Shown here in pieces: positions 1 through 56,131 of a DNA stretch of 56,131 nucleotides; within the stretch, counting starts at the first letter, position 1; each line of letters starts with the position of its first letter. The notes beneath the pieces were generated by a model. That model was not told the origin of the DNA. It saw only the letters and a program-made list of their open reading frames with translations, and made no database searches. Made by a program: the position numbers and the translations under genes. This DNA comes from Methylobacter sp. (GTDB lineage: Bacteria; Pseudomonadota; Gammaproteobacteria; Methylococcales; Methylomonadaceae): the NCBI GenBank assembly GCA_030679035.1, contig JAUXTH010000002.1:1-56131 (forward strand), written 5' to 3'.

Positions 1-132
1 CAGACTTTGAGACTTTAGCAACCGCCAAAAAGCCACCAACCCCGAAACACTGCCACACATCAACAGTTGAACGAACCAGCAACAACAGCGGCGAGTGAGA
101 ATACTAAAGCCGCCCAGCTTAACCCCTGAAAA

Positions 133-226
133 GCCTAACGTTAAGTAGACACCTTTTCAGGTGTATATTAAATTTAAATCACCGGGGTGCAGCGGTGTAT
201 AATGCCGCCTCAGTAATCCGTTAGGC
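133..226. other. Candidate attC/attI-like recombination region
   Basis: Two inverted boxes fit the integron core consensus: GCCTAAC at 133-139 (RYYYAAC) and GTTAGGC at 220-226 (GTTRRRY), 94 bp end to end. A further GTTAAGT lies at 140-146, directly abutting the first box. Between them are two small hairpins: ACACCT/AGGTGT with a 4-base loop (149-164), and CACCG/CGGTG (180-197). The site lies 40 bp upstream of an integron integrase gene, on the side where attI and the cassettes normally sit. The inner arms are only weakly complementary, so a true attC fold is not established. The bases to the left (1-132) hold no recognisable gene. Confidence 0.35.
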
Positions 227-266
227 TAGATACTATAATAATTACATTATTGATAGCAACTTTTTT

Positions 267-1241
267 ATGCAAAATACAAATACACCTCCTAAATTGCTGG
301 ATCAGGTGCGTGACCGTATTCGCGTCAAGCACTATAGCATCCGTACTGAAACGCAATATGTGCAATGGATCAAGCGGTTTATTCTGTTTCACGGCAAGCG
401 GCATCCGCAAGAGATGGGTGCTGCGGAGGTGGAGGCGTTTTTAACGCATCTGGCGGTTGACGGGCAGGTGTCGGCTTCGACGCAGAACCAAGCGTTGTCG
501 GCACTATTGTTTTTATACAAAGAGGTGTTGGCGATAGATTTGCCGTGGCTGGGTAATGTGGTGCGGGCGAAACAGCCGAAACGTTTGCCGGTGGTGTTGA
601 CGCGCTCGGAGGTTAGGGATGTGCTGGTGCGCATGAATGGTGTGTATGGGCTGATGGCGAATATGCTGTATGGAACCGGTATGCGCTTGATGGAATGTGT
701 GCGTTTGCGGGTTAAGGATGTGGATTTCGAGCGCAGTGAGATTCTGATCCGCGAAGGCAAGGGTGGAAAGGATAGGGTAACAATGCTACCTGCTTCGGTG
801 GTGTCAGGGTTGCGGACGCATTTGGAGCAGCGGCGCGCGTTGTTTGAAGATGACAAACGTATCGGCAAAGCCGATGTTTTTCTGCCTGATGCGTTGGCGA
901 AAAAATATCCGAATGCGGCAACAGAATGGTGCTGGCAGTATGTTTTTCCTTCCGGCAGTTTTTCGGTTGACCCGCGCAGTGGAGCGGAGCGTCGCCATCA
1001 TATTGATGAAAAATTATTGCAACGGGCAATGAAGAAAGCGGTGCAGGTATCGGGGATTGCCAAACCGGCCACACCTCATACGCTGCGGCATTCGTTTGCG
1101 ACGCATCTGCTGGAAGCGGGTTATGACATCCGCACGGTACAGGAATTATTGGGGCATAACGATGTTTCTACTACTATGATTTACACCCATGTATTGAATA
1201 AAGGCGGCAGGGGTGTGTTGAGCCCTTTGGATCAGCTCTGA
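267..1241 (+). CDS. intI: Integron integrase (tyrosine recombinase, IntI family)
   Basis: This is a site-specific tyrosine recombinase of 324 residues that would insert and excise gene cassettes at attI/attC sites. The N-terminal SAM-like DNA-binding domain covers about 8-95 and the catalytic domain about 105-320. Visible catalytic residues are R140 (in GTGMRLME), H271 and R274 (HTLRH), H297 (LLGH) and Y306 (MIYTHV). The IntI-specific insertion between the catalytic boxes is present around 208-228 ([13 protein letters not shown], then WQYVF). It separates IntI from XerC/XerD and phage integrases. Length and all key residues are intact, so it is probably active. The start follows a T-rich leader with no strong Shine-Dalgarno sequence. 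TATAAT at 198-203 is a possible -10 element. Any cassettes would lie left of the window. Confidence 0.92.
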
Positions 1242-1351
1242 TTAGTGCAATGTCGGCGGGATTGATATACTTAGATGCGTTGAAAAATCATTGCCCTTAG
1301 TTTTTTAGGGTGCATGAATTGGTTCTGTTTGGGATGGCGTTTGGGTGCTAA

Positions 1352-1858
1352 ATGAAAAATGATCAGGCAGGCGATGAGCAGAATTATCTGGATATTTGTA
1401 TCGCCAGCCAACAACTGACGGTTTATGTGGATGCAAATCCGGTGCAGTGTTATCCCGTTTCCACCGCAAAAAATGGCGCAGGCGAACTGATGGGCAGCGA
1501 ATGCACGCCCACCGGATGGCATCAAATCAGGGCCAAGATTGGTGCGGGTCAGCCGTTAAACTCGGTTTTTGTTGGCAGGCGCGCCACGGGTGAAGTTTAC
1601 AACACCGATTTGGGCAAACAGCATCCGCAACGCGACTGGATATTGACCCGGATCTTGTGGCTGGGCGGGCTGGAGCCGGGCAAGAATCGTTACGGCTGCG
1701 TCGATAGTATCTGGCGGTATATTTATATCCACGGTTGTCCCGATCAATTAATGAACGGCAACCCTGGATCGCACGGTTGTATTCGGATGAAAAATGCCGA
1801 TGTGCTGGATTTGTTTAATAGGATTGAAGTTGGGGTTAAGGTTTATATTCATGAATAA
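1352..1858 (+). CDS. L,D-transpeptidase (YkuD family)
   Basis: The 168-residue protein carries an L,D-transpeptidase catalytic domain. Family members make 3-3 peptidoglycan cross-links or attach proteins to peptidoglycan in the periplasm. The signature is clear near the C-terminus: H127 in IYIHG and catalytic C143 in the SHGCIR box, 15 residues downstream. The N-terminus is hydrophilic, with no signal peptide or membrane segment, as in a short subfamily of YkuD proteins, so its route to the periplasm is unclear. It is followed 30 bp later by truA, and transcription may be shared. The substrate cannot be told from sequence. Confidence 0.85.
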   Translation: MKNDQAGDEQNYLDICIASQQLTVYVDANPVQCYPVSTAKNGAGELMGSECTPTGWHQIRAKIGAGQPLNSVFVGRRATGEVYNTDLGKQHPQRDWILTRILWLGGLEPGKNRYGCVDSIWRYIYIHGCPDQLMNGNPGSHGCIRMKNADVLDLFNRIEVGVKVYIHE

Positions 1859-1888
1859 TGGTTTTTCTGTAAGCGTAAAGGGAATTGG

Positions 1889-2692
1889 ATGACGCGTATC
1901 GTTTTAGGCATCGAATACGATGGCAGCGGTTTTTCGGGATGGCAGTGGCAAACCCAGCAACGAAGCGTCCAACAGGTGCTTGAACAAGCCTTGTCGAAAG
2001 TCGCCAATCACAAGGTTACCGTGCAGTGCGCAGGGAGAACCGATACCGGCGTGCATGCGCTTGAGCAGGTGGTGCATTTTGAAGCAAAAGTGGAACGCGA
2101 ACTGCATACCTGGGTGTTGGGCGGTAACAGCAATCTGCCGGACGATGTCAGGATCGCCTGGGTAAAACCGGCGGTCGGCGATTTCCACGCCAGATACAGT
2201 GCGATTGCCCGTTTTTATCGTTACGTCATTCTTAACCGGCCGATCAAGTCGGCGTTATTGCGCAATCAGGCGACTTGGCATCACAATCCGCTGGATGCCG
2301 ATAAGATGCACCAGGCGGCACAACATCTGATCGGCAAGCACGATTTTTCCACGTTCAGGGCGCAGGGTTGCCAGTCCAAAAGCCCTTGCCGGGAGATGTA
2401 TTTTATTGATGTTTATCGGGACGGCGATAAGGTCATTATTGATATTTCGGCCAATGCTTTTTTGCATCACATGGTCAGGAATATTGCCGGGGTGTTGATC
2501 GATATAGGCGCCGGAAAGCAGGATGTAAACTGGACGCAGGAGCTGCTTGAGCTTAAAAGCCGAAAGCTGGGCGGCGTCACCGCGCCTCCTTATGGCTTGT
2601 ATTTGGGTGCGGTTTATTATCCCGAACATTACGGCATTGCCAAGCATCCGGTGTTTGACAAATTGCCGGTTGATGCCAAGCGGCATGATTAA
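1889..2692 (+). CDS. truA: tRNA pseudouridine(38-40) synthase
   Basis: TruA isomerises uridines 38-40 in the anticodon arm of many tRNAs. The 267-residue length matches the family. The catalytic aspartate is D52 in the motif GRTDTGVHA. Other family landmarks are YDGSGFSGWQ at 10-19, the ARYSAIARFYRY segment near 100-112 and the FLHHMVRNI motif in the C-terminal half. An AAGGGAATTGG ribosome site precedes the ATG. In many gammaproteobacteria truA lies directly before trpF. Here a DUF2231 gene and a terminator separate them. Confidence 0.95.
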   Translation: MTRIVLGIEYDGSGFSGWQWQTQQRSVQQVLEQALSKVANHKVTVQCAGRTDTGVHALEQVVHFEAKVERELHTWVLGGNSNLPDDVRIAWVKPAVGDFHARYSAIARFYRYVILNRPIKSALLRNQATWHHNPLDADKMHQAAQHLIGKHDFSTFRAQGCQSKSPCREMYFIDVYRDGDKVIIDISANAFLHHMVRNIAGVLIDIGAGKQDVNWTQELLELKSRKLGGVTAPPYGLYLGAVYYPEHYGIAKHPVFDKLPVDAKRHD

Positions 2693-2767
2693 CAGTATTG
2701 CATCGTTTTTTTGTTATTTGCAATTGCCCAAATATCAAGTAGATTGTCATCTTCACAAATAATAACG

Positions 2768-3403
2768 ATGGTTGATATGAATAACTTTTTGTCTTTTCAA
2801 ATTCATGGCGGAGCCGATCACGGCGGTGGTATTGCTGACGGCATTGCAAGTCTGCTGACTTTTTTTGAAGGGCTCACAGCTCAGGATTCACCGGGTATTT
2901 TTCCGGCATTAATGCCCGGCCTATCCAGTATGGATAATATTCATCCGTTGCTGGTGCATTTCCCGATTGCATTTTTATCGGCTTTTTTTGCATTGGACGT
3001 GGTCGGCACGCTGGCTAAAAAACCGCAATGGCGCAATGTTGCCAGTTGGTTGCTGTATTTGGGTACTGTAGCCGCCGTCTTTACGGTGACTGCCGGTTTC
3101 ATTGCCGCAGGTTCCGTCGCGCATGGGGATGATGTTCATGCGATCATGGAGCGGCATGAGCATTTCGGCGTATCCGTGCTGTCTTTGGCGATTCTATTGT
3201 CGGCTTGGCGCTTAAAAAGTGGCGGAGTCATAGAGGGTGGAGCTAACAGTTTTTTTCTGATATTGGCGGCATTGCTCTGTGTGTTGATGATGTTGGGCGC
3301 TGATTTAGGCGGCTTGATGGTTTATAAATATGGAGTGGCCGTTAAAGCCGCTCAAGTTCAGGATATTGGTGTTCATGAGCATGTTCATGAACACGAACAT
3401 TAA
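2768..3403 (+). CDS. DUF2231 family membrane protein
   Basis: The 211-residue protein has about four hydrophobic segments and a family-typical opening motif, [14 protein letters not shown], which starts the first membrane helix. This matches DUF2231, whose function is not settled. Further helices follow around [27 protein letters not shown] and [14 protein letters not shown]. The C-terminus ends in a histidine-rich tail (HEHVHEHEH) that could bind a metal ion, which is an inference. The frame is open 19 codons upstream, but ATG 2768 is the better start because the extra residues look like non-coding leader. ATG 2777 is an alternative. Confidence 0.75.
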
Positions 3404-3501
3404 TAAATACTATAAGGCCGTTTCCGCTTAAATTTAAAAGCATTTTGAAATTTTGGGCTGTATTGCAAACTCAGCATCGTTAAATTTTTTAGTCTTATTG
3501 A

Positions 3502-3539
3502 ACACAAGGCCGATTTTACATCGGCCTTGTGTTTTTTAT
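3502..3539 (+). terminator. Strong intrinsic terminator after the DUF2231 gene
   Basis: A perfect 13-bp stem (3502-3514 pairing with 3520-3532; left arm ACACAAGGCCGAT) closes a 5-base loop and is followed by TTTTT. It separates the truA/DUF2231 unit from the trp genes. Confidence 0.9.
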
Positions 3540-3633
3540 GGGCTAAATTAATGATGATTACAGGCAAATTATGGTGCTGTTTTATGTTATTCTAGGCGGC
3601 TAGCTTTTTTGGTTAAATTTCTCATATCACTTT

Positions 3634-4266
3634 ATGCGAACTCGCGTTAAAATTTGCGGCTTTACCCGTGTTGAAGATGCTGTTTGTGCGGCTCGGTTAG
3701 GCGTGGATGCAATCGGTCTGGTGTTTTATCCGCCCAGTCCGAGAAATGTTGATATTGAGCAAGCGGTTGAAATTGTTAAGGCTTTGCCGGCATTTGTCTC
3801 GGTAGTCGCTTTGTTTGTCGACGAGCAGGAGTCGAGGATACGCGAGGTTCTGCAACGGGTATCGATCGATTGCTTGCAATTTCATGGCGATGAATCCCCC
3901 GAGGCTTGCAGGCTTTATGGCAAGCGTTATATGAAGGCGGTGAGGATGCAGGAGGGAATCGATATTTCAGACTTGGCTCTGCAATATCACGATGCGACAG
4001 GGTTGCTGTTGGATGCGTATTATCCGGGCGCGAAAGGCGGTACAGGCAGCCGGTTTGACTGGGAGTTGATTCCTGAACATTGCGCCTTGCCTATCGTATT
4101 GGCGGGTGGTTTAGATGAGAATAACGCTAGACAGGCGGTGCAGGCGGTAAGACCTTATGCGCTGGATGTCAGCAGCGGTGTCGAAGCGGAAAAAGGTGTA
4201 AAGGATGCGCTAAAAATGGCGGCATTCATACGTGAAGTTAACGAGGGTGACAGAATAATAATATGA
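3634..4266 (+). CDS. trpF: Phosphoribosylanthranilate isomerase
   Basis: TrpF converts N-(5'-phosphoribosyl)anthranilate to CdRP, the third step of tryptophan synthesis from chorismate. The 210-residue TIM barrel shows KICGFTR near the start with the catalytic cysteine, the phosphate-binding GGTGSRFDW region, LAGGL, and DVSSGVE at the C-terminal end. It is monofunctional and not fused to trpC. The TGA stop overlaps the trpB ATG (ATGA), indicating translational coupling. No leader peptide with tandem Trp codons is visible upstream, so classical trp attenuation is unlikely at this promoter. Confidence 0.96.
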
Positions 4267-5465
4267 CAGAAAAATATAATATGCCCGATGAAAGGGGACA
4301 CTTTGGCCCTTACGGCGGAATGTTCGTCGCGGAAACATTGATGCTGCCGATTCAGGAATTGAATGCCGCTTATCAACAGTATTTGGATGATCCTGATTTT
4401 ATCGCGGAACTGGATGCCGATTTAACGCATTATGTAGGTCGTCCTTCGCCTTTATATCATGCCGAACGCTGGAGCAGGGAACTGGGCGGCGCGCAGATTT
4501 ATCTGAAACGCGAAGACTTGAACCATACCGGCGCTCATAAAATAAATAACACGATCGGTCAGGCGTTATTGGCCAAGCGCATGGGCAAGACCCGTATTAT
4601 TGCTGAAACCGGAGCCGGTCAGCATGGTGTTGCGACGGCGACGGTTGCAGCAAGGCTGGGATTGGAATGCGTAATTTACATGGGTGCCGTCGATGTTGTC
4701 CGCCAGTCTTTGAACGTATACCGGATGAAGTTGCTGGGCGCGACAGTGGTGCCCGTTGAATCCGGTTCAAAAACTTTAAAAGATGCGTTGAACGAAGCGC
4801 TCAGGGACTGGGTGACCAACGTCGATAATACTTTTTATATTATCGGTACGGTTGCGGGCCCGCATCCTTATCCTGCGATGGTCAGGGATTTTCAGGCCAT
4901 TATCGGTCGTGAAGCAAGGCAGCAATGTCTGAACCAAGCCGGACGCTTGCCTGATGCATTGGTCGCCTGCGTTGGCGGCGGATCGAATGCAATCGGCTTG
5001 TTTTATCCGTTTATCGACGACCGTTCGGTGAAAATGATCGGTGTCGAAGCGGCGGGTGACGGTATTGAAACAGGTCGTCATTCCGCGCCTTTATGTGCAG
5101 GGCGTCCCGGCGTGTTGCATGGCAACCGGACTTATCTGATGGAAGATGACGATGGCGAAATCATCGAGACGCATTCCATTTCCGCAGGCTTGGATTATCC
5201 GGGCGTAGGCCCTGAACATGCTTGGCTGAAAGATACCGGCAGGGCTGAATATGTCAATATTACCGACTCTGAGGCGATGGAAGGTTTTCATGCCTTGACC
5301 TGTATGGAAGGCATTATCCCTGCACTAGAATCCAGTCATGCGATGGCTTACACGATGAAACTTGCTCCAACCATGAGCAAAGATGAAATTATTATTGTCT
5401 GTCTGTCCGGTCGCGGCGATAAAGACATGCAAACGATAGCGCAACGCGAGGGGATAGAACTGTGA
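4263..5465 (+). CDS. trpB: Tryptophan synthase beta chain
   Basis: TrpB condenses indole and L-serine to L-tryptophan in the alpha2-beta2 complex with TrpA. At 400 residues it is standard length. The PLP Schiff-base lysine is K93 in HTGAHKINN, the gating-loop glutamate lies in AETGAGQHG, and the PLP phosphate loop is GGGSNAIG. The gene overlaps trpF by 4 bp and trpA by 4 bp (GTGA), so the three genes form a tightly coupled cistron group. Confidence 0.97.
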
Positions 5466-6265
5466 GTCGATTAGCTGCTACATTTGAAGCGTTATCCAAA
5501 TCGGGTCGCAAGGCGTTAGTCCCGTTTATTACTGCTGGTGATCCGAGACCCGATTTTACTTTGCCGATGATGCATGCCATGGTCGAGGCCGGTGTTGATG
5601 TGATCGAGTTGGGCGTACCGTTTTCCGATCCTATGGCGGACGGGCCGGTCATTCAGCGAGCCAGCGAGCGAGCCTTAGATCATAAAATGAGCTTAAGACG
5701 CACCTTGGCTATTGCGACGGAATTCAGGAAAACCAACCAACATACGCCGGTGGTGCTGATGGGCTATGTGAATCCCATTGAGGCCATGGGTTATGAAGAT
5801 TTTGCCAATGCAGCTCAACGCGCCGAGATTGACGGTGTTTTGACCGTTGATTTGCCGCCGGAAGAAGCGGAAGAATGCGTTGCATTGTTAAAAGCGCGAG
5901 ACATTGATCCGATTTTTCTGCTGGCTCCCAACAGTACCGATGAGCGTATTAAAAAAATGGACGCTGCCGGTAGCGGGTATATTTATTATGTTTCGCTGAA
6001 GGGCGTAACTGGCGCAGGGCATCTGAATACAGCGGATGTTGAAACCAAGCTTAATCAAATCAAGGCAAATACGCGCTTGCCTGTGGCTATCGGTTTTGGT
6101 GTCAAAGACGCTCAAACGGCAAAAACGGTTGCGAATTTGGGCGACGGTGTGGTTGTCGGCAGCGCCTTGATCAGCAAAATTGAGGCGAATCTGGATGATC
6201 CGGAACGTGCCAAAACAGAGATAGTTGAGTTATTGGTCGCCATGCGCCAGGCAATGGATAACTAG
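5462..6265 (+). CDS. trpA: Tryptophan synthase alpha chain
   Basis: TrpA cleaves indole-3-glycerol phosphate to indole, which is channelled to TrpB. The protein has 267 residues. Catalytic E49 ([11 protein letters not shown]) and D60 (ADGP) fall at the same positions as in the Salmonella enzyme. The phosphate-binding segment GFGVKDAQT is present. The start is a GTG that overlaps the trpB stop (GTGA), so translation is probably coupled. Confidence 0.97.
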
Positions 6266-6273
6266 AGAAATAG

Positions 6274-6306
6274 GTAGGATGGGCTGACGCAAGGAGGCCC
6301 ATCAAG
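6274..6306. repeat. REP-like palindrome between trpA and accD
   Basis: GTAGGATGGGC opens a hairpin whose 7-bp arms GATGGGC (6278-6284) and GCCCATC (6297-6303) enclose a 12-base loop. The GTAGG-TGG head resembles dispersed extragenic palindromes seen in many proteobacteria. A related degenerate copy lies at 13924-13958. There is no T tract, so it is not an obvious terminator. Confidence 0.5.
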
Positions 6307-6332
6307 CAACAGCAACACGATGGGGCATATGA

Positions 6333-7280
6333 ATGAGTTGGTTTGAAAAGTTAATCCCTTCAACAATTAGAACGGAAGGGTCGAATAAAAAAGGCGCCGT
6401 GCCTGAAGGATTGTGGAATAAGTGCCCTAGCTGCAATGCGATTCTTTACAATACCGAGTTGGAAAGAAATTTCAGCGTTTGCCCAAAATGCGAGCATCAT
6501 ATGCGCATTTCCGCCAGAACGCGCTTGAATATGTTTCTGGACGAGGGCGGTCATGAAGAAATTGGCAAAAATGTTAAACCAGTCGATCCGTTAAAATTTA
6601 AAGACAGTAAAAAATATAAAGACCGGATTACCCAGGCGCAAAAACAGACCAAAGAAAACGATGCGCTGGTGGTCATGAAAGGCCAGCTAAAAGGTCAGGA
6701 TATAGTTGCCGCCGCCTTTGATTTCGGCTTTATGGGCGGTTCTATGGGCTCGGTGGTCGGCGAAAAGTTTGTTCGCGGCGTCAACAAAAGTCTGGAGCTG
6801 GGCGTACCTTTTATCGTGTTTACGGCCAGCGGCGGCGCACGTATGCAGGAATCGCTGTTTTCGTTGTTCCAGATGGCGAAAACCAGCGCGGCATTAACCA
6901 AGTTGTCCGATGCGGGTCTGCCGTATATCTCATTTATGACCGACCCGACCATGGGCGGCGTATCAGCCAGTTTAGCCATGCTGGGCGACATTAATGTGGC
7001 CGAACCCAACGCCTTGATCGGTTTTGCAGGCCCCCGCGTAATCGAGCAAACCGTCCGTGAAAAACTGCCTGAAGGCTTTCAGCGTAGCGAGTTTTTGCAA
7101 GAGCACGGCGCTATCGATATGATTATCGACAGACGTGAAATGCGCGACAAGATAGCCGGTATTTTGGCGATACTGATGGCGGGCAGAGCCAGTGTAGAGC
7201 AGCATCTTAACGTCGACCCGAAAACGGTGATTGTTGAAGCGGATGATGTGGAGCATCAACCGAATCAGGAAGGCTGCTGA
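6333..7280 (+). CDS. accD: Acetyl-CoA carboxylase carboxyltransferase subunit beta
   Basis: AccD pairs with AccA to transfer carboxyl from carboxybiotin to acetyl-CoA, giving malonyl-CoA for fatty-acid synthesis. The N-terminal zinc ribbon is complete, with cysteines at C31, C34, C50 and C53 (KCPSC, then VCPKC). The crotonase-fold carboxyltransferase core follows, including [11 protein letters not shown] and MGGVSASLA. The 315-residue length is normal. It sits 15 bp before folC, the usual accD-folC pair. Confidence 0.97.
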
Positions 7281-7295
7281 TTTTAATATCGGTTA

Positions 7296-8567
7296 ATGAT
7301 ACATTTTGATTCGCTACAGGGTTGGCTGAAATGGCAGGAAAGCTTACATCCTTTAGTCATTGATTTGGGTTTGGAGCGGGCGGCGCAGGTTTTTCGCGCG
7401 CTTAACCCTGATTACATCAAGCCTCCGACCCTTACTGTCGCCGGAACCAATGGCAAAGGCTCAACCGTCGCGTATCTTGAGGCCATATACACCGCGCAGG
7501 GCTATCGGGTGGGGTCTTATACGTCGCCGCATATTCTGAAATATAATGAAAGAATAAAAATAGACGGCAAGCCGGTATCGGACGACCAAATTTGCGAGGC
7601 CTTTGCAAGAATTGAGTCGGTACGAGGCAATACTTCATTAAGCTATTTTGAATTCGGCACACTGGCGGCATTGGACATATTCTGCCGTGCCGGAGTCGAT
7701 GTTCAATTGCTTGAGGTCGGTCTGGGCGGGCGATTGGATGCGGTCAATATTGTCGATCCCGATGTCGCATTGATCACCAGCATTAGCATCGATCATGTCG
7801 AGTGGCTGGGTGGCACAAGGGAAGCCATCGGACGGGAAAAAGCCGGTATTTTCCGGGCAGCAGTCCCTGCCATCATAGGCGATCCAGACCCCCCAGAATC
7901 ATTGATACAGAGCGCTATTGAGCAGCAGGCCTTGCTGTATTGTATCGATAAGGATTTTGGCTATAAGAAACAGCCAACAGGATGGGATTGGTATGGGGCC
8001 GGCAGGCAAATGCTACAATTACCGGAACCGGCTTTAAAAGGGGAGCACCAGTATCGCAATGCATCGGCGGTTATTTTAGCGCTGACTCAGATGGACGGGA
8101 TATTGCCGGTAACTGAAGCATCGATTAAACAGGGACTGAGAAATGTCCGGTTAGCCGGCCGGTTTCAACTTATCGATGGCGAAATCCCTGTGCTGCTGGA
8201 TGTGGGGCATAATCCCCAGGCAGTCAAAACGCTGGCTGATTACTTGACGGCTGTTTTTCCCGGCAGACGCGTCCATGCTGTTTTTTCTATGATGAAAGAC
8301 AAGGACATTGCCGGCGTTCTTGAGATTATGAATCATGTGGTTTACGACTGGTTTTTTGCGCCTTTGGCGAATCCCCGAACGGCTACGGAATCGGTTATGC
8401 GTGAGATTTTTTCACAAAGTTCGGTGCCCAGGGTTTCTTTTGGTTTTGCTGGTTTTACTGAGGCATTTTCTGCTGCAAAAAACCAGTCGCGCGAAGGCGA
8501 TCTGTTACTGGTTTTTGGATCTTTCTTTTTGGTATCTGAGTGCTTGGTTGAATTTGAGAATAAGTGA
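7296..8567 (+). CDS. folC: Bifunctional folylpolyglutamate/dihydrofolate synthase
   Basis: FolC ligates glutamate to dihydropteroate and extends polyglutamate chains on folates, using ATP. The 423-residue protein has the Mur-ligase P-loop GTNGKGST at 50-57. Family landmarks follow: SYTSPHI, the LLEVGLGGRLDAVN segment, the SISIDHVEWLG box, and DVGHNPQA in the C-terminal domain. It lies between accD and dedD, as in other gammaproteobacteria. folP is not found in this window. Confidence 0.96.
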   Translation: MIHFDSLQGWLKWQESLHPLVIDLGLERAAQVFRALNPDYIKPPTLTVAGTNGKGSTVAYLEAIYTAQGYRVGSYTSPHILKYNERIKIDGKPVSDDQICEAFARIESVRGNTSLSYFEFGTLAALDIFCRAGVDVQLLEVGLGGRLDAVNIVDPDVALITSISIDHVEWLGGTREAIGREKAGIFRAAVPAIIGDPDPPESLIQSAIEQQALLYCIDKDFGYKKQPTGWDWYGAGRQMLQLPEPALKGEHQYRNASAVILALTQMDGILPVTEASIKQGLRNVRLAGRFQLIDGEIPVLLDVGHNPQAVKTLADYLTAVFPGRRVHAVFSMMKDKDIAGVLEIMNHVVYDWFFAPLANPRTATESVMREIFSQSSVPRVSFGFAGFTEAFSAAKNQSREGDLLLVFGSFFLVSECLVEFENK

Positions 8568-8576
8568 GTAGACGAA

Positions 8577-9653
8577 ATGGATCATGAATTAAAACAACGT
8601 TTGATTGGTGCGGTCGTGGTTACGGCCTTATGTGCTATTTTTATCCCGATGCTGTTCGATGATCCTGTCGATAATAGTGGTCAGTTAGTCAGCGAGTTGA
8701 GTATTCCTGCTCCAGTTGATTCAGGCGCAGATACTGCCGGTAAATTGCCGAGCAATGCAGAGCAGGTTTTAAAATCGACGGATCCTGAGCCTTTATCGAC
8801 CGAAACTGCGGGCGATACGATTGAGAGTACCGGCGCAGCCGAAGAAGCGGCCGAACCTGATGCTGGTCAGCCGAAACAGGGCCATTCAGGAGAGTCTTTG
8901 TATGCCGAATCCGAAGGCTATGGCAAAGAAGATGCCGGTGCGGAAGAGGTCGTTGAACCTGTAGATAAGCAGCAGCCAAAGCCGCGTTCAAAGCAGGCTC
9001 CAGCAGAGCAGTCCTTCGATTCCGCTCAGGGCAAGCCTTTATCGACAGATGCCGCCCGCGCCAAACAAGCCAGGGACGAAGCCATCGCTAAAGAAGCGGC
9101 AAAGATTAAAAAAGCCGCAGAGACGGTAAAACCAACGGCTGTCACTAAAGATGGCGCAAGTGTCGTAAGCGCTAAGGAAGCAATTCGACCTGCGGTTAAA
9201 AAGCCTGACAAATCCGCCGGGAGCGGATTTGCACGCGAAGCGCCCGAAGGGGGGCGGGCAGGGATAGCCCAGCCTGACATTGAACCTCCAGTGGCCGCGA
9301 AGGTTGAAGGGGCCAAAGCAGGCGCTTTAGAAACGCCTAAACAACTTAATACTGCGAAAAGCCTGGCTGCCGCTGTAGCGGAAGCAAAAAAACCGGAAGT
9401 TGCACCGAAAACGAGTCCAAAATTGGTGCGCTGGTATATTCAACTTGGCAGTTTCAGTAAAAGAGAAAATGCAATGTCTCTTTGGGATAGCTTGCGCGAA
9501 CAAGGCTTGCCCGCTTCGCTGGATACTGTTCAAACAGACAAAGGAACTTCATATCGTCTCCGGGTAGGACCAGAGCTTGACGGAAAAAAAGCGGCGGCAA
9601 TGAAGGCAAGACTGGATAAACAGAACATAAAGGCAATTTTGGTTTCTGAGTGA
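8577..9653 (+). CDS. dedD: SPOR-domain cell-division protein (DedD-like)
   Basis: This 358-residue protein has an N-terminal cytoplasmic stub and a single membrane helix (about 9-27). A long, low-complexity linker rich in Ala, Glu and Lys (about 30-285) follows, then a C-terminal SPOR domain (about 285-358; WYIQLGSFSKRENA and YRLRVGPELDG). SPOR domains bind denuded septal peptidoglycan, so a division-septum role in the periplasm is likely. The linker is longer than in Escherichia coli DedD. It contains a GC-rich stretch (9210-9275) that looks unlike its surroundings. Confidence 0.88.
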   Translation: MDHELKQRLIGAVVVTALCAIFIPMLFDDPVDNSGQLVSELSIPAPVDSGADTAGKLPSNAEQVLKSTDPEPLSTETAGDTIESTGAAEEAAEPDAGQPKQGHSGESLYAESEGYGKEDAGAEEVVEPVDKQQPKPRSKQAPAEQSFDSAQGKPLSTDAARAKQARDEAIAKEAAKIKKAAETVKPTAVTKDGASVVSAKEAIRPAVKKPDKSAGSGFAREAPEGGRAGIAQPDIEPPVAAKVEGAKAGALETPKQLNTAKSLAAAVAEAKKPEVAPKTSPKLVRWYIQLGSFSKRENAMSLWDSLREQGLPASLDTVQTDKGTSYRLRVGPELDGKKAAAMKARLDKQNIKAILVSE

Positions 9654-9680
9654 TGCAAGAGGGCGGGTTAGTCTAAAAGC

Positions 9681-10172
9681 ATGATCTGGATAGATTTTAC
9701 TCTGATCGGGCTTGTTTTTATTTGCGTTGTGATCGGATTGCTGCGCGGATTTATCAAGGAAGTTTTTTCATTGGCATTCTGGATGCTGGCAAGCTGGGTG
9801 AGTTTGATGTTTACTCATGAGTTTTCTGGTTTTCTGGAATCGACGATAAGTCAGCCGTCAGCCAGAATTATTGCCTCTTTTGTGGCTTTATTTGTGATCA
9901 CGCTGAGTCTTGGCGGTTTGATCGGTTTCTTATTGGGGGTATTAATTAAACAAACTGGATTAACCTTTATGGATCGATTCGGCGGCATTATTTTCGGTGC
10001 TGTTCGCGGCATGATTGTTGTTGCCGTCGTTGTCATACTGGCGGGATTGACACCCTTGCCCAAGGATTCCTGGTGGACTCAATCAACTGTGATTCCACCT
10101 TTTCAAGTGCTCGCCGTATGGTTGCGAGATCATATTTCGTCAGGCCTGACGAAATACATCAGTTATCTCTAA
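9681..10172 (+). CDS. cvpA: CvpA family membrane protein
   Basis: The 163-residue protein has four predicted membrane helices. It opens with WIDFTLIGLVFICVVIGLLRG, then FSLAFWMLASWVSLMF, and ends with the conserved FGAVRGMIVVAVVVIL helix. CvpA was named for colicin V production in Escherichia coli and is linked to envelope homeostasis, but its molecular function is uncertain. The dedD-cvpA-purF order is conserved across gammaproteobacteria and gives most of the confidence. Confidence 0.93.
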   Translation: MIWIDFTLIGLVFICVVIGLLRGFIKEVFSLAFWMLASWVSLMFTHEFSGFLESTISQPSARIIASFVALFVITLSLGGLIGFLLGVLIKQTGLTFMDRFGGIIFGAVRGMIVVAVVVILAGLTPLPKDSWWTQSTVIPPFQVLAVWLRDHISSGLTKYISYL

Positions 10173-10202
10173 TTTCTATAAAATAATGCAGGTTAAAAAA
10201 TA

Positions 10203-11711
10203 ATGTGTGGTATTGCTGGTATCGTTTCACATCAGACTGTTAATCAAGAGTTATATGATGCTCTGACAGTGTTGCAACATAGAGGTCAGGATGCCGCAGG
10301 CATTGTGACTTGTGAGGCCGGTAGGCTGCATTTGCGGAAAGAAAACGGATTGACCCGTGACGTTTTTACCAATGCCCAAATGTTGAAATTGAGAGGCAAT
10401 ATGGGTATTGCTCATGTGCGTTATCCAACGGCGGGCTGCACCAGTTCTGCAGAAGCCCAGCCTTTCTATGTGAATTCCCCTTTCGGCTTGACGCTTGCGC
10501 ATAACGGCAATCTGACCAATACCGAAGAGCTGAAAAAAGCATTGTTCGTCGAAGATCAACGGCATATCAATACCGATTCCGACTCTGAAGTTTTGTTGAA
10601 TGTTTTCGCGCATGAACTGCAAAGTCTCGGTAAATTGCAATTAAGCGTGCATGATGTTTTTCAGGCAGTCTCCGGTGTGCATCGGCGCTGTCGGGGTGCC
10701 TATGCGGTCGTCATTATGATTGCAGGTGTCGGCATCTTAGGTTTCAGGGACCCTCATGGCATCCGGCCTATCGTGTTTGGCGAAAGAAAGAGCAAGCAAG
10801 GTTCGGAATTCATGATTGCATCCGAAAGCGTCGCACTGGATGTGCTGGGTTTTGAGCTTATTCGGGACATAGCGCCCGGCGAAGCGGTGTTTATTGAAGA
10901 GTCCGGCGTATTGCATACCAAACAGTGCGCTGACGAAATAGACCATTGCCCGTGCATTTTCGAGTATGTGTATTTTGCCCGTCCTGATTCAATTATCGAT
11001 CGTATTTCGGTTTATAAAGCGCGCCTACGGATGGGTGAAAAACTGGCCAAAAAAGTGCAAAGAGACTGGCCCGATCACGATATTGATGTGGTCATTCCGA
11101 TACCCGACACCAGCAGGACGGCGGCTTTGCAGATGGCAAACATTCTTGGCGTAAAGTACCGTGAAGGTTTTATAAAAAACCGCTATATCGGCCGGACGTT
11201 TATCATGCCGGGCCAGAAAATGCGTGAAAAATCGGTCAAGCAGAAATTAAACGCGATCAGTCTTGAGTTTGAAGGCAAGAATGTATTGCTGGTGGATGAC
11301 TCTATCGTCAGGGGCACGACGTCCGAGCAGATTATCCAGATGGCCAGGGATGCCGGCGCTAAAAAAGTCTACTTTGCCTCTGCTGCGCCGCCGGTGCGTT
11401 ATCCCAATGTTTACGGCATCGATATGCCGGCCGCTCATGAATTAATTGCTCATGATCGTACTGAAGACGAGGTCTGTACGGCAATAGGCGCAGACCGGGT
11501 CATTTACCAGGAACTGAATGACCTGATTGATGCGGTTCGTAAAGGCAATCAGGACATCCAGCATTTCGATACCTCCTGTTTCAGCAAAGAATACATCACC
11601 GGCGATATCGATGATGCGTATCTGGAGCGCACCGAAGCCTTGCGCAATGACAACGCGCAAACGGAAAGAAATTCGGAAAACTTCATTATCGGCATGCAGA
11701 ATGGGGATTGA
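10203..11711 (+). CDS. purF: Amidophosphoribosyltransferase
   Basis: PurF makes 5-phosphoribosylamine from PRPP and glutamine, the committed step of purine synthesis. Processing of Met1 would expose Cys2 (MCGIAGIV) as the N-terminal nucleophile of the class II glutaminase domain (about 2-235). The phosphoribosyltransferase domain follows, with the PRPP loop [12 protein letters not shown]. At 502 residues it matches the proteobacterial form. No PurR-type operator was identified in the 30-bp gap after cvpA, so transcription probably continues through from upstream. Confidence 0.97.
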
Positions 11712-11718
11712 GGAGTAT

Positions 11719-11788
11719 AAGGCTAAGGGCGAAGGGCGAAGACCTGTCGTGTTGGGTTCCGGTTTTTTTGCCTTTCGTCCTTAGCCTT
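11719..11788. repeat. Heptamer-iterated inverted repeat after purF
   Basis: The left arm (11719-11735) starts with three heptamer-like units, AAGGCTA, AGGGCGA and AGGGCGA (11719-11739). The right arm CCTTTCGTCCTTAGCCTT (11771-11788) is its reverse complement apart from one mismatch and one inserted base. Transcribed RNA would form a long hairpin between purF and metZ. Similar structures follow carB and greA. Confidence 0.75.
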
Positions 11789-11829
11789 TTGCCTGATCTT
11801 TTTAACAACCAAATACGTTGAACAAGCAA

Positions 11830-13011
11830 ATGAAAGACATTAACTGGAACGACTACACTCTGGAAACCCAGGCAATCAGAGCCGGGCATAAACGTACGCA
11901 TGAAGATGAGCACAGCATGCCGATTTTCGCCACTTCCAGTTATGTGTTCAAAAGCGCCGAAGAGGCCTCTTTACGCTTTACCGGCAAGAAACCGGGCAAC
12001 ATCTACTCCCGCTTTACCAATCCCACCGTTAATGCTTTCCAGGAACGGCTGGCTTTGATGGAGAAAGGTGAGCGCTGTTTGGCGTTTTCATCCGGTATGG
12101 CGGCGATTATGGCGGTCGGCATGGGCCTGCTTAAAGCCGGTGATCATGTGGTCTGTTCGCGTGGCGTGTTCGGCAATACCGTGTTGATGTTTCAAAATTA
12201 TTTCGGCAAATTCGGAGTTGAAACCGATTTTGTCGATTTGATTGATACCGCGGCCTGGGAAGCGGCGATTAAGCCGAATACCCGGTTTTTATTTCTGGAA
12301 ACGCCGTCCAATCCATTGATTGAAATCGCCGATATTTCAGCGCTTGCAGACATTGCCCATAAACACGGCTGCTTGCTGATCGTTGACAATTGTTTTTGCA
12401 CGCCGGTGCTGCAAAAACCTTTAGAATTAGGCGCGGATATTGTCATCCATTCGGCAACCAAATATATAGACGGGCAGGGGCGTTGCGTTGGCGGCGCGGT
12501 TGTTACCAGCGACGAGATTATAGAAAAGTATATTTATCCCTATCTGCGCACCGGCGGCGCGACCATGAGTCCGTTTAATGCCTGGGTATTTTTGTCCGGC
12601 TTGGAAACGCTGGCGATCAGGATGAAAGCGCATTGCGACAGCGCCTTTGAACTGGCCCTTTGGTTGGAACAACAGCCTGGCATTGCCAAAGTACATTATC
12701 CCGGCTTGGCATCGCATGCCCAGCACGAACTGGCCAAGCGCCAGCAAAGTCATTTCGGCGGTGTGGTCAGCTTTGAACTGACCGGAGGTAAGGAGCACGC
12801 CTGGAAACTGATCGACGCCACCGAGATGTTGTCGATTACCGCTAACCTGGGCGACGTTAAAACCACCATTACCCATCCGGCAACCACCACGCATGGCCGG
12901 TTAACGCCGGAAGTCAGAGCGGCAGCCGGAATTAAAGACGGCTTGGTCAGGATTTCAGTAGGATTGGAAAATCTTGAGGATATTAAAAAAGATATTTTGA
13001 GAGGTTTGTAA
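11830..13011 (+). CDS. metZ: O-succinylhomoserine sulfhydrylase
   Basis: MetZ uses PLP to make homocysteine directly from O-succinylhomoserine and sulfide, the direct sulfhydrylation route to methionine. The 393-residue product belongs to the Cys/Met metabolism PLP family. It shows YSRFTNPTV, the aldehyde-stacking region SSGMAAIMA, DNCFCTP, and the PLP lysine in SATKYIDGQGR. The position directly after purF matches pseudomonads. The frame allows a TTG start 12 bp upstream, but ATG 11830 gives a more usual N-terminus. No SAM riboswitch was recognised upstream. Confidence 0.93.
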   Translation: MKDINWNDYTLETQAIRAGHKRTHEDEHSMPIFATSSYVFKSAEEASLRFTGKKPGNIYSRFTNPTVNAFQERLALMEKGERCLAFSSGMAAIMAVGMGLLKAGDHVVCSRGVFGNTVLMFQNYFGKFGVETDFVDLIDTAAWEAAIKPNTRFLFLETPSNPLIEIADISALADIAHKHGCLLIVDNCFCTPVLQKPLELGADIVIHSATKYIDGQGRCVGGAVVTSDEIIEKYIYPYLRTGGATMSPFNAWVFLSGLETLAIRMKAHCDSAFELALWLEQQPGIAKVHYPGLASHAQHELAKRQQSHFGGVVSFELTGGKEHAWKLIDATEMLSITANLGDVKTTITHPATTTHGRLTPEVRAAAGIKDGLVRISVGLENLEDIKKDILRGL

Positions 13012-13233
13012 GGGCAGGGCATGCTGTTTATGGATTGACCGTTTCATGTTTCAATGTGGTGGCGTCGCTGTCGTCGTTCCATCAAATGTGGACTTGAGCG
13101 TGAACTTTACGATACAACTCATTAGTCATTGCGCAACCTTTGTGATAGAAAATAGAATTAAAGCTGCAAAACGCGTTTAGCAAGGAGTAAAATTTTAAGT
13201 CACACCAAACCCTGTGAGCGCAACTAAAAAAAC

Positions 13234-13779
13234 ATGGATAAATCAAAAGGCTTCACACTGATCGAATTGATCGTCGTTATCGTCATTTTGTCTATATTGG
13301 CGGCAGTGGCATTGCCGCGTTTGACCAACTTGCAGAACGACGCTCGTATTGCCAAACTTAATGCAGCGCGCGGCAGCGTTGCCGCAACCTCGGCGATGGT
13401 TCATGCCACCTTGTTTGCACGAAATGGCAGAGCCGATACGGCGGTTTGCCCGGCTGATGGCGGTGGCCCGGCTAACAATAACTCTAGCGGCTCAGGTACC
13501 CTTTGTAGCGAGGCGGGCATTATTAACCTTTATAACGGTTACCCCGCAGCTACCAATATCGGCACCCCTGGCATATTGACTGCCGCAGGCCTGACTACCG
13601 TATTTAATCCAAACCAAGTCGAATTGCAGATAGAGGGTTATGACTACACCTCGACAGGATCGGTGGCAACTTTCCAGGTTCGCGGCGGTAGTTCCTCCAT
13701 TAATTGTTCATTTACCTATACCCAACCTGTTGCCAATGCCGCCCCTATTATCAGTATCATTACCACGACCGGGTGTTAG
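13234..13779 (+). CDS. Type IV pilin-like protein (MSHA-type prepilin)
   Basis: A class III signal is clear: short positive leader MDKSKG, cleavage after Gly6, then FTLIELIVVIVILSILAAVALP with Glu5 of the mature pilin. The 181-residue precursor has a globular C-terminal domain with cysteines (VCPADGG, LCSEAG, INCSF, TTGC). They could form disulfides, including a terminal loop. It resembles MshA-like major or accessory pilins. It starts the pilus locus and is preceded by AAGGAG at 13181-13186, which is far upstream. The 300-bp gap that follows suggests separate expression from the next pilin. Confidence 0.85.
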   Translation: MDKSKGFTLIELIVVIVILSILAAVALPRLTNLQNDARIAKLNAARGSVAATSAMVHATLFARNGRADTAVCPADGGGPANNNSSGSGTLCSEAGIINLYNGYPAATNIGTPGILTAAGLTTVFNPNQVELQIEGYDYTSTGSVATFQVRGGSSSINCSFTYTQPVANAAPIISIITTTGC

Positions 13780-14079
13780 CATGAAAAACATGCTTTGGGC
13801 GGTCAGATAGCTTGCACGGGAGGGCGGCTTCTGCGGCTTTCGGAACGGCGAAAGTGGCAACCAAAGGTGACATCGAACGTGTTGAAGCTTAAGTTTAGAT
13901 CCGGAAGTATTGATTAAAAAACAGTAGGTTGGCTTGCGAAAAGCATCGGCTCAATCTATGCCCTAAAAAAACCATTTGGAGTTTTTATTACGTAACCTAT
14001 TTTAATTCCTTATTTTGATTAATTATTATTTTCTTCTTCTACACTCTACTTACTTAATAACACCCGAAGGGACATAAAA
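13780..14079. other. 300-bp gap between the two pilin genes
   Basis: No credible coding sequence was seen. It contains a REP-like element (13924-13958), an A/T-rich stretch (13982-14050) that probably carries the promoter of the next pilin, and the ribosome site GAAGGGA about 8 bases before ATG 14080. No clear -35/-10 pair or sigma-54 motif could be fixed. Confidence 0.5.
13924..13958. repeat. Degenerate REP-like palindrome
   Basis: It begins GTAGGTTGGC and ends GGCTCAATCTA, and the two ends are imperfect inverted copies. Head and size resemble the element at 6274-6306. It lies in the gap between the two pilin genes. Confidence 0.4.
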
Positions 14080-14133
14080 ATGAAACAATTATCTAACATG
14101 AAACAACTATCCGGCATGAAGCAACAATCCGGT
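14080..14133 (+). repeat. Three tandem 18-bp repeats encoding the pilin leader
   Basis: Units at 14080-14097, 14098-14115 and 14116-14133 each begin ATGAA(A/G)CAA and encode MKQ(L/Q)S(N/G). The third unit runs directly into the prepilin cleavage site. Confidence 0.9.
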
Positions 14134-14451
14134 TTTACCTTGATCGAATTGGTCATGGTGATCGTGATTCTGGGCATTCTGGCGGCGACCGCGTTACCTA
14201 AATTCCAGGATCTTAGCGGAGATGCTAAGCAAGCGGTGGTAGATGCTGCTGCTGGCGCATACCTGTCTGCGGGTATAATTTCCTTTGCTAAAAACAAAGG
14301 CAAAGTGTCTAAGGCATCAATTAATAATCAGGTTACTATTGATAGTAATGTAGTAGTAGCTGGCGATTGCACTGCCGGTGTGACATTTACCTATGGTACT
14401 GGTGTAGCGACTTTAAGCGCTGGCCAGCTTTCCGAATATTGCGCTCCATAA
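14080..14451 (+). CDS. Small type IV pilin with triplicated leader
   Basis: The 123-residue prepilin has the signature GFTLIELVMVIVILGILAATALPKF with Glu5 after the cleavage site. The leader is unusual. Three tandem six-residue units (MKQLSN, MKQLSG, MKQQSG) end in the Gly cleavage residue, and each unit begins with ATG. The first ATG has the best ribosome site (GAAGGGA, about 8 bases away), giving an 18-residue leader. Starts at 14098 or 14116 would give 12 or 6 residues. The mature protein of about 105 residues is small for a major pilin. Two cysteines (GDCTAG, SEYCAP) could form the C-terminal disulfide loop. A terminator follows, so it is probably highly expressed as a short transcript. 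Confidence 0.85.
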   Translation: MKQLSNMKQLSGMKQQSGFTLIELVMVIVILGILAATALPKFQDLSGDAKQAVVDAAAGAYLSAGIISFAKNKGKVSKASINNQVTIDSNVVVAGDCTAGVTFTYGTGVATLSAGQLSEYCAP

Positions 14452-14453
14452 AC

Positions 14454-16256
14454 TTGGACAATCGGTATTTCAAAAAAAGGGCGCTTGCGCCCTTTTTTTT
14501 TATTGGCGTATTACTGTGCTTATTTCCGGCATCGCGCGGCACAGACTTCTTTTTCTGGTGGCTGGGGCTGTGCTTATTAGCAGCATTAGCTGGTTTGCAA
14601 CAAGAACGAGTCTTTGCACTGTCATGGCTCAGTGCCGCAGTAGTCGGTTTCTGCGGATTGTTGCTTATCAATGCGCTGTGCCTGAACCCCGTTTATCACG
14701 CTGAGGGCATTTATTTACCCGCAACGCTGTTGCTCGCTTTTGTTATCGCCTCGCGTTGTTCGGACTGGTTCGTGCAAACAGGCTTTAAGCTATTCTGTGC
14801 ATTTATTGCCCTGATTGCTGTTTGGGCGCTGCTGCAATGGCTGACCGGCCGTGGGTTTCTTGATGAAGAAGACTGGCGCCCCCACGCCCTGTTTGCAACC
14901 CCGAACACTCTGGCGACTGCGCTTAATCTCGGCTTGGCGCCGATACTTGGCTATTACCTGTTGGGCCGCGGTGGGCGTGGTGCGTATGCGCTGACGCTGT
15001 TGCTGTTTGCCGCGCTGCTGGGGGCGCAAAGTCGGGGCGGTTATTTAGGCCTGCTGGCAAGCCTGTTGTTTTTTCTGATATTTATCGGACAGGCCGCAGT
15101 GGTCGCGCAGTGGCGACGCTACTGTACAGTGGCCGCGGGATTTCTCGCTGTTTTTGGTTTTTTCAAATTTTACGCCGGGTTGGGGCTGGCCAATTGGAGT
15201 AAGGATTCCATTTTCGCCACAATCAGCCACGGCGATTCCTCATATCGTTGGGAAATATACCAGCTTGCCGGAGCCGGATTGGCTGAGCATTTGTGGTTGG
15301 GGATCGGTTATTATAATTTCAGCTATTATTTCCAAGTTCATAAAGTGCCGCCATTTCTCGATGGCAGCACGTTTTTCGTTCACAACGACTACCTGCAATT
15401 CGCGCTTGAGACCGGTCTGCTGGGCTTGGGCCTGTTTTTGTTACTGATCGTTGCCGTGTATGGGCAGCTGTTTAAATATCGGCAGCAGGCTATGTTTGAA
15501 CAACGCTTGCCGCTGATTCTGTCTGCGGCCGCCATCACCTCGATGTTGGCCCATGCGTTGGTGGACTATCCTTTCTATATCCCCGTTTTGCTGGCTGTTT
15601 TTGGCGCTTATCTGGGCGTCATCAACCAACAGTTTATCGATATGGGGGCAGGGGATTGGCAGCTGCCAAAAATAACGGGGCAACAGTTTTTAGGTTTGCG
15701 TGTCGGTTTTATCAGTAACGCGTTGCTGATCAGCCTGATGACATGGCTGGGATTGCCCGCTCTTGCCGCTATTTCCGCCGATTATGGCTTGCATCGATTA
15801 CAGCAAGGCGACGCGCAACGCGGTTTGTATTGGCATAGCGTGGCGCGGTCGCTGCAGCCGCGTGATGCTAACTACTACTGGCGGGAGGGCATTATTTGGC
15901 GAAATCTGGGCATTGTCCAGGCAAAACCCGAACTGCTGGAAAAAAGCGCAGCCCTTTTTAGCAAAGGGCTTGAAGTTAACCCGTTTGAAGTCAATAATCT
16001 GTTGGCGAAAATCGCGCTGCATCGCCAGTATGGAGCGCAGCTTAAACAACCGGCCACCCATCAGGACATCATGACCTGGATCAATCAAGCCAGAGGCCTG
16101 CAACCGTATTCGGATGAGATACAAATGGAATACGTGCGTTGCCTGGACTTTGTAGGCGAACGCGCTAAAGCCATTGAACAGGCTCTGCTGCTGGTGCATA
16201 AACGGCCGCAATCCAAAACAGCGCAAAATCTTTTGGAATCGGTGTCGCATGATTAA
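14454..16256 (+). CDS. O-antigen ligase-like pilin O-oligosaccharyltransferase (PglL/TfpO type)
   Basis: This is a polytopic membrane protein of about 600 residues with 10 or more hydrophobic helices in the first two thirds. It has a Wzy_C-type ligase core (SRGGYLGLLASLLFF) and a large periplasmic loop with SYRWEIYQLAGAGL and FFVHNDYLQFALETGLLGL. The soluble C-terminal third, rich in helices, resembles the TPR-like Wzy_C_2 region. Such proteins transfer lipid-linked glycans to pilins or lipid A. The position directly after a pilin favours pilin glycosylation. The start is uncertain: the frame is open further upstream into the pilin gene, no ATG fits, and TTG 14454 is chosen. Its first residues are encoded by the terminator. 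CTG 14514 is an alternative. Confidence 0.8.
   Translation: MDNRYFKKRALAPFFFIGVLLCLFPASRGTDFFFWWLGLCLLAALAGLQQERVFALSWLSAAVVGFCGLLLINALCLNPVYHAEGIYLPATLLLAFVIASRCSDWFVQTGFKLFCAFIALIAVWALLQWLTGRGFLDEEDWRPHALFATPNTLATALNLGLAPILGYYLLGRGGRGAYALTLLLFAALLGAQSRGGYLGLLASLLFFLIFIGQAAVVAQWRRYCTVAAGFLAVFGFFKFYAGLGLANWSKDSIFATISHGDSSYRWEIYQLAGAGLAEHLWLGIGYYNFSYYFQVHKVPPFLDGSTFFVHNDYLQFALETGLLGLGLFLLLIVAVYGQLFKYRQQAMFEQRLPLILSAAAITSMLAHALVDYPFYIPVLLAVFGAYLGVINQQFIDMGAGDWQLPKITGQQFLGLRVGFISNALLISLMTWLGLPALAAISADYGLHRLQQGDAQRGLYWHSVARSLQPRDANYYWREGIIWRNLGIVQAKPELLEKSAALFSKGLEVNPFEVNNLLAKIALHRQYGAQLKQPATHQDIMTWINQARGLQPYSDEIQMEYVRCLDFVGERAKAIEQALLLVHKRPQSKTAQNLLESVSHD
14472..14500 (+). terminator. Intrinsic terminator after the small pilin
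   Basis: AAAGGGCG and CGCCCTTT form the stem around a CTTG loop, followed by a run of T. It lies 20-50 bp after the pilin stop and overlaps the open frame of the downstream ligase. Read-through would therefore control ligase expression. Confidence 0.85.
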
Positions 16257-16677
16257 GCGCTGTAAAGGCTTTACGATGATAGAGTTGATCATGGTTATGG
16301 TTATCATCGGTATTCTGTCGACTTATGCGGTGTCCCGGCTCAATTTTGCCAGCCATGCGGCCGGCGGTTATGCTGAGGTAATCAAGTCTTCGATTAGATT
16401 GGCGCAGAAGCTGGCGATTGCAAAGCGGACAACACATACTGTAACTTTCTCGGTGAATTCTTTCGGTGGTTGTGCGGTAAATGGTGTGCAAGTAACCGGT
16501 GAACAATGCGATCCTTTGCCGAATGGCGTCACCGTAATCGGGTTTAACACCGTTACATTCGATGGCCTTGGTCGCCCTGGCGCGGCGGCCACCATTACAG
16601 TGTCTAGCGGCAGCGGCAGTGATGATATAAGTCGGGTGATTTTCGTTGAAGCTGAGACTGGATATGTTCATGAATAA
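16249..16677 (+). CDS. MshC-like minor prepilin (GspH/FimT family)
   Basis: The 142-residue precursor has leader MIKRCKG followed by FTMIELIMVMVIIGILSTYAVSRL, a type IV pilin-like signal. A GspH-like beta-rich domain with two cysteines (FGGCAVNG, GEQCDPL) follows. ATG 16249 is chosen because it places the leader correctly; the frame is open further upstream. It overlaps the 3' end of the ligase gene by 8 bp, which suggests coupling. The role is probably initiation or tip assembly of the pilus, by analogy with MshC. Confidence 0.8.
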   Translation: MIKRCKGFTMIELIMVMVIIGILSTYAVSRLNFASHAAGGYAEVIKSSIRLAQKLAIAKRTTHTVTFSVNSFGGCAVNGVQVTGEQCDPLPNGVTVIGFNTVTFDGLGRPGAAATITVSSGSGSDDISRVIFVEAETGYVHE

Positions 16678-17176
16678 ACGGGCTGTGCTTTTCTCGAAGC
16701 GTCAAAGCGGCCTGTCGCTGATAGAGTTGGTTATGTTCATGGTCATCGTTGGTGTGGCAATGGCGGGAATTGTTTCTGCTATCAATTACAACGTGCAGCA
16801 TTCTGCCGACCCGGTGGTTAAAAAGCAGGCGTTGGCGATAGCTGAGTCGATGCTGGAAGAAGTGATGTTACAGAATTTCAGCAATCCAACGAGCGGATTC
16901 ACGCCAACAGCCTTACCGCCTCCCACTGCGGAGCGCAACCAGTTTGACGATGTTGGCGATTACAATGGTTACACCAGTTTTGGAGTGTATTCGATTGACA
17001 ATTTATCAACGCCAATTACTGGGTTATCCAGTTATTCGGTCAGTGTTTCGGTGGACTCGGAAGCCAATCTTAACGGTATTACCGGCGGCAAAGCCAAGCG
17101 CATTACCGTCACTGTCACCGGTCCCCTGAATACAACCGTGGTGTTGGAAGGCTACCGCACCGACTACGGGACATGA
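16670..17176 (+). CDS. MshD-like minor prepilin
   Basis: This 168-residue prepilin-like protein has leader MNKRAVLFSKRQSG and hydrophobic segment LSLIELVMFMVIVGVAMAGIV with Glu5. The following QALAIAESMLEEVMLQNF is typical of MshD/PilV-like minor pilins. It overlaps the preceding gene by 8 bp. ATG 16664 is a possible earlier start. It belongs to the same coupled set of minor pilins as its neighbours. Confidence 0.82.
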   Translation: MNKRAVLFSKRQSGLSLIELVMFMVIVGVAMAGIVSAINYNVQHSADPVVKKQALAIAESMLEEVMLQNFSNPTSGFTPTALPPPTAERNQFDDVGDYNGYTSFGVYSIDNLSTPITGLSSYSVSVSVDSEANLNGITGGKAKRITVTVTGPLNTTVVLEGYRTDYGT

Positions 17177-18000
17177 CGATGTCGAGAGTTCCAAAATATA
17201 TGGGCGGATTCACCCTGATTGAAGCCGTCATGGTGATCGTGATTACCGGGATATTAGGCGCATTGGTATCCAGCTTTGCCACGCCCTTGAAAGGCTATTT
17301 TGATGCCACTGCGCGCGCCGACCTGTCCGATGTGGCGGATACCGCCTTGCGACGCATGGCGCGTGATGTGCGTCTAGCGTTGCCGAATAGCGTAAGAGTA
17401 AATACTTCTGGAGGTGATTTCTATCTTGACTTTCTGGCGACTACCGGCGGTGGCCGTTATCGTGCCGTAGTTGATTCAACAGGCGCGGGTGATCCTCTCG
17501 ACTTCAGCGCAGCAGATACCAGCTTTGATGTGCTAGGTTCCACTGTTGACATTGCAGCTAATGACCAGATTGTGGTGTACAACCTTGGCGTTTCCGGAGC
17601 AGACGCTTACGAGGGCAATACGGCGGCTACCCATGTGCGACGCGCTGCCTCTGCTGTTGGAGCAGGGCTTTCCAGTGTGTCAATCACTTCAAGCAACCGC
17701 CTGCCGTTCGATTCGCCTGCACACCGGTTTCAGATTGTCCACGAGCAAGTGCGTTATATTTGCGATTTGGCGACAGGCAGGCTCACCCGTTACGCCGGTT
17801 TCACTATTGCGACACCAACAGCGACGGTGCCGGCTGACGGCAGCAGTGCATTATTGGCGTCGGGAGTGACTGCGTGCAGTTTTGCCTATGTGCCGGGCGT
17901 CACCCAACGGGCCAGTTTGATTACGATCAGCCTGACCTTATCCAAAAGTGGCGAAAGCGTGACCTTGCTGCATCAGGTTCATGTCCAGAATGTGCCGTAA
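17173..18000 (+). CDS. MshO-like minor prepilin
   Basis: The 275-residue protein starts with leader MTMSRVPKYMGG, then FTLIEAVMVIVITGILGALVSSF. The following ADTALRRMARDVRLALPNSVRV is typical of MshO/PilW-like components. The large C-terminal domain contains two cysteines (YICDLA, TACSF). The start overlaps the upstream stop by 4 bp (ATGA), continuing the coupled operon. Confidence 0.83.
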   Translation: MTMSRVPKYMGGFTLIEAVMVIVITGILGALVSSFATPLKGYFDATARADLSDVADTALRRMARDVRLALPNSVRVNTSGGDFYLDFLATTGGGRYRAVVDSTGAGDPLDFSAADTSFDVLGSTVDIAANDQIVVYNLGVSGADAYEGNTAATHVRRAASAVGAGLSSVSITSSNRLPFDSPAHRFQIVHEQVRYICDLATGRLTRYAGFTIATPTATVPADGSSALLASGVTACSFAYVPGVTQRASLITISLTLSKSGESVTLLHQVHVQNVP

Positions 18001-18001
18001 C

Positions 18002-18409
18002 ATGAAACAGCGCGGATTCAGTCTGATCATGGCGATTTTTTTGATCGTGGTACTGGGCGGTATCGCGGTGTTTATGGGTAGGGTGGCGACCATGCAATAC
18101 CAGAGCAGTGCGCTGGATGAGGAAGGCTCAATGGCCTATCAGGCGGCGCGAACAGGGATTGAGTGGGGAGTTTATCAAGCTATTGCTCCTACAGGCTCTG
18201 GCTGTGTTAATTCCACATTTCCCCTTACAGTGCCTACCTCTACAAACTCACTCAGCTACACAGTGCAAGAGACATGCGCCTCGGTGGCAGCAACTGAAGC
18301 CGCAACTACAATCAATGTATACAAAATCACCTCCACCGCGACAAACGCCGTTGGCATTGGCAGTGAATTTCATGTTGAACGTCGATTAACGGCAACCGTA
18401 TCAAAATGA
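18002..18409 (+). CDS. MshP-like pilus assembly protein
   Basis: The 135-residue protein begins MKQRGFSLIMAIFLIVVLGGIAVFM, a prepilin-like helix without Glu5, as in PilX/MshP-like proteins. The motif YQAARTGIEWGVYQA is the usual AR-G-EWG box of this family. ATG 18002 sits one base after the upstream stop. The frame is open 21 bp earlier, but that start would overlap and adds an atypical leader. Confidence 0.8.
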   Translation: MKQRGFSLIMAIFLIVVLGGIAVFMGRVATMQYQSSALDEEGSMAYQAARTGIEWGVYQAIAPTGSGCVNSTFPLTVPTSTNSLSYTVQETCASVAATEAATTINVYKITSTATNAVGIGSEFHVERRLTATVSK

Positions 18410-18498
18410 TTTTGTGATCGCTCATACCTTTTTAATCGCAAAGCTTCCGCCCCTTTCCCTCATCTGAGTAGGCAAAGCCGACTTTAAGGAATCAGGCT

Positions 18499-18561
18499 AT
18501 GAATGAATTCTTCGAAAAAACGAAATGGGCTGTTTCCGAGCAGGAAAGAAATTTCATCTGA
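18499..18561 (+). CDS. Possible 20-codon ORF upstream of the adhesin gene
   Basis: ATG 18499 opens 20 codons (MNEFFEKTKWAVSEQERNFI), preceded by TAAGGA about 8 bases upstream and followed 29 bp later by the adhesin gene. It is too short to assign and could be a leader peptide or chance. Confidence 0.25.
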   Translation: MNEFFEKTKWAVSEQERNFI

Positions 18562-18590
18562 CAAAGACAGAATAACCAAGAGAGTAAAAA

Positions 18591-21500
18591 ATGCATAGCA
18601 TGACGGTTTGGGGAAATAGAGTCTGTTTCAGCTTGTTCTGTTTTCTGCAAAGATGCACAGCTTGGATTACGGCTTTTTTTAAGTCAATTTATTGTGCTCA
18701 AAAAAGTTGGTTTGAGAAAAACGCCTATCCAATCTACAGCGTTATATCCGTTGTGAGAAGATGTTTGGTCATTCTTTTTGTAACGGTAATTTTTTTATCA
18801 TCTCAAAATGTAGCAAACGCAGCGGTTGCGTATGGTTCTCGTGGTAACGCGGTCTCTGGTACTGCATCGCTTTCAGTTCCGCATCCAGGCGGCATCGCAG
18901 CAGGTAATTTGCTTATACTGATCGTCGGGAACAAATATCCCACCAATGGTCCGGCAACACCAAGTGGCTGGACATTAGTTGCCAATGGGCAAGGGGCAGG
19001 CGGCCTTGGCTCAGTCGGTGCTGATAGCGGGGCGGTCTATAACACTATTTTTGTCAAAGAAGCTCTCGGTAACGAATCGGGTAATCTCGCGGTAACGGTT
19101 AGTTTAGCCAATACGTCCATGGCTCGGATGTTTCGCTATACCAAAGCCGCCGGCACAAGTTGGGATTTTGCCGCCACAAACGGCAGTGATAACACAGCAG
19201 GAACCACATGGTCTGTGACCGGTGCAGCCAATCCGGGGATTACTTCCGGTGATGTGTTGATCATAGGCTCCTCCCTGAATGGGAATAGGGTCAGCAATTG
19301 GACTGAGTCTATTTCCGCCACGGGCGCTACTTTTGGAGCCGTTACCGAGAGAAACGATTCGACCAGTTCTACCGGAGATGACATGGGACTCATTGTCTCG
19401 GAGCATTCCGTGACCGCAGGGACTGCCTCGGCTGCTCCTGTCTTTACTATGACGGGATCTAGTGGAACTGCGAATGCTGATAGTCCCACAGGAGCATCGG
19501 TGATTCTGCGGATCAGGGAAGTTCCTCCTGTAAATTGTATCAGTCAAGCTAGCGGCAACTGGAGTGAGTCATCAACCTGGACGCAATGCCGAGGCGGCAT
19601 CCCGCTTGCTGGCGACAGTGCCGCCATCGCAAATACCCATAACGTGACGCTGAATGTCAATACGCCTATTCTGACAGCACTTACCATCAATTCCGGCGGC
19701 ACTTTGACCAATACCGGCAGCAATACCATTACTCTCAGCGGTGCGATCAGCAATGCCGGTACCTATTCCGGCGGCAGCGGCGCTGTTATTGTCGGAGGCA
19801 GTTTTACCAATACCGGCAGCTATTCCGCGGGCAGCTCTACTACGACGCTAACGGGCAATTTCAGCAACAGCACCACGTTTACTGCGGGTACCGGCACTTG
19901 GGTGTTTTTGGGCAGCTCGGCGCAGTTGCTGACCGGCGCTACCAGCTTCAACAACCTGACATTAAGCAACACTGCCGGTCTTACGCTCAACAGTGACGTT
20001 ACGGTTTCCGGTACGCTGACGTTAACTAGCGGAATATTCTCTGTCGGAGCGCATACACTGACGCTCGATGGCCCGGCGATTGCCGGTACCCCCGCTAATT
20101 TATCGACGACGACGTCGTCGAACCTGTCCTTCGGCGGCAGCTCGACTGGTGTAACCGTACCCGGTAGTGTCACGGAGCTGAATAATCTGACGATTGATAA
20201 CACCAATGGCATCAGCCTCGGCGGCAGTTTGGTGACCGTTACGCTGAGCGGCACGCTGGCGCTCAATGCAAGCAATCTGACCACAGGCACGAACACGTTA
20301 ATTCTGGCAGGAGACTGTGCAGCCGGCAGCGGGGACGGCAGTCTCACCCGTACCAGTGGCTACGTTATCGGCAACCTGACGCTGACATTTCCGGCAGGAA
20401 GCAGTACTTGCACCTATCATGTAGGCGACAGCATTGGATACTCTCCGATCACAGTGTCTATGGAGGTCACTGGTGCCGGAACACTTTCCGGGCGCGTTGA
20501 TGCATCCGATCATCCCGATACCGAATCAGCCGCCTCCGGTATCGACGCTACAAAAAGCGCAAACCACTACTGGACGATAACAGCGGGGACATTGACCTAC
20601 AGCAGTTATTCGGCAACCTTTCGGTTTTGCGCCAACTCCGGTTCATGCACGGCTACCGAAGTGGACTCGGGAGCTAATACCAGCAATTTCATCGTAGCCC
20701 TGAAGTCCTCCGGTATTTGGTCGACAAAGACAGTCGGCACCAAGAACACCTATTCCACTCAGGCTACCGGCATTACCGGTTTTGGAGAGTTTGCCGTTGG
20801 CGAACTTTCCACCAACAACTGTTATAGCGACGGATTTACGGGGGCCGACGGCTCTTCCCCTGGAACTAATTGGTCAGTAGGATACAAAACAGGGACTTTC
20901 GGTAGTCCGGCCATTTACGGTAACCGGCTGAGGCTTACTAATGCCTCGGGCGGTGTCACCACTTGGGCGTCGCTGCAAAGGTTATTTCCTGCATCGGGTA
21001 ACAAGATTACCGTAGAGTTAGATCTCTTCGCTTATGGGGGTACCGGCAGTGCCGACGGCATTGCCGTGGTTCTCTCTGATGCGTCGGTGGCGCCCCAAGC
21101 CGGCGCCTTCGGGGGATCTCTCGGGTATGCCCAAAAAAGTAATCCAGGTTCCGATTGTACGACGATAGGCGGCTGCCCTGGATTCACTGGCGGCTGGCTC
21201 GGAATTGCTCTTGACGAGTATGGCAACTTTTCGACTAATACCGAGGGCCGCTTTGGCGGCTATACGGCAAGGGTACAGCAATCAGTAGCTGTGCGTGGTT
21301 CCGGTTCGGGCATGTCCGGCTATCGCTTCCTGCAGGGGACTGGTACGCTTAGTCCGGCAATTGACGGCAACGGATCGGCTAATCCTCCTCACCGTTACCG
21401 CATCATTATCGATCACACAGACAGTGTTCACGCCTGGACTTCTGTGGAGCGTGATACCTCCGCTGGAGGCGCGTCCTATACGACCCTGATAGGCTGCCCT

Positions 21501-23648
21501 CCAGGGGTAACAAACGGTTGTACGGCTTTCGATGTCAAGGACCCAGGATATAGCCAGAATGCGGTACCCGCTTATTGGAACTTGTCCTTTACCGGCTCTA
21601 CGGGCGCTTCAACCAACATTCACGAAATTGATTCACTGAAGGTTTGTACCGTTCAAGGACTAGCCAGCGCAGTCCTTCACCATATTAAAATCGAGCATGG
21701 GGGAACGGCCTGTACCTCCAACGCAGCGACGGTGATAATTAAGGCTTGCGCCGATGCGGCTTGTGATGCGCTTTATATGGGCAGCGTGACGACCACCTTG
21801 AGCACGACGGGGGGCACCTGGTCACCTACATCCCCGATTACCTTTAGCGGCGGACAAACGACAGTAACACTGACCGACAATACCGCTCGCTCGGATACTC
21901 TGGGCGCTACTGTATCTACGCCAACGACAAGTAATGCGACTCAGTGTTATAACGGTGCGACACAGACCTGCGTCCTGACCTTCGCTGCTTGCACGTTTGA
22001 TGTGATCGAGGTGGGAGCTGCCGTGAATACGCCGATTTACACCAAACTGGCGAACACGGCTTTTAGTCTGGATGTATTGTCCAGGAGTTCTTCCAATCAG
22101 TCATTGACTGCAATACAACTGGTGGATATGAGCAGCGGCACATGCACCAGTCCGGCCGGCGTACTTTCACCCGTGACTTTAAGTCCCGCATTGACCGGAG
22201 GTGTTCCGAACTTCACCGGGAATCAGCGTAAGACATTCAGCTTTACCTACAACAATGCGGCCCCTAACGTTCGGGTTCGCATTACTAAAGCGGGTCCTCT
22301 TTATTCATGCTCGTCGGACAATTTTGCTATCCGCCCCCAGACCTTCGCTTTGGCGAGTAACGCCACGCAGACGGGCAGTAGTGGAACTCCCATTTTTCGA
22401 GCGGGAACAGATCCATTCTCGCTGTCTGCGACAGCTCTATACAGCGCAACCACGACCACCAGTTACACGGGCACACCCAAGCTGAACCTTAATTCGGGAA
22501 TGATCACGACAACTTTAGCTCATTTAGGTGGGCTTGGCGCTACCACATTTGCAGCCGCTAGCAGTGGCGTTGCTACGGCTAGCGGCCTAACCTATTCTGA
22601 AGTGGGGGATTTCAGTCTTGCTCAGTATGCAGTTTATGACGATACTTTTGCCGAGGTGGACTCAGTCAAAGGTGAATGTAGTTCAGCTTTTAGCAATACG
22701 CTGTCTAACAGCAGGTATTCATGCCAGTTCGGATCAGACGCTGCGGGAGCCTTTGGTCGTTTCGTGCCCGATCATTTTACGGTGTCTGCAACTGTAGCTA
22801 ATGTCTGTGCGGCAGGAACATTTACCTACATGGGGCAGCCTTTCTCTCTGTCCACAGCCAATGTGGTTGACGCCGAAAATTCGGCAAATGGTGTGACACA
22901 GAATTACACCGGGGCTTACGCACACGGCACTATCAGCTTCGGTGCCGAGAATGCAGATAATGGGACGGATCTATCTTCGCGCCTTACTTTTGCCAATACT
23001 GGAAGTTGGGCTTCCGGCATCTACACTCTGACGAGTGCAAACGGTACGTTCAGCCGACCTACGGCTGCGGTATCCGATGCCACATGGGGGCCTTTCGAAG
23101 CCCTCGATATTGGCCTTACCGTAGCGGCAAATGAGGGTGATCTGACAAAATCACCCAATGTCAAAGATGCAGACATGGACCCCAATACGGTTGGTGGCAG
23201 CAGCTTTGTGTACAAGAAGTTTTCTGGAAGCCCGTTACGTATGCGTTTCGGTCGTCTCAACCTGCAAAATGCCTACGGCTCTGAATTGCTGGCCTTGCCT
23301 GTGCCGCTGACGGCTGAATATTGGAATGGTAATAGCTGGGTCACCAATACGGCAGACAGTTGTGCCGCGCTAATCAAACCTACGGGTGGAAGCGGGTTGG
23401 CTCTCAATTTAGCCAACACAGGAACTACGACGGCCACGTTGTCCACTCCGCTGGTCTTGGGTGATGCCGGTTTCAGTCTGGCAGCTCCCGGAGCCACGCA
23501 TACCGGCTACGTCGATATCACAATCAATTCGCCTACTTGGTTGGATTTTAACTGGAAAGGCGCGGGTGATACAGATCCAACCGCCCGCGCTACTTTCGGC
23601 ATCTACAAGGGCAACAGTAAATTTATTTATATCCGTGAACTTTATTAA
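18591..23648 (+). CDS. Large MshQ-like surface adhesin with lectin-like and DUF6701 domains
   Basis: The 1685-residue exported protein closes the pilus locus. From the ATG, a 55-residue extension precedes the hydrophobic segment CLVILFVTVIFL and a cleavage-like ANAA. A GTG at codon 55 (18753) would give a normal 23-residue signal peptide. Residues about 80-240 form a beta-rich domain. About 245-570 is a Thr/Ser/Gly-rich region with repeated TNTGSYSAG- and TLTLTSG-like units, suggesting a beta-solenoid. About 743-1010 resembles an L-type (concanavalin-like) lectin domain (GSADGIAVVLSD, GGWLGIALDEYGNF). About 1020-1685 matches the DUF6701/MshQ region with many cysteines. It is probably the pilus-associated or tip adhesin; the ligand is unknown. 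Confidence 0.8.
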   Translation: MHSMTVWGNRVCFSLFCFLQRCTAWITAFFKSIYCAQKSWFEKNAYPIYSVISVVRRCLVILFVTVIFLSSQNVANAAVAYGSRGNAVSGTASLSVPHPGGIAAGNLLILIVGNKYPTNGPATPSGWTLVANGQGAGGLGSVGADSGAVYNTIFVKEALGNESGNLAVTVSLANTSMARMFRYTKAAGTSWDFAATNGSDNTAGTTWSVTGAANPGITSGDVLIIGSSLNGNRVSNWTESISATGATFGAVTERNDSTSSTGDDMGLIVSEHSVTAGTASAAPVFTMTGSSGTANADSPTGASVILRIREVPPVNCISQASGNWSESSTWTQCRGGIPLAGDSAAIANTHNVTLNVNTPILTALTINSGGTLTNTGSNTITLSGAISNAGTYSGGSGAVIVGGSFTNTGSYSAGSSTTTLTGNFSNSTTFTAGTGTWVFLGSSAQLLTGATSFNNLTLSNTAGLTLNSDVTVSGTLTLTSGIFSVGAHTLTLDGPAIAGTPANLSTTTSSNLSFGGSSTGVTVPGSVTELNNLTIDNTNGISLGGSLVTVTLSGTLALNASNLTTGTNTLILAGDCAAGSGDGSLTRTSGYVIGNLTLTFPAGSSTCTYHVGDSIGYSPITVSMEVTGAGTLSGRVDASDHPDTESAASGIDATKSANHYWTITAGTLTYSSYSATFRFCANSGSCTATEVDSGANTSNFIVALKSSGIWSTKTVGTKNTYSTQATGITGFGEFAVGELSTNNCYSDGFTGADGSSPGTNWSVGYKTGTFGSPAIYGNRLRLTNASGGVTTWASLQRLFPASGNKITVELDLFAYGGTGSADGIAVVLSDASVAPQAGAFGGSLGYAQKSNPGSDCTTIGGCPGFTGGWLGIALDEYGNFSTNTEGRFGGYTARVQQSVAVRGSGSGMSGYRFLQGTGTLSPAIDGNGSANPPHRYRIIIDHTDSVHAWTSVERDTSAGGASYTTLIGCPPGVTNGCTAFDVKDPGYSQNAVPAYWNLSFTGSTGASTNIHEIDSLKVCTVQGLASAVLHHIKIEHGGTACTSNAATVIIKACADAACDALYMGSVTTTLSTTGGTWSPTSPITFSGGQTTVTLTDNTARSDTLGATVSTPTTSNATQCYNGATQTCVLTFAACTFDVIEVGAAVNTPIYTKLANTAFSLDVLSRSSSNQSLTAIQLVDMSSGTCTSPAGVLSPVTLSPALTGGVPNFTGNQRKTFSFTYNNAAPNVRVRITKAGPLYSCSSDNFAIRPQTFALASNATQTGSSGTPIFRAGTDPFSLSATALYSATTTTSYTGTPKLNLNSGMITTTLAHLGGLGATTFAAASSGVATASGLTYSEVGDFSLAQYAVYDDTFAEVDSVKGECSSAFSNTLSNSRYSCQFGSDAAGAFGRFVPDHFTVSATVANVCAAGTFTYMGQPFSLSTANVVDAENSANGVTQNYTGAYAHGTISFGAENADNGTDLSSRLTFANTGSWASGIYTLTSANGTFSRPTAAVSDATWGPFEALDIGLTVAANEGDLTKSPNVKDADMDPNTVGGSSFVYKKFSGSPLRMRFGRLNLQNAYGSELLALPVPLTAEYWNGNSWVTNTADSCAALIKPTGGSGLALNLANTGTTTATLSTPLVLGDAGFSLAAPGATHTGYVDITINSPTWLDFNWKGAGDTDPTARATFGIYKGNSKFIYIRELY

Positions 23649-23907
23649 CGTGAGCGGGAAGCTAACAAAACGCCAATGCTATTGGCTGCGCCAGCTTCGT
23701 ATATTCAAATTTGCCGTTGAATAAAAGCTCATTTAAACTAGCGGAAAGGGAGAATAATGATTAAACAAATGGGCGTGGGTCGGTAAATCCGACACAAGAA
23801 GACGCGGCTATTGCTGGGGTTTGTAACTCAATACAGTACATGAGGTCGCGTATCTGACATTTTTCATAAGGTGTGCTTTTGAAGCACTATCCATAAGGAG
23901 AATTACC

Positions 23908-24441
23908 ATGGCACAAGAAAAAGATTATTTAAAAAACCATTTCGGCAATGCCGTTTCCGCTGTTATCAAGGGCATTGACCGCGATGTGGAGCGGGGCGAA
24001 GATGTTTTGATGCTGGGGCTTGGCGTCGTTATGCTGTCTTCCACTTTCGCGCCGGTGGTGTCGCCGAGTATTCTGCTGCCGCTGGTTGCGCTTACGTTTG
24101 CACTTTCTGCGGGCTATGCGCGGATAAATTATCACAACATGGAGCGAAAGCTTCTGCAATCTTTGGCGCAGCTTGAGGGGCATGACAAGGTCATCCTGCA
24201 TCCGATTGCCGCTGTTTTTGCCGAGTACCCGATGCACTCGCTGGCGGAGTCGTTTAATCCATTAAAAAACCTGAAGCGAACCTGGAAAAGTGCGCTGGGC
24301 GGGTTGTTGATCAATCCGCTATGGATGCCCATTTTTTATGTGATGGGTATGCAAATCGTCGAGGAAAAAAATTTGGGTATTTTGAACCGGGCCATTATCG
24401 GTGTTGAACAGAAGATTGCGTCTTTGTCTTCGCTAGTTTAG
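23908..24441 (+). CDS. Membrane protein of unknown function
   Basis: I do not recognise this 177-residue protein. It has a hydrophilic, charged N-terminus (KDYLKNHFGNAVSAVIKGIDRDVERGED) and two adjacent hydrophobic stretches (VLMLGLGVVMLSSTF and ILLPLVALTFALSAGYA). A third lies near the C-terminus (PLWMPIFYVMGMQIV). A strong ribosome site, AAGGAG, precedes ATG 23908. Upstream, 23649-23907 has a 9-codon ORF with a good ribosome site (23757) and a small hairpin GTGCTT/AAGCAC (23873-23887), but no recognised regulator. dapB often precedes carA in this gene order; this gene takes its place. Confidence 0.7.
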   Translation: MAQEKDYLKNHFGNAVSAVIKGIDRDVERGEDVLMLGLGVVMLSSTFAPVVSPSILLPLVALTFALSAGYARINYHNMERKLLQSLAQLEGHDKVILHPIAAVFAEYPMHSLAESFNPLKNLKRTWKSALGGLLINPLWMPIFYVMGMQIVEEKNLGILNRAIIGVEQKIASLSSLV

Positions 24442-24572
24442 TTTTGCAACCCAATCAACCGTGCTGCGCGTATAAAATAAACCCTATAATAGGCCGGATG
24501 CCGCGGGTTTAAAAAATTGTTAATGACCCAAACCGCATAATCTCGTAAAATTACCCTAGTTTTGTTTTTTAC

Positions 24573-24606
24573 AACGGGATGAGTCCTTAAGGGTTCATCC
24601 CGTTTT
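24573..24606 (+). terminator. Hairpin in the carA leader
   Basis: A perfect 10-bp stem (AACGGGATGA with TCATCCCGTT, 24573-24582 and 24595-24604) is followed by only two further T. It may end the upstream transcript or act in a leader that controls carA. The short T run makes termination uncertain. Confidence 0.5.
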
Positions 24607-24626
24607 GCACATTTGAGGTGACGTGT

Positions 24627-25760
24627 TTGGCTAGGTCTGCTTTATTGGTTTTAGAAGATGGAACGGTTTTTAACGGTGTAGCTATTGGTGCAGATGGCTG
24701 TTCCGTGGGTGAGGTGGTTTTTAATACGGCGATGACCGGGTATCAGGAGATTTTGAGCGACCCTTCATATGCCCGGCAAATTGTAACGCTGACCTATCCC
24801 CATATCGGCAATGTCGGAACCACTGACGAGGATGATGAGTCTGTCGGCGTTTTTGCCAGCGGTCTGGTGATCAGGGATTTGCCGTTGTTGGCCAGCAACT
24901 GGCGCAGCACCAAAACCTTGCAGCAATATTTGCTCGATAACAACGTGGTTGCCATTGCCGATATTGACACCCGTCAATTAACCCGTATTTTACGTGACAA
25001 GGGCGCGCAACGCGGCTGCATTATGGCCGGGGAATCGGTTGATGTGGACGTTGCCAAAAAAGCGATTGAAGGTTTTCCAGGTTTGAAAGGGATGGATCTG
25101 GCTAAGGAAGTCACTGTCGCCCGGCCTTATGAGTGGACTGAGAATATCTGGGATTTGCGGAACGGACATACGCAAGCCGAAAATCTGACCAAGCATGTTG
25201 TGGCTTATGATTTCGGTGTTAAGCGTAATATTCTCAGGTTATTGGCTAATCGCGGTTGCCGCGTCACCGTTGTTCCTGCAACAACGCCTGCTGAAAAAGT
25301 ATTGACGATGAATCCTGACGGCGTATTCCTGTCGAATGGCCCCGGCGATCCTGAACCATGCACTTATGCGATAGAGGCGATCAAAACAATACTTGAAAAG
25401 AAGATTCCGGTGTTCGGTATTTGCTTGGGGCACCAGTTATTGGCGTTGGCCAGCGGCGCAAAAACCGAGAAAATGAAATTCGGCCATCATGGTGCGAATC
25501 ATCCGGTTCAGGAAATAGCCACCGGCCGGGTCATGATCAGCAGCCAGAACCATGGCTTTGCAGCCAACGAGGCCAGTCTGCCTGACAATGTAATAGCGAC
25601 TTATCGGTCATTGTTTGACGGCAGTTTGCAGGGCATCAAGCGCACGGATTGTCCTGCGATGAGTTTTCAAGGTCACCCTGAAGCAAGTCCGGGGCCTCAT
25701 GATGTGGAGTCTTTATTCGATGATTTCATCGAGATGATGGGGCAAGCTAAGCAAGGGTAG
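24627..25760 (+). CDS. carA: Carbamoyl-phosphate synthase small subunit
   Basis: CarA hydrolyses glutamine and passes ammonia to CarB for carbamoyl phosphate, which feeds pyrimidines and arginine. The C-terminal class I glutaminase domain has the nucleophile Cys in [12 protein letters not shown] and the His-x-Glu in [10 protein letters not shown] chose TTG 24627 ([13 protein letters not shown]) because GAGGTG lies 6 bases upstream and the N-terminus then matches the family. Escherichia coli carA also uses TTG. GTG 24618 is the alternative. The product is 377 residues. carB follows only after three inserted small genes. Confidence 0.95.
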
Positions 25761-25802
25761 TAGTATTATTCCTAAATGTTCGACATAAAGTAGGAGGAGC
25801 TC

Positions 25803-26375
25803 ATGACAGCCTTACAAAAACTTACTTATTTGACTGAACAAGATTATCTGGCAATGGAATTGGATGCCGATATGCGCCATGAATATGTCGATGGACAAAT
25901 TTATGCGATGGCTGGAGCAGGTGAGCGGCATAATCGTGTTAGCTTAAATGTCGGCTTTCATCTTCGGGCAGCAGCACGTGGTGGGCATTGCGGCGTATTT
26001 GTCAGCGATATGAAACTGAAAATTGCATGGCACAAGGCTTATTATTACCCTGATGTGATGTTGGTTTGTAATACTCAAGATAATGGGGAATATTGTAAGC
26101 AACAGCCATGTTTTATTGCGGAAGTTTTATCGCCCGGCACGGCAAAAATTGACTGCCGTGAAAAATTGCGGGTCTATCAACAAATACCTAGCTTGCGCTA
26201 TTACTTATTGATTAGCTCCAATCAACTTAAGGTTGAATATTTTGTCCGTGATGCCCAAGGCGAATGGCAAACGGCATTGCTTGAAGCCGATGAAATTCTG
26301 GCAATTGATTGTGGGGATTATCACGCGGTTTTAAGAGTGGGGGATATTTATGAGGATGTGGTGTTTGATGATTGA
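25803..26375 (+). CDS. Uma2 family (DUF820) putative endonuclease
   Basis: The 190-residue protein has a PD-(D/E)XK-like fold of the Uma2 family. It shows RHEYVDGQIYAMAGAGERH, the acidic YYPDVMLVC strand and FIAEVLSPGT, followed by KLRVYQQIPSLRYYLLIS. These positions match the proposed catalytic D and E-x-x-K-type residues. Biological roles of Uma2 proteins are poorly known; they are expanded in cyanobacteria and some other bacteria. A strong AGGAGGAG ribosome site precedes the ATG. It looks like an accessory gene inserted between carA and carB. Confidence 0.85.
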   Translation: MTALQKLTYLTEQDYLAMELDADMRHEYVDGQIYAMAGAGERHNRVSLNVGFHLRAAARGGHCGVFVSDMKLKIAWHKAYYYPDVMLVCNTQDNGEYCKQQPCFIAEVLSPGTAKIDCREKLRVYQQIPSLRYYLLISSNQLKVEYFVRDAQGEWQTALLEADEILAIDCGDYHAVLRVGDIYEDVVFDD

Positions 26376-26421
26376 TTGTTTTATTAACTGCCGCACAAAA
26401 ATAAGTATCTAAGGTATCCTA

Positions 26422-26634
26422 ATGAAGACCATACATCTTGAAGTTCAAGACACTGTTTACCAAAAAATTATTGATTTTTTGGCGCTGCTTCCTCAAGACC
26501 AATGCCATGTATTACTAAATAATGATGACTTAAGCGACGCAGAGAAACTGGAGAACCAAGAACTTAATAAAATTGCTGATGCACGTTTGAATGATGGTCA
26601 GGCGTTTATTCGCGTTTCCTTGAATGATTTGTAA
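26422..26634 (+). CDS. Putative antitoxin of a RelBE/ParDE-like pair
   Basis: The 70-residue acidic protein (MKTIHLEVQDTVYQKIIDFLALLPQ...) has an N-terminal beta-strand plus helix, as in small DNA-binding antitoxins. An acidic C-terminal half could wrap the toxin. The assignment rests on size and on the RelE remnant that follows 2 bp later; no diagnostic motif is decisive. It seems intact while its partner is broken. Confidence 0.55.
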   Translation: MKTIHLEVQDTVYQKIIDFLALLPQDQCHVLLNNDDLSDAEKLENQELNKIADARLNDGQAFIRVSLNDL

Positions 26635-26636
26635 TT

Positions 26637-26917
26637 ATGTATTCTCTGGACTTTCACCCAGACGCACTCTAAAAAGAATGGCAAAAACTTGATAACTCTA
26701 TTCGTGAGAAATTTAAGGCTAAATTGAAAGAGCGTCTGCAAAATCCTTGTGTCTTATCGGCAAAAATCGAAAAAATCGTTACAAAATAAAATTACGTGGT
26801 GTTGGTTATCGGCTAGTGTATGAAGTGCGCGATAATGAGCTAATCATCGTAGTGATTGCGGTAGGTAAGCGTGAACGAAGTGAAGTTTATCGTCTAGCCG
26901 ACAGTAGAAAATCCTAA
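26637..26917 (+). pseudogene. Broken RelE-like mRNA interferase toxin
   Basis: Joining two frames gives a RelE-family toxin. The first part starts MYSLDFHPDAL at ATG 26637, hits an in-frame TAA at 26670-26672, then continues KEWQKLDNSIREKFKAKLK. In the A-rich tract near 26763-26774 the frame shifts, and the rest (NRYKIKLRGVGYRLVYEV then VVIAVGKRERSEVY) is the RelE C-terminal core, ending at TAA 26915. Two independent lesions, a nonsense codon and a frameshift with a few lost residues, mean no full toxin is made. It follows the putative antitoxin by 2 bp. Confidence 0.85.
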
Positions 26918-26942
26918 CCATTAAAGAACATTAAAGAACAAA

Positions 26943-29900
26943 ATGCCAAAAAGAACCGACATAAAATCGATTTTATTACTGGGTGCCGGCCCCATTGTTA
27001 TTGGTCAAGCCTGCGAGTTTGATTATTCGGGCACCCAAGCCTGTAAAGCGCTTCGGGAAGAAGGTTATCGCGTTATTCTGGTTAATTCCAATCCGGCGAC
27101 GATTATGACCGATCCGGATATGGCCGATGCCATTTATATCGAGCCTATCGACTGGCAAACTGTAGAAAAAATCATCGCCAAAGAACGCCCCGATGCAATA
27201 TTGCCGACTATGGGTGGGCAGACTGCGTTGAATTGTGCACTGGATCTTGATGCCAACGGTGTTTTGGAAAAATACGGCGTCGAGATGATCGGCGCTAGCA
27301 AAGAAGCGATTCACAAAGCCGAAGACCGGGAACTGTTTAATCAGGCGATGCGGAAAATTGGTTATGAAGTGGCAAAATCAAAAACTGCGCATACCATGGA
27401 AGAGGCTTTGGCGGCGCAGCAGGAAGTGGGTTATCCGACCGTTATCCGTCCTTCATTCACCATGGGCGGCAGCGGCGGCGGCATCGCTTATAACAAGGAA
27501 GAGTTTGTCGAAATCTGCGAACGCGGCCTGTATTTGTCGCCAACTAACGAGTTGTTGATTGAAGAGTCGGTGCTGGGTTGGAAAGAATACGAAATGGAAG
27601 TGGTGCGCGATTCCAAAGATAACTGCATCATCGTCTGTTCGATTGAAAACTTTGATCCGATGGGCGTGCATACCGGCGACTCCATTACTGTGGCGCCTGC
27701 GCAAACCTTGAGCGACAAGGAATATCAGATTCTGCGGAACGTCTCTTTGGCAGTATTGCGCGAGATCGGCGTTGATACCGGCGGCTCCAACGTTCAGGTT
27801 GCGATTAACCCGAAAGACGGACGGATGATAATTATCGAGATGAATCCGCGCGTGTCGCGTTCATCTGCTTTGGCGTCCAAGGCGACCGGTTTCCCGATTG
27901 CCAAAGTGGCGGCAAAACTTGCGGTAGGTTATACGCTGGATGAATTGAAAAACGAGATTACCGGCGGCGCAACACCGGCATCGTTTGAGCCGACTATTGA
28001 TTATGTAGTCACTAAAGTTCCACGCTTTACCTTTGAGAAATTTCCACAAGCGGATGATCGTTTGACCACGCAGATGAAGTCTGTCGGTGAAGTCATGGCG
28101 ATTGGTCGTACTTTTCAGGAATCGCTGCAAAAAGCTTTGCGGGGATTGGAAATCGGTATCAGCGGTCTTGATGAAATTATTGATTTGAACCGGGAAGATG
28201 CTCGGGAAAAAATGCAGCGTGAAATGCGTCATCCTGGGCCGGATCGGTTGCTTTATGTCGCTGACGCATTCCGTAGCGGAATGAGTCTCGACGACGTGCA
28301 TGAGGCCAGTAAAATCGATCCGTGGTTTTTGGCGCAGATTGAGGATTTGGTCATTACTGAGAAATCCTTGTCGACTAAAACCTTATCGACCTTGAAAGAA
28401 GGCGAGTTGTACAAATTAAAGCGTAAAGGCTTTTCCGATATACGCCTGGCCAAGTTGTTGGATACCTCCGAATCTGAAGTACGCAATGTGCGGCATAAGC
28501 AAAATATTCGTCCTGTCTATAAGCGTATTGATTCCTGTGCGGCCGAGTTTTCGTCGGACACGGCTTATTTGTATTCGACTTACGAGCAAGAATGCGAGGC
28601 GCGGGTTTCCGATAAGGAAAAAATCATTATTCTGGGCGGCGGGCCTAACCGTATCGGACAAGGCATCGAGTTCGATTATTGCTGTGTTCATGCGGCGTTG
28701 GCATTGCGCGAGGATGGCTATGAAACCATCATGATCAATTGCAATCCTGAAACGGTTTCTACCGATTTCGATACCTCGGATCGTTTGTATTTTGAGTCGT
28801 TAACGCTGGAAGATGTGCTGGAAATCGTGCATATCGAAAAACCCAAGGGCGTGATTGTGCAGTACGGCGGTCAGACGCCGTTGAAATTGGCGCGCGCATT
28901 GGAAGCGGCCGGTGTCCCTATTATCGGCACATCACCGGACTCGATTGATTTGGCCGAAGACCGTGAGCGCTTCCAAAAGCTGCTGGAAAGACTGAATTTA
29001 AAACAGCCTCCCAATGCCACAGCCCGTTCTGTCGAACAGGCAATCAATGCGGCAAAGGAACTCGGGTATCCTTTGGTTGTTCGTCCTTCCTATGTTTTGG
29101 GCGGCCGGGCTATGGAAATCGTCTTCAACGAAGAAGGCTTGCATCGCTACATGAAAGAAGCAGTCAGTGTTTCCAACGATTCGCCGGTATTGCTGGATCG
29201 ATTCCTTGATGATGCGGTCGAAATGGATGTCGATGCGATTTATGACGGGGAGCAGATATTGATCGGCGGTTTGATGGAGCATATCGAGCAGGCCGGTGTA
29301 CATTCCGGTGATTCGGCGTGTTCGCTGCCGCCGTATGAATTGGCACCGGAGATTCAGGATAAATTGCGTGAGCAGGTTGCCAAAATGGCGGAAGCTCTAG
29401 GCGTAATTGGATTGATGAATACCCAGTTTGCTATTCAGGGCGATGATATTTATGTGCTTGAAGTCAATCCAAGAGCTTCGCGTACTGCGCCTTTCGTGTC
29501 TAAGGCAACCGGTTATCCGTTGGCTAAAATTGCGGCTCGTTGTATGGTCGGGCAAACCTTGGCACAACAAGGCGTTACCAAAGAGCGTATTCCGGGTTAC
29601 TATTCGGTTAAAGAGGCGGTATTTCCGTTTGTTAAGTTCCCCGGTGTTGATCCTTTATTGGGGCCTGAAATGAAGTCAACCGGTGAGGTGATGGGGGTCG
29701 GTAAAACCTTCGGTGAGGCTTTTGCAAAGTCTCAGCGCGCCGCCGGCGTCAACTTGAATCACAGTGGCAAGGTGTTGATCAGTATTCGGGATGCTGATAA
29801 AGCCAAGTTGCCCGATATTGCCAGAATGCTGGTCGACAAGAAATATGAAATTGTCGCTACTGGCGGCACGGCAAAGTATCTTAAAGACGTAGGCATTCCT

Positions 29901-30161
29901 TGTGAAGTGGTTTATAAGGTTAACGAAGGACGGCCTAACACGGTTGATATGATTAAAAACGATCAGATTCAATTGATTATTAATACAACCGAAGGCACTA
30001 AAGCCATTTCGGATTCATTTACCATGCGCCGGGAAGCCTTGCAACATCGCGTAACGTATTACACGACCATGGCCGGTGCAAGGGCTGCCTGTTACGCGCT
30101 GGGTGAATTGGATGCAGGCGATGTGAACTGCTTGCAGGATTTGCATAAAAGCCTGACTTAA
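26943..30161 (+). CDS. carB: Carbamoyl-phosphate synthase large subunit
   Basis: CarB makes carbamoyl phosphate from bicarbonate, ammonia and two ATP. The 1072-residue protein has the two homologous ATP-grasp halves: [17 protein letters not shown] near the start and [17 protein letters not shown] in the second half. The oligomerisation region lies between them. A C-terminal MGS-like allosteric domain is present (about 940-1072; [11 protein letters not shown]), which in enteric enzymes binds UMP and ornithine. It starts at ATG 26943, 25 bp after the relE remnant. A 10-bp direct repeat (ATTAAAGAAC twice) precedes it. Confidence 0.97.
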
Positions 30162-30250
30162 GGCGCAAGGCTAAAGGCTAAAGGTTAAAAGTTAAAAGTT
30201 AAAAGTTAAAAGAGCGGCGACTTTCGCCATTTGCCCTTAGCCTTCCGCCT
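30161..30250. repeat. Heptamer array with inverted partner after carB
   Basis: Six heptamers run from 30167 to 30208: AAGGCTA twice, AAGGTTA once, AAAGTTA three times. The left arm AGGCGCAAGGCTAAAGG (30161-30177) pairs with CCCTTAGCCTTCCGCCT (30234-30250) with two mismatches. The carB-greA transcript would thus form a long hairpin whose loop carries the rest of the array. Confidence 0.85.
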
Positions 30251-30277
30251 AAAAAATAATTATTGGAGTTTTGAAAA

Positions 30278-30754
30278 ATGAATAAAGTACCTCTCACCGT
30301 CAAGGGTGCAGAAAAATTACGCGCCGAATTGGAAGAGTTAAAGTCGGTGGTGCGCCCGCGTATCATTGCCTCGATTGCGACAGCCAGGGCGCATGGCGAT
30401 TTGAAAGAGAACGCCGAATATCATGCTGCGAAAGAGCAGCAAAGTTTTGCTGAAGGACGCATTTCTGAAATTGAAGGGAAGCTTTCTAACGCGCAAATTA
30501 TTGACGTTACCAAAGTGGACGCCAATGGCAAAGTGGTGTTTGGCGCGACTGTAGAAATAGAAGATATTGAATCTGAAAGAAAGGTGACCTATCAGATAGT
30601 TGGCGAAGATGAGGCCAATATCAAGGAAGGTCGTATTTCAATCGGCTCGCCGATTGCCAGAGCCTTGATCGGAAAAGAAGTAGAAGACGTTGTGACGGTT
30701 AAAGCACCGGGCGGCAATGTCGATTATGAGATTATTTCGATTGAGTATATTTGA
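30278..30754 (+). CDS. greA: Transcription elongation factor GreA
   Basis: GreA rescues backtracked RNA polymerase by stimulating cleavage of the nascent RNA. The 158-residue length is typical. The N-terminal coiled coil (about 1-75) includes [17 protein letters not shown] with the acidic tip residues (D and E near 41-44) needed for cleavage. The C-terminal FKBP-like domain follows. GGAG lies just upstream of ATG 30278. Order carB-greA-yhbY-rlmE-ftsH is conserved in gammaproteobacteria. Confidence 0.97.
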
Positions 30755-30759
30755 GGTTC

Positions 30760-30804
30760 AAGGTTCAAGGGAGAAGAGGCCTTGTATCTTTCTCCTTGAA
30801 CCTT
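30760..30804. repeat. Heptamer-type inverted repeat between greA and yhbY
   Basis: AAGGTTCAAGGGAGAAG (30760-30776) is inverted at 30788-30804 (CTTTCTCCTTGAACCTT). The left side contains AGGTTCA twice in tandem. It lies between convergent genes and probably acts as a bidirectional terminator. Confidence 0.8.
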
Positions 30805-30813
30805 GTGCCTAAT

Positions 30814-31080
30814 TCATTTGTCTGGGTTTAATCGGTAAATAACTGCAATTTGACCAATATTCTGAATGAGTTCTGCGCCGGTGTCCGTGCAGATTTTTTC
30901 ACTGATCAGCTTGCGATCTTCGCGTTCAGCGCGTATGCGTATTTTAATCAGTTCGTGGGTGTTAAGTGCCAGTTCAATCTCTGCCAGCACGGCTGCCGTA
31001 AGCCCCGATTGGCCAATCATAATGACGGGTTTTAAGCTGTGCGCTTGGGCCCTGAGTTTTTTCTTATCTGCAGAGTTCAC
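30814..31080 (-). CDS. yhbY: YhbY family RNA-binding protein
   Basis: The 88-residue CRM-domain protein associates with the pre-50S ribosome in Escherichia coli. The conserved box is GQSGLTAAVLAEIELALNTHELIKIR, in the place of the GxxG-type RNA-binding loop. It is convergent with greA and divergent from rlmE, with a 48-bp shared promoter region (31081-31128), as in many gammaproteobacteria. Confidence 0.94.
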   Translation of the reverse strand: MNSADKKKLRAQAHSLKPVIMIGQSGLTAAVLAEIELALNTHELIKIRIRAEREDRKLISEKICTDTGAELIQNIGQIAVIYRLNPDK

Positions 31081-31128
31081 TCTTTATTCCTAAAATCAAA
31101 AGCCTGAATTTTACACTAAAATAGAGTT

Positions 31129-31746
31129 ATGGGACGAAGTAAAAGTAGCAGTCGTTGGATGCAAGAGCATTTTGACGACGAATACGTCAAAATGGCGCAA
31201 GCTCAGGGTTATCGTTCGCGTGCGGTTTTTAAACTGAAAGAAATTCAGGACAAAGACCATCTGATCAAACCAGGCATGAATATTATCGATTTGGGCGCTG
31301 CCCCAGGTGGGTGGTCGCAGTTTGCGCGGCAGATGATCGGTAAAAAAGACAAGATTATCGCCTTGGATATTCTGGCGATGGATCCGTTGGAGGGCGTCGA
31401 TTTTATACAGGGCGATTTTCGCGAGCAAGCCGTTCTGGAGCAATTGTACGCGGTTCTTGACGGCGCTCCGGTCAATCTGGTGATGTCGGATATGGCGCCA
31501 AATATGAGCGGAAATAAGGGTGTAGATCAGCCGCGGGCCATATATTTGGGGGAGTTGGCTTTAGAGACTGCCAAGACGGTGCTGACAAAAGACGGGGTTT
31601 TTCTGGTGAAATTGTTTCACGGCGCAGGCTTTGAGGATTTCTTTAAGGATGTTCAGCAATCCTTCGCCAAAGTGGTAATCAGAAAGCCAAAAGCTTCAAG
31701 ACCGCGCAGCAACGAAGTTTATATTTTAGCTAAGGGCTTTAAATAA
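31129..31746 (+). CDS. rlmE: 23S rRNA (uridine2552-2'-O)-methyltransferase
   Basis: RlmE (FtsJ/RrmJ) uses SAM to 2'-O-methylate U2552 in the A loop of 23S rRNA, a late step in 50S assembly. The 205-residue protein has the SAM-binding motif [11 protein letters not shown]. The K-D-K-E catalytic residues are visible in context: VFKLKEI, MSDMAPN, VKLFHG and SNEVY. It lies upstream of ftsH, its usual heat-shock partner in enterics. A candidate promoter before ftsH suggests separate control too. Confidence 0.96.
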
Positions 31747-31839
31747 TTTTATCTAGCCCTAATAATAGGTAACAAAAGGTGAGCCAAACATGTGAGTTGT
31801 GTTTTCCACGTGCAGGCGAGCCCAGATAAATAACGACAG

Positions 31840-31865
31840 TCAGGAGAGTTAACTCCTGATATAAT
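31840..31865 (+). promoter_or_regulatory. Extended -10 promoter with overlapping palindrome upstream of ftsH
   Basis: TGATATAAT (31857-31865) matches the extended -10 consensus TGnTATAAT. Directly overlapping it is an inverted repeat TCAGGAG/CTCCTGA (31840-31846 and 31853-31859) that could be an operator. No good -35 hexamer or heat-shock sigma motif was found. Confidence 0.45.
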
Positions 31866-31920
31866 TACTCTGTTTTTAAATCGAGAGCCATTCAGGCCCA
31901 GGGTGTGTAAATTGAACGAT

Positions 31921-33843
31921 ATGATGAAAAATATAATCCTATGGGTCGTCATTGCAGTGGTATTGATGTCCGTGTTTAATAATTTCGGTCCGCAAAATGA
32001 TAGGGCTGATTCGTCGATGTCTTATTCGCAATTTATCGAGTCGGTAAAAGCAGGCCAAGTTCAGCAGGTGATGATTGAAGATAATATCGTCAAAGGCAAG
32101 ATGCAGGGTGGGCAGATATTTAAGACCTATGCGCCCTCAGATCCTCATATGGTGGATGATTTGTTGGCAAATGGCGTTGAAATCAAAGCCGTTCCGCCCG
32201 AACAGCCTTCGATGCTGATGCAGTTGCTGGTTTCTTTTGGGCCGATGTTGTTGTTGATTGCGGTATGGGTTTTCTTTATGCGGCAAATGCAAGGCGGCGC
32301 CGGCGGCGGTCGCGGTGCAATGAATTTCGGCAAAAGCAAAGCCCGCATGCTCGAAGAAGATCAGATTAAAGTGACTTTTGCCGACGTAGCAGGTTGTGAT
32401 GAAGCCAAAGAGGAAGTCGTCGAAATGGTCGATTTCCTTAAAGACCCGGCAAAATACCAGAAGTTGGGCGGCAAAATTCCTCGCGGTGCGTTGATGATTG
32501 GCCCCCCAGGGACAGGAAAAACATTGCTGGCCCGTGCTATCGCCGGTGAAGCCAAAGTGCCGTTCTTCACCATTTCCGGCTCGGATTTTGTTGAAATGTT
32601 TGTTGGCGTGGGCGCATCCCGAGTGCGCGACATGTTTGAGCAAGCCAAAAAACATGCGCCCTGCATTATTTTTATCGATGAAATTGATGCGGTTGGTCGC
32701 CAGCGCGGCGCCGGTTTGGGCGGCGGCAATGATGAGCGCGAGCAGACATTAAACCAGTTGCTGGTTGAAATGGATGGTTTTGAGGGTAACGAAGGCATTA
32801 TCGTTATTGCGGCAACAAACCGTGCGGATGTGTTGGATAAGGCTTTACTGCGTCCCGGCCGGTTTGATCGCCAGGTAACCGTAGGTCTGCCGGATGTCAG
32901 AGGGCGTGAGCAGATTCTTAAGGTTCACATGAAAAAAGTGCCCGCAGATGATGATGTCGAAGTTAAGTATATCGCTCAAGGCACGCCGGGGTTTTCCGGG
33001 GCCGATTTGGCTAATTTGATCAATGAAGCTGCGTTGTTCGCCGCCAGAATGAACAAGCGCATGGTTAACATGGCAGATTTGGAAAAAGCCAAGGATAAGT
33101 TGATCATGGGGGTTGAAAGAACCTCGATGGTGATGAATGAGAAAGAAAAGAAAATGACCGCTTATCACGAAGCGGGGCATGCGATAGTGGGCAGGCTGGT
33201 TCCTGAGCACGATCCTGTTTATAAGGTCAGCATTATGCCCAGGGGGCGTGCGCTGGGTATTACCATGTTTTTACCTGAGCGGGATCAGTACAGTGCCAGC
33301 AAGCAAAAATTGGATAGCATGATTTCCAGCTTGTACGGCGGACGTGTCGCCGAGGAAGTGGTTTTTGGCCGGGAACAAGTAAGTACCGGTGCATCCAACG
33401 ATATTGAACGAGCTACTGAGCTGGCTAGAAATATGGTGACTAAATGGGGCTTTTCTCAACGACTGGGGCCATTGTCCTACAGTGAAGAGGAGGGTGAGGT
33501 GTTTCTGGGGCGTTCGGTAACGCAGCATAAAACGGTTGCCGAAGAGACGTCGCATACCATTGATGAAGAAATTCGTTCTTTTATTGACCGTAACTATGAA
33601 CGTGCCGAAACTATCTTGAAAGAGAATATAGATATTTTGCATGCTATGGCGGACGCGTTGATGAAGTATGAGACCATCGACAAGCATCAAATTGATGACT
33701 TGATGGAGCGTAAGCCGGTAAGAGATCCTCAGGGCTGGGATGATAAACCGCCTTCTCATGGTGAGGTCATCGCCGATGATGTCAAGAGCAAGGATGATGT
33801 GAAAAATGAGAAATCCATTGGCGGAACTGCTGAGCAAAGCTGA
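31921..33843 (+). CDS. ftsH: ATP-dependent zinc metalloprotease FtsH
   Basis: FtsH is a membrane-anchored AAA+ protease that degrades misfolded membrane proteins and regulators such as LpxC. It has two N-terminal membrane helices (about 5-22 and about 98-118) around a periplasmic domain. The AAA module has Walker A GPPGTGKT (about 195), Walker [12 protein letters not shown] and [12 protein letters not shown] with RPGRFDR. The zinc protease site is HEAGH (about 415). ATG 31921 gives [17 protein letters not shown], matching the family; the frame is open 18 bp upstream from a GTG. The product is about 640 residues. Confidence 0.97.
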
Positions 33844-33862
33844 AGGCTTCCTGGGCTGACAT

Positions 33863-33896
33863 AAAAGGAGAGGCGTGATGCCTCTCCTTTTTTTTG
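33863..33896 (+). terminator. Terminator after ftsH
   Basis: A 12-bp stem (AAAAGGAGAGGC with GCCTCTCCTTTT, 33863-33874 and 33880-33891) with a 5-base loop runs into a T tract. It separates ftsH from glmM. Confidence 0.92.
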
Positions 33897-33973
33897 TATG
33901 TAACTTATAGAGGCTAAGGTGCAGCTAGTCGTTTTTGTGTTTAGTTTTTTACCTGTTTTTAGGGATTAGAATC

Positions 33974-35314
33974 ATGACAAAAAAATATTTTGGAACTGAT
34001 GGCATCAGAGGAAAGGTCGGAGAGCATCCGATAACCGCGGACTTTTTTTTGAAGTTGGGCTGGGCGGCTGGACGGGTGTTTGCAAACGAAGGGCATGGCT
34101 TTGTCCTGGTGGGCAAGGATACGCGCATTTCCGGCTATATGTTCGAGTCGGCATTGGAGGCTGGATTAACCGCTGCGGGGGTCGATACCCGCTTGCTAGG
34201 GCCCATGCCAACACCGGGCATAGCTTATTTGACTCGCACGCTAAGGGCGCAGGCAGGCATTGTCATTAGTGCTTCTCACAACCCTTATTATGATAATGGG
34301 GTTAAGTTTTTCTCGGTGCAGGGAACGAAATTGCCCGATGACATAGAGCGGAAAATAGAGCGGCATATTGATTCGCCTATGACTACGGTAGAGTCCTCCA
34401 AATTGGGCAAGGCGAAACGCTTGGTTGATGCGGCCGGTCGCTATATTGAATTTTGCAAGGCCAGTGTGCCGACACGACTCGATTTTAGCGGCATGAGGAT
34501 TATTGTCGATTGCGCTCATGGCGCAACTTACCATATAGCCTCGCATGTGTTTACCGAGGTCGGTGCAGAAGTTGTTACGATAGGCGCTGAGCCGGATGGT
34601 CTTAATATTAATGACGAATGCGGTGCAACCAAGCCGGAGAAGCTGGCGGCAACAGTTTTAGCTTACCGCGCGGATTTTGGCATCGCTTTGGATGGCGATG
34701 GCGATCGACTGGTGATGGTCGATCATAAAGGTGAAATCGTTGACGGCGACGAGCTCATTTATATTATTGCCAAGGCGCGACTGGATGCGGGGCAGATGTC
34801 TGGGCCTGTCGTGGGTACGTTAATGACTAACCTGGGTATGGAGCACGGCCTGAAAAAGCTTGGTATTGATCTGCTTAGAGCTAATGTGGGCGACCGATAT
34901 GTCATGGAAATGCTGGCAGAACACAAAGGAATTTTAGGTGGAGAAAATTCAGGGCATATTATTTGCCTGGATAGGACTACAACGGGTGATGGCATTATTG
35001 CCGCCTTGCAGGTTATGGCTGAAATGCAGGATAGTGGTAAAACTTTACACGAATTGAAATCCGGCATGCAAAAATATCCGCAAGTTTTGGTGAATGTCAA
35101 AACAAGCAAGAAAATAAATCCGGATCAGGATGAGGCCATACAGAAAACGGTAAAAGCCGTCGAGAAAAAGCTGGGGGATAATGGCCGGGTATTACTTAGA
35201 GCTTCTGGAACAGAGCCGTTAATTCGTGTAATGGTAGAGGGGCAGCAGGAAGATTTAGTCAGAAATTACGCGAACCAAATAGCTGACGATGTTAAGAAAG
35301 CAATGGGGGCTTGA
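33974..35314 (+). CDS. glmM: Phosphoglucosamine mutase
   Basis: GlmM converts glucosamine-6-P to glucosamine-1-P for UDP-GlcNAc, peptidoglycan and LPS. The 446-residue protein has the phosphoserine loop [12 protein letters not shown], the metal-binding DGDGDR, and the C-terminal phosphate-binding [18 protein letters not shown] 33974 gives the family N-terminus [13 protein letters not shown]; the frame is open upstream. folP, which usually separates ftsH and glmM, is absent, and a terminator stands there instead, so glmM must have its own promoter in 33897-33973. Confidence 0.96.
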
Positions 35315-35369
35315 ATTAGGCGCTATTAATATATATCATAGCTGGTTTGATTCTATGTGAGGAGTAGTG

Positions 35370-36116
35370 ATGCGTCGGTCTCTAGTTGTAGGAAATTGGA
35401 AGATGAATGGAACTCTTGCCAGTGCCGAGTTGCTTGTAAAGGGCATCATTGCCGGGTTAGGGGAAAATAGTGCGGATATCGCAGTATGTGTACCTTATGT
35501 GCATGTGCCTAAAGTAAGCGAGTTAGTTAAAAACACCGCATTGGCATTAGGCGCACAAAACGTTGCAGATAAACCTTCAGGCGCGTTTACCGGAGAAATT
35601 TCAGCAGCGATGCTAAGCGAATTCAGTTGTAAATATGCTCTTGTCGGGCATTCTGAAAGACGTAGTTACTACGGCGATACTGATGAGTCGGTAGCCGCGC
35701 GTTTTTGTCAGGCGCAAGAGCAAAACATTATTCCTGTTTTGTGCGTAGGCGAAACGCTGGAGCAACGCGAACAAGACCAGACCTTTGCGGTGATTAATGC
35801 GCAGCTTGATGCCGTAATTAATTTAGCAGGTATAGCGGCTTTTGGTGCAGCAGTGATTGCCTATGAGCCAGTTTGGGCGATAGGAACAGGGAAAACCGCA
35901 ACTGATGAGCAGGCTCAGGAAGTTCATCACTACATAAGGCAGTATATTGCTGCTAAAGATCAGACCATTGCCGATAAAATACAAATTTTATATGGCGGTA
36001 GTGCTAAGCCGGATAACGCAAAAGGTTTGTTTGCCATGCCGGATATTGACGGCGGTTTAATTGGTGGGGCTTCGTTGGATGCGGAATCCTTTTTAAAGAT
36101 TTATCATTCAATTTAG
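35370..36116 (+). CDS. tpiA: Triosephosphate isomerase
   Basis: TpiA interconverts glyceraldehyde-3-P and dihydroxyacetone-P in glycolysis and gluconeogenesis. The 248-residue TIM barrel shows NWKMNG with the catalytic Lys, VGHSERR with the catalytic His, YEPVWAIGTGK with the catalytic Glu, and YGGSAKPDN. ATG 35370 has GGAG upstream; a GTG immediately before is possible. The glmM-tpiA-secG order matches pseudomonads. Confidence 0.97.
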   Translation: MRRSLVVGNWKMNGTLASAELLVKGIIAGLGENSADIAVCVPYVHVPKVSELVKNTALALGAQNVADKPSGAFTGEISAAMLSEFSCKYALVGHSERRSYYGDTDESVAARFCQAQEQNIIPVLCVGETLEQREQDQTFAVINAQLDAVINLAGIAAFGAAVIAYEPVWAIGTGKTATDEQAQEVHHYIRQYIAAKDQTIADKIQILYGGSAKPDNAKGLFAMPDIDGGLIGGASLDAESFLKIYHSI

Positions 36117-36134
36117 ATTAAGTTAGACTTTATT

Positions 36135-36545
36135 ATGTATCAGGTAATTATTGTTATTCATGTGCTGTTGGGTTTAGGGGTTGTTGGATTAGTATTAATG
36201 CAACAAGGCAAAGGAGCTGATGCAGGCGCGGCTTTTGGCACGGGTTCTTCAGGTTCTGTTTTTGGCGCGCAAGGTGCGGCATCATTCCTGTCTCGATCGA
36301 CTGCAATTTTGGCAACCTTGTTTTTCATGACCAGCTTGGGACTTGCAGTATTAAACGGCAAGCAGGGCGTAGCGTATGATTTAATGAGCGCCCCTAAGGC
36401 TGAACAGGATACACTGGGTATTCCTGATGTGGGTGGTGCAAAAGGTGCTGGCGGTGCGTCTGCTGTACCTGACCTTAAATCTGAAGAAGTACCCGTTGCT
36501 GCTCCTGCTGATTCCAAAGCCGAGAAGGCAGCTGAGAAAAAGTAA
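36135..36545 (+). CDS. secG: Preprotein translocase subunit SecG
   Basis: SecG is the small non-essential subunit of the SecYEG channel. The 136-residue protein has two membrane helices, VIIVIHVLLGLGVVGLVLM and STAILATLFFMTSLGLAVL. Between them lie the conserved QQGKGADAGAAFG and the GSSGSVFG-type linker. The C-terminal tail is a longer Ala/Lys/Glu-rich segment than in Escherichia coli. It lies directly upstream of tRNA-Leu(GAG), as in Escherichia coli (secG-leuU). Confidence 0.95.
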   Translation: MYQVIIVIHVLLGLGVVGLVLMQQGKGADAGAAFGTGSSGSVFGAQGAASFLSRSTAILATLFFMTSLGLAVLNGKQGVAYDLMSAPKAEQDTLGIPDVGGAKGAGGASAVPDLKSEEVPVAAPADSKAEKAAEKK

Positions 36546-36631
36546 CAAATATTGTTTATGAGACTCACAATGCGCAACAAGAAATAATTAAAACAGTGTG
36601 CATTGAATAGTATCGTTACAATCATGTTTTA

Positions 36632-36716
36632 GCCGATGTGGTGAAATTGGTAGACACGCCATCTTGAGGGGGTGGTGACGAAAGTTGTGCCGGTTCAAAT
36701 CCGGCCATCGGCACCA
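36632..36716 (+). tRNA. tRNA-Leu(GAG)
   Basis: An 85-nt cloverleaf with a 7-bp acceptor stem (GCCGATG with CATCGGC) and encoded CCA at 36714-36716. The anticodon stem is CCATC/GGTGG with loop TTGAGGG, so the anticodon is GAG. The long variable arm is class II, as expected for tRNA-Leu, and GGTTCAAAT gives the T loop. Confidence 0.97.
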
Positions 36717-36721
36717 AATGT

Positions 36722-36757
36722 ACCCTACTAGGGTTTTCTCTAGTGGGGTGTTTTTTT
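36722..36757 (+). terminator. Terminator after tRNA-Leu
   Basis: ACCCTACTAG (36722-36731) pairs with CTAGTGGGGT (36740-36749) with one G-T wobble, followed by seven T. It ends the glmM-tpiA-secG-tRNA unit. Confidence 0.92.
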
Positions 36758-36907
36758 GTTTGCTAGAATGAAAATGCAAAGAAAGGATCGAGATTAGAAG
36801 TGCGGTACAGCAAAATAATTAAACTATACTTAAGTAATTAAACGTAGGATGATGTAATATTCGTGCATAGTTTTGCTTTAAAAAATTAGAGATTAATGGA
36901 GAAAACA

Positions 36908-37270
36908 ATGGCAAGTATTCTTGCAGTTGACGATTCAGCTTCAATGAGAAAAATGGTTTCATTTACTTTAAGAGCTGCTGGATACGATGTCGAGGAAGCG
37001 GTAGATGGGGTTGATGCTTTAGAAAAAGCGCAAGTCAGGAAATTTGATTGTGTAGTAACCGATGTCAATATGCCAAATAAAGACGGGATCACTTTAATTA
37101 GAGATTTGCGAGCACTCCCCGATTATAAATTTATTCCCATGCTGATGCTGACGACCGAGTCAGGAATCGAAAAGAAACAAGAAGGTAAAGCCGCCGGCGC
37201 AACGGGGTGGATGGTAAAACCTTTCAATCCTGATCAATTATTAAAAACATTACTAAAAGTTTTGGGTTAG
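36908..37270 (+). CDS. cheY: Chemotaxis response regulator CheY
   Basis: CheY is a 120-residue single receiver domain that carries the signal from CheA to the flagellar motor. The acidic pair D8-D9, phospho-acceptor D52 (VVTDVNMPNKDG), conserved Thr in MLTTES and Lys in MVKPFNP are all present. ATG 36908 has GGAG 6 bases upstream and is preferred over ATG 36896. It heads the chemotaxis cluster, after a 150-bp AT-rich leader. Confidence 0.9.
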   Translation: MASILAVDDSASMRKMVSFTLRAAGYDVEEAVDGVDALEKAQVRKFDCVVTDVNMPNKDGITLIRDLRALPDYKFIPMLMLTTESGIEKKQEGKAAGATGWMVKPFNPDQLLKTLLKVLG

Positions 37271-37322
37271 CCGATGCTATCGTGCCTAAGTGTGTTAAGC
37301 GCATGCGCAGCAGGATAAGTCT

Positions 37323-37436
37323 ATGCCTATTGATATGCCCAGCTATTCGGAATGTTTGGGTGAATGGTTTAGTTGTTTGCCTAGGCAGGAATCAATCAAG
37401 AAAGTTTTTTGGGTTACGTTAATCTTGTTTAAATGA
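37323..37436 (+). CDS. 37-codon ORF copying the cheA start
   Basis: This short ORF begins MPIDMPSYSECLGEW, close to the CheA N-terminus (MSIDMSQF... then EECFEGL). The 22 bp 37316-37337 repeat at 37454-37475 with one mismatch. It ends at TGA 37434, 24 bp before cheA. It may be a decayed partial duplication of the CheA HPt start, or a leader peptide coupled to cheA. It has no independent domain. Confidence 0.4.
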   Translation: MPIDMPSYSECLGEWFSCLPRQESIKKVFWVTLILFK

Positions 37437-37460
37437 ATTCAGGCGCATACAGGTAAGTCT

Positions 37461-39566
37461 ATGTCTATTGATATGTCACAATTCCATCAGGTCTTTTTTG
37501 AAGAATGTTTCGAAGGCCTGGAAGCAATGGAGTCAGGATTGTTAACTCTCGATATGGGAGATATTGATTCAGAAATAATCAATACCATTTTCAGGGGAGC
37601 GCACTCGATCAAAGGCGGCAGTGGAACTTTTGGTTTTACCGTTGTTGCCGAATACACCCATATTATGGAAACCCTACTCGATGAAATGCGGGATGGGCGT
37701 AGGCAGGTAACCCAGCCCGCAGTTGATGTTTTGCTTGGATCTGTTGACTGTCTTAGAGAGATGTTGACTGCAATACAAAATGAGCAGGATGTTAATAATG
37801 CTAGCGTAGCAAAGCACAAAACCGCTTTGGAAGTTGTGCTTAATGGCGGGGCGGTAGCGGAAGAATCAGCCCCCCCTGTCGAACAGGAGTCGATTAGTGA
37901 AGAGGTTGTTGCCAATATTGTTCCTGATATGCCTGAAGAAGAACCCGTTGAGGCTCAAGAGCAGGGCTGGAAAATAGCTTTTTGCCCTTATTTGGATTTA
38001 CTTAAAACCGGCAATGATCCGGTTAGACTATTTCGAGAACTGAATGAGCTAGGTGATTTAACGACCGTTGCTAATATTCAGGACGTTCCAGGTTTTTATG
38101 AAATAGATCCCGAGGAATGCAATATTTCTTGGGATTTAAAAGTTGTCGGAGATATTTCCGCTGATGAAATCAGGGAGATATTCAATTGGGTTGAAGGCGA
38201 CTGTGAAATGGAAGTTCAACCGCTTGCCAAAGCCGCAAAACCAGCCCCCGCCGTAAAAGAAATCGATCCTGAACCAGCAGCAATCACACCTACTAATCCA
38301 GCCCCAAAACCTGCTGAAGTTAAAGCCAAGGTGACTACGGAAACCAAAAAATCGGATACCCAAGATTCTGAAAATGAAGCGGCAAAAACCACGGCAAAAG
38401 CCAGTTCGATTCGGGTAGATACGGATAAAATTGATACCTTGATCAATATGGTTGGCGAAGTTGTGATCACCCAATCCATGCTGGGTTTAGTCGGTGAAAA
38501 CTTTAGCATGGATAAGGTGGGGCAACTTAAAAGAGGGCTTGCCCAATTAGAGCGGCATACCCGGGATCTACAGCAAAGCGTCATGAATATTCGGATGCTG
38601 CCAATTAGTTTTGTTTTTAGCCGTTTTCCACGCTTAGTACACGATATCAGCAGTAAATTAGACAAAAAAATTGTATTGAAACTGGTCGGGGAAAATACCG
38701 AAGTTGATAAAGCCGTTGTTGAGCTGATCAATGATCCTTTGGTTCACTTGATTAGGAATAGTCTGGATCATGGTATAGAAATGCCTGCGGACAGGGTTGC
38801 AGCCGGAAAGCCTGAAACAGGAACCATAGAGCTGAGGGCGTATCATCGAGGCGGTCACATTGTTATAGAAATTATCGATGATGGTCGTGGGTTAAATAAA
38901 GATAAGCTGCTGGCAAAGGCCATAGAAAAAGGCTTGATTGAAGAAAATAACTTACTGACCGAAAAACAGATATTCGAATTGATCTTTATGCCCGGTTTTT
39001 CTACGGCTGAACAGCTCACCGATATTTCCGGTCGCGGTGTGGGTATGGATGTGGTCAGGAGAAACATCCAGTCATTGGGCGGTAATATAGAAATTATTTC
39101 GGAGCTGGGTAAGGGCACAACGATCGCGATCCATTTGCCGCTAACGCTGGCTATTCTTGACGGTCAATCTGTTGCGGTGGGAGATGAAACCTATATCGTA
39201 CCGTTAGTTTCCATTATTGAGTCGATTAACATTACGGAAAGAATGTTGAATAAAGTTGCAGGTAAAGGGGAAACTTTTCGCTTACGCAACGAATATTTAC
39301 CTGTTATTAGAATGCGCAATATTTTTAATGTTCATTCGGGTAACCCGACTAAGTCTAAAGAGGGTGTCCTTGTGGTCGTCGAGGGGCAAGGTGAGATGTG
39401 TTGTTTGCTCGTAGATGAGTTATTAGGTCAACAACAGGTTGTTATTAAGTCATTGGAAGCAAATTACCGACGGGTGGAAGGTGTTTCAGGGGCAACCATT
39501 TTGGGTGATGGTTCTGTTGCGCTGATTCTTGACGTTCCAGGTTTGGTGCGTTTTTCAATTCGATAA
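37461..39566 (+). CDS. cheA: Chemotaxis histidine kinase CheA
   Basis: CheA autophosphorylates on the HPt domain and feeds CheY and CheB. Domains of the 701-residue protein are: P1 HPt (about 1-105) with phospho-acceptor H48 in AHSIKGGSGTFG; a middle domain (about 165-265; WKIAFCPYLDLLKTGNDP) of the type seen in some CheA proteins; an acidic/proline linker; P3 dimerisation (about 325-385); P4 ATPase with N-box NSLDHGIE, G1 DDGRGL and G2 GRGVGMD; and P5 CheW-like (about 565-701). All catalytic boxes are intact. The start codon region is duplicated 138 bp upstream. Confidence 0.96.
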   Translation: MSIDMSQFHQVFFEECFEGLEAMESGLLTLDMGDIDSEIINTIFRGAHSIKGGSGTFGFTVVAEYTHIMETLLDEMRDGRRQVTQPAVDVLLGSVDCLREMLTAIQNEQDVNNASVAKHKTALEVVLNGGAVAEESAPPVEQESISEEVVANIVPDMPEEEPVEAQEQGWKIAFCPYLDLLKTGNDPVRLFRELNELGDLTTVANIQDVPGFYEIDPEECNISWDLKVVGDISADEIREIFNWVEGDCEMEVQPLAKAAKPAPAVKEIDPEPAAITPTNPAPKPAEVKAKVTTETKKSDTQDSENEAAKTTAKASSIRVDTDKIDTLINMVGEVVITQSMLGLVGENFSMDKVGQLKRGLAQLERHTRDLQQSVMNIRMLPISFVFSRFPRLVHDISSKLDKKIVLKLVGENTEVDKAVVELINDPLVHLIRNSLDHGIEMPADRVAAGKPETGTIELRAYHRGGHIVIEIIDDGRGLNKDKLLAKAIEKGLIEENNLLTEKQIFELIFMPGFSTAEQLTDISGRGVGMDVVRRNIQSLGGNIEIISELGKGTTIAIHLPLTLAILDGQSVAVGDETYIVPLVSIIESINITERMLNKVAGKGETFRLRNEYLPVIRMRNIFNVHSGNPTKSKEGVLVVVEGQGEMCCLLVDELLGQQQVVIKSLEANYRRVEGVSGATILGDGSVALILDVPGLVRFSIR

Positions 39567-39586
39567 GACAATAGACAAAAGCAGAT

Positions 39587-40105
39587 ATGGCACAAGAAGC
39601 TGAAAATAAAGATATTGACCAATATCACTATAGTAAAAACCTGGATAACGCAGTGCAATATTTGAGTTTTGCCTTAGGCAAAGAAGAATATGGCGTTGAT
39701 ATTCTTCGCGTCCAGGAAATACGAAGCTGGGAGCCTGTTTCCAGAATACCTAATGTTCCTAGCTACGAAAAAGGTGTTGTTAATTTACGCGGATCCATTG
39801 TGCCTATTCTCGATTTGAGAGAAAGGTTTAGCTTGAGTAAAGCCGAATACACTCCGTTGACGGTAGTTGTGGTATTGCAAACCGGTGATAGCAACAAGAC
39901 ACGTATTATGGGGGTGGTTGTCGACTCGGTCTCTGATGTAATCAGCGTGGATAAAACTGAAATTCAAGGTGCCCCCGACTTTGGCGCTAAGGTAAGTAAC
40001 GAATTCATTAACGGACTGGTATCGGTTAATGAGCGCATGGTGATGCTGCTTGATGTGGATAAATTACTGAAGTTAGAAGAATTGGATCAGGATGAAAGTC
40101 AATGA
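39587..40105 (+). CDS. cheW: Chemotaxis adaptor CheW (first copy)
   Basis: CheW links receptors to CheA. The 172-residue protein has a single CheW domain after a 28-residue polar extension: YLSFALGKEEYGVDILRVQEIRSWE, then NVPSYEKGVVNLRGSIVPILDLRERF. The conserved RGSIVPILDLR strand is intact. It follows cheA by 20 bp. It is related to but distinct from the second CheW in this cluster, which suggests the two adaptors have different partners. Confidence 0.94.
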   Translation: MAQEAENKDIDQYHYSKNLDNAVQYLSFALGKEEYGVDILRVQEIRSWEPVSRIPNVPSYEKGVVNLRGSIVPILDLRERFSLSKAEYTPLTVVVVLQTGDSNKTRIMGVVVDSVSDVISVDKTEIQGAPDFGAKVSNEFINGLVSVNERMVMLLDVDKLLKLEELDQDESQ

Positions 40106-40154
40106 TGTTTAACGTATTTGTCATGATGAGTGAAATTTTAAGAGGTAATGTGGC

Positions 40155-42503
40155 ATGAAGATAAATATGCCGTTAACTAATAATGAAGTCATTCTGAAAA
40201 AGGGTACCATCCTGGTTTCAAGAACCGATTTAATGGGACGTATTACCTATGTCAATGACGCATTTGTCGAAACCAGCGGTTTTACCCGTGATGAGCTGAT
40301 GGGCGCGGAACATAACATCGTCCGCCATCCTGACATGCCTGAGGCTGCTTATGAAGAGCTATGGATGACCTTAAAACAGCTTAGACCCTGGCAAGGAATG
40401 GTGAAGAACAGATGTAAAAACGGCGATCATTACTGGGTCGAAGCCAATGCCATGCCGTTATTTAAAGATGGGAAAGTCTATGAGTACCTTTCTGTTCGGC
40501 ACCCTCCAAAGCGTGATGCCATTCCAGCAACTGAGATGCTGTATAAGAAAATCAGTGCCGGCGAAATAAAATTAAGGCCGACTGGTTTAGCAGCAATATC
40601 TAAATCGATTAGCGAAATTGCAATAACGAAAAAGAATGCTTTTATAGTATCCGCATTTTTGGCACCTATTTTTTTTCTGATGTACCGATTGTTTCTGACC
40701 CAGGAGTATGGCTTGATGGTCGGGGTTGCCTTGCTAGCCACGATGGCATCGGCGCTCAGCATCAATATGACCAAAGTAATAACTGACACGCTGGAAACTG
40801 CGATCACTATTTGTTACCGGCTAAGCAGCGGAAGCTTCGGAAATAAAGTGAATTTAAAACGGGAAGATCAGCTGGGCGATTTTTTGCGGGGCTTGTACTG
40901 CATGGAAGTCAAGCTCGGTGTGGATTTGGCCGATTACAAACAAGGTCTCGCTGACTCCAAACGGATTACCCAAGCTCTGGATAATGTCCATAACGGTGTC
41001 ATGGTAGCGAATAAGGGTTTTGAAATCATCTACCTGAACGAGAGTATTCAGAAGATATTCAAGGTGGCAGAAAGTGATATTCGCAAACAGTTACCTGATT
41101 TTTCCGCTGATAAATTGATGGGTTCCAATATTGATTTGTATCATAAAAACCCTGCTTACCAGCGTGGCATCTTAGAAAAATTACAGGAATCATTCAGGAC
41201 GGAACTGGTCATCGCCGGTCGGTATATGACTGTTATCGCCAGTCCCGTTAATGGCGATGGCGGCGAACGTATTGGTTATGTTGCTGAATGGGAGGATAGA
41301 ACCCATGAGGTTTTAATTGAGAAAGAAATTGACCAGTTAGTGCAAGGCGTTAAAGCTGGCGACTTGAGTGCCCGCATAAAATTAAGTGACCAACAAGGAT
41401 TTACTAAAACACTGTCTGCCGGTATCAATGAATTAACGGATGTCATTGAAAGTGTGTTTAGCGATGTTAACAGGGTGATGGAGAATATGGCTGAAGGCGA
41501 TTTAACTGTCGCCATCACCAATGAATATCAAGGTGTCTATGCTGAATGCAAGAATAATATTAATGACACTTTAGCAAAGCTTAGTGAATTTATTATTCAA
41601 ATCAGGGATGCCGCTGATTTTATAGATAGTTCATCGCAAGAAATGGCAAGCGGTAATAACAATCTGTCGCATCGAGCTGAACAACAGGCGGCCAGCCTGG
41701 AAGAAACGGCTGCCAGTATGGAAGAGTTGGCTAGTACTGTAAAAAATAATGCACAGAATACGGTTCAAGCGACTGAGGTTGTTGAATCAGCAAGTCAATT
41801 AGCTCAAAAAGGCGGCGGCATAGTTAAGTCAGCTATCGCTGCGATGCAGGAAATTAATGAAAGCAGCAATAAAATTGCCGAAATTATTGGTGTAATTGAT
41901 GAGATTGCATTCCAAACCAATCTGTTGGCATTAAACGCGTCTGTGGAAGCGGCCAGGGCCGGAGAGCAGGGGCGTGGATTCTCGGTTGTGGCAACAGAAG
42001 TTCGTAATCTGGCGCAACGAAGCGCAACCGCCGCACAGCAAAGTAATGAACTGATCCAGAATAGTGTGCAGAAAGTTCGTGCCGGAACAGCATTCGTTAA
42101 TGAAACCGGTGCCGCGTTAACTGAAATTGTCGAAAGCGTTGCGAAAGTGGGTGACATTGTTGCGCACATTGCCAGTGCAAGTTCAGAGCAATCCTCGGGT
42201 ATCGAGCAAGTCAATCAAGCGGTTTCGCAAATGGACGATATTACCCAGCAAAATGCGGCTTTGGCAGAACAGGCTGCCGCAGGCAGCATTGCCATGAGTG
42301 AACAGTCTACCAATATGACCCAGCTGCTAAGTTTCTTTAGAGTCAGTTCAAAGGGTGGGGCTGCAACTACTAGACCAGGCGCACGGAGTAAGGTTCCTGT
42401 AGCACCGGTAAGACCAACAGTAACAGCAAAAAAACCTGTCGCTCCCGTTATATCATCAAGCAAGCCTAAAAGTGATAGCAGTGACGAGTGGGAAGAGTTT
42501 TAA
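40155..42503 (+). CDS. Aer-like PAS chemoreceptor
   Basis: The 782-residue receptor has PAS1 (about 8-115), whose [17 protein letters not shown] and [14 protein letters not shown] segments strongly resemble the FAD-binding PAS of Escherichia coli Aer. Two membrane segments (about 157-200; [15 protein letters not shown] and [14 protein letters not shown]) form an anchor with no periplasmic ligand domain. A HAMP, a second PAS (about 270-385), HAMP-like helices and the MCP signalling domain follow, with tip [19 protein letters not shown] (about 582-600). The protein ends in EWEEF, which fits the xWxxF CheR/CheB tethering pentapeptide. A redox or oxygen-taxis receptor is likely. FAD binding is inferred from similarity. 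Confidence 0.92.
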
Positions 42504-42548
42504 TGTTGTTTAAGCAGAAAACTATATAACCGACAGGAAACTATAACA

Positions 42549-43040
42549 ATGACAACAGATGTGCAGTCAAATAATAGTCGGGTAGAGCAATTTCTCACCT
42601 TTCAACTCGCAGGCGAAGCCTATGGAGTTGAGATTTTGAAAGTACAAGAGATTCGTGGTTGGGAAACTGTTCGTGTGATACCGAATACGCCGGCTTTTGT
42701 TAAAGGCGTGCTGAATTTACGCGGATCCGTCGTGCCTATCATAGACTTACGGGAACGCTTTTCTCTGGAGCACTGTGAATACTCCCCCAAAACGGTAGTT
42801 ATTGTGCTTTGTGTTGAGCATGGTGCAAGCCAGTTTGTAATGGGCATAGTGGCTGATGCGGTTTCTGATGTACTGGATATTAACCTGGAAGACATCAAAA
42901 AATCCCCAAACTTCGGTTCAAAAATTGATACGCGTTACATGCGAGGCATGCATGTGTATAAGAAAAAGATGATCATGCTCTTAGACGTTGACAAATTGCT
43001 CAATCCCGATGAGGTTGAAGGTATTGAAAGTTTGGTATGA
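42549..43040 (+). CDS. cheW: Chemotaxis adaptor CheW (second copy)
   Basis: A second, 163-residue single-domain CheW with QFLTFQLAGEAYGVEILKVQEIRGWE and FVKGVLNLRGSVVPIIDLRERF. Its stop overlaps the parA start (ATGA), so it is translationally coupled to parA-STAS. The first copy belongs to the cheA group. This arrangement hints at a role in recruiting the ParA/STAS pair, which is inference. Confidence 0.93.
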   Translation: MTTDVQSNNSRVEQFLTFQLAGEAYGVEILKVQEIRGWETVRVIPNTPAFVKGVLNLRGSVVPIIDLRERFSLEHCEYSPKTVVIVLCVEHGASQFVMGIVADAVSDVLDINLEDIKKSPNFGSKIDTRYMRGMHVYKKKMIMLLDVDKLLNPDEVEGIESLV

Positions 43041-43810
43041 CGGTGAAAATTGTTGCAATAATTAATCAGAAAGGTGGTGTTGGCAAGACGACTACAACGG
43101 CAAATTTATGTCATGCCATTGCAGAATCAGGCTTAAAAGTTACCGCTATCGATCTAGATCCGCAAGGCCATTTAGCTGTTTCTTTAGGTATTACGGCACA
43201 AGGTCTTGGCGGTATTGATGAAGCGATGTTGAAAAAGAAAAACGTTCAGCAGCAGCTTATTCTCGTCAGGGATAATTTGCAATTAATTACATCAGGATCA
43301 AGGCTTAAGGATATTGAGCAGCTCGCCGACAATACTTCACCTCGCGGTGTTTTATTAAAAAATGCCTTGCATGGGAACTTTAACGATCAGGACTTTGTTT
43401 TCATTGATTGTCCACCGTCCTCTGGATTGTTGGTTGCCAATGCATTGATTGTAGCTGACGAAATCTTAATTCCTATGGCCAGTGATTTTCTTGCATTGCA
43501 AGGACTGTCTCATTTAATGGGCACGATTAAGCGATTTGAAAAGGCTTTGCAAAGGAAATATAAAACATTATTGGTGATGTCGCGCTATTCGCCCAATAGA
43601 AGAATATCGCGTCAGGTGTTAAATGTTCTGCTTACGCATTTTCCCGAGCAAATATTAGCGACTGTTATTAGAGAAACGGCATTGCTTGCAGAATGTCCCA
43701 GCTTTGGTAAAACAATTTTAGAATATAGTCCGAAAAGTCGTTCGGCAAGGGATTTTCGTAGCCTTGCTCATGATTTTCTTGAAGACAAGGTGATGTATGG
43801 CAACAAGTGA
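43037..43810 (+). CDS. parA: ParA family ATPase in the chemotaxis cluster
   Basis: The 257-residue deviant Walker-type ATPase has the P-loop KGGVGKTTTTANL near residue 12 with the signature lysine, a second acidic segment FVFIDCPPSSGLL, and a C-terminal DNA- or membrane-binding part. ParA-like proteins position chemotaxis arrays or other cargo in several bacteria (for example ParC in Vibrio, PpfA in Rhodobacter). It is coupled to cheW upstream and overlaps the STAS gene by 14 bp. No ParB or centromere site was seen. Confidence 0.88.
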   Translation: MTVKIVAIINQKGGVGKTTTTANLCHAIAESGLKVTAIDLDPQGHLAVSLGITAQGLGGIDEAMLKKKNVQQQLILVRDNLQLITSGSRLKDIEQLADNTSPRGVLLKNALHGNFNDQDFVFIDCPPSSGLLVANALIVADEILIPMASDFLALQGLSHLMGTIKRFEKALQRKYKTLLVMSRYSPNRRISRQVLNVLLTHFPEQILATVIRETALLAECPSFGKTILEYSPKSRSARDFRSLAHDFLEDKVMYGNK

Positions 43811-44399
43811 AGAAAATGATTTAATCGGGTACGATCCGCTAGCGTGGATGGAAGGCAATGCCAGTCAAAATGAAGAAACAATCGATAATGAACTGGACGG
43901 ACAGCACCTGATCAATGAAGAGATTACCATGGCCGCTGCCGATGATTATCCAGACGATTTGATGGCAAATGTTGAACAAAGTGCAGATTTATCTGTCCTG
44001 GATGATGCCGAAGTAGATGTAGAAGAAGATGAAATTGGCATAGATGAAATGCCGGATGAAATCGATACTGTTGTTGCTGATGAAACAGTTACCGGGGATT
44101 TGACGCCTGATGAATCGACCGCGGGACCACAGATTGATTTAGACGCAACGTTGACTATTCAGAATGTTGTCAAGTTGCACGAAAAACTAAAGGATTCTTT
44201 TGCTATACATGACGAAATCGAAATAAATGCATCTGATGTATCGTCAATAGATACAGCTACTTTGCAGTTGCTCGTTTCGATGAAAAAAGAAGCAGCTAAA
44301 CAGCAAAAGCAAGTAACCATTATTTACCCGTCCCCGCGATTTGTTGAGTCTGCCCGGTTGCTGGGTTTGGCGGACGTGCTTGACGTTCATGATGCGTGA
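43797..44399 (+). CDS. STAS-domain protein with acidic N-terminus
   Basis: The 200-residue protein has a highly acidic N-terminal half (about 1-115; runs of D and E such as DVEEDEIGIDEMPDEID) and a C-terminal STAS domain (about 116-200). The STAS core is IQNVVKLHEKL ... IEINASDVSSIDTATLQLLVSMKKEA. The usual phosphorylatable Ser position is not clear. It is translationally coupled to parA, overlapping it by 14 bp. The acidic arm might bind ParA or other array proteins. Function in chemotaxis is inferred only from position. Confidence 0.7.
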   Translation: MATSEENDLIGYDPLAWMEGNASQNEETIDNELDGQHLINEEITMAAADDYPDDLMANVEQSADLSVLDDAEVDVEEDEIGIDEMPDEIDTVVADETVTGDLTPDESTAGPQIDLDATLTIQNVVKLHEKLKDSFAIHDEIEINASDVSSIDTATLQLLVSMKKEAAKQQKQVTIIYPSPRFVESARLLGLADVLDVHDA

Positions 44400-44427
44400 T
44401 TTTTGACGAACGGGAAGTAGTTTAAAG

Positions 44428-45267
44428 ATGGCCATTGTTGAGAAGGATCGCGAATTTAAATTTACTGCTGATGACTTTAATTTTTTAAGAAAACTATCCA
44501 ATGAGCATTCAGGAATTCAGGTTCCTGATGAAAGATTTGATATGTTTTATTCCAGATTGTCCAAGCGGGTAAGGAAACTTGGATTGGCGGATTTTAAGGA
44601 ATACTGCCAGTATCTTAAAGATTACCCGGATCACGAGTTTACTGAGTTTATCAACGCGATAACAACCAACCTAACCGCTTTTTTTAGGGAAATGCATCAT
44701 TTTGATTATGTCCGTGATGTTGTTATTCCTGAAATTTTGGTTAGGAATAAAACTTCTAAGCAAATCAGGGTGTGGTCTGCCGGCTGTTCTACGGGTGAAG
44801 AACCTTACTCTTTAGCGATTACCTTGTTGGAAAATGTACCCGCAGACTGGGATATTAAGATTTTAGCAACTGACTTAGACACCAATGTTTTAAAAACGGC
44901 ATCGGAGGGTATCTATACCGAAGATCGCGTCAGCGATATGCCTGAAGAAATTCTTAAGCAGTGGTTTATGCGAGGTAAATCATCACAGTCCGGTCAAGTA
45001 AAGGTAAGGCCCCAGTTACAACAAATCATTCAGTTTAAAAAATTAAATTTGATGCAAGATTGGCCGATGAAATGCCATTTCGACTTTATTTTTTGTCGCA
45101 ATGTTCTTATTTACTTTGATCGCGAAACCAAGACATCGCTCGCGAAAAGATATGCTCAAATGTTGTCCAGCAGGTCATGGTTATTTATTGGGCATTCAGA
45201 ATCATTAAACCAACTCTCAAATGAATTTGAATTGGTTGCATGTACCAGTTACAGGAAAAATACGTAA
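44428..45267 (+). CDS. cheR: Chemoreceptor glutamate methyltransferase CheR
   Basis: CheR uses SAM to methylate receptor glutamates for adaptation. The 279-residue protein has an N-terminal helical domain (about 1-95) and a SAM-binding domain with SAGCSTGEEPYSLAI, LATDLDTNVLKTA and FCRNVLIYFD. The upstream receptor ends in a pentapeptide that fits CheR tethering. The order cheR-cheD-cheB matches a usual adaptation module. Confidence 0.95.
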   Translation: MAIVEKDREFKFTADDFNFLRKLSNEHSGIQVPDERFDMFYSRLSKRVRKLGLADFKEYCQYLKDYPDHEFTEFINAITTNLTAFFREMHHFDYVRDVVIPEILVRNKTSKQIRVWSAGCSTGEEPYSLAITLLENVPADWDIKILATDLDTNVLKTASEGIYTEDRVSDMPEEILKQWFMRGKSSQSGQVKVRPQLQQIIQFKKLNLMQDWPMKCHFDFIFCRNVLIYFDRETKTSLAKRYAQMLSSRSWLFIGHSESLNQLSNEFELVACTSYRKNT

Positions 45268-45273
45268 ATACTC

Positions 45274-45912
45274 ATGAGTGCTAGTAAGGATATTGGTCGA
45301 CCCTCCATCGACGGTTTTGAACACATTAACCGATATATGGATAGAGAGCGTGGTGTGGTTGCCGCAAAAATTTTGCCCGGTGAATACTATGTAACTCAGG
45401 AAGATGAATTGATTACAACCGTATTAGGCTCTTGTATATCGGCCTGTATTCGGGACAAGGTATCAGGCTTGGGCGGCATGAATCATTTTATGTTGCCGGA
45501 AACCACAGCCGATAAGCTAAAACATGGCAATGAAGCGGTTGTCGGTAATGCGACCCGGTATGGAAATTATGCTATGGAGCATTTAATTAATACTATTTTG
45601 ATGAATGGCGGCAAAAGAAAGAATTTGGAGGTCAAGGTGTTTGGCGGCGGTAAAATCATTCCAACCTTGACCGATGTCGGCCTTAAAAATATTGACTTTA
45701 TTTTGGATTATATTGATACCGAAGGGTTGCCTTTATTATCCCAGGACTTGGGTGATATTTATCCCAGGAAAATAATTTATTTCCCTAAAACAGGGAAAGT
45801 AGGGATGAAAAAGATCGAGCATTTGCACAACGATACAATTGTAAGAAGAGAGCGGCAGTACTTTAACGATATTAAAAATGCGCCTGTTGAGGGTGATGTT
45901 GAGCTTTTTTAA
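45274..45912 (+). CDS. cheD: Chemoreceptor glutamine deamidase CheD
   Basis: CheD deamidates receptor glutamines and helps set receptor activity. The 212-residue protein has the catalytic cysteine in VLGSCISACIRD and histidine in GGMNHFMLP, in the canonical Cys-His-Thr arrangement. Its last codons and stop region are partly copied upstream of the full cheB gene, so its 3' end marks one edge of a tandem duplication. Confidence 0.94.
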   Translation: MSASKDIGRPSIDGFEHINRYMDRERGVVAAKILPGEYYVTQEDELITTVLGSCISACIRDKVSGLGGMNHFMLPETTADKLKHGNEAVVGNATRYGNYAMEHLINTILMNGGKRKNLEVKVFGGGKIIPTLTDVGLKNIDFILDYIDTEGLPLLSQDLGDIYPRKIIYFPKTGKVGMKKIEHLHNDTIVRRERQYFNDIKNAPVEGDVELF

Positions 45913-45921
45913 GAGTATGCA

Positions 45922-46341
45922 ATGAGCAAAATACGTGTATTGATTATTGATGATTCATTGTTAATCAGGAAGGTACTGACTGAGATTTTGAATTCGTCTG
46001 CGGATATTGAGGTTGTAGGTACCGCAGAAGATCCTCTTATTGCCAGAGAGATGATTAAAGAATTAAATCCAGATGTTTTGACCTTGGATATCGAAATGCC
46101 GCGTATGGATGGAATTACGTTTTTGCGTAATTTGATGCGACTTCGGCCTATGCCTGTTGTGATGATTTCAGCGCTTACAGAAAGCAATGCTGAAGTTACC
46201 TTAACTGCTCTGGAACTGGGCGCAGTCGATTTTATCGCTAAGCCAACTGCTGATGTGGAAAACGCATTGAATGACTATGCCGAGGACATAATTACCAAGG
46301 TAATAGTTGCTTCACAGGCTAATATCAGAAAACTTGAGTAA
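45922..46341 (+). CDS. Receiver-only CheB paralogue
   Basis: A 139-residue single receiver domain with D10-D11, phospho-acceptor D56 ([12 protein letters not shown]), Ser in MISAL and Lys in FIAKP. By hand count about four of five residues match the receiver of the full CheB that follows. The methylesterase domain is entirely missing, and the protein stops just after the receiver. It may act as a phosphate sink or CheA partner, or be a decaying duplicate. All phosphorylation residues are kept, which favours function. Confidence 0.9.
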
Positions 46342-46426
46342 TGAGAAACTTTGGAGGATCGTGCTGGATATTACACGAAAAATGTGTGTGGATATCAGCA
46401 TAAAAACCTCGGAAATGTAATGTAAA

Positions 46427-46496
46427 ACGGTAGCAATGTAATATTAAAAATGCACCTATTGAGGGTGTGACGATGAGCTTCTTTTAGAGTGGATTT
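46427..46496 (+). repeat. Second copy of the cheD 3' end
   Basis: The stretch before cheB (TATTAAAAATGCACCTATTG..., then GAGCTTCTTTTAGAGT) repeats the end of cheD and its junction at about 45866-45917 (ATTAAAAATGCGCCTGTTG, then GAGCTTTTTTAAGAGT) with a few changes. It marks the left edge of the tandem duplication unit. The rest of 46342-46426 shows no coding potential. Confidence 0.8.
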
Positions 46497-47615
46497 ATGG
46501 GTAAGATACGCGTATTGGTTATTGATGATTCTGCATTGATCAGGAAAATACTGACTGAAGTTTTAAGTTCGTCGCCCGATATTGAGGTTGTCGGTGCAGC
46601 AGCAGATCCCCTTATTGCCAGGGAAATGATTAAGCAATTAAATCCAGACGTATTGACGCTGGACATTGAAATGCCGCACATGGACGGGATAACTTTCTTA
46701 AGTAACCTGATGCGCTTAAGGCCGACTCCGGTTGTGATGATCTCCACGCTGACTGAACATGGTGCAGAAGCGACTTTAAATGCGTTGGCGCTGGGAGCGG
46801 TCGATTTTATTGCCAAACCCAAAGTTGATGTGGTCAATACGCTGAATGAATACGCCGAGGAAATTATTTCCAAGGTCATCGTTGCGGCACAAGCGAAAGT
46901 AGGCAATGTCTACACTAGAACGGCTAAACCTAAAAGTCATGGCGCAGCTGTTCCCGAGATTTCAGAGAAACATTCAGTCGATGTGATTCTGAAAGCGGCA
47001 CCTGTAAAAACACATATTAGTCCCACTAATAAGATAATTGCCTTAGGCGCTTCGACGGGGGGAACGGAAGCCATTAAAGCAGTTGTTAAAGGATTTCCAG
47101 CAGATACCCCGCCTATTTTAATAACCCAGCATTTACCCGCTGCATTTAGTCAGTCATTTGTTCGGCATATTGACCTGGCAACGGAAATGTCAGCCTGTAT
47201 TCCCCAACATGGTCAGACGGTTGAACCGGGTAATATTTATCTTTCACCTGGAGACAAGCACATGCTGGTGATTAGAGAGGGAGGTAAATATGTTATCCAA
47301 CTGAGCGATGGACTGCCGGTTAATCGCCATAAACCTGCGGTTGATGTCCTGTTTAGATCGGTCGCTCAATGTGCGGGCGCTAATGCCATTGGCGTGCTAT
47401 TAACAGGAATGGGCGCTGATGGTGCAATGGGCATGAAAGAAATGCATGACGCGGGTGCTAAAACAGTTGTCCAGGATGAAAAATCCAGCGTGGTTTGGGG
47501 TATGCCGGGGGCTGCGTTCAAGTTGGGTTGTACTGACTATGTGGTATCGTTAGAAGAAGTGTCGAATAAAGTTTTAAGCTTGGTTAAGCCCGGCAGTATT
47601 GGCAAGGCTCACTAA
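46497..47615 (+). CDS. cheB: Protein-glutamate methylesterase CheB
   Basis: CheB removes methyl groups from receptors and is activated by CheA. The 372-residue protein has an N-terminal receiver (about 1-120) with D10-D11 and D56, a linker, and a C-terminal methylesterase domain. The catalytic Ser is in ALGASTGGTEA, His in ITQHLP, and Asp in LLTGMGADGAMGM. All are intact. It is the full partner of the receiver-only copy just upstream. Confidence 0.96.
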   Translation: MGKIRVLVIDDSALIRKILTEVLSSSPDIEVVGAAADPLIAREMIKQLNPDVLTLDIEMPHMDGITFLSNLMRLRPTPVVMISTLTEHGAEATLNALALGAVDFIAKPKVDVVNTLNEYAEEIISKVIVAAQAKVGNVYTRTAKPKSHGAAVPEISEKHSVDVILKAAPVKTHISPTNKIIALGASTGGTEAIKAVVKGFPADTPPILITQHLPAAFSQSFVRHIDLATEMSACIPQHGQTVEPGNIYLSPGDKHMLVIREGGKYVIQLSDGLPVNRHKPAVDVLFRSVAQCAGANAIGVLLTGMGADGAMGMKEMHDAGAKTVVQDEKSSVVWGMPGAAFKLGCTDYVVSLEEVSNKVLSLVKPGSIGKAH

Positions 47616-47713
47616 AAAATGGGCTGCTAACCTATCTTGCCGATAGGGTGGGAATGTATTGTGCCGGATACAAACTTTTTAAAAATGTTACTTTTCACGC
47701 CGTGTAATTAAAT

Positions 47714-48322
47714 ATGACTAATCAGACTAAATCACAATTTATTGCAGTCGCTTCCATTACCTCGGAGTTAAGCGCGGTCATGGTGGTAGCTAAAGAAATA
47801 TCGTTAGCGGCGGCCAATGCCAAGGCTATTGCATTCAGGGCCGGAGATAAAGCCAAGGGATTTCAACCAATTACCGACTTCATTAATGAATTGGCTAAAG
47901 AAACGATTGAGCTGGTTACTAATATCAATATTTATGCATTGGTATTGTATCGATTGACGGTCGATGAGTATCAAAAAACGGCTGCTTATAATAAATTTGA
48001 GTTGGCAGCGAAAATGGCTGAAGGTGCCGTTTATGCCAAATCGATGCAGGAGCCTGTGGATCATGCAAGGCTTTCAATGCAAGATTGCCAACGGCAGTTC
48101 AAACGGGATGTCTCGCAACTGCTGGGTCAACTTGAGGCAGTCATGCATCATGCACGTGCCGCACGGGTTATTGCCGCAAACTCAAGAATTGAAGCATCAC
48201 AGGCGGGTGAATATTTGCAGAGCCTGCAAGCCGTTGCTGAAAGTGTAGATAAAGCTGCACATACCATTCATGATAATGTGCAGCGTTGCAGAATCGCATT
48301 ATCCATTTATCGCAATAGCTGA
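47714..48322 (+). CDS. Soluble protein with two chemoreceptor-tip-like motifs
   Basis: I do not recognise a named family. The 202-residue, helix-rich protein has no membrane segment. Two segments resemble the MCP hairpin tip of the receptor in this cluster. Segment 30-50 (SLAAANAKAIAFRAGDKAKGF) keeps the N, R, AG and GF positions. Segment 151-166 (RVIAANSRIEASQAGE) keeps the N, E, AG and E positions. By hand alignment each shares 11 or 12 of 35 positions with the receptor tip. The part between (about 70-145) is polar and helical. It lies 98 bp after cheB and 32 bp before the ODP gene, so a chemotaxis role, such as CheW/CheA binding, is inferred. Confidence 0.55.
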   Translation: MTNQTKSQFIAVASITSELSAVMVVAKEISLAAANAKAIAFRAGDKAKGFQPITDFINELAKETIELVTNINIYALVLYRLTVDEYQKTAAYNKFELAAKMAEGAVYAKSMQEPVDHARLSMQDCQRQFKRDVSQLLGQLEAVMHHARAARVIAANSRIEASQAGEYLQSLQAVAESVDKAAHTIHDNVQRCRIALSIYRNS

Positions 48323-48354
48323 ATAGCTGCTAACTACAGAAGGCTTGTTTTTTT

Positions 48355-49083
48355 ATGAAAATGACCAAGATATATGAAGGATCGCACCAATGGATCATGT
48401 TTGGAAGGGATGAAGGGAAACCCGATAACATAATCGATACCAACCAATATGTGGTACGTACCCCTAACCGCTGCCTGCTTTTGGATCCAGGCGGCGCTGA
48501 GTTGTTTGCACCGATGATGGCCGCTGTGTTGCATCATGCCCCCGTGGATCAAATAACCGATCTGTTTGCTTCGCATCAGGATCCTGACGTGATCTCATCA
48601 CTGGGTTTATGGGATCAAGCCTTAACCAATGCCAAGCTCCATGCGCCAGCCATTTGGGAAGGTTTTTTGCGGCATTACAGCTGTGAATCAATAGAATATG
48701 TGCCAATTCCGGATAATGGCGGAACCATTAAATTGGAGTCTGTGGAATTGCAGCTTATTCCGGCTCATTATTTGCATTCACCCGGAAATTTTCATGTCTA
48801 TGATCCACAAGCCAAAATCCTGATGACAGGAGATGTCGGTGCGGCTTTTGAGGCTCCTGACGCTCCCGTGTTTGTTGATAATTTTGCGGCACATGTTGAA
48901 AAAATGCGTCATTGGCATCAACGAATGATGCCGTCGAATCAGGCAAAAAGAGTCTGGATTGAGCGGGTAAGAAACATGGATATCGATATTTTGGCTCCGC
49001 AGCATGGGCGGATGTTTAAAGGTGATGATGTCAAACGCTTTTTAGACTGGTTTGATGCATTACAGGTAGGTATTGCAGTTTAA
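48355..49083 (+). CDS. ODP-like di-iron oxygen-binding protein (MBL fold)
   Basis: The 242-residue metallo-beta-lactamase fold protein shows the metal ligands H74, D76 and D78 in SHQDPD, H138 in PAHYLHS, D160 in MTGDVGAAF, and H217 in PQHGRMF. The HxDPD form, rather than HxHxDH, is typical of ODP, the oxygen-binding di-iron protein linked to chemotaxis in Treponema denticola. There is no flavodoxin or rubredoxin domain, so it is not an oxygen reductase such as a full flavodiiron protein. Its place at the end of a chemotaxis cluster supports an oxygen-sensing role. The start is ATG 48355. Confidence 0.82.
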   Translation: MKMTKIYEGSHQWIMFGRDEGKPDNIIDTNQYVVRTPNRCLLLDPGGAELFAPMMAAVLHHAPVDQITDLFASHQDPDVISSLGLWDQALTNAKLHAPAIWEGFLRHYSCESIEYVPIPDNGGTIKLESVELQLIPAHYLHSPGNFHVYDPQAKILMTGDVGAAFEAPDAPVFVDNFAAHVEKMRHWHQRMMPSNQAKRVWIERVRNMDIDILAPQHGRMFKGDDVKRFLDWFDALQVGIAV

Positions 49084-49105
49084 TCAAAATTGCATTTAAA
49101 GAAGA

Positions 49106-49157
49106 AACGAAAGCTCATCCAAGTCCATCAATTGGGCTTCGCTGAGCTTTCGTGTTT
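49106..49157. terminator. Bidirectional terminator between converging transcripts
   Basis: An 11-bp stem (ACGAAAGCTCA 49107-49117 with TGAGCTTTCGT 49143-49153) encloses a second short stem (CCAA/TTGG). T-rich flanks on both strands suggest it ends the chemotaxis operon and also the minus-strand gene that ends at 49288. Confidence 0.75.
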
Positions 49158-49208
49158 GTATTGAAGGCTGGTTACAGTGTTACGGATCAGCCGTTCCAAA
49201 AAAATATC

Positions 49209-49290
49209 CTTCCCATGTTCTTTGGGAACGATACACTCTGCCGGAAACGCCTGTTTTTCGCTGCCGCTCAAACAGGCTTATTTCGGCCTA
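49209..49290. repeat. Composite REP-like palindromes at the 3' end of the PPi-PEPCK gene
   Basis: One palindrome has arms TTCCCA/TGGGAA (about 49210-49228). A larger imperfect hairpin spans 49240-49288 (GCCGGAAACGCCTGTTT with AAACAGGCTTATTTCGGC). The second runs right up to the stop codon of the minus-strand gene (TAG at 49290-49288). Both resemble dispersed extragenic repeats of proteobacteria. Confidence 0.5.
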
Positions 49291-52200
49291 CGAAAGATGT
49301 ACCCAATCCGCCCCCAAAGTTCCTTGCAGCTGTTGCAGATAAGCAGGATCGTTGATCTCGGCTAGCTTGCATTCAGCCGCTTCGAGTTTTTGATTCAACT
49401 CGGTGCGGAGGGACGAATCATGCTGTTCCGTTGCCGTCAATTGTTGCTGGATATAGACCTTGTGCTGCTGCCAAAGCTTGCTTTCGCGCTGCTGTTTGAT
49501 TTCAAGGCGCTGGTGATACCAGTCGCTTTGCAGCAGGTAGTCGCGGGTGAACATCGCGCGAATAGCCGGATCGCTGATAGTTTGGCCTGCATAGTGGCCT
49601 TCGGCCATGATGTGCAGCAGCGCTTTTAAGGGCGGGCAGGCGTCATCAATGGAACCGTCCTGGAAATAAAGTTGCGCGACCCGTTGCTGAGCCTCAAAAA
49701 CATTGTCGATGCCGTCGACATAGCTGGGCAGATCCTGCGTTTCCGGTTTTAGCATGGCCTCGTCAAATACTGCCGTCGGGTAATCGAACATCTTGCCGAA
49801 GTTGGTATGTACAAAACGTTCGGTAATGCGGTAACCCAGGCGGCTTTGGAATACGGTGCGGCCTTGGTATTCGAAATCTTCCAGTTTTTCTAATTGCCCC
49901 CTTTCAATCAAATACTGTGGATCGCGTTCGGCTACCGGCAAGCGTGACCAAATTTCCGGAATCAACAGGCTGATGTCATGATCGATTCGACGCTTGGAAC
50001 CTATGAAACCTGCGGCCGTGGAATAGCCGTCGTAGCCGCATAAGATGAATGAAACCAGTGCGGTATTCAGGTCGGCGGTGGCCGATACGGCATTGAACGG
50101 GCCTTTGGTCAGCGCGCCTTCGGAGCCTGCGCCGGTTGTCGATGGCGATTTTCCGGTCAGACTGCAAATGAAATCCATAAACAGCTCAGGCAGTTCCTGA
50201 TAATGGATCGGATTATAAATAGCCAGCGGCCGGATGCCCGCCTCAGGTTCTGCGGGGTTGTTGCGTCGTCCGGTTAATACTTCGTTAACCGGGAAATAAA
50301 CGGTTTGATCGGCATTAAGCCCCCGCGCCAAACGGGTGGACATTTCCGCAATATAGCGCATTTTGGGGTCGGCAATATCCGGGCGTAGTTGCAGGTAACG
50401 GACGTTGAGGCTGGGTTTTCCGTCAACCAGACGAGGATGCGCCGAGGACACGAAGTACTCGCCGTCCTTGCCGTTGACAGCTTGGCGGATAACGTTTCGC
50501 ATCGGTTCGCTGAATTCGTCGAAGTGGATGACGTCTTCTAAAAACTCGCGGGCGTCTTCGGCAGTTAGCGGCTGGAAATTGGAGATAAAGTTGTCGGTGC
50601 GCGAAAAATCCAGCTCAGTTTGTAAATCGGTGCCTCGGTGTACCGCATCGTCAGGGCGCTGAAAGAAACTTTGCTCGCAGTTGTCGACCAGTTTGACGCT
50701 GGGGTTTTTATAGTCGGGATTAAGCCCGGTCAGGTAATGCACCGGCACGACGGTGGATGCCGAAATGTCGTCTTCCAACTGAATTTTCGCCGAGGCGATA
50801 AAGTCTTGGCGCAGTTTGAAAACCCGCCATGCGCCTTTTTCGTCGAAACCGACGCGCAGGTAGCTGGCGATCAGTTTGCGACCCTGGAATTTCAGTTCGT
50901 TGCCGGGGTAGCTGTTGACCATATCGACGGAGAAATATTTCCTCCAGTTTTGTCCCCATTCTTCCTTGTAAAAACGTTTGATCATCAGTACCACGGCCAA
51001 AATATGCTGGGGTATTTTTTCTAGCCATTGGTTATGGGCGTCCGAAAATTCGGTTGCAGACGGCGTCAGCAGTTTGATCACCGAGCCCAGGGTGCGTTCA
51101 TTGCTGAGCAAGTGGCGTTGATCGAGGCCATGCAAAGCCGGATCGCGAAACCGGGTCGAATAATCGTGCTCAAATATTTGGGTGACTATATCCATGTCTT
51201 TGCCAAAATCATCGACAAAAACTGGGCCGGAAATGACAGCCCCAGCAATCGATTTGGAAATCTCCGATTTGCCTCCCCCGGATACCGTGCTCGGCTTGTG
51301 GCAGAAAGTGCCTTCCTGGTGGGTGCCGATCAAGCGCCAGCTGGGCGCGTTAGGGTGTCGCTCCATGTGAATTTTAAAACCGTTGGGATAAACATAGGTG
51401 TGTCCAAACAGTAATTTAAGCGTGTGCGGCTGCCGGTTATGCGACCAGCTGATTTGCTGCTGCTGAATGTTGAACTTCGCCGTATTGGGAATATAAATGA
51501 TGTCGGGATAGTTCTTGTCAACAGCATAGCCTTCGTCTTTAGGCTCTATGACCGACGACAGTTGCCGACAGACTCTATCGAAAGAATAATTCTCGCCAAT
51601 ATACGAAGTATGCGGCAAAAAGATTTCGCCCAGGATGACTCTAGGGAAGGCCAGCGCGCCGCCTGAATGCTCTTCTTCAGCACCGCCGTACAGGTTGGCT
51701 GCATAGCTGATATGAGACTTGATTTCCTTTTTACTGTAACCGAAATAGTTATCGGCGATGATGGTGACTATGACTCCCTGCATGTTGCGGCACACCAGTT
51801 TGAAGGGCTGGCCGTTATTATAGAGTTCATCTTCCTGTTGCCAGCACATGCCGTCTTTGCGCTGACGCTCGGTGGCATTATCAAAATGCGGAAGACCGAG
51901 ATCCTTTTTCCTGCAATGAACCAGGTGCGAAGCGAGAATAATGCAGCCGGTATGGCCGGTCCAGTGGTCAATATCCAATGCGGCATCGTTCTCGGGCAGG
52001 AACGGGTCGCCCGCGTTGCCGAAAATGGATTCAACAAAATCAAGGTTGGCGACTAGGCCTCCGGGCGCAAAAAACCGCACTTCCATGGTTTTGACCGGCA
52101 TGGTAGCGGAAACTTCCGGGCATACGATAGGTCTCATCAGCGATGATACCCAGAGTTTTGCGCTGTTTTGTTGGGCGCTGGTAAAGGGCAGGCTCAAAAG

Positions 52201-52731
52201 GTCGTCTGGAGGCGTCAGGGCCGCACGGAGCAGCGCCGCATAGGCCTGAACCGGCACTTCGTTTTTATCGGCCGGAACCGGAAGGCCGCCGGCGGCAATG
52301 TGAAACACGCCTTTGGTGGTGCGTCGGTCATTTTGCGGGTTATGCAACACGCCTTGTTGAATCCGGTAGGAGCCGATATAAGCCGAATGAAATTCGTTAT
52401 GTTGGAAGGGTAGGGATAATTCCCTTGCCAGTCCTTTTTGTTCCAGCACAAAGGTTTCGCCCGGCAAACTGACAGCCTCGTCTATGCCGTTTTCAGCCAA
52501 GTAGCTGTTAAGAAAATCCTGTATACGTTGGTCTGCCGGACAACGGTACTTGGTCAACGCCAGCAGGCGGCGTTGCTGGGAATAGTTTTTTAACAAACCG
52601 CCGGCAATCTTGAGGTACTGCGGGTCGATTTCCACTTCGCAAGTGGGTTGGCCCAGTGCCGCAAGTTGCAGGTTGATGTGCTGTAATTGTTCCAGGCGCT
52701 TCGGGTGGGATTGGTCGGTCAGTGAGTTCAT
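49288..52731 (-). CDS. Probable PPi-type phosphoenolpyruvate carboxykinase
   Basis: PPi-PEPCK interconverts PEP, CO2 and phosphate with oxaloacetate and PPi. From ATG 52731 the product is 1147 residues, the expected size of this rare large family (about 130 kDa) and twice that of GTP- or ATP-PEPCK. Family-like landmarks are FFAPGGLVANLDFVESIFGN, IADNYFGYSKKE, YGGAEEEHSGG, CHKPSTVSGGGKSEISKS and GKSPSTTGAGSEGALTKGP. I name it from memory of the family and have no database check. The frame is open to a TTG at 52851, but that part overlaps a palindromic repeat and is unlikely to be translated. No clear ribosome site is seen. PPi-linked carbon metabolism is common in methanotrophs, which fits. 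Confidence 0.72.
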   Translation of the reverse strand: MNSLTDQSHPKRLEQLQHINLQLAALGQPTCEVEIDPQYLKIAGGLLKNYSQQRRLLALTKYRCPADQRIQDFLNSYLAENGIDEAVSLPGETFVLEQKGLARELSLPFQHNEFHSAYIGSYRIQQGVLHNPQNDRRTTKGVFHIAAGGLPVPADKNEVPVQAYAALLRAALTPPDDLLSLPFTSAQQNSAKLWVSSLMRPIVCPEVSATMPVKTMEVRFFAPGGLVANLDFVESIFGNAGDPFLPENDAALDIDHWTGHTGCIILASHLVHCRKKDLGLPHFDNATERQRKDGMCWQQEDELYNNGQPFKLVCRNMQGVIVTIIADNYFGYSKKEIKSHISYAANLYGGAEEEHSGGALAFPRVILGEIFLPHTSYIGENYSFDRVCRQLSSVIEPKDEGYAVDKNYPDIIYIPNTAKFNIQQQQISWSHNRQPHTLKLLFGHTYVYPNGFKIHMERHPNAPSWRLIGTHQEGTFCHKPSTVSGGGKSEISKSIAGAVISGPVFVDDFGKDMDIVTQIFEHDYSTRFRDPALHGLDQRHLLSNERTLGSVIKLLTPSATEFSDAHNQWLEKIPQHILAVVLMIKRFYKEEWGQNWRKYFSVDMVNSYPGNELKFQGRKLIASYLRVGFDEKGAWRVFKLRQDFIASAKIQLEDDISASTVVPVHYLTGLNPDYKNPSVKLVDNCEQSFFQRPDDAVHRGTDLQTELDFSRTDNFISNFQPLTAEDAREFLEDVIHFDEFSEPMRNVIRQAVNGKDGEYFVSSAHPRLVDGKPSLNVRYLQLRPDIADPKMRYIAEMSTRLARGLNADQTVYFPVNEVLTGRRNNPAEPEAGIRPLAIYNPIHYQELPELFMDFICSLTGKSPSTTGAGSEGALTKGPFNAVSATADLNTALVSFILCGYDGYSTAAGFIGSKRRIDHDISLLIPEIWSRLPVAERDPQYLIERGQLEKLEDFEYQGRTVFQSRLGYRITERFVHTNFGKMFDYPTAVFDEAMLKPETQDLPSYVDGIDNVFEAQQRVAQLYFQDGSIDDACPPLKALLHIMAEGHYAGQTISDPAIRAMFTRDYLLQSDWYHQRLEIKQQRESKLWQQHKVYIQQQLTATEQHDSSLRTELNQKLEAAECKLAEINDPAYLQQLQGTLGADWVHLS

Positions 52732-52796
52732 GCGTGTTGGTTCCGGCGGTTTTAGTTGGTATTTATTATTTAGCAGTAAAAATAATTCGGATGAAT

Positions 52797-52870
52797 AGAA
52801 CACGGATGACACGAATTTTGCTGATAAACACGGATAAAAAATCCGTTTCAATCCGTGTCATTCGTGTTCT
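52797..52870. repeat. 74-bp palindromic repeat upstream of the PPi-PEPCK gene
   Basis: The left arm AGAACACGGATGACACGAAT (52797-52816) and right arm ATCCGTGTCATTCGTGTTCT (52851-52870) are inverted with 18 of 20 positions matching. An inner hairpin GGAT/ATCC lies between. Such CGTGT-rich palindromes are dispersed in many genomes and may be small non-autonomous mobile elements. It occupies the 201-bp gap between the DHH gene and the PPi-PEPCK gene. Confidence 0.7.
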
Positions 52871-52932
52871 GTTATTAAAGCCTGCGACTATTGATTAGTT
52901 ACGCATTTAATCTGAATACACAAGCCGTTTGC

Positions 52933-53907
52933 TTACATTGTACCAGCTACTCGCGAATAAAAATCCTCAAACTTTTCAATGAAAATATTTAGCTGATCGC
53001 CGGGCAAATGATTGATGCCCGCGGCAGCCTTGCGTCCACCGCCGGTTGGGAAGATGGAACATAGCTCGTCAGCACCGGTTTTATTGGTTAGCGGTGCTCT
53101 GACGCTAACCTGATAATCGTTGTCGCCGTTATGGGTGATTACCGCATGAGCTTTGGTCGGGTGAAGGTTGGCTAGATAATTCCCGAATACGCCGTTAACG
53201 CGTCTTGCCCAGATCGTGTCGGGCAGGATGAATACGGCGATTGCGTTGCTTTGGTATTCGGGGGTAATGCGTTGGGCATGCGCCATGTCTTCCTGGTAGC
53301 CGTTTTCAAGTTGCGAGAAGATGTCAGGGTTGTCGCTGATAAAGTGGAAGGGGGATTGGAATCCCGCCATTTCCCGATACAGATTATCCGGGGCAAAATA
53401 GAGGTCATCAATGCAGCTGCCGTAACCGTTATAGTTGATGTAGATGCCCAGGTCTTTCAGGGTTTCGAGCTCTGCGTGGCTTAGATTCATGGAGGCAGCC
53501 AACCGTTCGGCACTGCGGTTTAAGTTGTCGCCAAAGGCCGCAGTTATTGCCCATAACGGGTATCTGCCATGCAGATATTGATTAACCAGCAGGCTAGTAC
53601 AGATCGTGCTGTCGGTGTTAATCAGCGTTTTTAGGTGGGGATGATTCGGAATGTCGCCGGGTTGGTGGTGGTCGATATAAAAAATATGCGCCCCCTGATT
53701 TAAAAACTCATTTATCCGTGCGCAGTTTTGTTGCAGGGAAATATCCAACACCGTGATGCGGTCGCCTGAGTTTACGGTAAATTTATTCAGCAACTGTATG
53801 TCGCGTTTAATGCCGGTAATGAGTTGCGCGGCCAGCGGTCGATCCAAGCGTAGTTGAATCAGGGCACAAATGCCGTCGGCATCACCATTGAAGACATCGA
53901 AATGCAT
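52933..53907 (-). CDS. DHH family phosphoesterase
   Basis: The 324-residue protein has a DHH phosphoesterase domain. The first metal motif is FNGDADGICAL near the start, then VLDISLQ, IDHHQPGD (the DHH motif) and an acidic site in AAFGDNLN. A DHHA1-type substrate-binding region ends with TGGGRKAAAGINHLP. Relatives include exopolyphosphatases, nano-RNases and RecJ; the substrate here is unknown. It lies 3 bp after cysC and shares its transcript. Confidence 0.85.
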   Translation of the reverse strand: MHFDVFNGDADGICALIQLRLDRPLAAQLITGIKRDIQLLNKFTVNSGDRITVLDISLQQNCARINEFLNQGAHIFYIDHHQPGDIPNHPHLKTLINTDSTICTSLLVNQYLHGRYPLWAITAAFGDNLNRSAERLAASMNLSHAELETLKDLGIYINYNGYGSCIDDLYFAPDNLYREMAGFQSPFHFISDNPDIFSQLENGYQEDMAHAQRITPEYQSNAIAVFILPDTIWARRVNGVFGNYLANLHPTKAHAVITHNGDNDYQVSVRAPLTNKTGADELCSIFPTGGGRKAAAGINHLPGDQLNIFIEKFEDFYSRVAGTM

Positions 53908-53910
53908 GAT

Positions 53911-54552
53911 TTATTCCACGACAGGCAAGATGTTTCGATCGCGCAACAGTGACATGACCTGGTGCACGCTCTGTTCGAGCGTAAGTAGATCGGTATCGAG
54001 TCTTAAGTCCGGATTTTTCGGCTCTTCGTAAGGCGAGGAGATGCCGGTAAAGTCTTTAATTTCGCCTAGGCGCGCCTTTTTATACAGTCCTTTGACATCC
54101 CTCTGCTCGCAAACCGTTAACGGACAAAAGCAGTGAATTTCAATAAAGTCGCCATGCGGAATAAGACTTCTTGCTATGGCGCGTTCCGCTCTAAACGGAG
54201 AGATAAATGCAGTAAGTGTTATTACCCCGGCTTCAAGCAACAGCTTGGCGGTTTCACCGATGCGGCGGATGTTTTCCTTGCGGTCTGTATCGCTAAAGCC
54301 CAGGTCGCTGCATAAGCCTTGGCGCACATTGTCACCGTCCAGAACAAACGTGTTTAAGCCGTATTGATGCAATTGTTCTTCTACGGCATGGGCCAGTGTT
54401 GATTTGCCTGAGCCGGATAGGCCGGTAAACCAAATGATCACCGATTTATGCCTATTTTTTTGTTCTCGGCGTTGCCGGGTGACGGTGGCGCGGTGCCATA
54501 TGGTATTGGCGCTTTTGCCTGCCGGCTTATTCATCAGCTTATCGAATGACAA
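53911..54552 (-). CDS. cysC: Adenylylsulfate kinase
   Basis: CysC phosphorylates APS to PAPS for sulfate assimilation or sulfation. The 213-residue protein has the P-loop GLSGSGKST near residue 46, DGDNVR, the GFSDTDRKENIRR APS-binding segment and the SPFRAERAIAR region. An N-terminal extension of about 35 residues precedes the kinase fold. No cysD or cysN lies beside it. It sits between dodecin and the DHH gene, an unusual place. Confidence 0.94.
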   Translation of the reverse strand: MSFDKLMNKPAGKSANTIWHRATVTRQRREQKNRHKSVIIWFTGLSGSGKSTLAHAVEEQLHQYGLNTFVLDGDNVRQGLCSDLGFSDTDRKENIRRIGETAKLLLEAGVITLTAFISPFRAERAIARSLIPHGDFIEIHCFCPLTVCEQRDVKGLYKKARLGEIKDFTGISSPYEEPKNPDLRLDTDLLTLEQSVHQVMSLLRDRNILPVVE

Positions 54553-54557
54553 GACAT

Positions 54558-54767
54558 TTATTCCGTCAGCGCAAAACCGATTTTAATGGTGACCTGCCAG
54601 TGTGCGACTTTGCCGTTTTCGATGTGACCGCGGGTTTCGATGACTTCAAGCCAGCGCATGTTTTCGGCGGTTGCGGCAGCCTTGCTGACGGCATTTTCGA
54701 TGGCTTCTTGTATGCCGACGGTTGATGAACCTGTCAGCTCTATTTTTTTATAAACATGTTCAGTCAT
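54558..54767 (-). CDS. Dodecin flavoprotein
   Basis: Dodecins are small dodecameric proteins that bind flavins in pairs, thought to store or protect FMN or riboflavin. The 69-residue protein begins MTEHVYKKIELTGSS and has SVGIQEAIENAV-like helix and MRWLEVIETRGHIENG with the conserved Trp. The family ending (WQVTIKIGFALTE) is intact. ATG 54767 with AAGGA 7 bases before is preferred over the overlapping ATG 54773. Confidence 0.92.
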   Translation of the reverse strand: MTEHVYKKIELTGSSTVGIQEAIENAVSKAAATAENMRWLEVIETRGHIENGKVAHWQVTIKIGFALTE

Positions 54768-54769
54768 GA

Positions 54770-55444
54770 TCATTCCTTTTGTTGAGTGTAATAAAAGTCC
54801 AGCTCTTGCAGACGTTCCGGTGTGCCTATGTCCATCCAGAAGTCGTCCATTTTTTGCCCTGAAACCCGGCCGCTTGCAATGGCTAGTCGCAATAAAGGCG
54901 CCAGTTTGCTGGGGCCTTTAGGCATATTGTTGAACAATTCAGGGTGATATAGCCCGATGCCGCTGAAAGTGAATTGTTCGGTGCTGTTTGAAATGACCAA
55001 TCCTGACTTATCCAGGCCGAAGTCGCCGCCCGTATTATGCGACGGATTAGCAACCAGAACTAGATGAGCTAAATCGACTGGCAGATTTTTGAGTTCGGCA
55101 AAAGGAAAGTCGGTGGCGATATCGCCATTGACCACCAAAAACGCCTCGTCACCTAATAAATGTAGGGCGTTAATGATGCCGCCTGCCGTTTCCAGCGCTT
55201 GTTCGCCCTCCGGCGAATAACTTATGTTGGCGCCAAACTGATGGCCGCTACCTAGTCGCTGTTCAATTTGCAATCCCAGGTGGGCATGATTGATGACTAT
55301 ATCATTAAAACCGGCCGCGACCAGTTGTTTGATTGTATATTCAATCAGAGGTCTGCCGGCGGCTTGAAGCAAGGGTTTGGGGGTGTGGTCGGTTAACGGG
55401 CGCATTCTTTCTCCGCGCCCTGCCGCTAAAATCATGGCTTTCAT
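54770..55444 (-). CDS. murU: N-acetylmuramate alpha-1-phosphate uridylyltransferase
   Basis: MurU makes UDP-MurNAc from MurNAc-1-P in the recycling route that bypasses de novo synthesis and its fosfomycin-sensitive step. The 224-residue nucleotidyltransferase has AMILAAGRGERMRPLTDHTPK at the start, the PLLQAAGRPLIEYTI segment, and VVNGDIATDFPF with the metal-binding Asp. It overlaps amgK by 4 bp (ATGA), which strongly supports the murU assignment over a generic sugar nucleotidyltransferase. Confidence 0.9.
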   Translation of the reverse strand: MKAMILAAGRGERMRPLTDHTPKPLLQAAGRPLIEYTIKQLVAAGFNDIVINHAHLGLQIEQRLGSGHQFGANISYSPEGEQALETAGGIINALHLLGDEAFLVVNGDIATDFPFAELKNLPVDLAHLVLVANPSHNTGGDFGLDKSGLVISNSTEQFTFSGIGLYHPELFNNMPKGPSKLAPLLRLAIASGRVSGQKMDDFWMDIGTPERLQELDFYYTQQKE

Positions 55445-56131
55445 AGTTCTACTTTGCTCAGCACAGGCAGTACCTGCTCGAGCAGGAAGTTATGGAGCTC
55501 GGCAAGCTCAGGATAAGTTGCGCAAACTGTGGTGACATAGTTCAGGGTACGCGGTATGTCGCCTAGATAGTTGGATTTGCCGTCTCTCAGATGCAGGCGG
55601 GAAAAAATGCCGATGGCTTTAAGGTGGCGCTGTAGTCCCATCAGGTCAAACCAGCGTTTAAATTGGATTGGGCTGCAATTAATGAGACCTGCTTGCTGGA
55701 GCCGTTCAAAATAGTTAAATCGCCATTGCTCAACCAGTTGTTCGGGCCAGGCGATATAACAATCGCGCAATAATGACACCAGATCGTAGGTGACTGGGCC
55801 GATGACGGCATCCTGAAAATCGATGACTCCAGGCGAATCGCTGTCTAAAACCATCAGGTTGCGGGAATGATAATCACGGTGTACGCAGGTGCGGGGCTGC
55901 TCCAGAGCAGATGCCGTAAGAAGGGTGCGGACTGCCTCCCAAACAGCTGCGGGGATTTGAATATCCAGCAGCTGCTCCAAAAACCATTCGTCAAAAATAG
56001 CCAGTTCCCTATGCAGGAGCGGCTCGTCATAGCTAGGCAATCCGGAGTTTTGTACCGGCGTTTGGGTTTGCAGTTTGATTAAGCTGTCGAAAGCGCTTTG
56101 ATACAAATCGTCAGCGGTGTTCGCATTAAGG
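55441..56131 (-). CDS. amgK: N-acetylmuramate/N-acetylglucosamine kinase AmgK (5' end outside window)
   Basis: AmgK phosphorylates the anomeric carbon of MurNAc and GlcNAc, giving the substrate of MurU. The aminoglycoside-phosphotransferase-like fold shows CVHRDYHSRNLM (catalytic loop) and GVIDFQDAVIGPVTYDLVSLLRD (metal-binding Asp). The frame stays open to 56131, so about 100 N-terminal residues lie beyond the window and the first possible internal start is not the true one. The amgK-murU pair is a known peptidoglycan recycling unit. Confidence 0.88.
   Translation of the reverse strand, partial: LNANTADDLYQSAFDSLIKLQTQTPVQNSGLPSYDEPLLHRELAIFDEWFLEQLLDIQIPAAVWEAVRTLLTASALEQPRTCVHRDYHSRNLMVLDSDSPGVIDFQDAVIGPVTYDLVSLLRDCYIAWPEQLVEQWRFNYFERLQQAGLINCSPIQFKRWFDLMGLQRHLKAIGIFSRLHLRDGKSNYLGDIPRTLNYVTTVCATYPELAELHNFLLEQVLPVLSKVEL

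Follow-up and report, generated by a model that had tools for sequence, protein, structure and literature searches.

A soluble protein with two chemoreceptor tips, paired with the oxygen sensor ODP in methane-eating bacteria

Methane-eating bacteria encode a small soluble protein, here termed X, whose gene adjoins in nearly every genome examined that of an oxygen-binding diiron protein (ODP), a sensor of oxygen and iron. Because a single chain carries two copies of the chemoreceptor (MCP) tip, predicted to fold next to each other, and because its gene keeps this company, X probably connects the ODP sensor to the chemotaxis machinery, in the manner of a plug. The reading that we favour, with moderate confidence, makes X the dedicated mini-receptor of ODP, which would dock the sensor on CheA/CheW arrays. 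Binding and signalling are what we infer; the findings themselves are two tip homologies, a predicted fold, the pairing of the two genes, an association with genomes that encode CheA and a split of key residues between the tips.

The window, that is, the whole stretch of 56,131 nucleotides analysed here, belongs to a genome of 4.79 Mb. The best 17 matches to X among named genomes lie at 93-100%, and 16 of these 17 are labelled Methylobacter. X starts with ATG and occupies positions 47714..48322 of the forward strand (202 amino acids). Its neighbours are on the same strand: the ODP homologue (48355..49083, 242 amino acids) begins 32 bases after X, and a chemotaxis cluster lies upstream, from 36896 (cheY) to 47615 (cheB), in keeping with the place between cheB and an oxygen-sensor gene given to X by the first-pass annotation. 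The order in the cluster, with names given from reading the sequences, is cheY, cheA, cheW, PAS-MCP, cheW, parA-like, STAS, cheR, cheD, a cheB-receiver ORF and cheB. Scans around X gave three promoter-like sites (3.6 expected) and four terminator-like sites (2.1 expected), nothing decisive in either case. The ORF that precedes the full cheB, at 45922-46341, is a stand-alone CheB-type receiver of 139 amino acids with no methylesterase, also found in several relatives. It is perhaps a phosphate sink.

The gene downstream of X qualifies as an ODP on two counts, homology to a solved ODP and retention of the metal motifs. It matches 6qrq, which we take to be the Treponema ODP, with an E value of 5.1e-61, and the motifs SHQDPD, AHYLHS, SGD or TGD, and PQHG, presumably metal ligands, are found in all four ODPs aligned.

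Two receptor tips in one chain

The core of the MCP hairpin tip reads N...E..R.GE..GRGF, and each tip of X keeps a part of it. Motif 1 (residues 30-60, 47801..47893, forward strand) keeps the positions of Tsr N381, R388, G390, G395 and F396, in a numbering that is partly our assumption, and has a hydrophobic residue in place of E385. Motif 2 (residues 150-178, 48161..48247, same strand) keeps those of N381, E385 and E391; it lacks R388 and, in the profile alignment, misses seven residues after the tip glutamate, at the GRGF part of MCPs. The first-pass annotation had assigned a different subset of key residues to each segment, and had them right.

Motif 1 is detected by ordinary searches, motif 2 only via an alignment of 32 family members. 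Pfam MCPsignal (PF00015) matches motif 1 of the window's X at E 6.6e-5, with 23.3 bits that do not reach the curated gathering score of 34.6 bits; the same model matches 30 of the 32 family members at E up to 0.01, the best at 1e-11. Among solved MCP fragments (phmmer), 2ch7 is matched by residues 13-197 (E 8.7e-5), and 3ur1 and 4jpb by residues 12-71 (E 2.7e-4). The latter two are crystallised tip fragments of 85 and 90 residues, which we take to be complexes with CheA P4-P5 and CheW; they are single hairpins cut from a receptor, whereas X carries two in one chain.

When compared by hhalign with an MCP profile of 6 sequences only, residues 1-100 gave E 6.5e-11 (0.3 for the reversed control) and residues 101-202, with the tip in register, E 1.8e-6 (0.11 reversed). 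The scores observed for the two halves (67.4 and 42.9) were never attained in 100 column shuffles, whose maxima were 18.9 and 18.5, and when the motif columns were removed the scores dropped to 13.9 and 14.5, the level of the shuffles. The two tip-like segments of the first-pass annotation are confirmed. Set directly against one another, the halves show no clear likeness (E 9e-4, probability 23%, with E 5e-3 and 7.5% for the reversed control), and the internal repeat of X is therefore displayed through MCPs, not directly. A sceptic could take the Pfam score, under threshold as it is, to mean that X is a decaying MCP fragment or a helical protein that resembles receptors by chance. This is hardly credible in view of the controls, of tip residues invariant in the 134 sequences counted below, and of a wide conservation, intact relatives with the same motifs being found in many genomes.

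The split of key residues between the motifs is a family trait. It was counted in 134 sequences, mostly of the methanotroph order, with 32 representatives under 60% identity; left aside were two decayed copies from the window's own genome (L271, L272), two duplicates (L247, L269), the tandem second copies in L069, L077 and L078, and L225, L239 and G046. In motif 1, N stands at N381 in 134/134, F at F396 in 133, G at G395 in 132 and R at R388 in 118 (22/32 representatives). E is never found at E385, where I, V, L, M or A always takes its place, a loss without exception in this set. In motif 2, E is kept at E385 in 129/134 (28/32 representatives), N at N381 in 100 (13/32) and R at R388 in 10 (6/32). 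As E385 is lost from motif 2 in five of the 134, the split is in this half a strong tendency and no law. In the trimer-of-dimers model, as excerpts of PMC8144572 present it, E385-R388' ionic locks and F396 stacking are contacts between dimers; taken with the residue counts, this means that the sides of the lock are mostly divided between the halves of X.

Predicted fold

X has no membrane or sensor domain, as the first-pass annotation had it: no membrane segment is apparent by eye, no domain scores over its cut-off, and the helices of one predicted bundle span residues 2-200, with no membrane or sensing module. AlphaFold2 confidently predicts a single-chain four-helix bundle (pLDDT 91, pTM 0.82) with helices at residues 2-47, 50-101, 108-161 and 165-200. 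With just 36 to 54 residues each, they leave no long adaptation region with methylation helices. The tip turns are predicted at residues 48-49 (motif 1) and 162-164 (motif 2), and the loop that joins the two hairpins at residues 102-107 (48017..48034, forward strand), at the end away from the tips. In an antiparallel bundle such as the one predicted, both tip turns would lie at one end. The prediction supports a likeness of X to the tip of a receptor dimer, built here from a single chain, and the proposal that the protein folds back to mimic such a tip gains from two confident models, since those of X and of a 19%-identical paralogue superpose over their whole length on single-chain antiparallel four-helix bundles. 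The top matches of a Foldseek search of the PDB were for the most part designed four-helix bundles; the matches listed include MCP ligand domains and full MCP models at low TM-scores and no MCP tip fragment, so that the fold search neither supports nor excludes an MCP tip.

By its tip homologies, then, and as a pseudo-dimer according to the model, X holds two receptor signalling units in one soluble chain. Vibrio cholerae DosM likewise has two signalling domains in one soluble chain (PMC7534058, in excerpt), and from this likeness one could picture X as a rod with tips at opposite ends, bridging two baseplates. We regard this as very improbable: DosM is described in the same excerpt as an elongated rod that ends in a tip on either side, while the antiparallel bundle modelled for X has both predicted tips at the same end.

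Pairing with ODP and link with chemotaxis

By counts that, here and below, are inflated by shared ancestry, 73 of the 201 genomes of the order have X (E below 1e-20), and precisely these 73 have ODP (E up to 1e-60). X is found directly upstream, on the same strand, at all 85 ODP places, with matches 21-137 bases apart and one exception at 473. Conversely, ODP is next at 85 of the 86 best X places (lower-ranking MCP-like matches being left out), the last one lying inside an MCP frame of 514 amino acids. The 80 named loci, which overlap in species with the 201-genome set, have ODP next in 78 cases, and in the remaining two the sequence stops 142 and 111 bases past X. One of the named loci, L167, shows that Methylotuvimicrobium buryatense 5G has the pair. 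Outside the order, ODP likewise accompanies all 5 X homologues from the 398 genomes sampled across the phylum, and all 22 X places, in 21 genomes, from the 369 sampled across the class. Among 26 loci examined, 24 have ODP; the two that do not are decayed copies from the window's own genome. This genome also has a second pair, arranged MCP-CheW-X2-ODP2, with an X of 19% identity.

Pairing extends to plasmid records, in two cases out of two. On the 0.92-Mb replicon of Pseudoalteromonas xiamenensis, X and the gene after it share 4 bases, and on plasmid pPN3F2_1 of Shewanella aestuarii 2 bases separate them; the product names in both records are 'chemotaxis protein' or 'hypothetical protein', and 'MBL fold metallo-hydrolase'. 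Over 37 loci, the distances between X sequences follow those between ODP sequences (Spearman 0.85, reached in 0/999 permutations), which speaks for joint inheritance and not for contact, and the mean identity is 26% for X against 60% for ODP.

The pairing holds at strict ODP cut-offs. At 20 weaker ODP-like places, 17 have no X-like frame, one is at a contig edge (L243), and the other two have a degenerate X (L225) and a broken X-like frame (L239). Other neighbours stand at 17 of 20 such places, so that X is no constant companion of the broad metallo-lactamase family.

Several loci deserve a separate mention. The degenerate X of L225 (3306-3986), in a genome outside the order, is a strongly diverged gene of 226 amino acids that matches the X model at E 1.3e-6 and overlaps an ODP gene by 4 bases. 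In four of the 17 places with other neighbours, L226, L227, L229 and L230, a short ORF resembling roadblock/LC7 (by eye) precedes the ODP-like gene, in X's stead. The window's own genome has on contig C113 (L235) a third ODP-like gene, of 39% identity and under the cut-off (E 3.3e-55), with no adjoining X, which is one of those 17, and on contig C120 (L078, 7762-8993) two decayed tandem copies of X2 with no ODP and with an MCP fragment adjoining, the longer of which has lost motif 2. At L069 6784-7401 and L077 3431-4057, a second, tandem copy of X2 whose motif 2 is degenerate lies upstream of an intact X2 that adjoins ODP.

The first-pass annotation had thought of X as a decoy, linker or seed for arrays. 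Linker comes closest, but co-inheritance with ODP, the strongest of the clues, was missed, and a receptor coupled to ODP fits best. That X would play any of these parts without ODP is improbable. Its predicted pseudo-dimer tip and its position in the che cluster would agree with it, and soluble single-chain MCP signalling domains do exist, with no known role according to excerpts of PMC4692393; yet the pairing with ODP, kept over many families, goes against it.

How far is X tied to chemotaxis itself? A CheA P3 domain is found in 72 of the 73 genomes with X against 61 of the 128 other genomes of the order, in counts where related genomes are not independent and which include the CheA of type IV pilus systems. 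The sole X genome with no CheA match (G046, locus L273) has broken X and ODP frames, the N-terminal half of X being replaced, by eye, by transposase-like sequence near the contig end. This is one case, and an assembly fault may be its cause. A chemotaxis-gene match occurs within the fetched flanks of 63 of the 80 named loci; for the other 17 no CheA, CheW, CheR, CheD, CheB or MCP match was found in these flanks. The first-pass annotation would have been undermined by homologues far from chemotaxis genes and devoid of the motifs. Some homologues do lie away from chemotaxis genes, yet they are still beside ODP, and the motifs are kept in the homologues.

These 17 loci, and the two plasmid copies with no annotated chemotaxis neighbour, suit another view, in which X serves ODP as a regulatory or stabilising subunit, keeps its tip residues for folding or for holding ODP, and has ceased to enter arrays; X being far less conserved than ODP (26% against 60% over the 37 loci) would agree with this. 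We find it unlikely, however, because the residues that are invariant lie at tip positions, and MCPs use some of these for contacts between dimers (PMC8144572, in excerpt), and because CheA accompanies X in 72 of 73 genomes, the pair being broken in the one without it. X is inherited with ODP even where no chemotaxis genes are nearby, and it is for this reason that a receptor coupled to ODP remains the best fit.

A mini-receptor among known systems

As a mini-receptor, X would be a chemoreceptor reduced to its signalling tip, the two subunits of the dimer being joined in one chain of four helices, which tip turn 1, the loop and tip turn 2 would link in succession. Its tips, side by side at one end, would enter the CheA/CheW baseplate beside ordinary receptors, and ODP would attach to the bundle along its body or at the end opposite the tips. 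On binding oxygen or iron, ODP would then alter the place of X in trimers of dimers, or the contact of X with CheA/CheW, and thereby change kinase output. Labour might be divided between the halves, the first keeping the turn with R388, G395 and F396, the second keeping E385. Beyond this, it is possible, and we propose it tentatively, that X is a natural asymmetric dimer, one tip with R388, G395 and F396 and the other with the E385 half of the lock, which forms with ODP a portable sensing cassette of two genes, borne by plasmids as well. Joining the subunits in one chain would have let evolution specialise each tip, and the pair would plug oxygen and iron sensing into the host's existing chemosensory array.

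Muok and co-workers reportedly described in 2019 the receptor TDE2496 of Treponema denticola with the ODP TDE2498. As in that couple, X is encoded with an ODP (at 85/86, 78/80 and 22/22 of the X places counted above), has neither membrane nor sensor domain, and the ODPs are homologous (E 5.1e-61); unlike TDE2496, to judge from its description, X measures about 200 amino acids, unites two tip motifs in its single chain and lacks an adaptation region. By analogy, X would fit the role of TDE2496 in a smaller format. Excerpts of PMC7666581 state that the Treponema ODP is genetically coupled to TDE2496, a receptor with no membrane or sensing module, that TDE2496 can modulate CheA, and that loss of ODP changes CheA ordering. 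They also state that cryo-ET of Treponema arrays gave no obvious position for ODP, which counts against our preferred explanation. Operons of ODP and MCP genes have been reported in two orders (PMC7319448, with reference to Muok et al. 2019).

Soluble single-chain MCP signalling domains have been noted in Rhodospirillum centenum and a handful of other organisms, and single chains of Tsr~Tsr and Tar have been engineered (PMC4692393, in excerpt). X too joins two receptor signalling units; as far as the excerpt describes these chains, it differs from them in being tip-only, in halves that have diverged in key residues and in having a fixed partner gene. Neither sensorless receptors next to ODP nor soluble single-chain MCPs are new. 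For a tip-only pseudo-dimer with split residues and an ODP partner, our searches of the open literature gave no description; subscription papers may differ, above all Muok et al. 2019, where genes of the X type may already be listed as MCPs next to ODP.

In an array, one subunit of the receptor dimer is at the trimer axis and the other faces CheA/CheW (excerpt of PMC4692393). In a single chain the two halves are free to diverge, as they have done in X, which appears to be a natural molecule where both subunit roles can be read apart within one short chain; to read them so would make the question of array asymmetry testable. X also offers a possible function for the soluble single-chain receptors, the role of which that excerpt calls unknown, and it points to a route by which a soluble oxygen sensor with no receptor of its own could reach the kinase.
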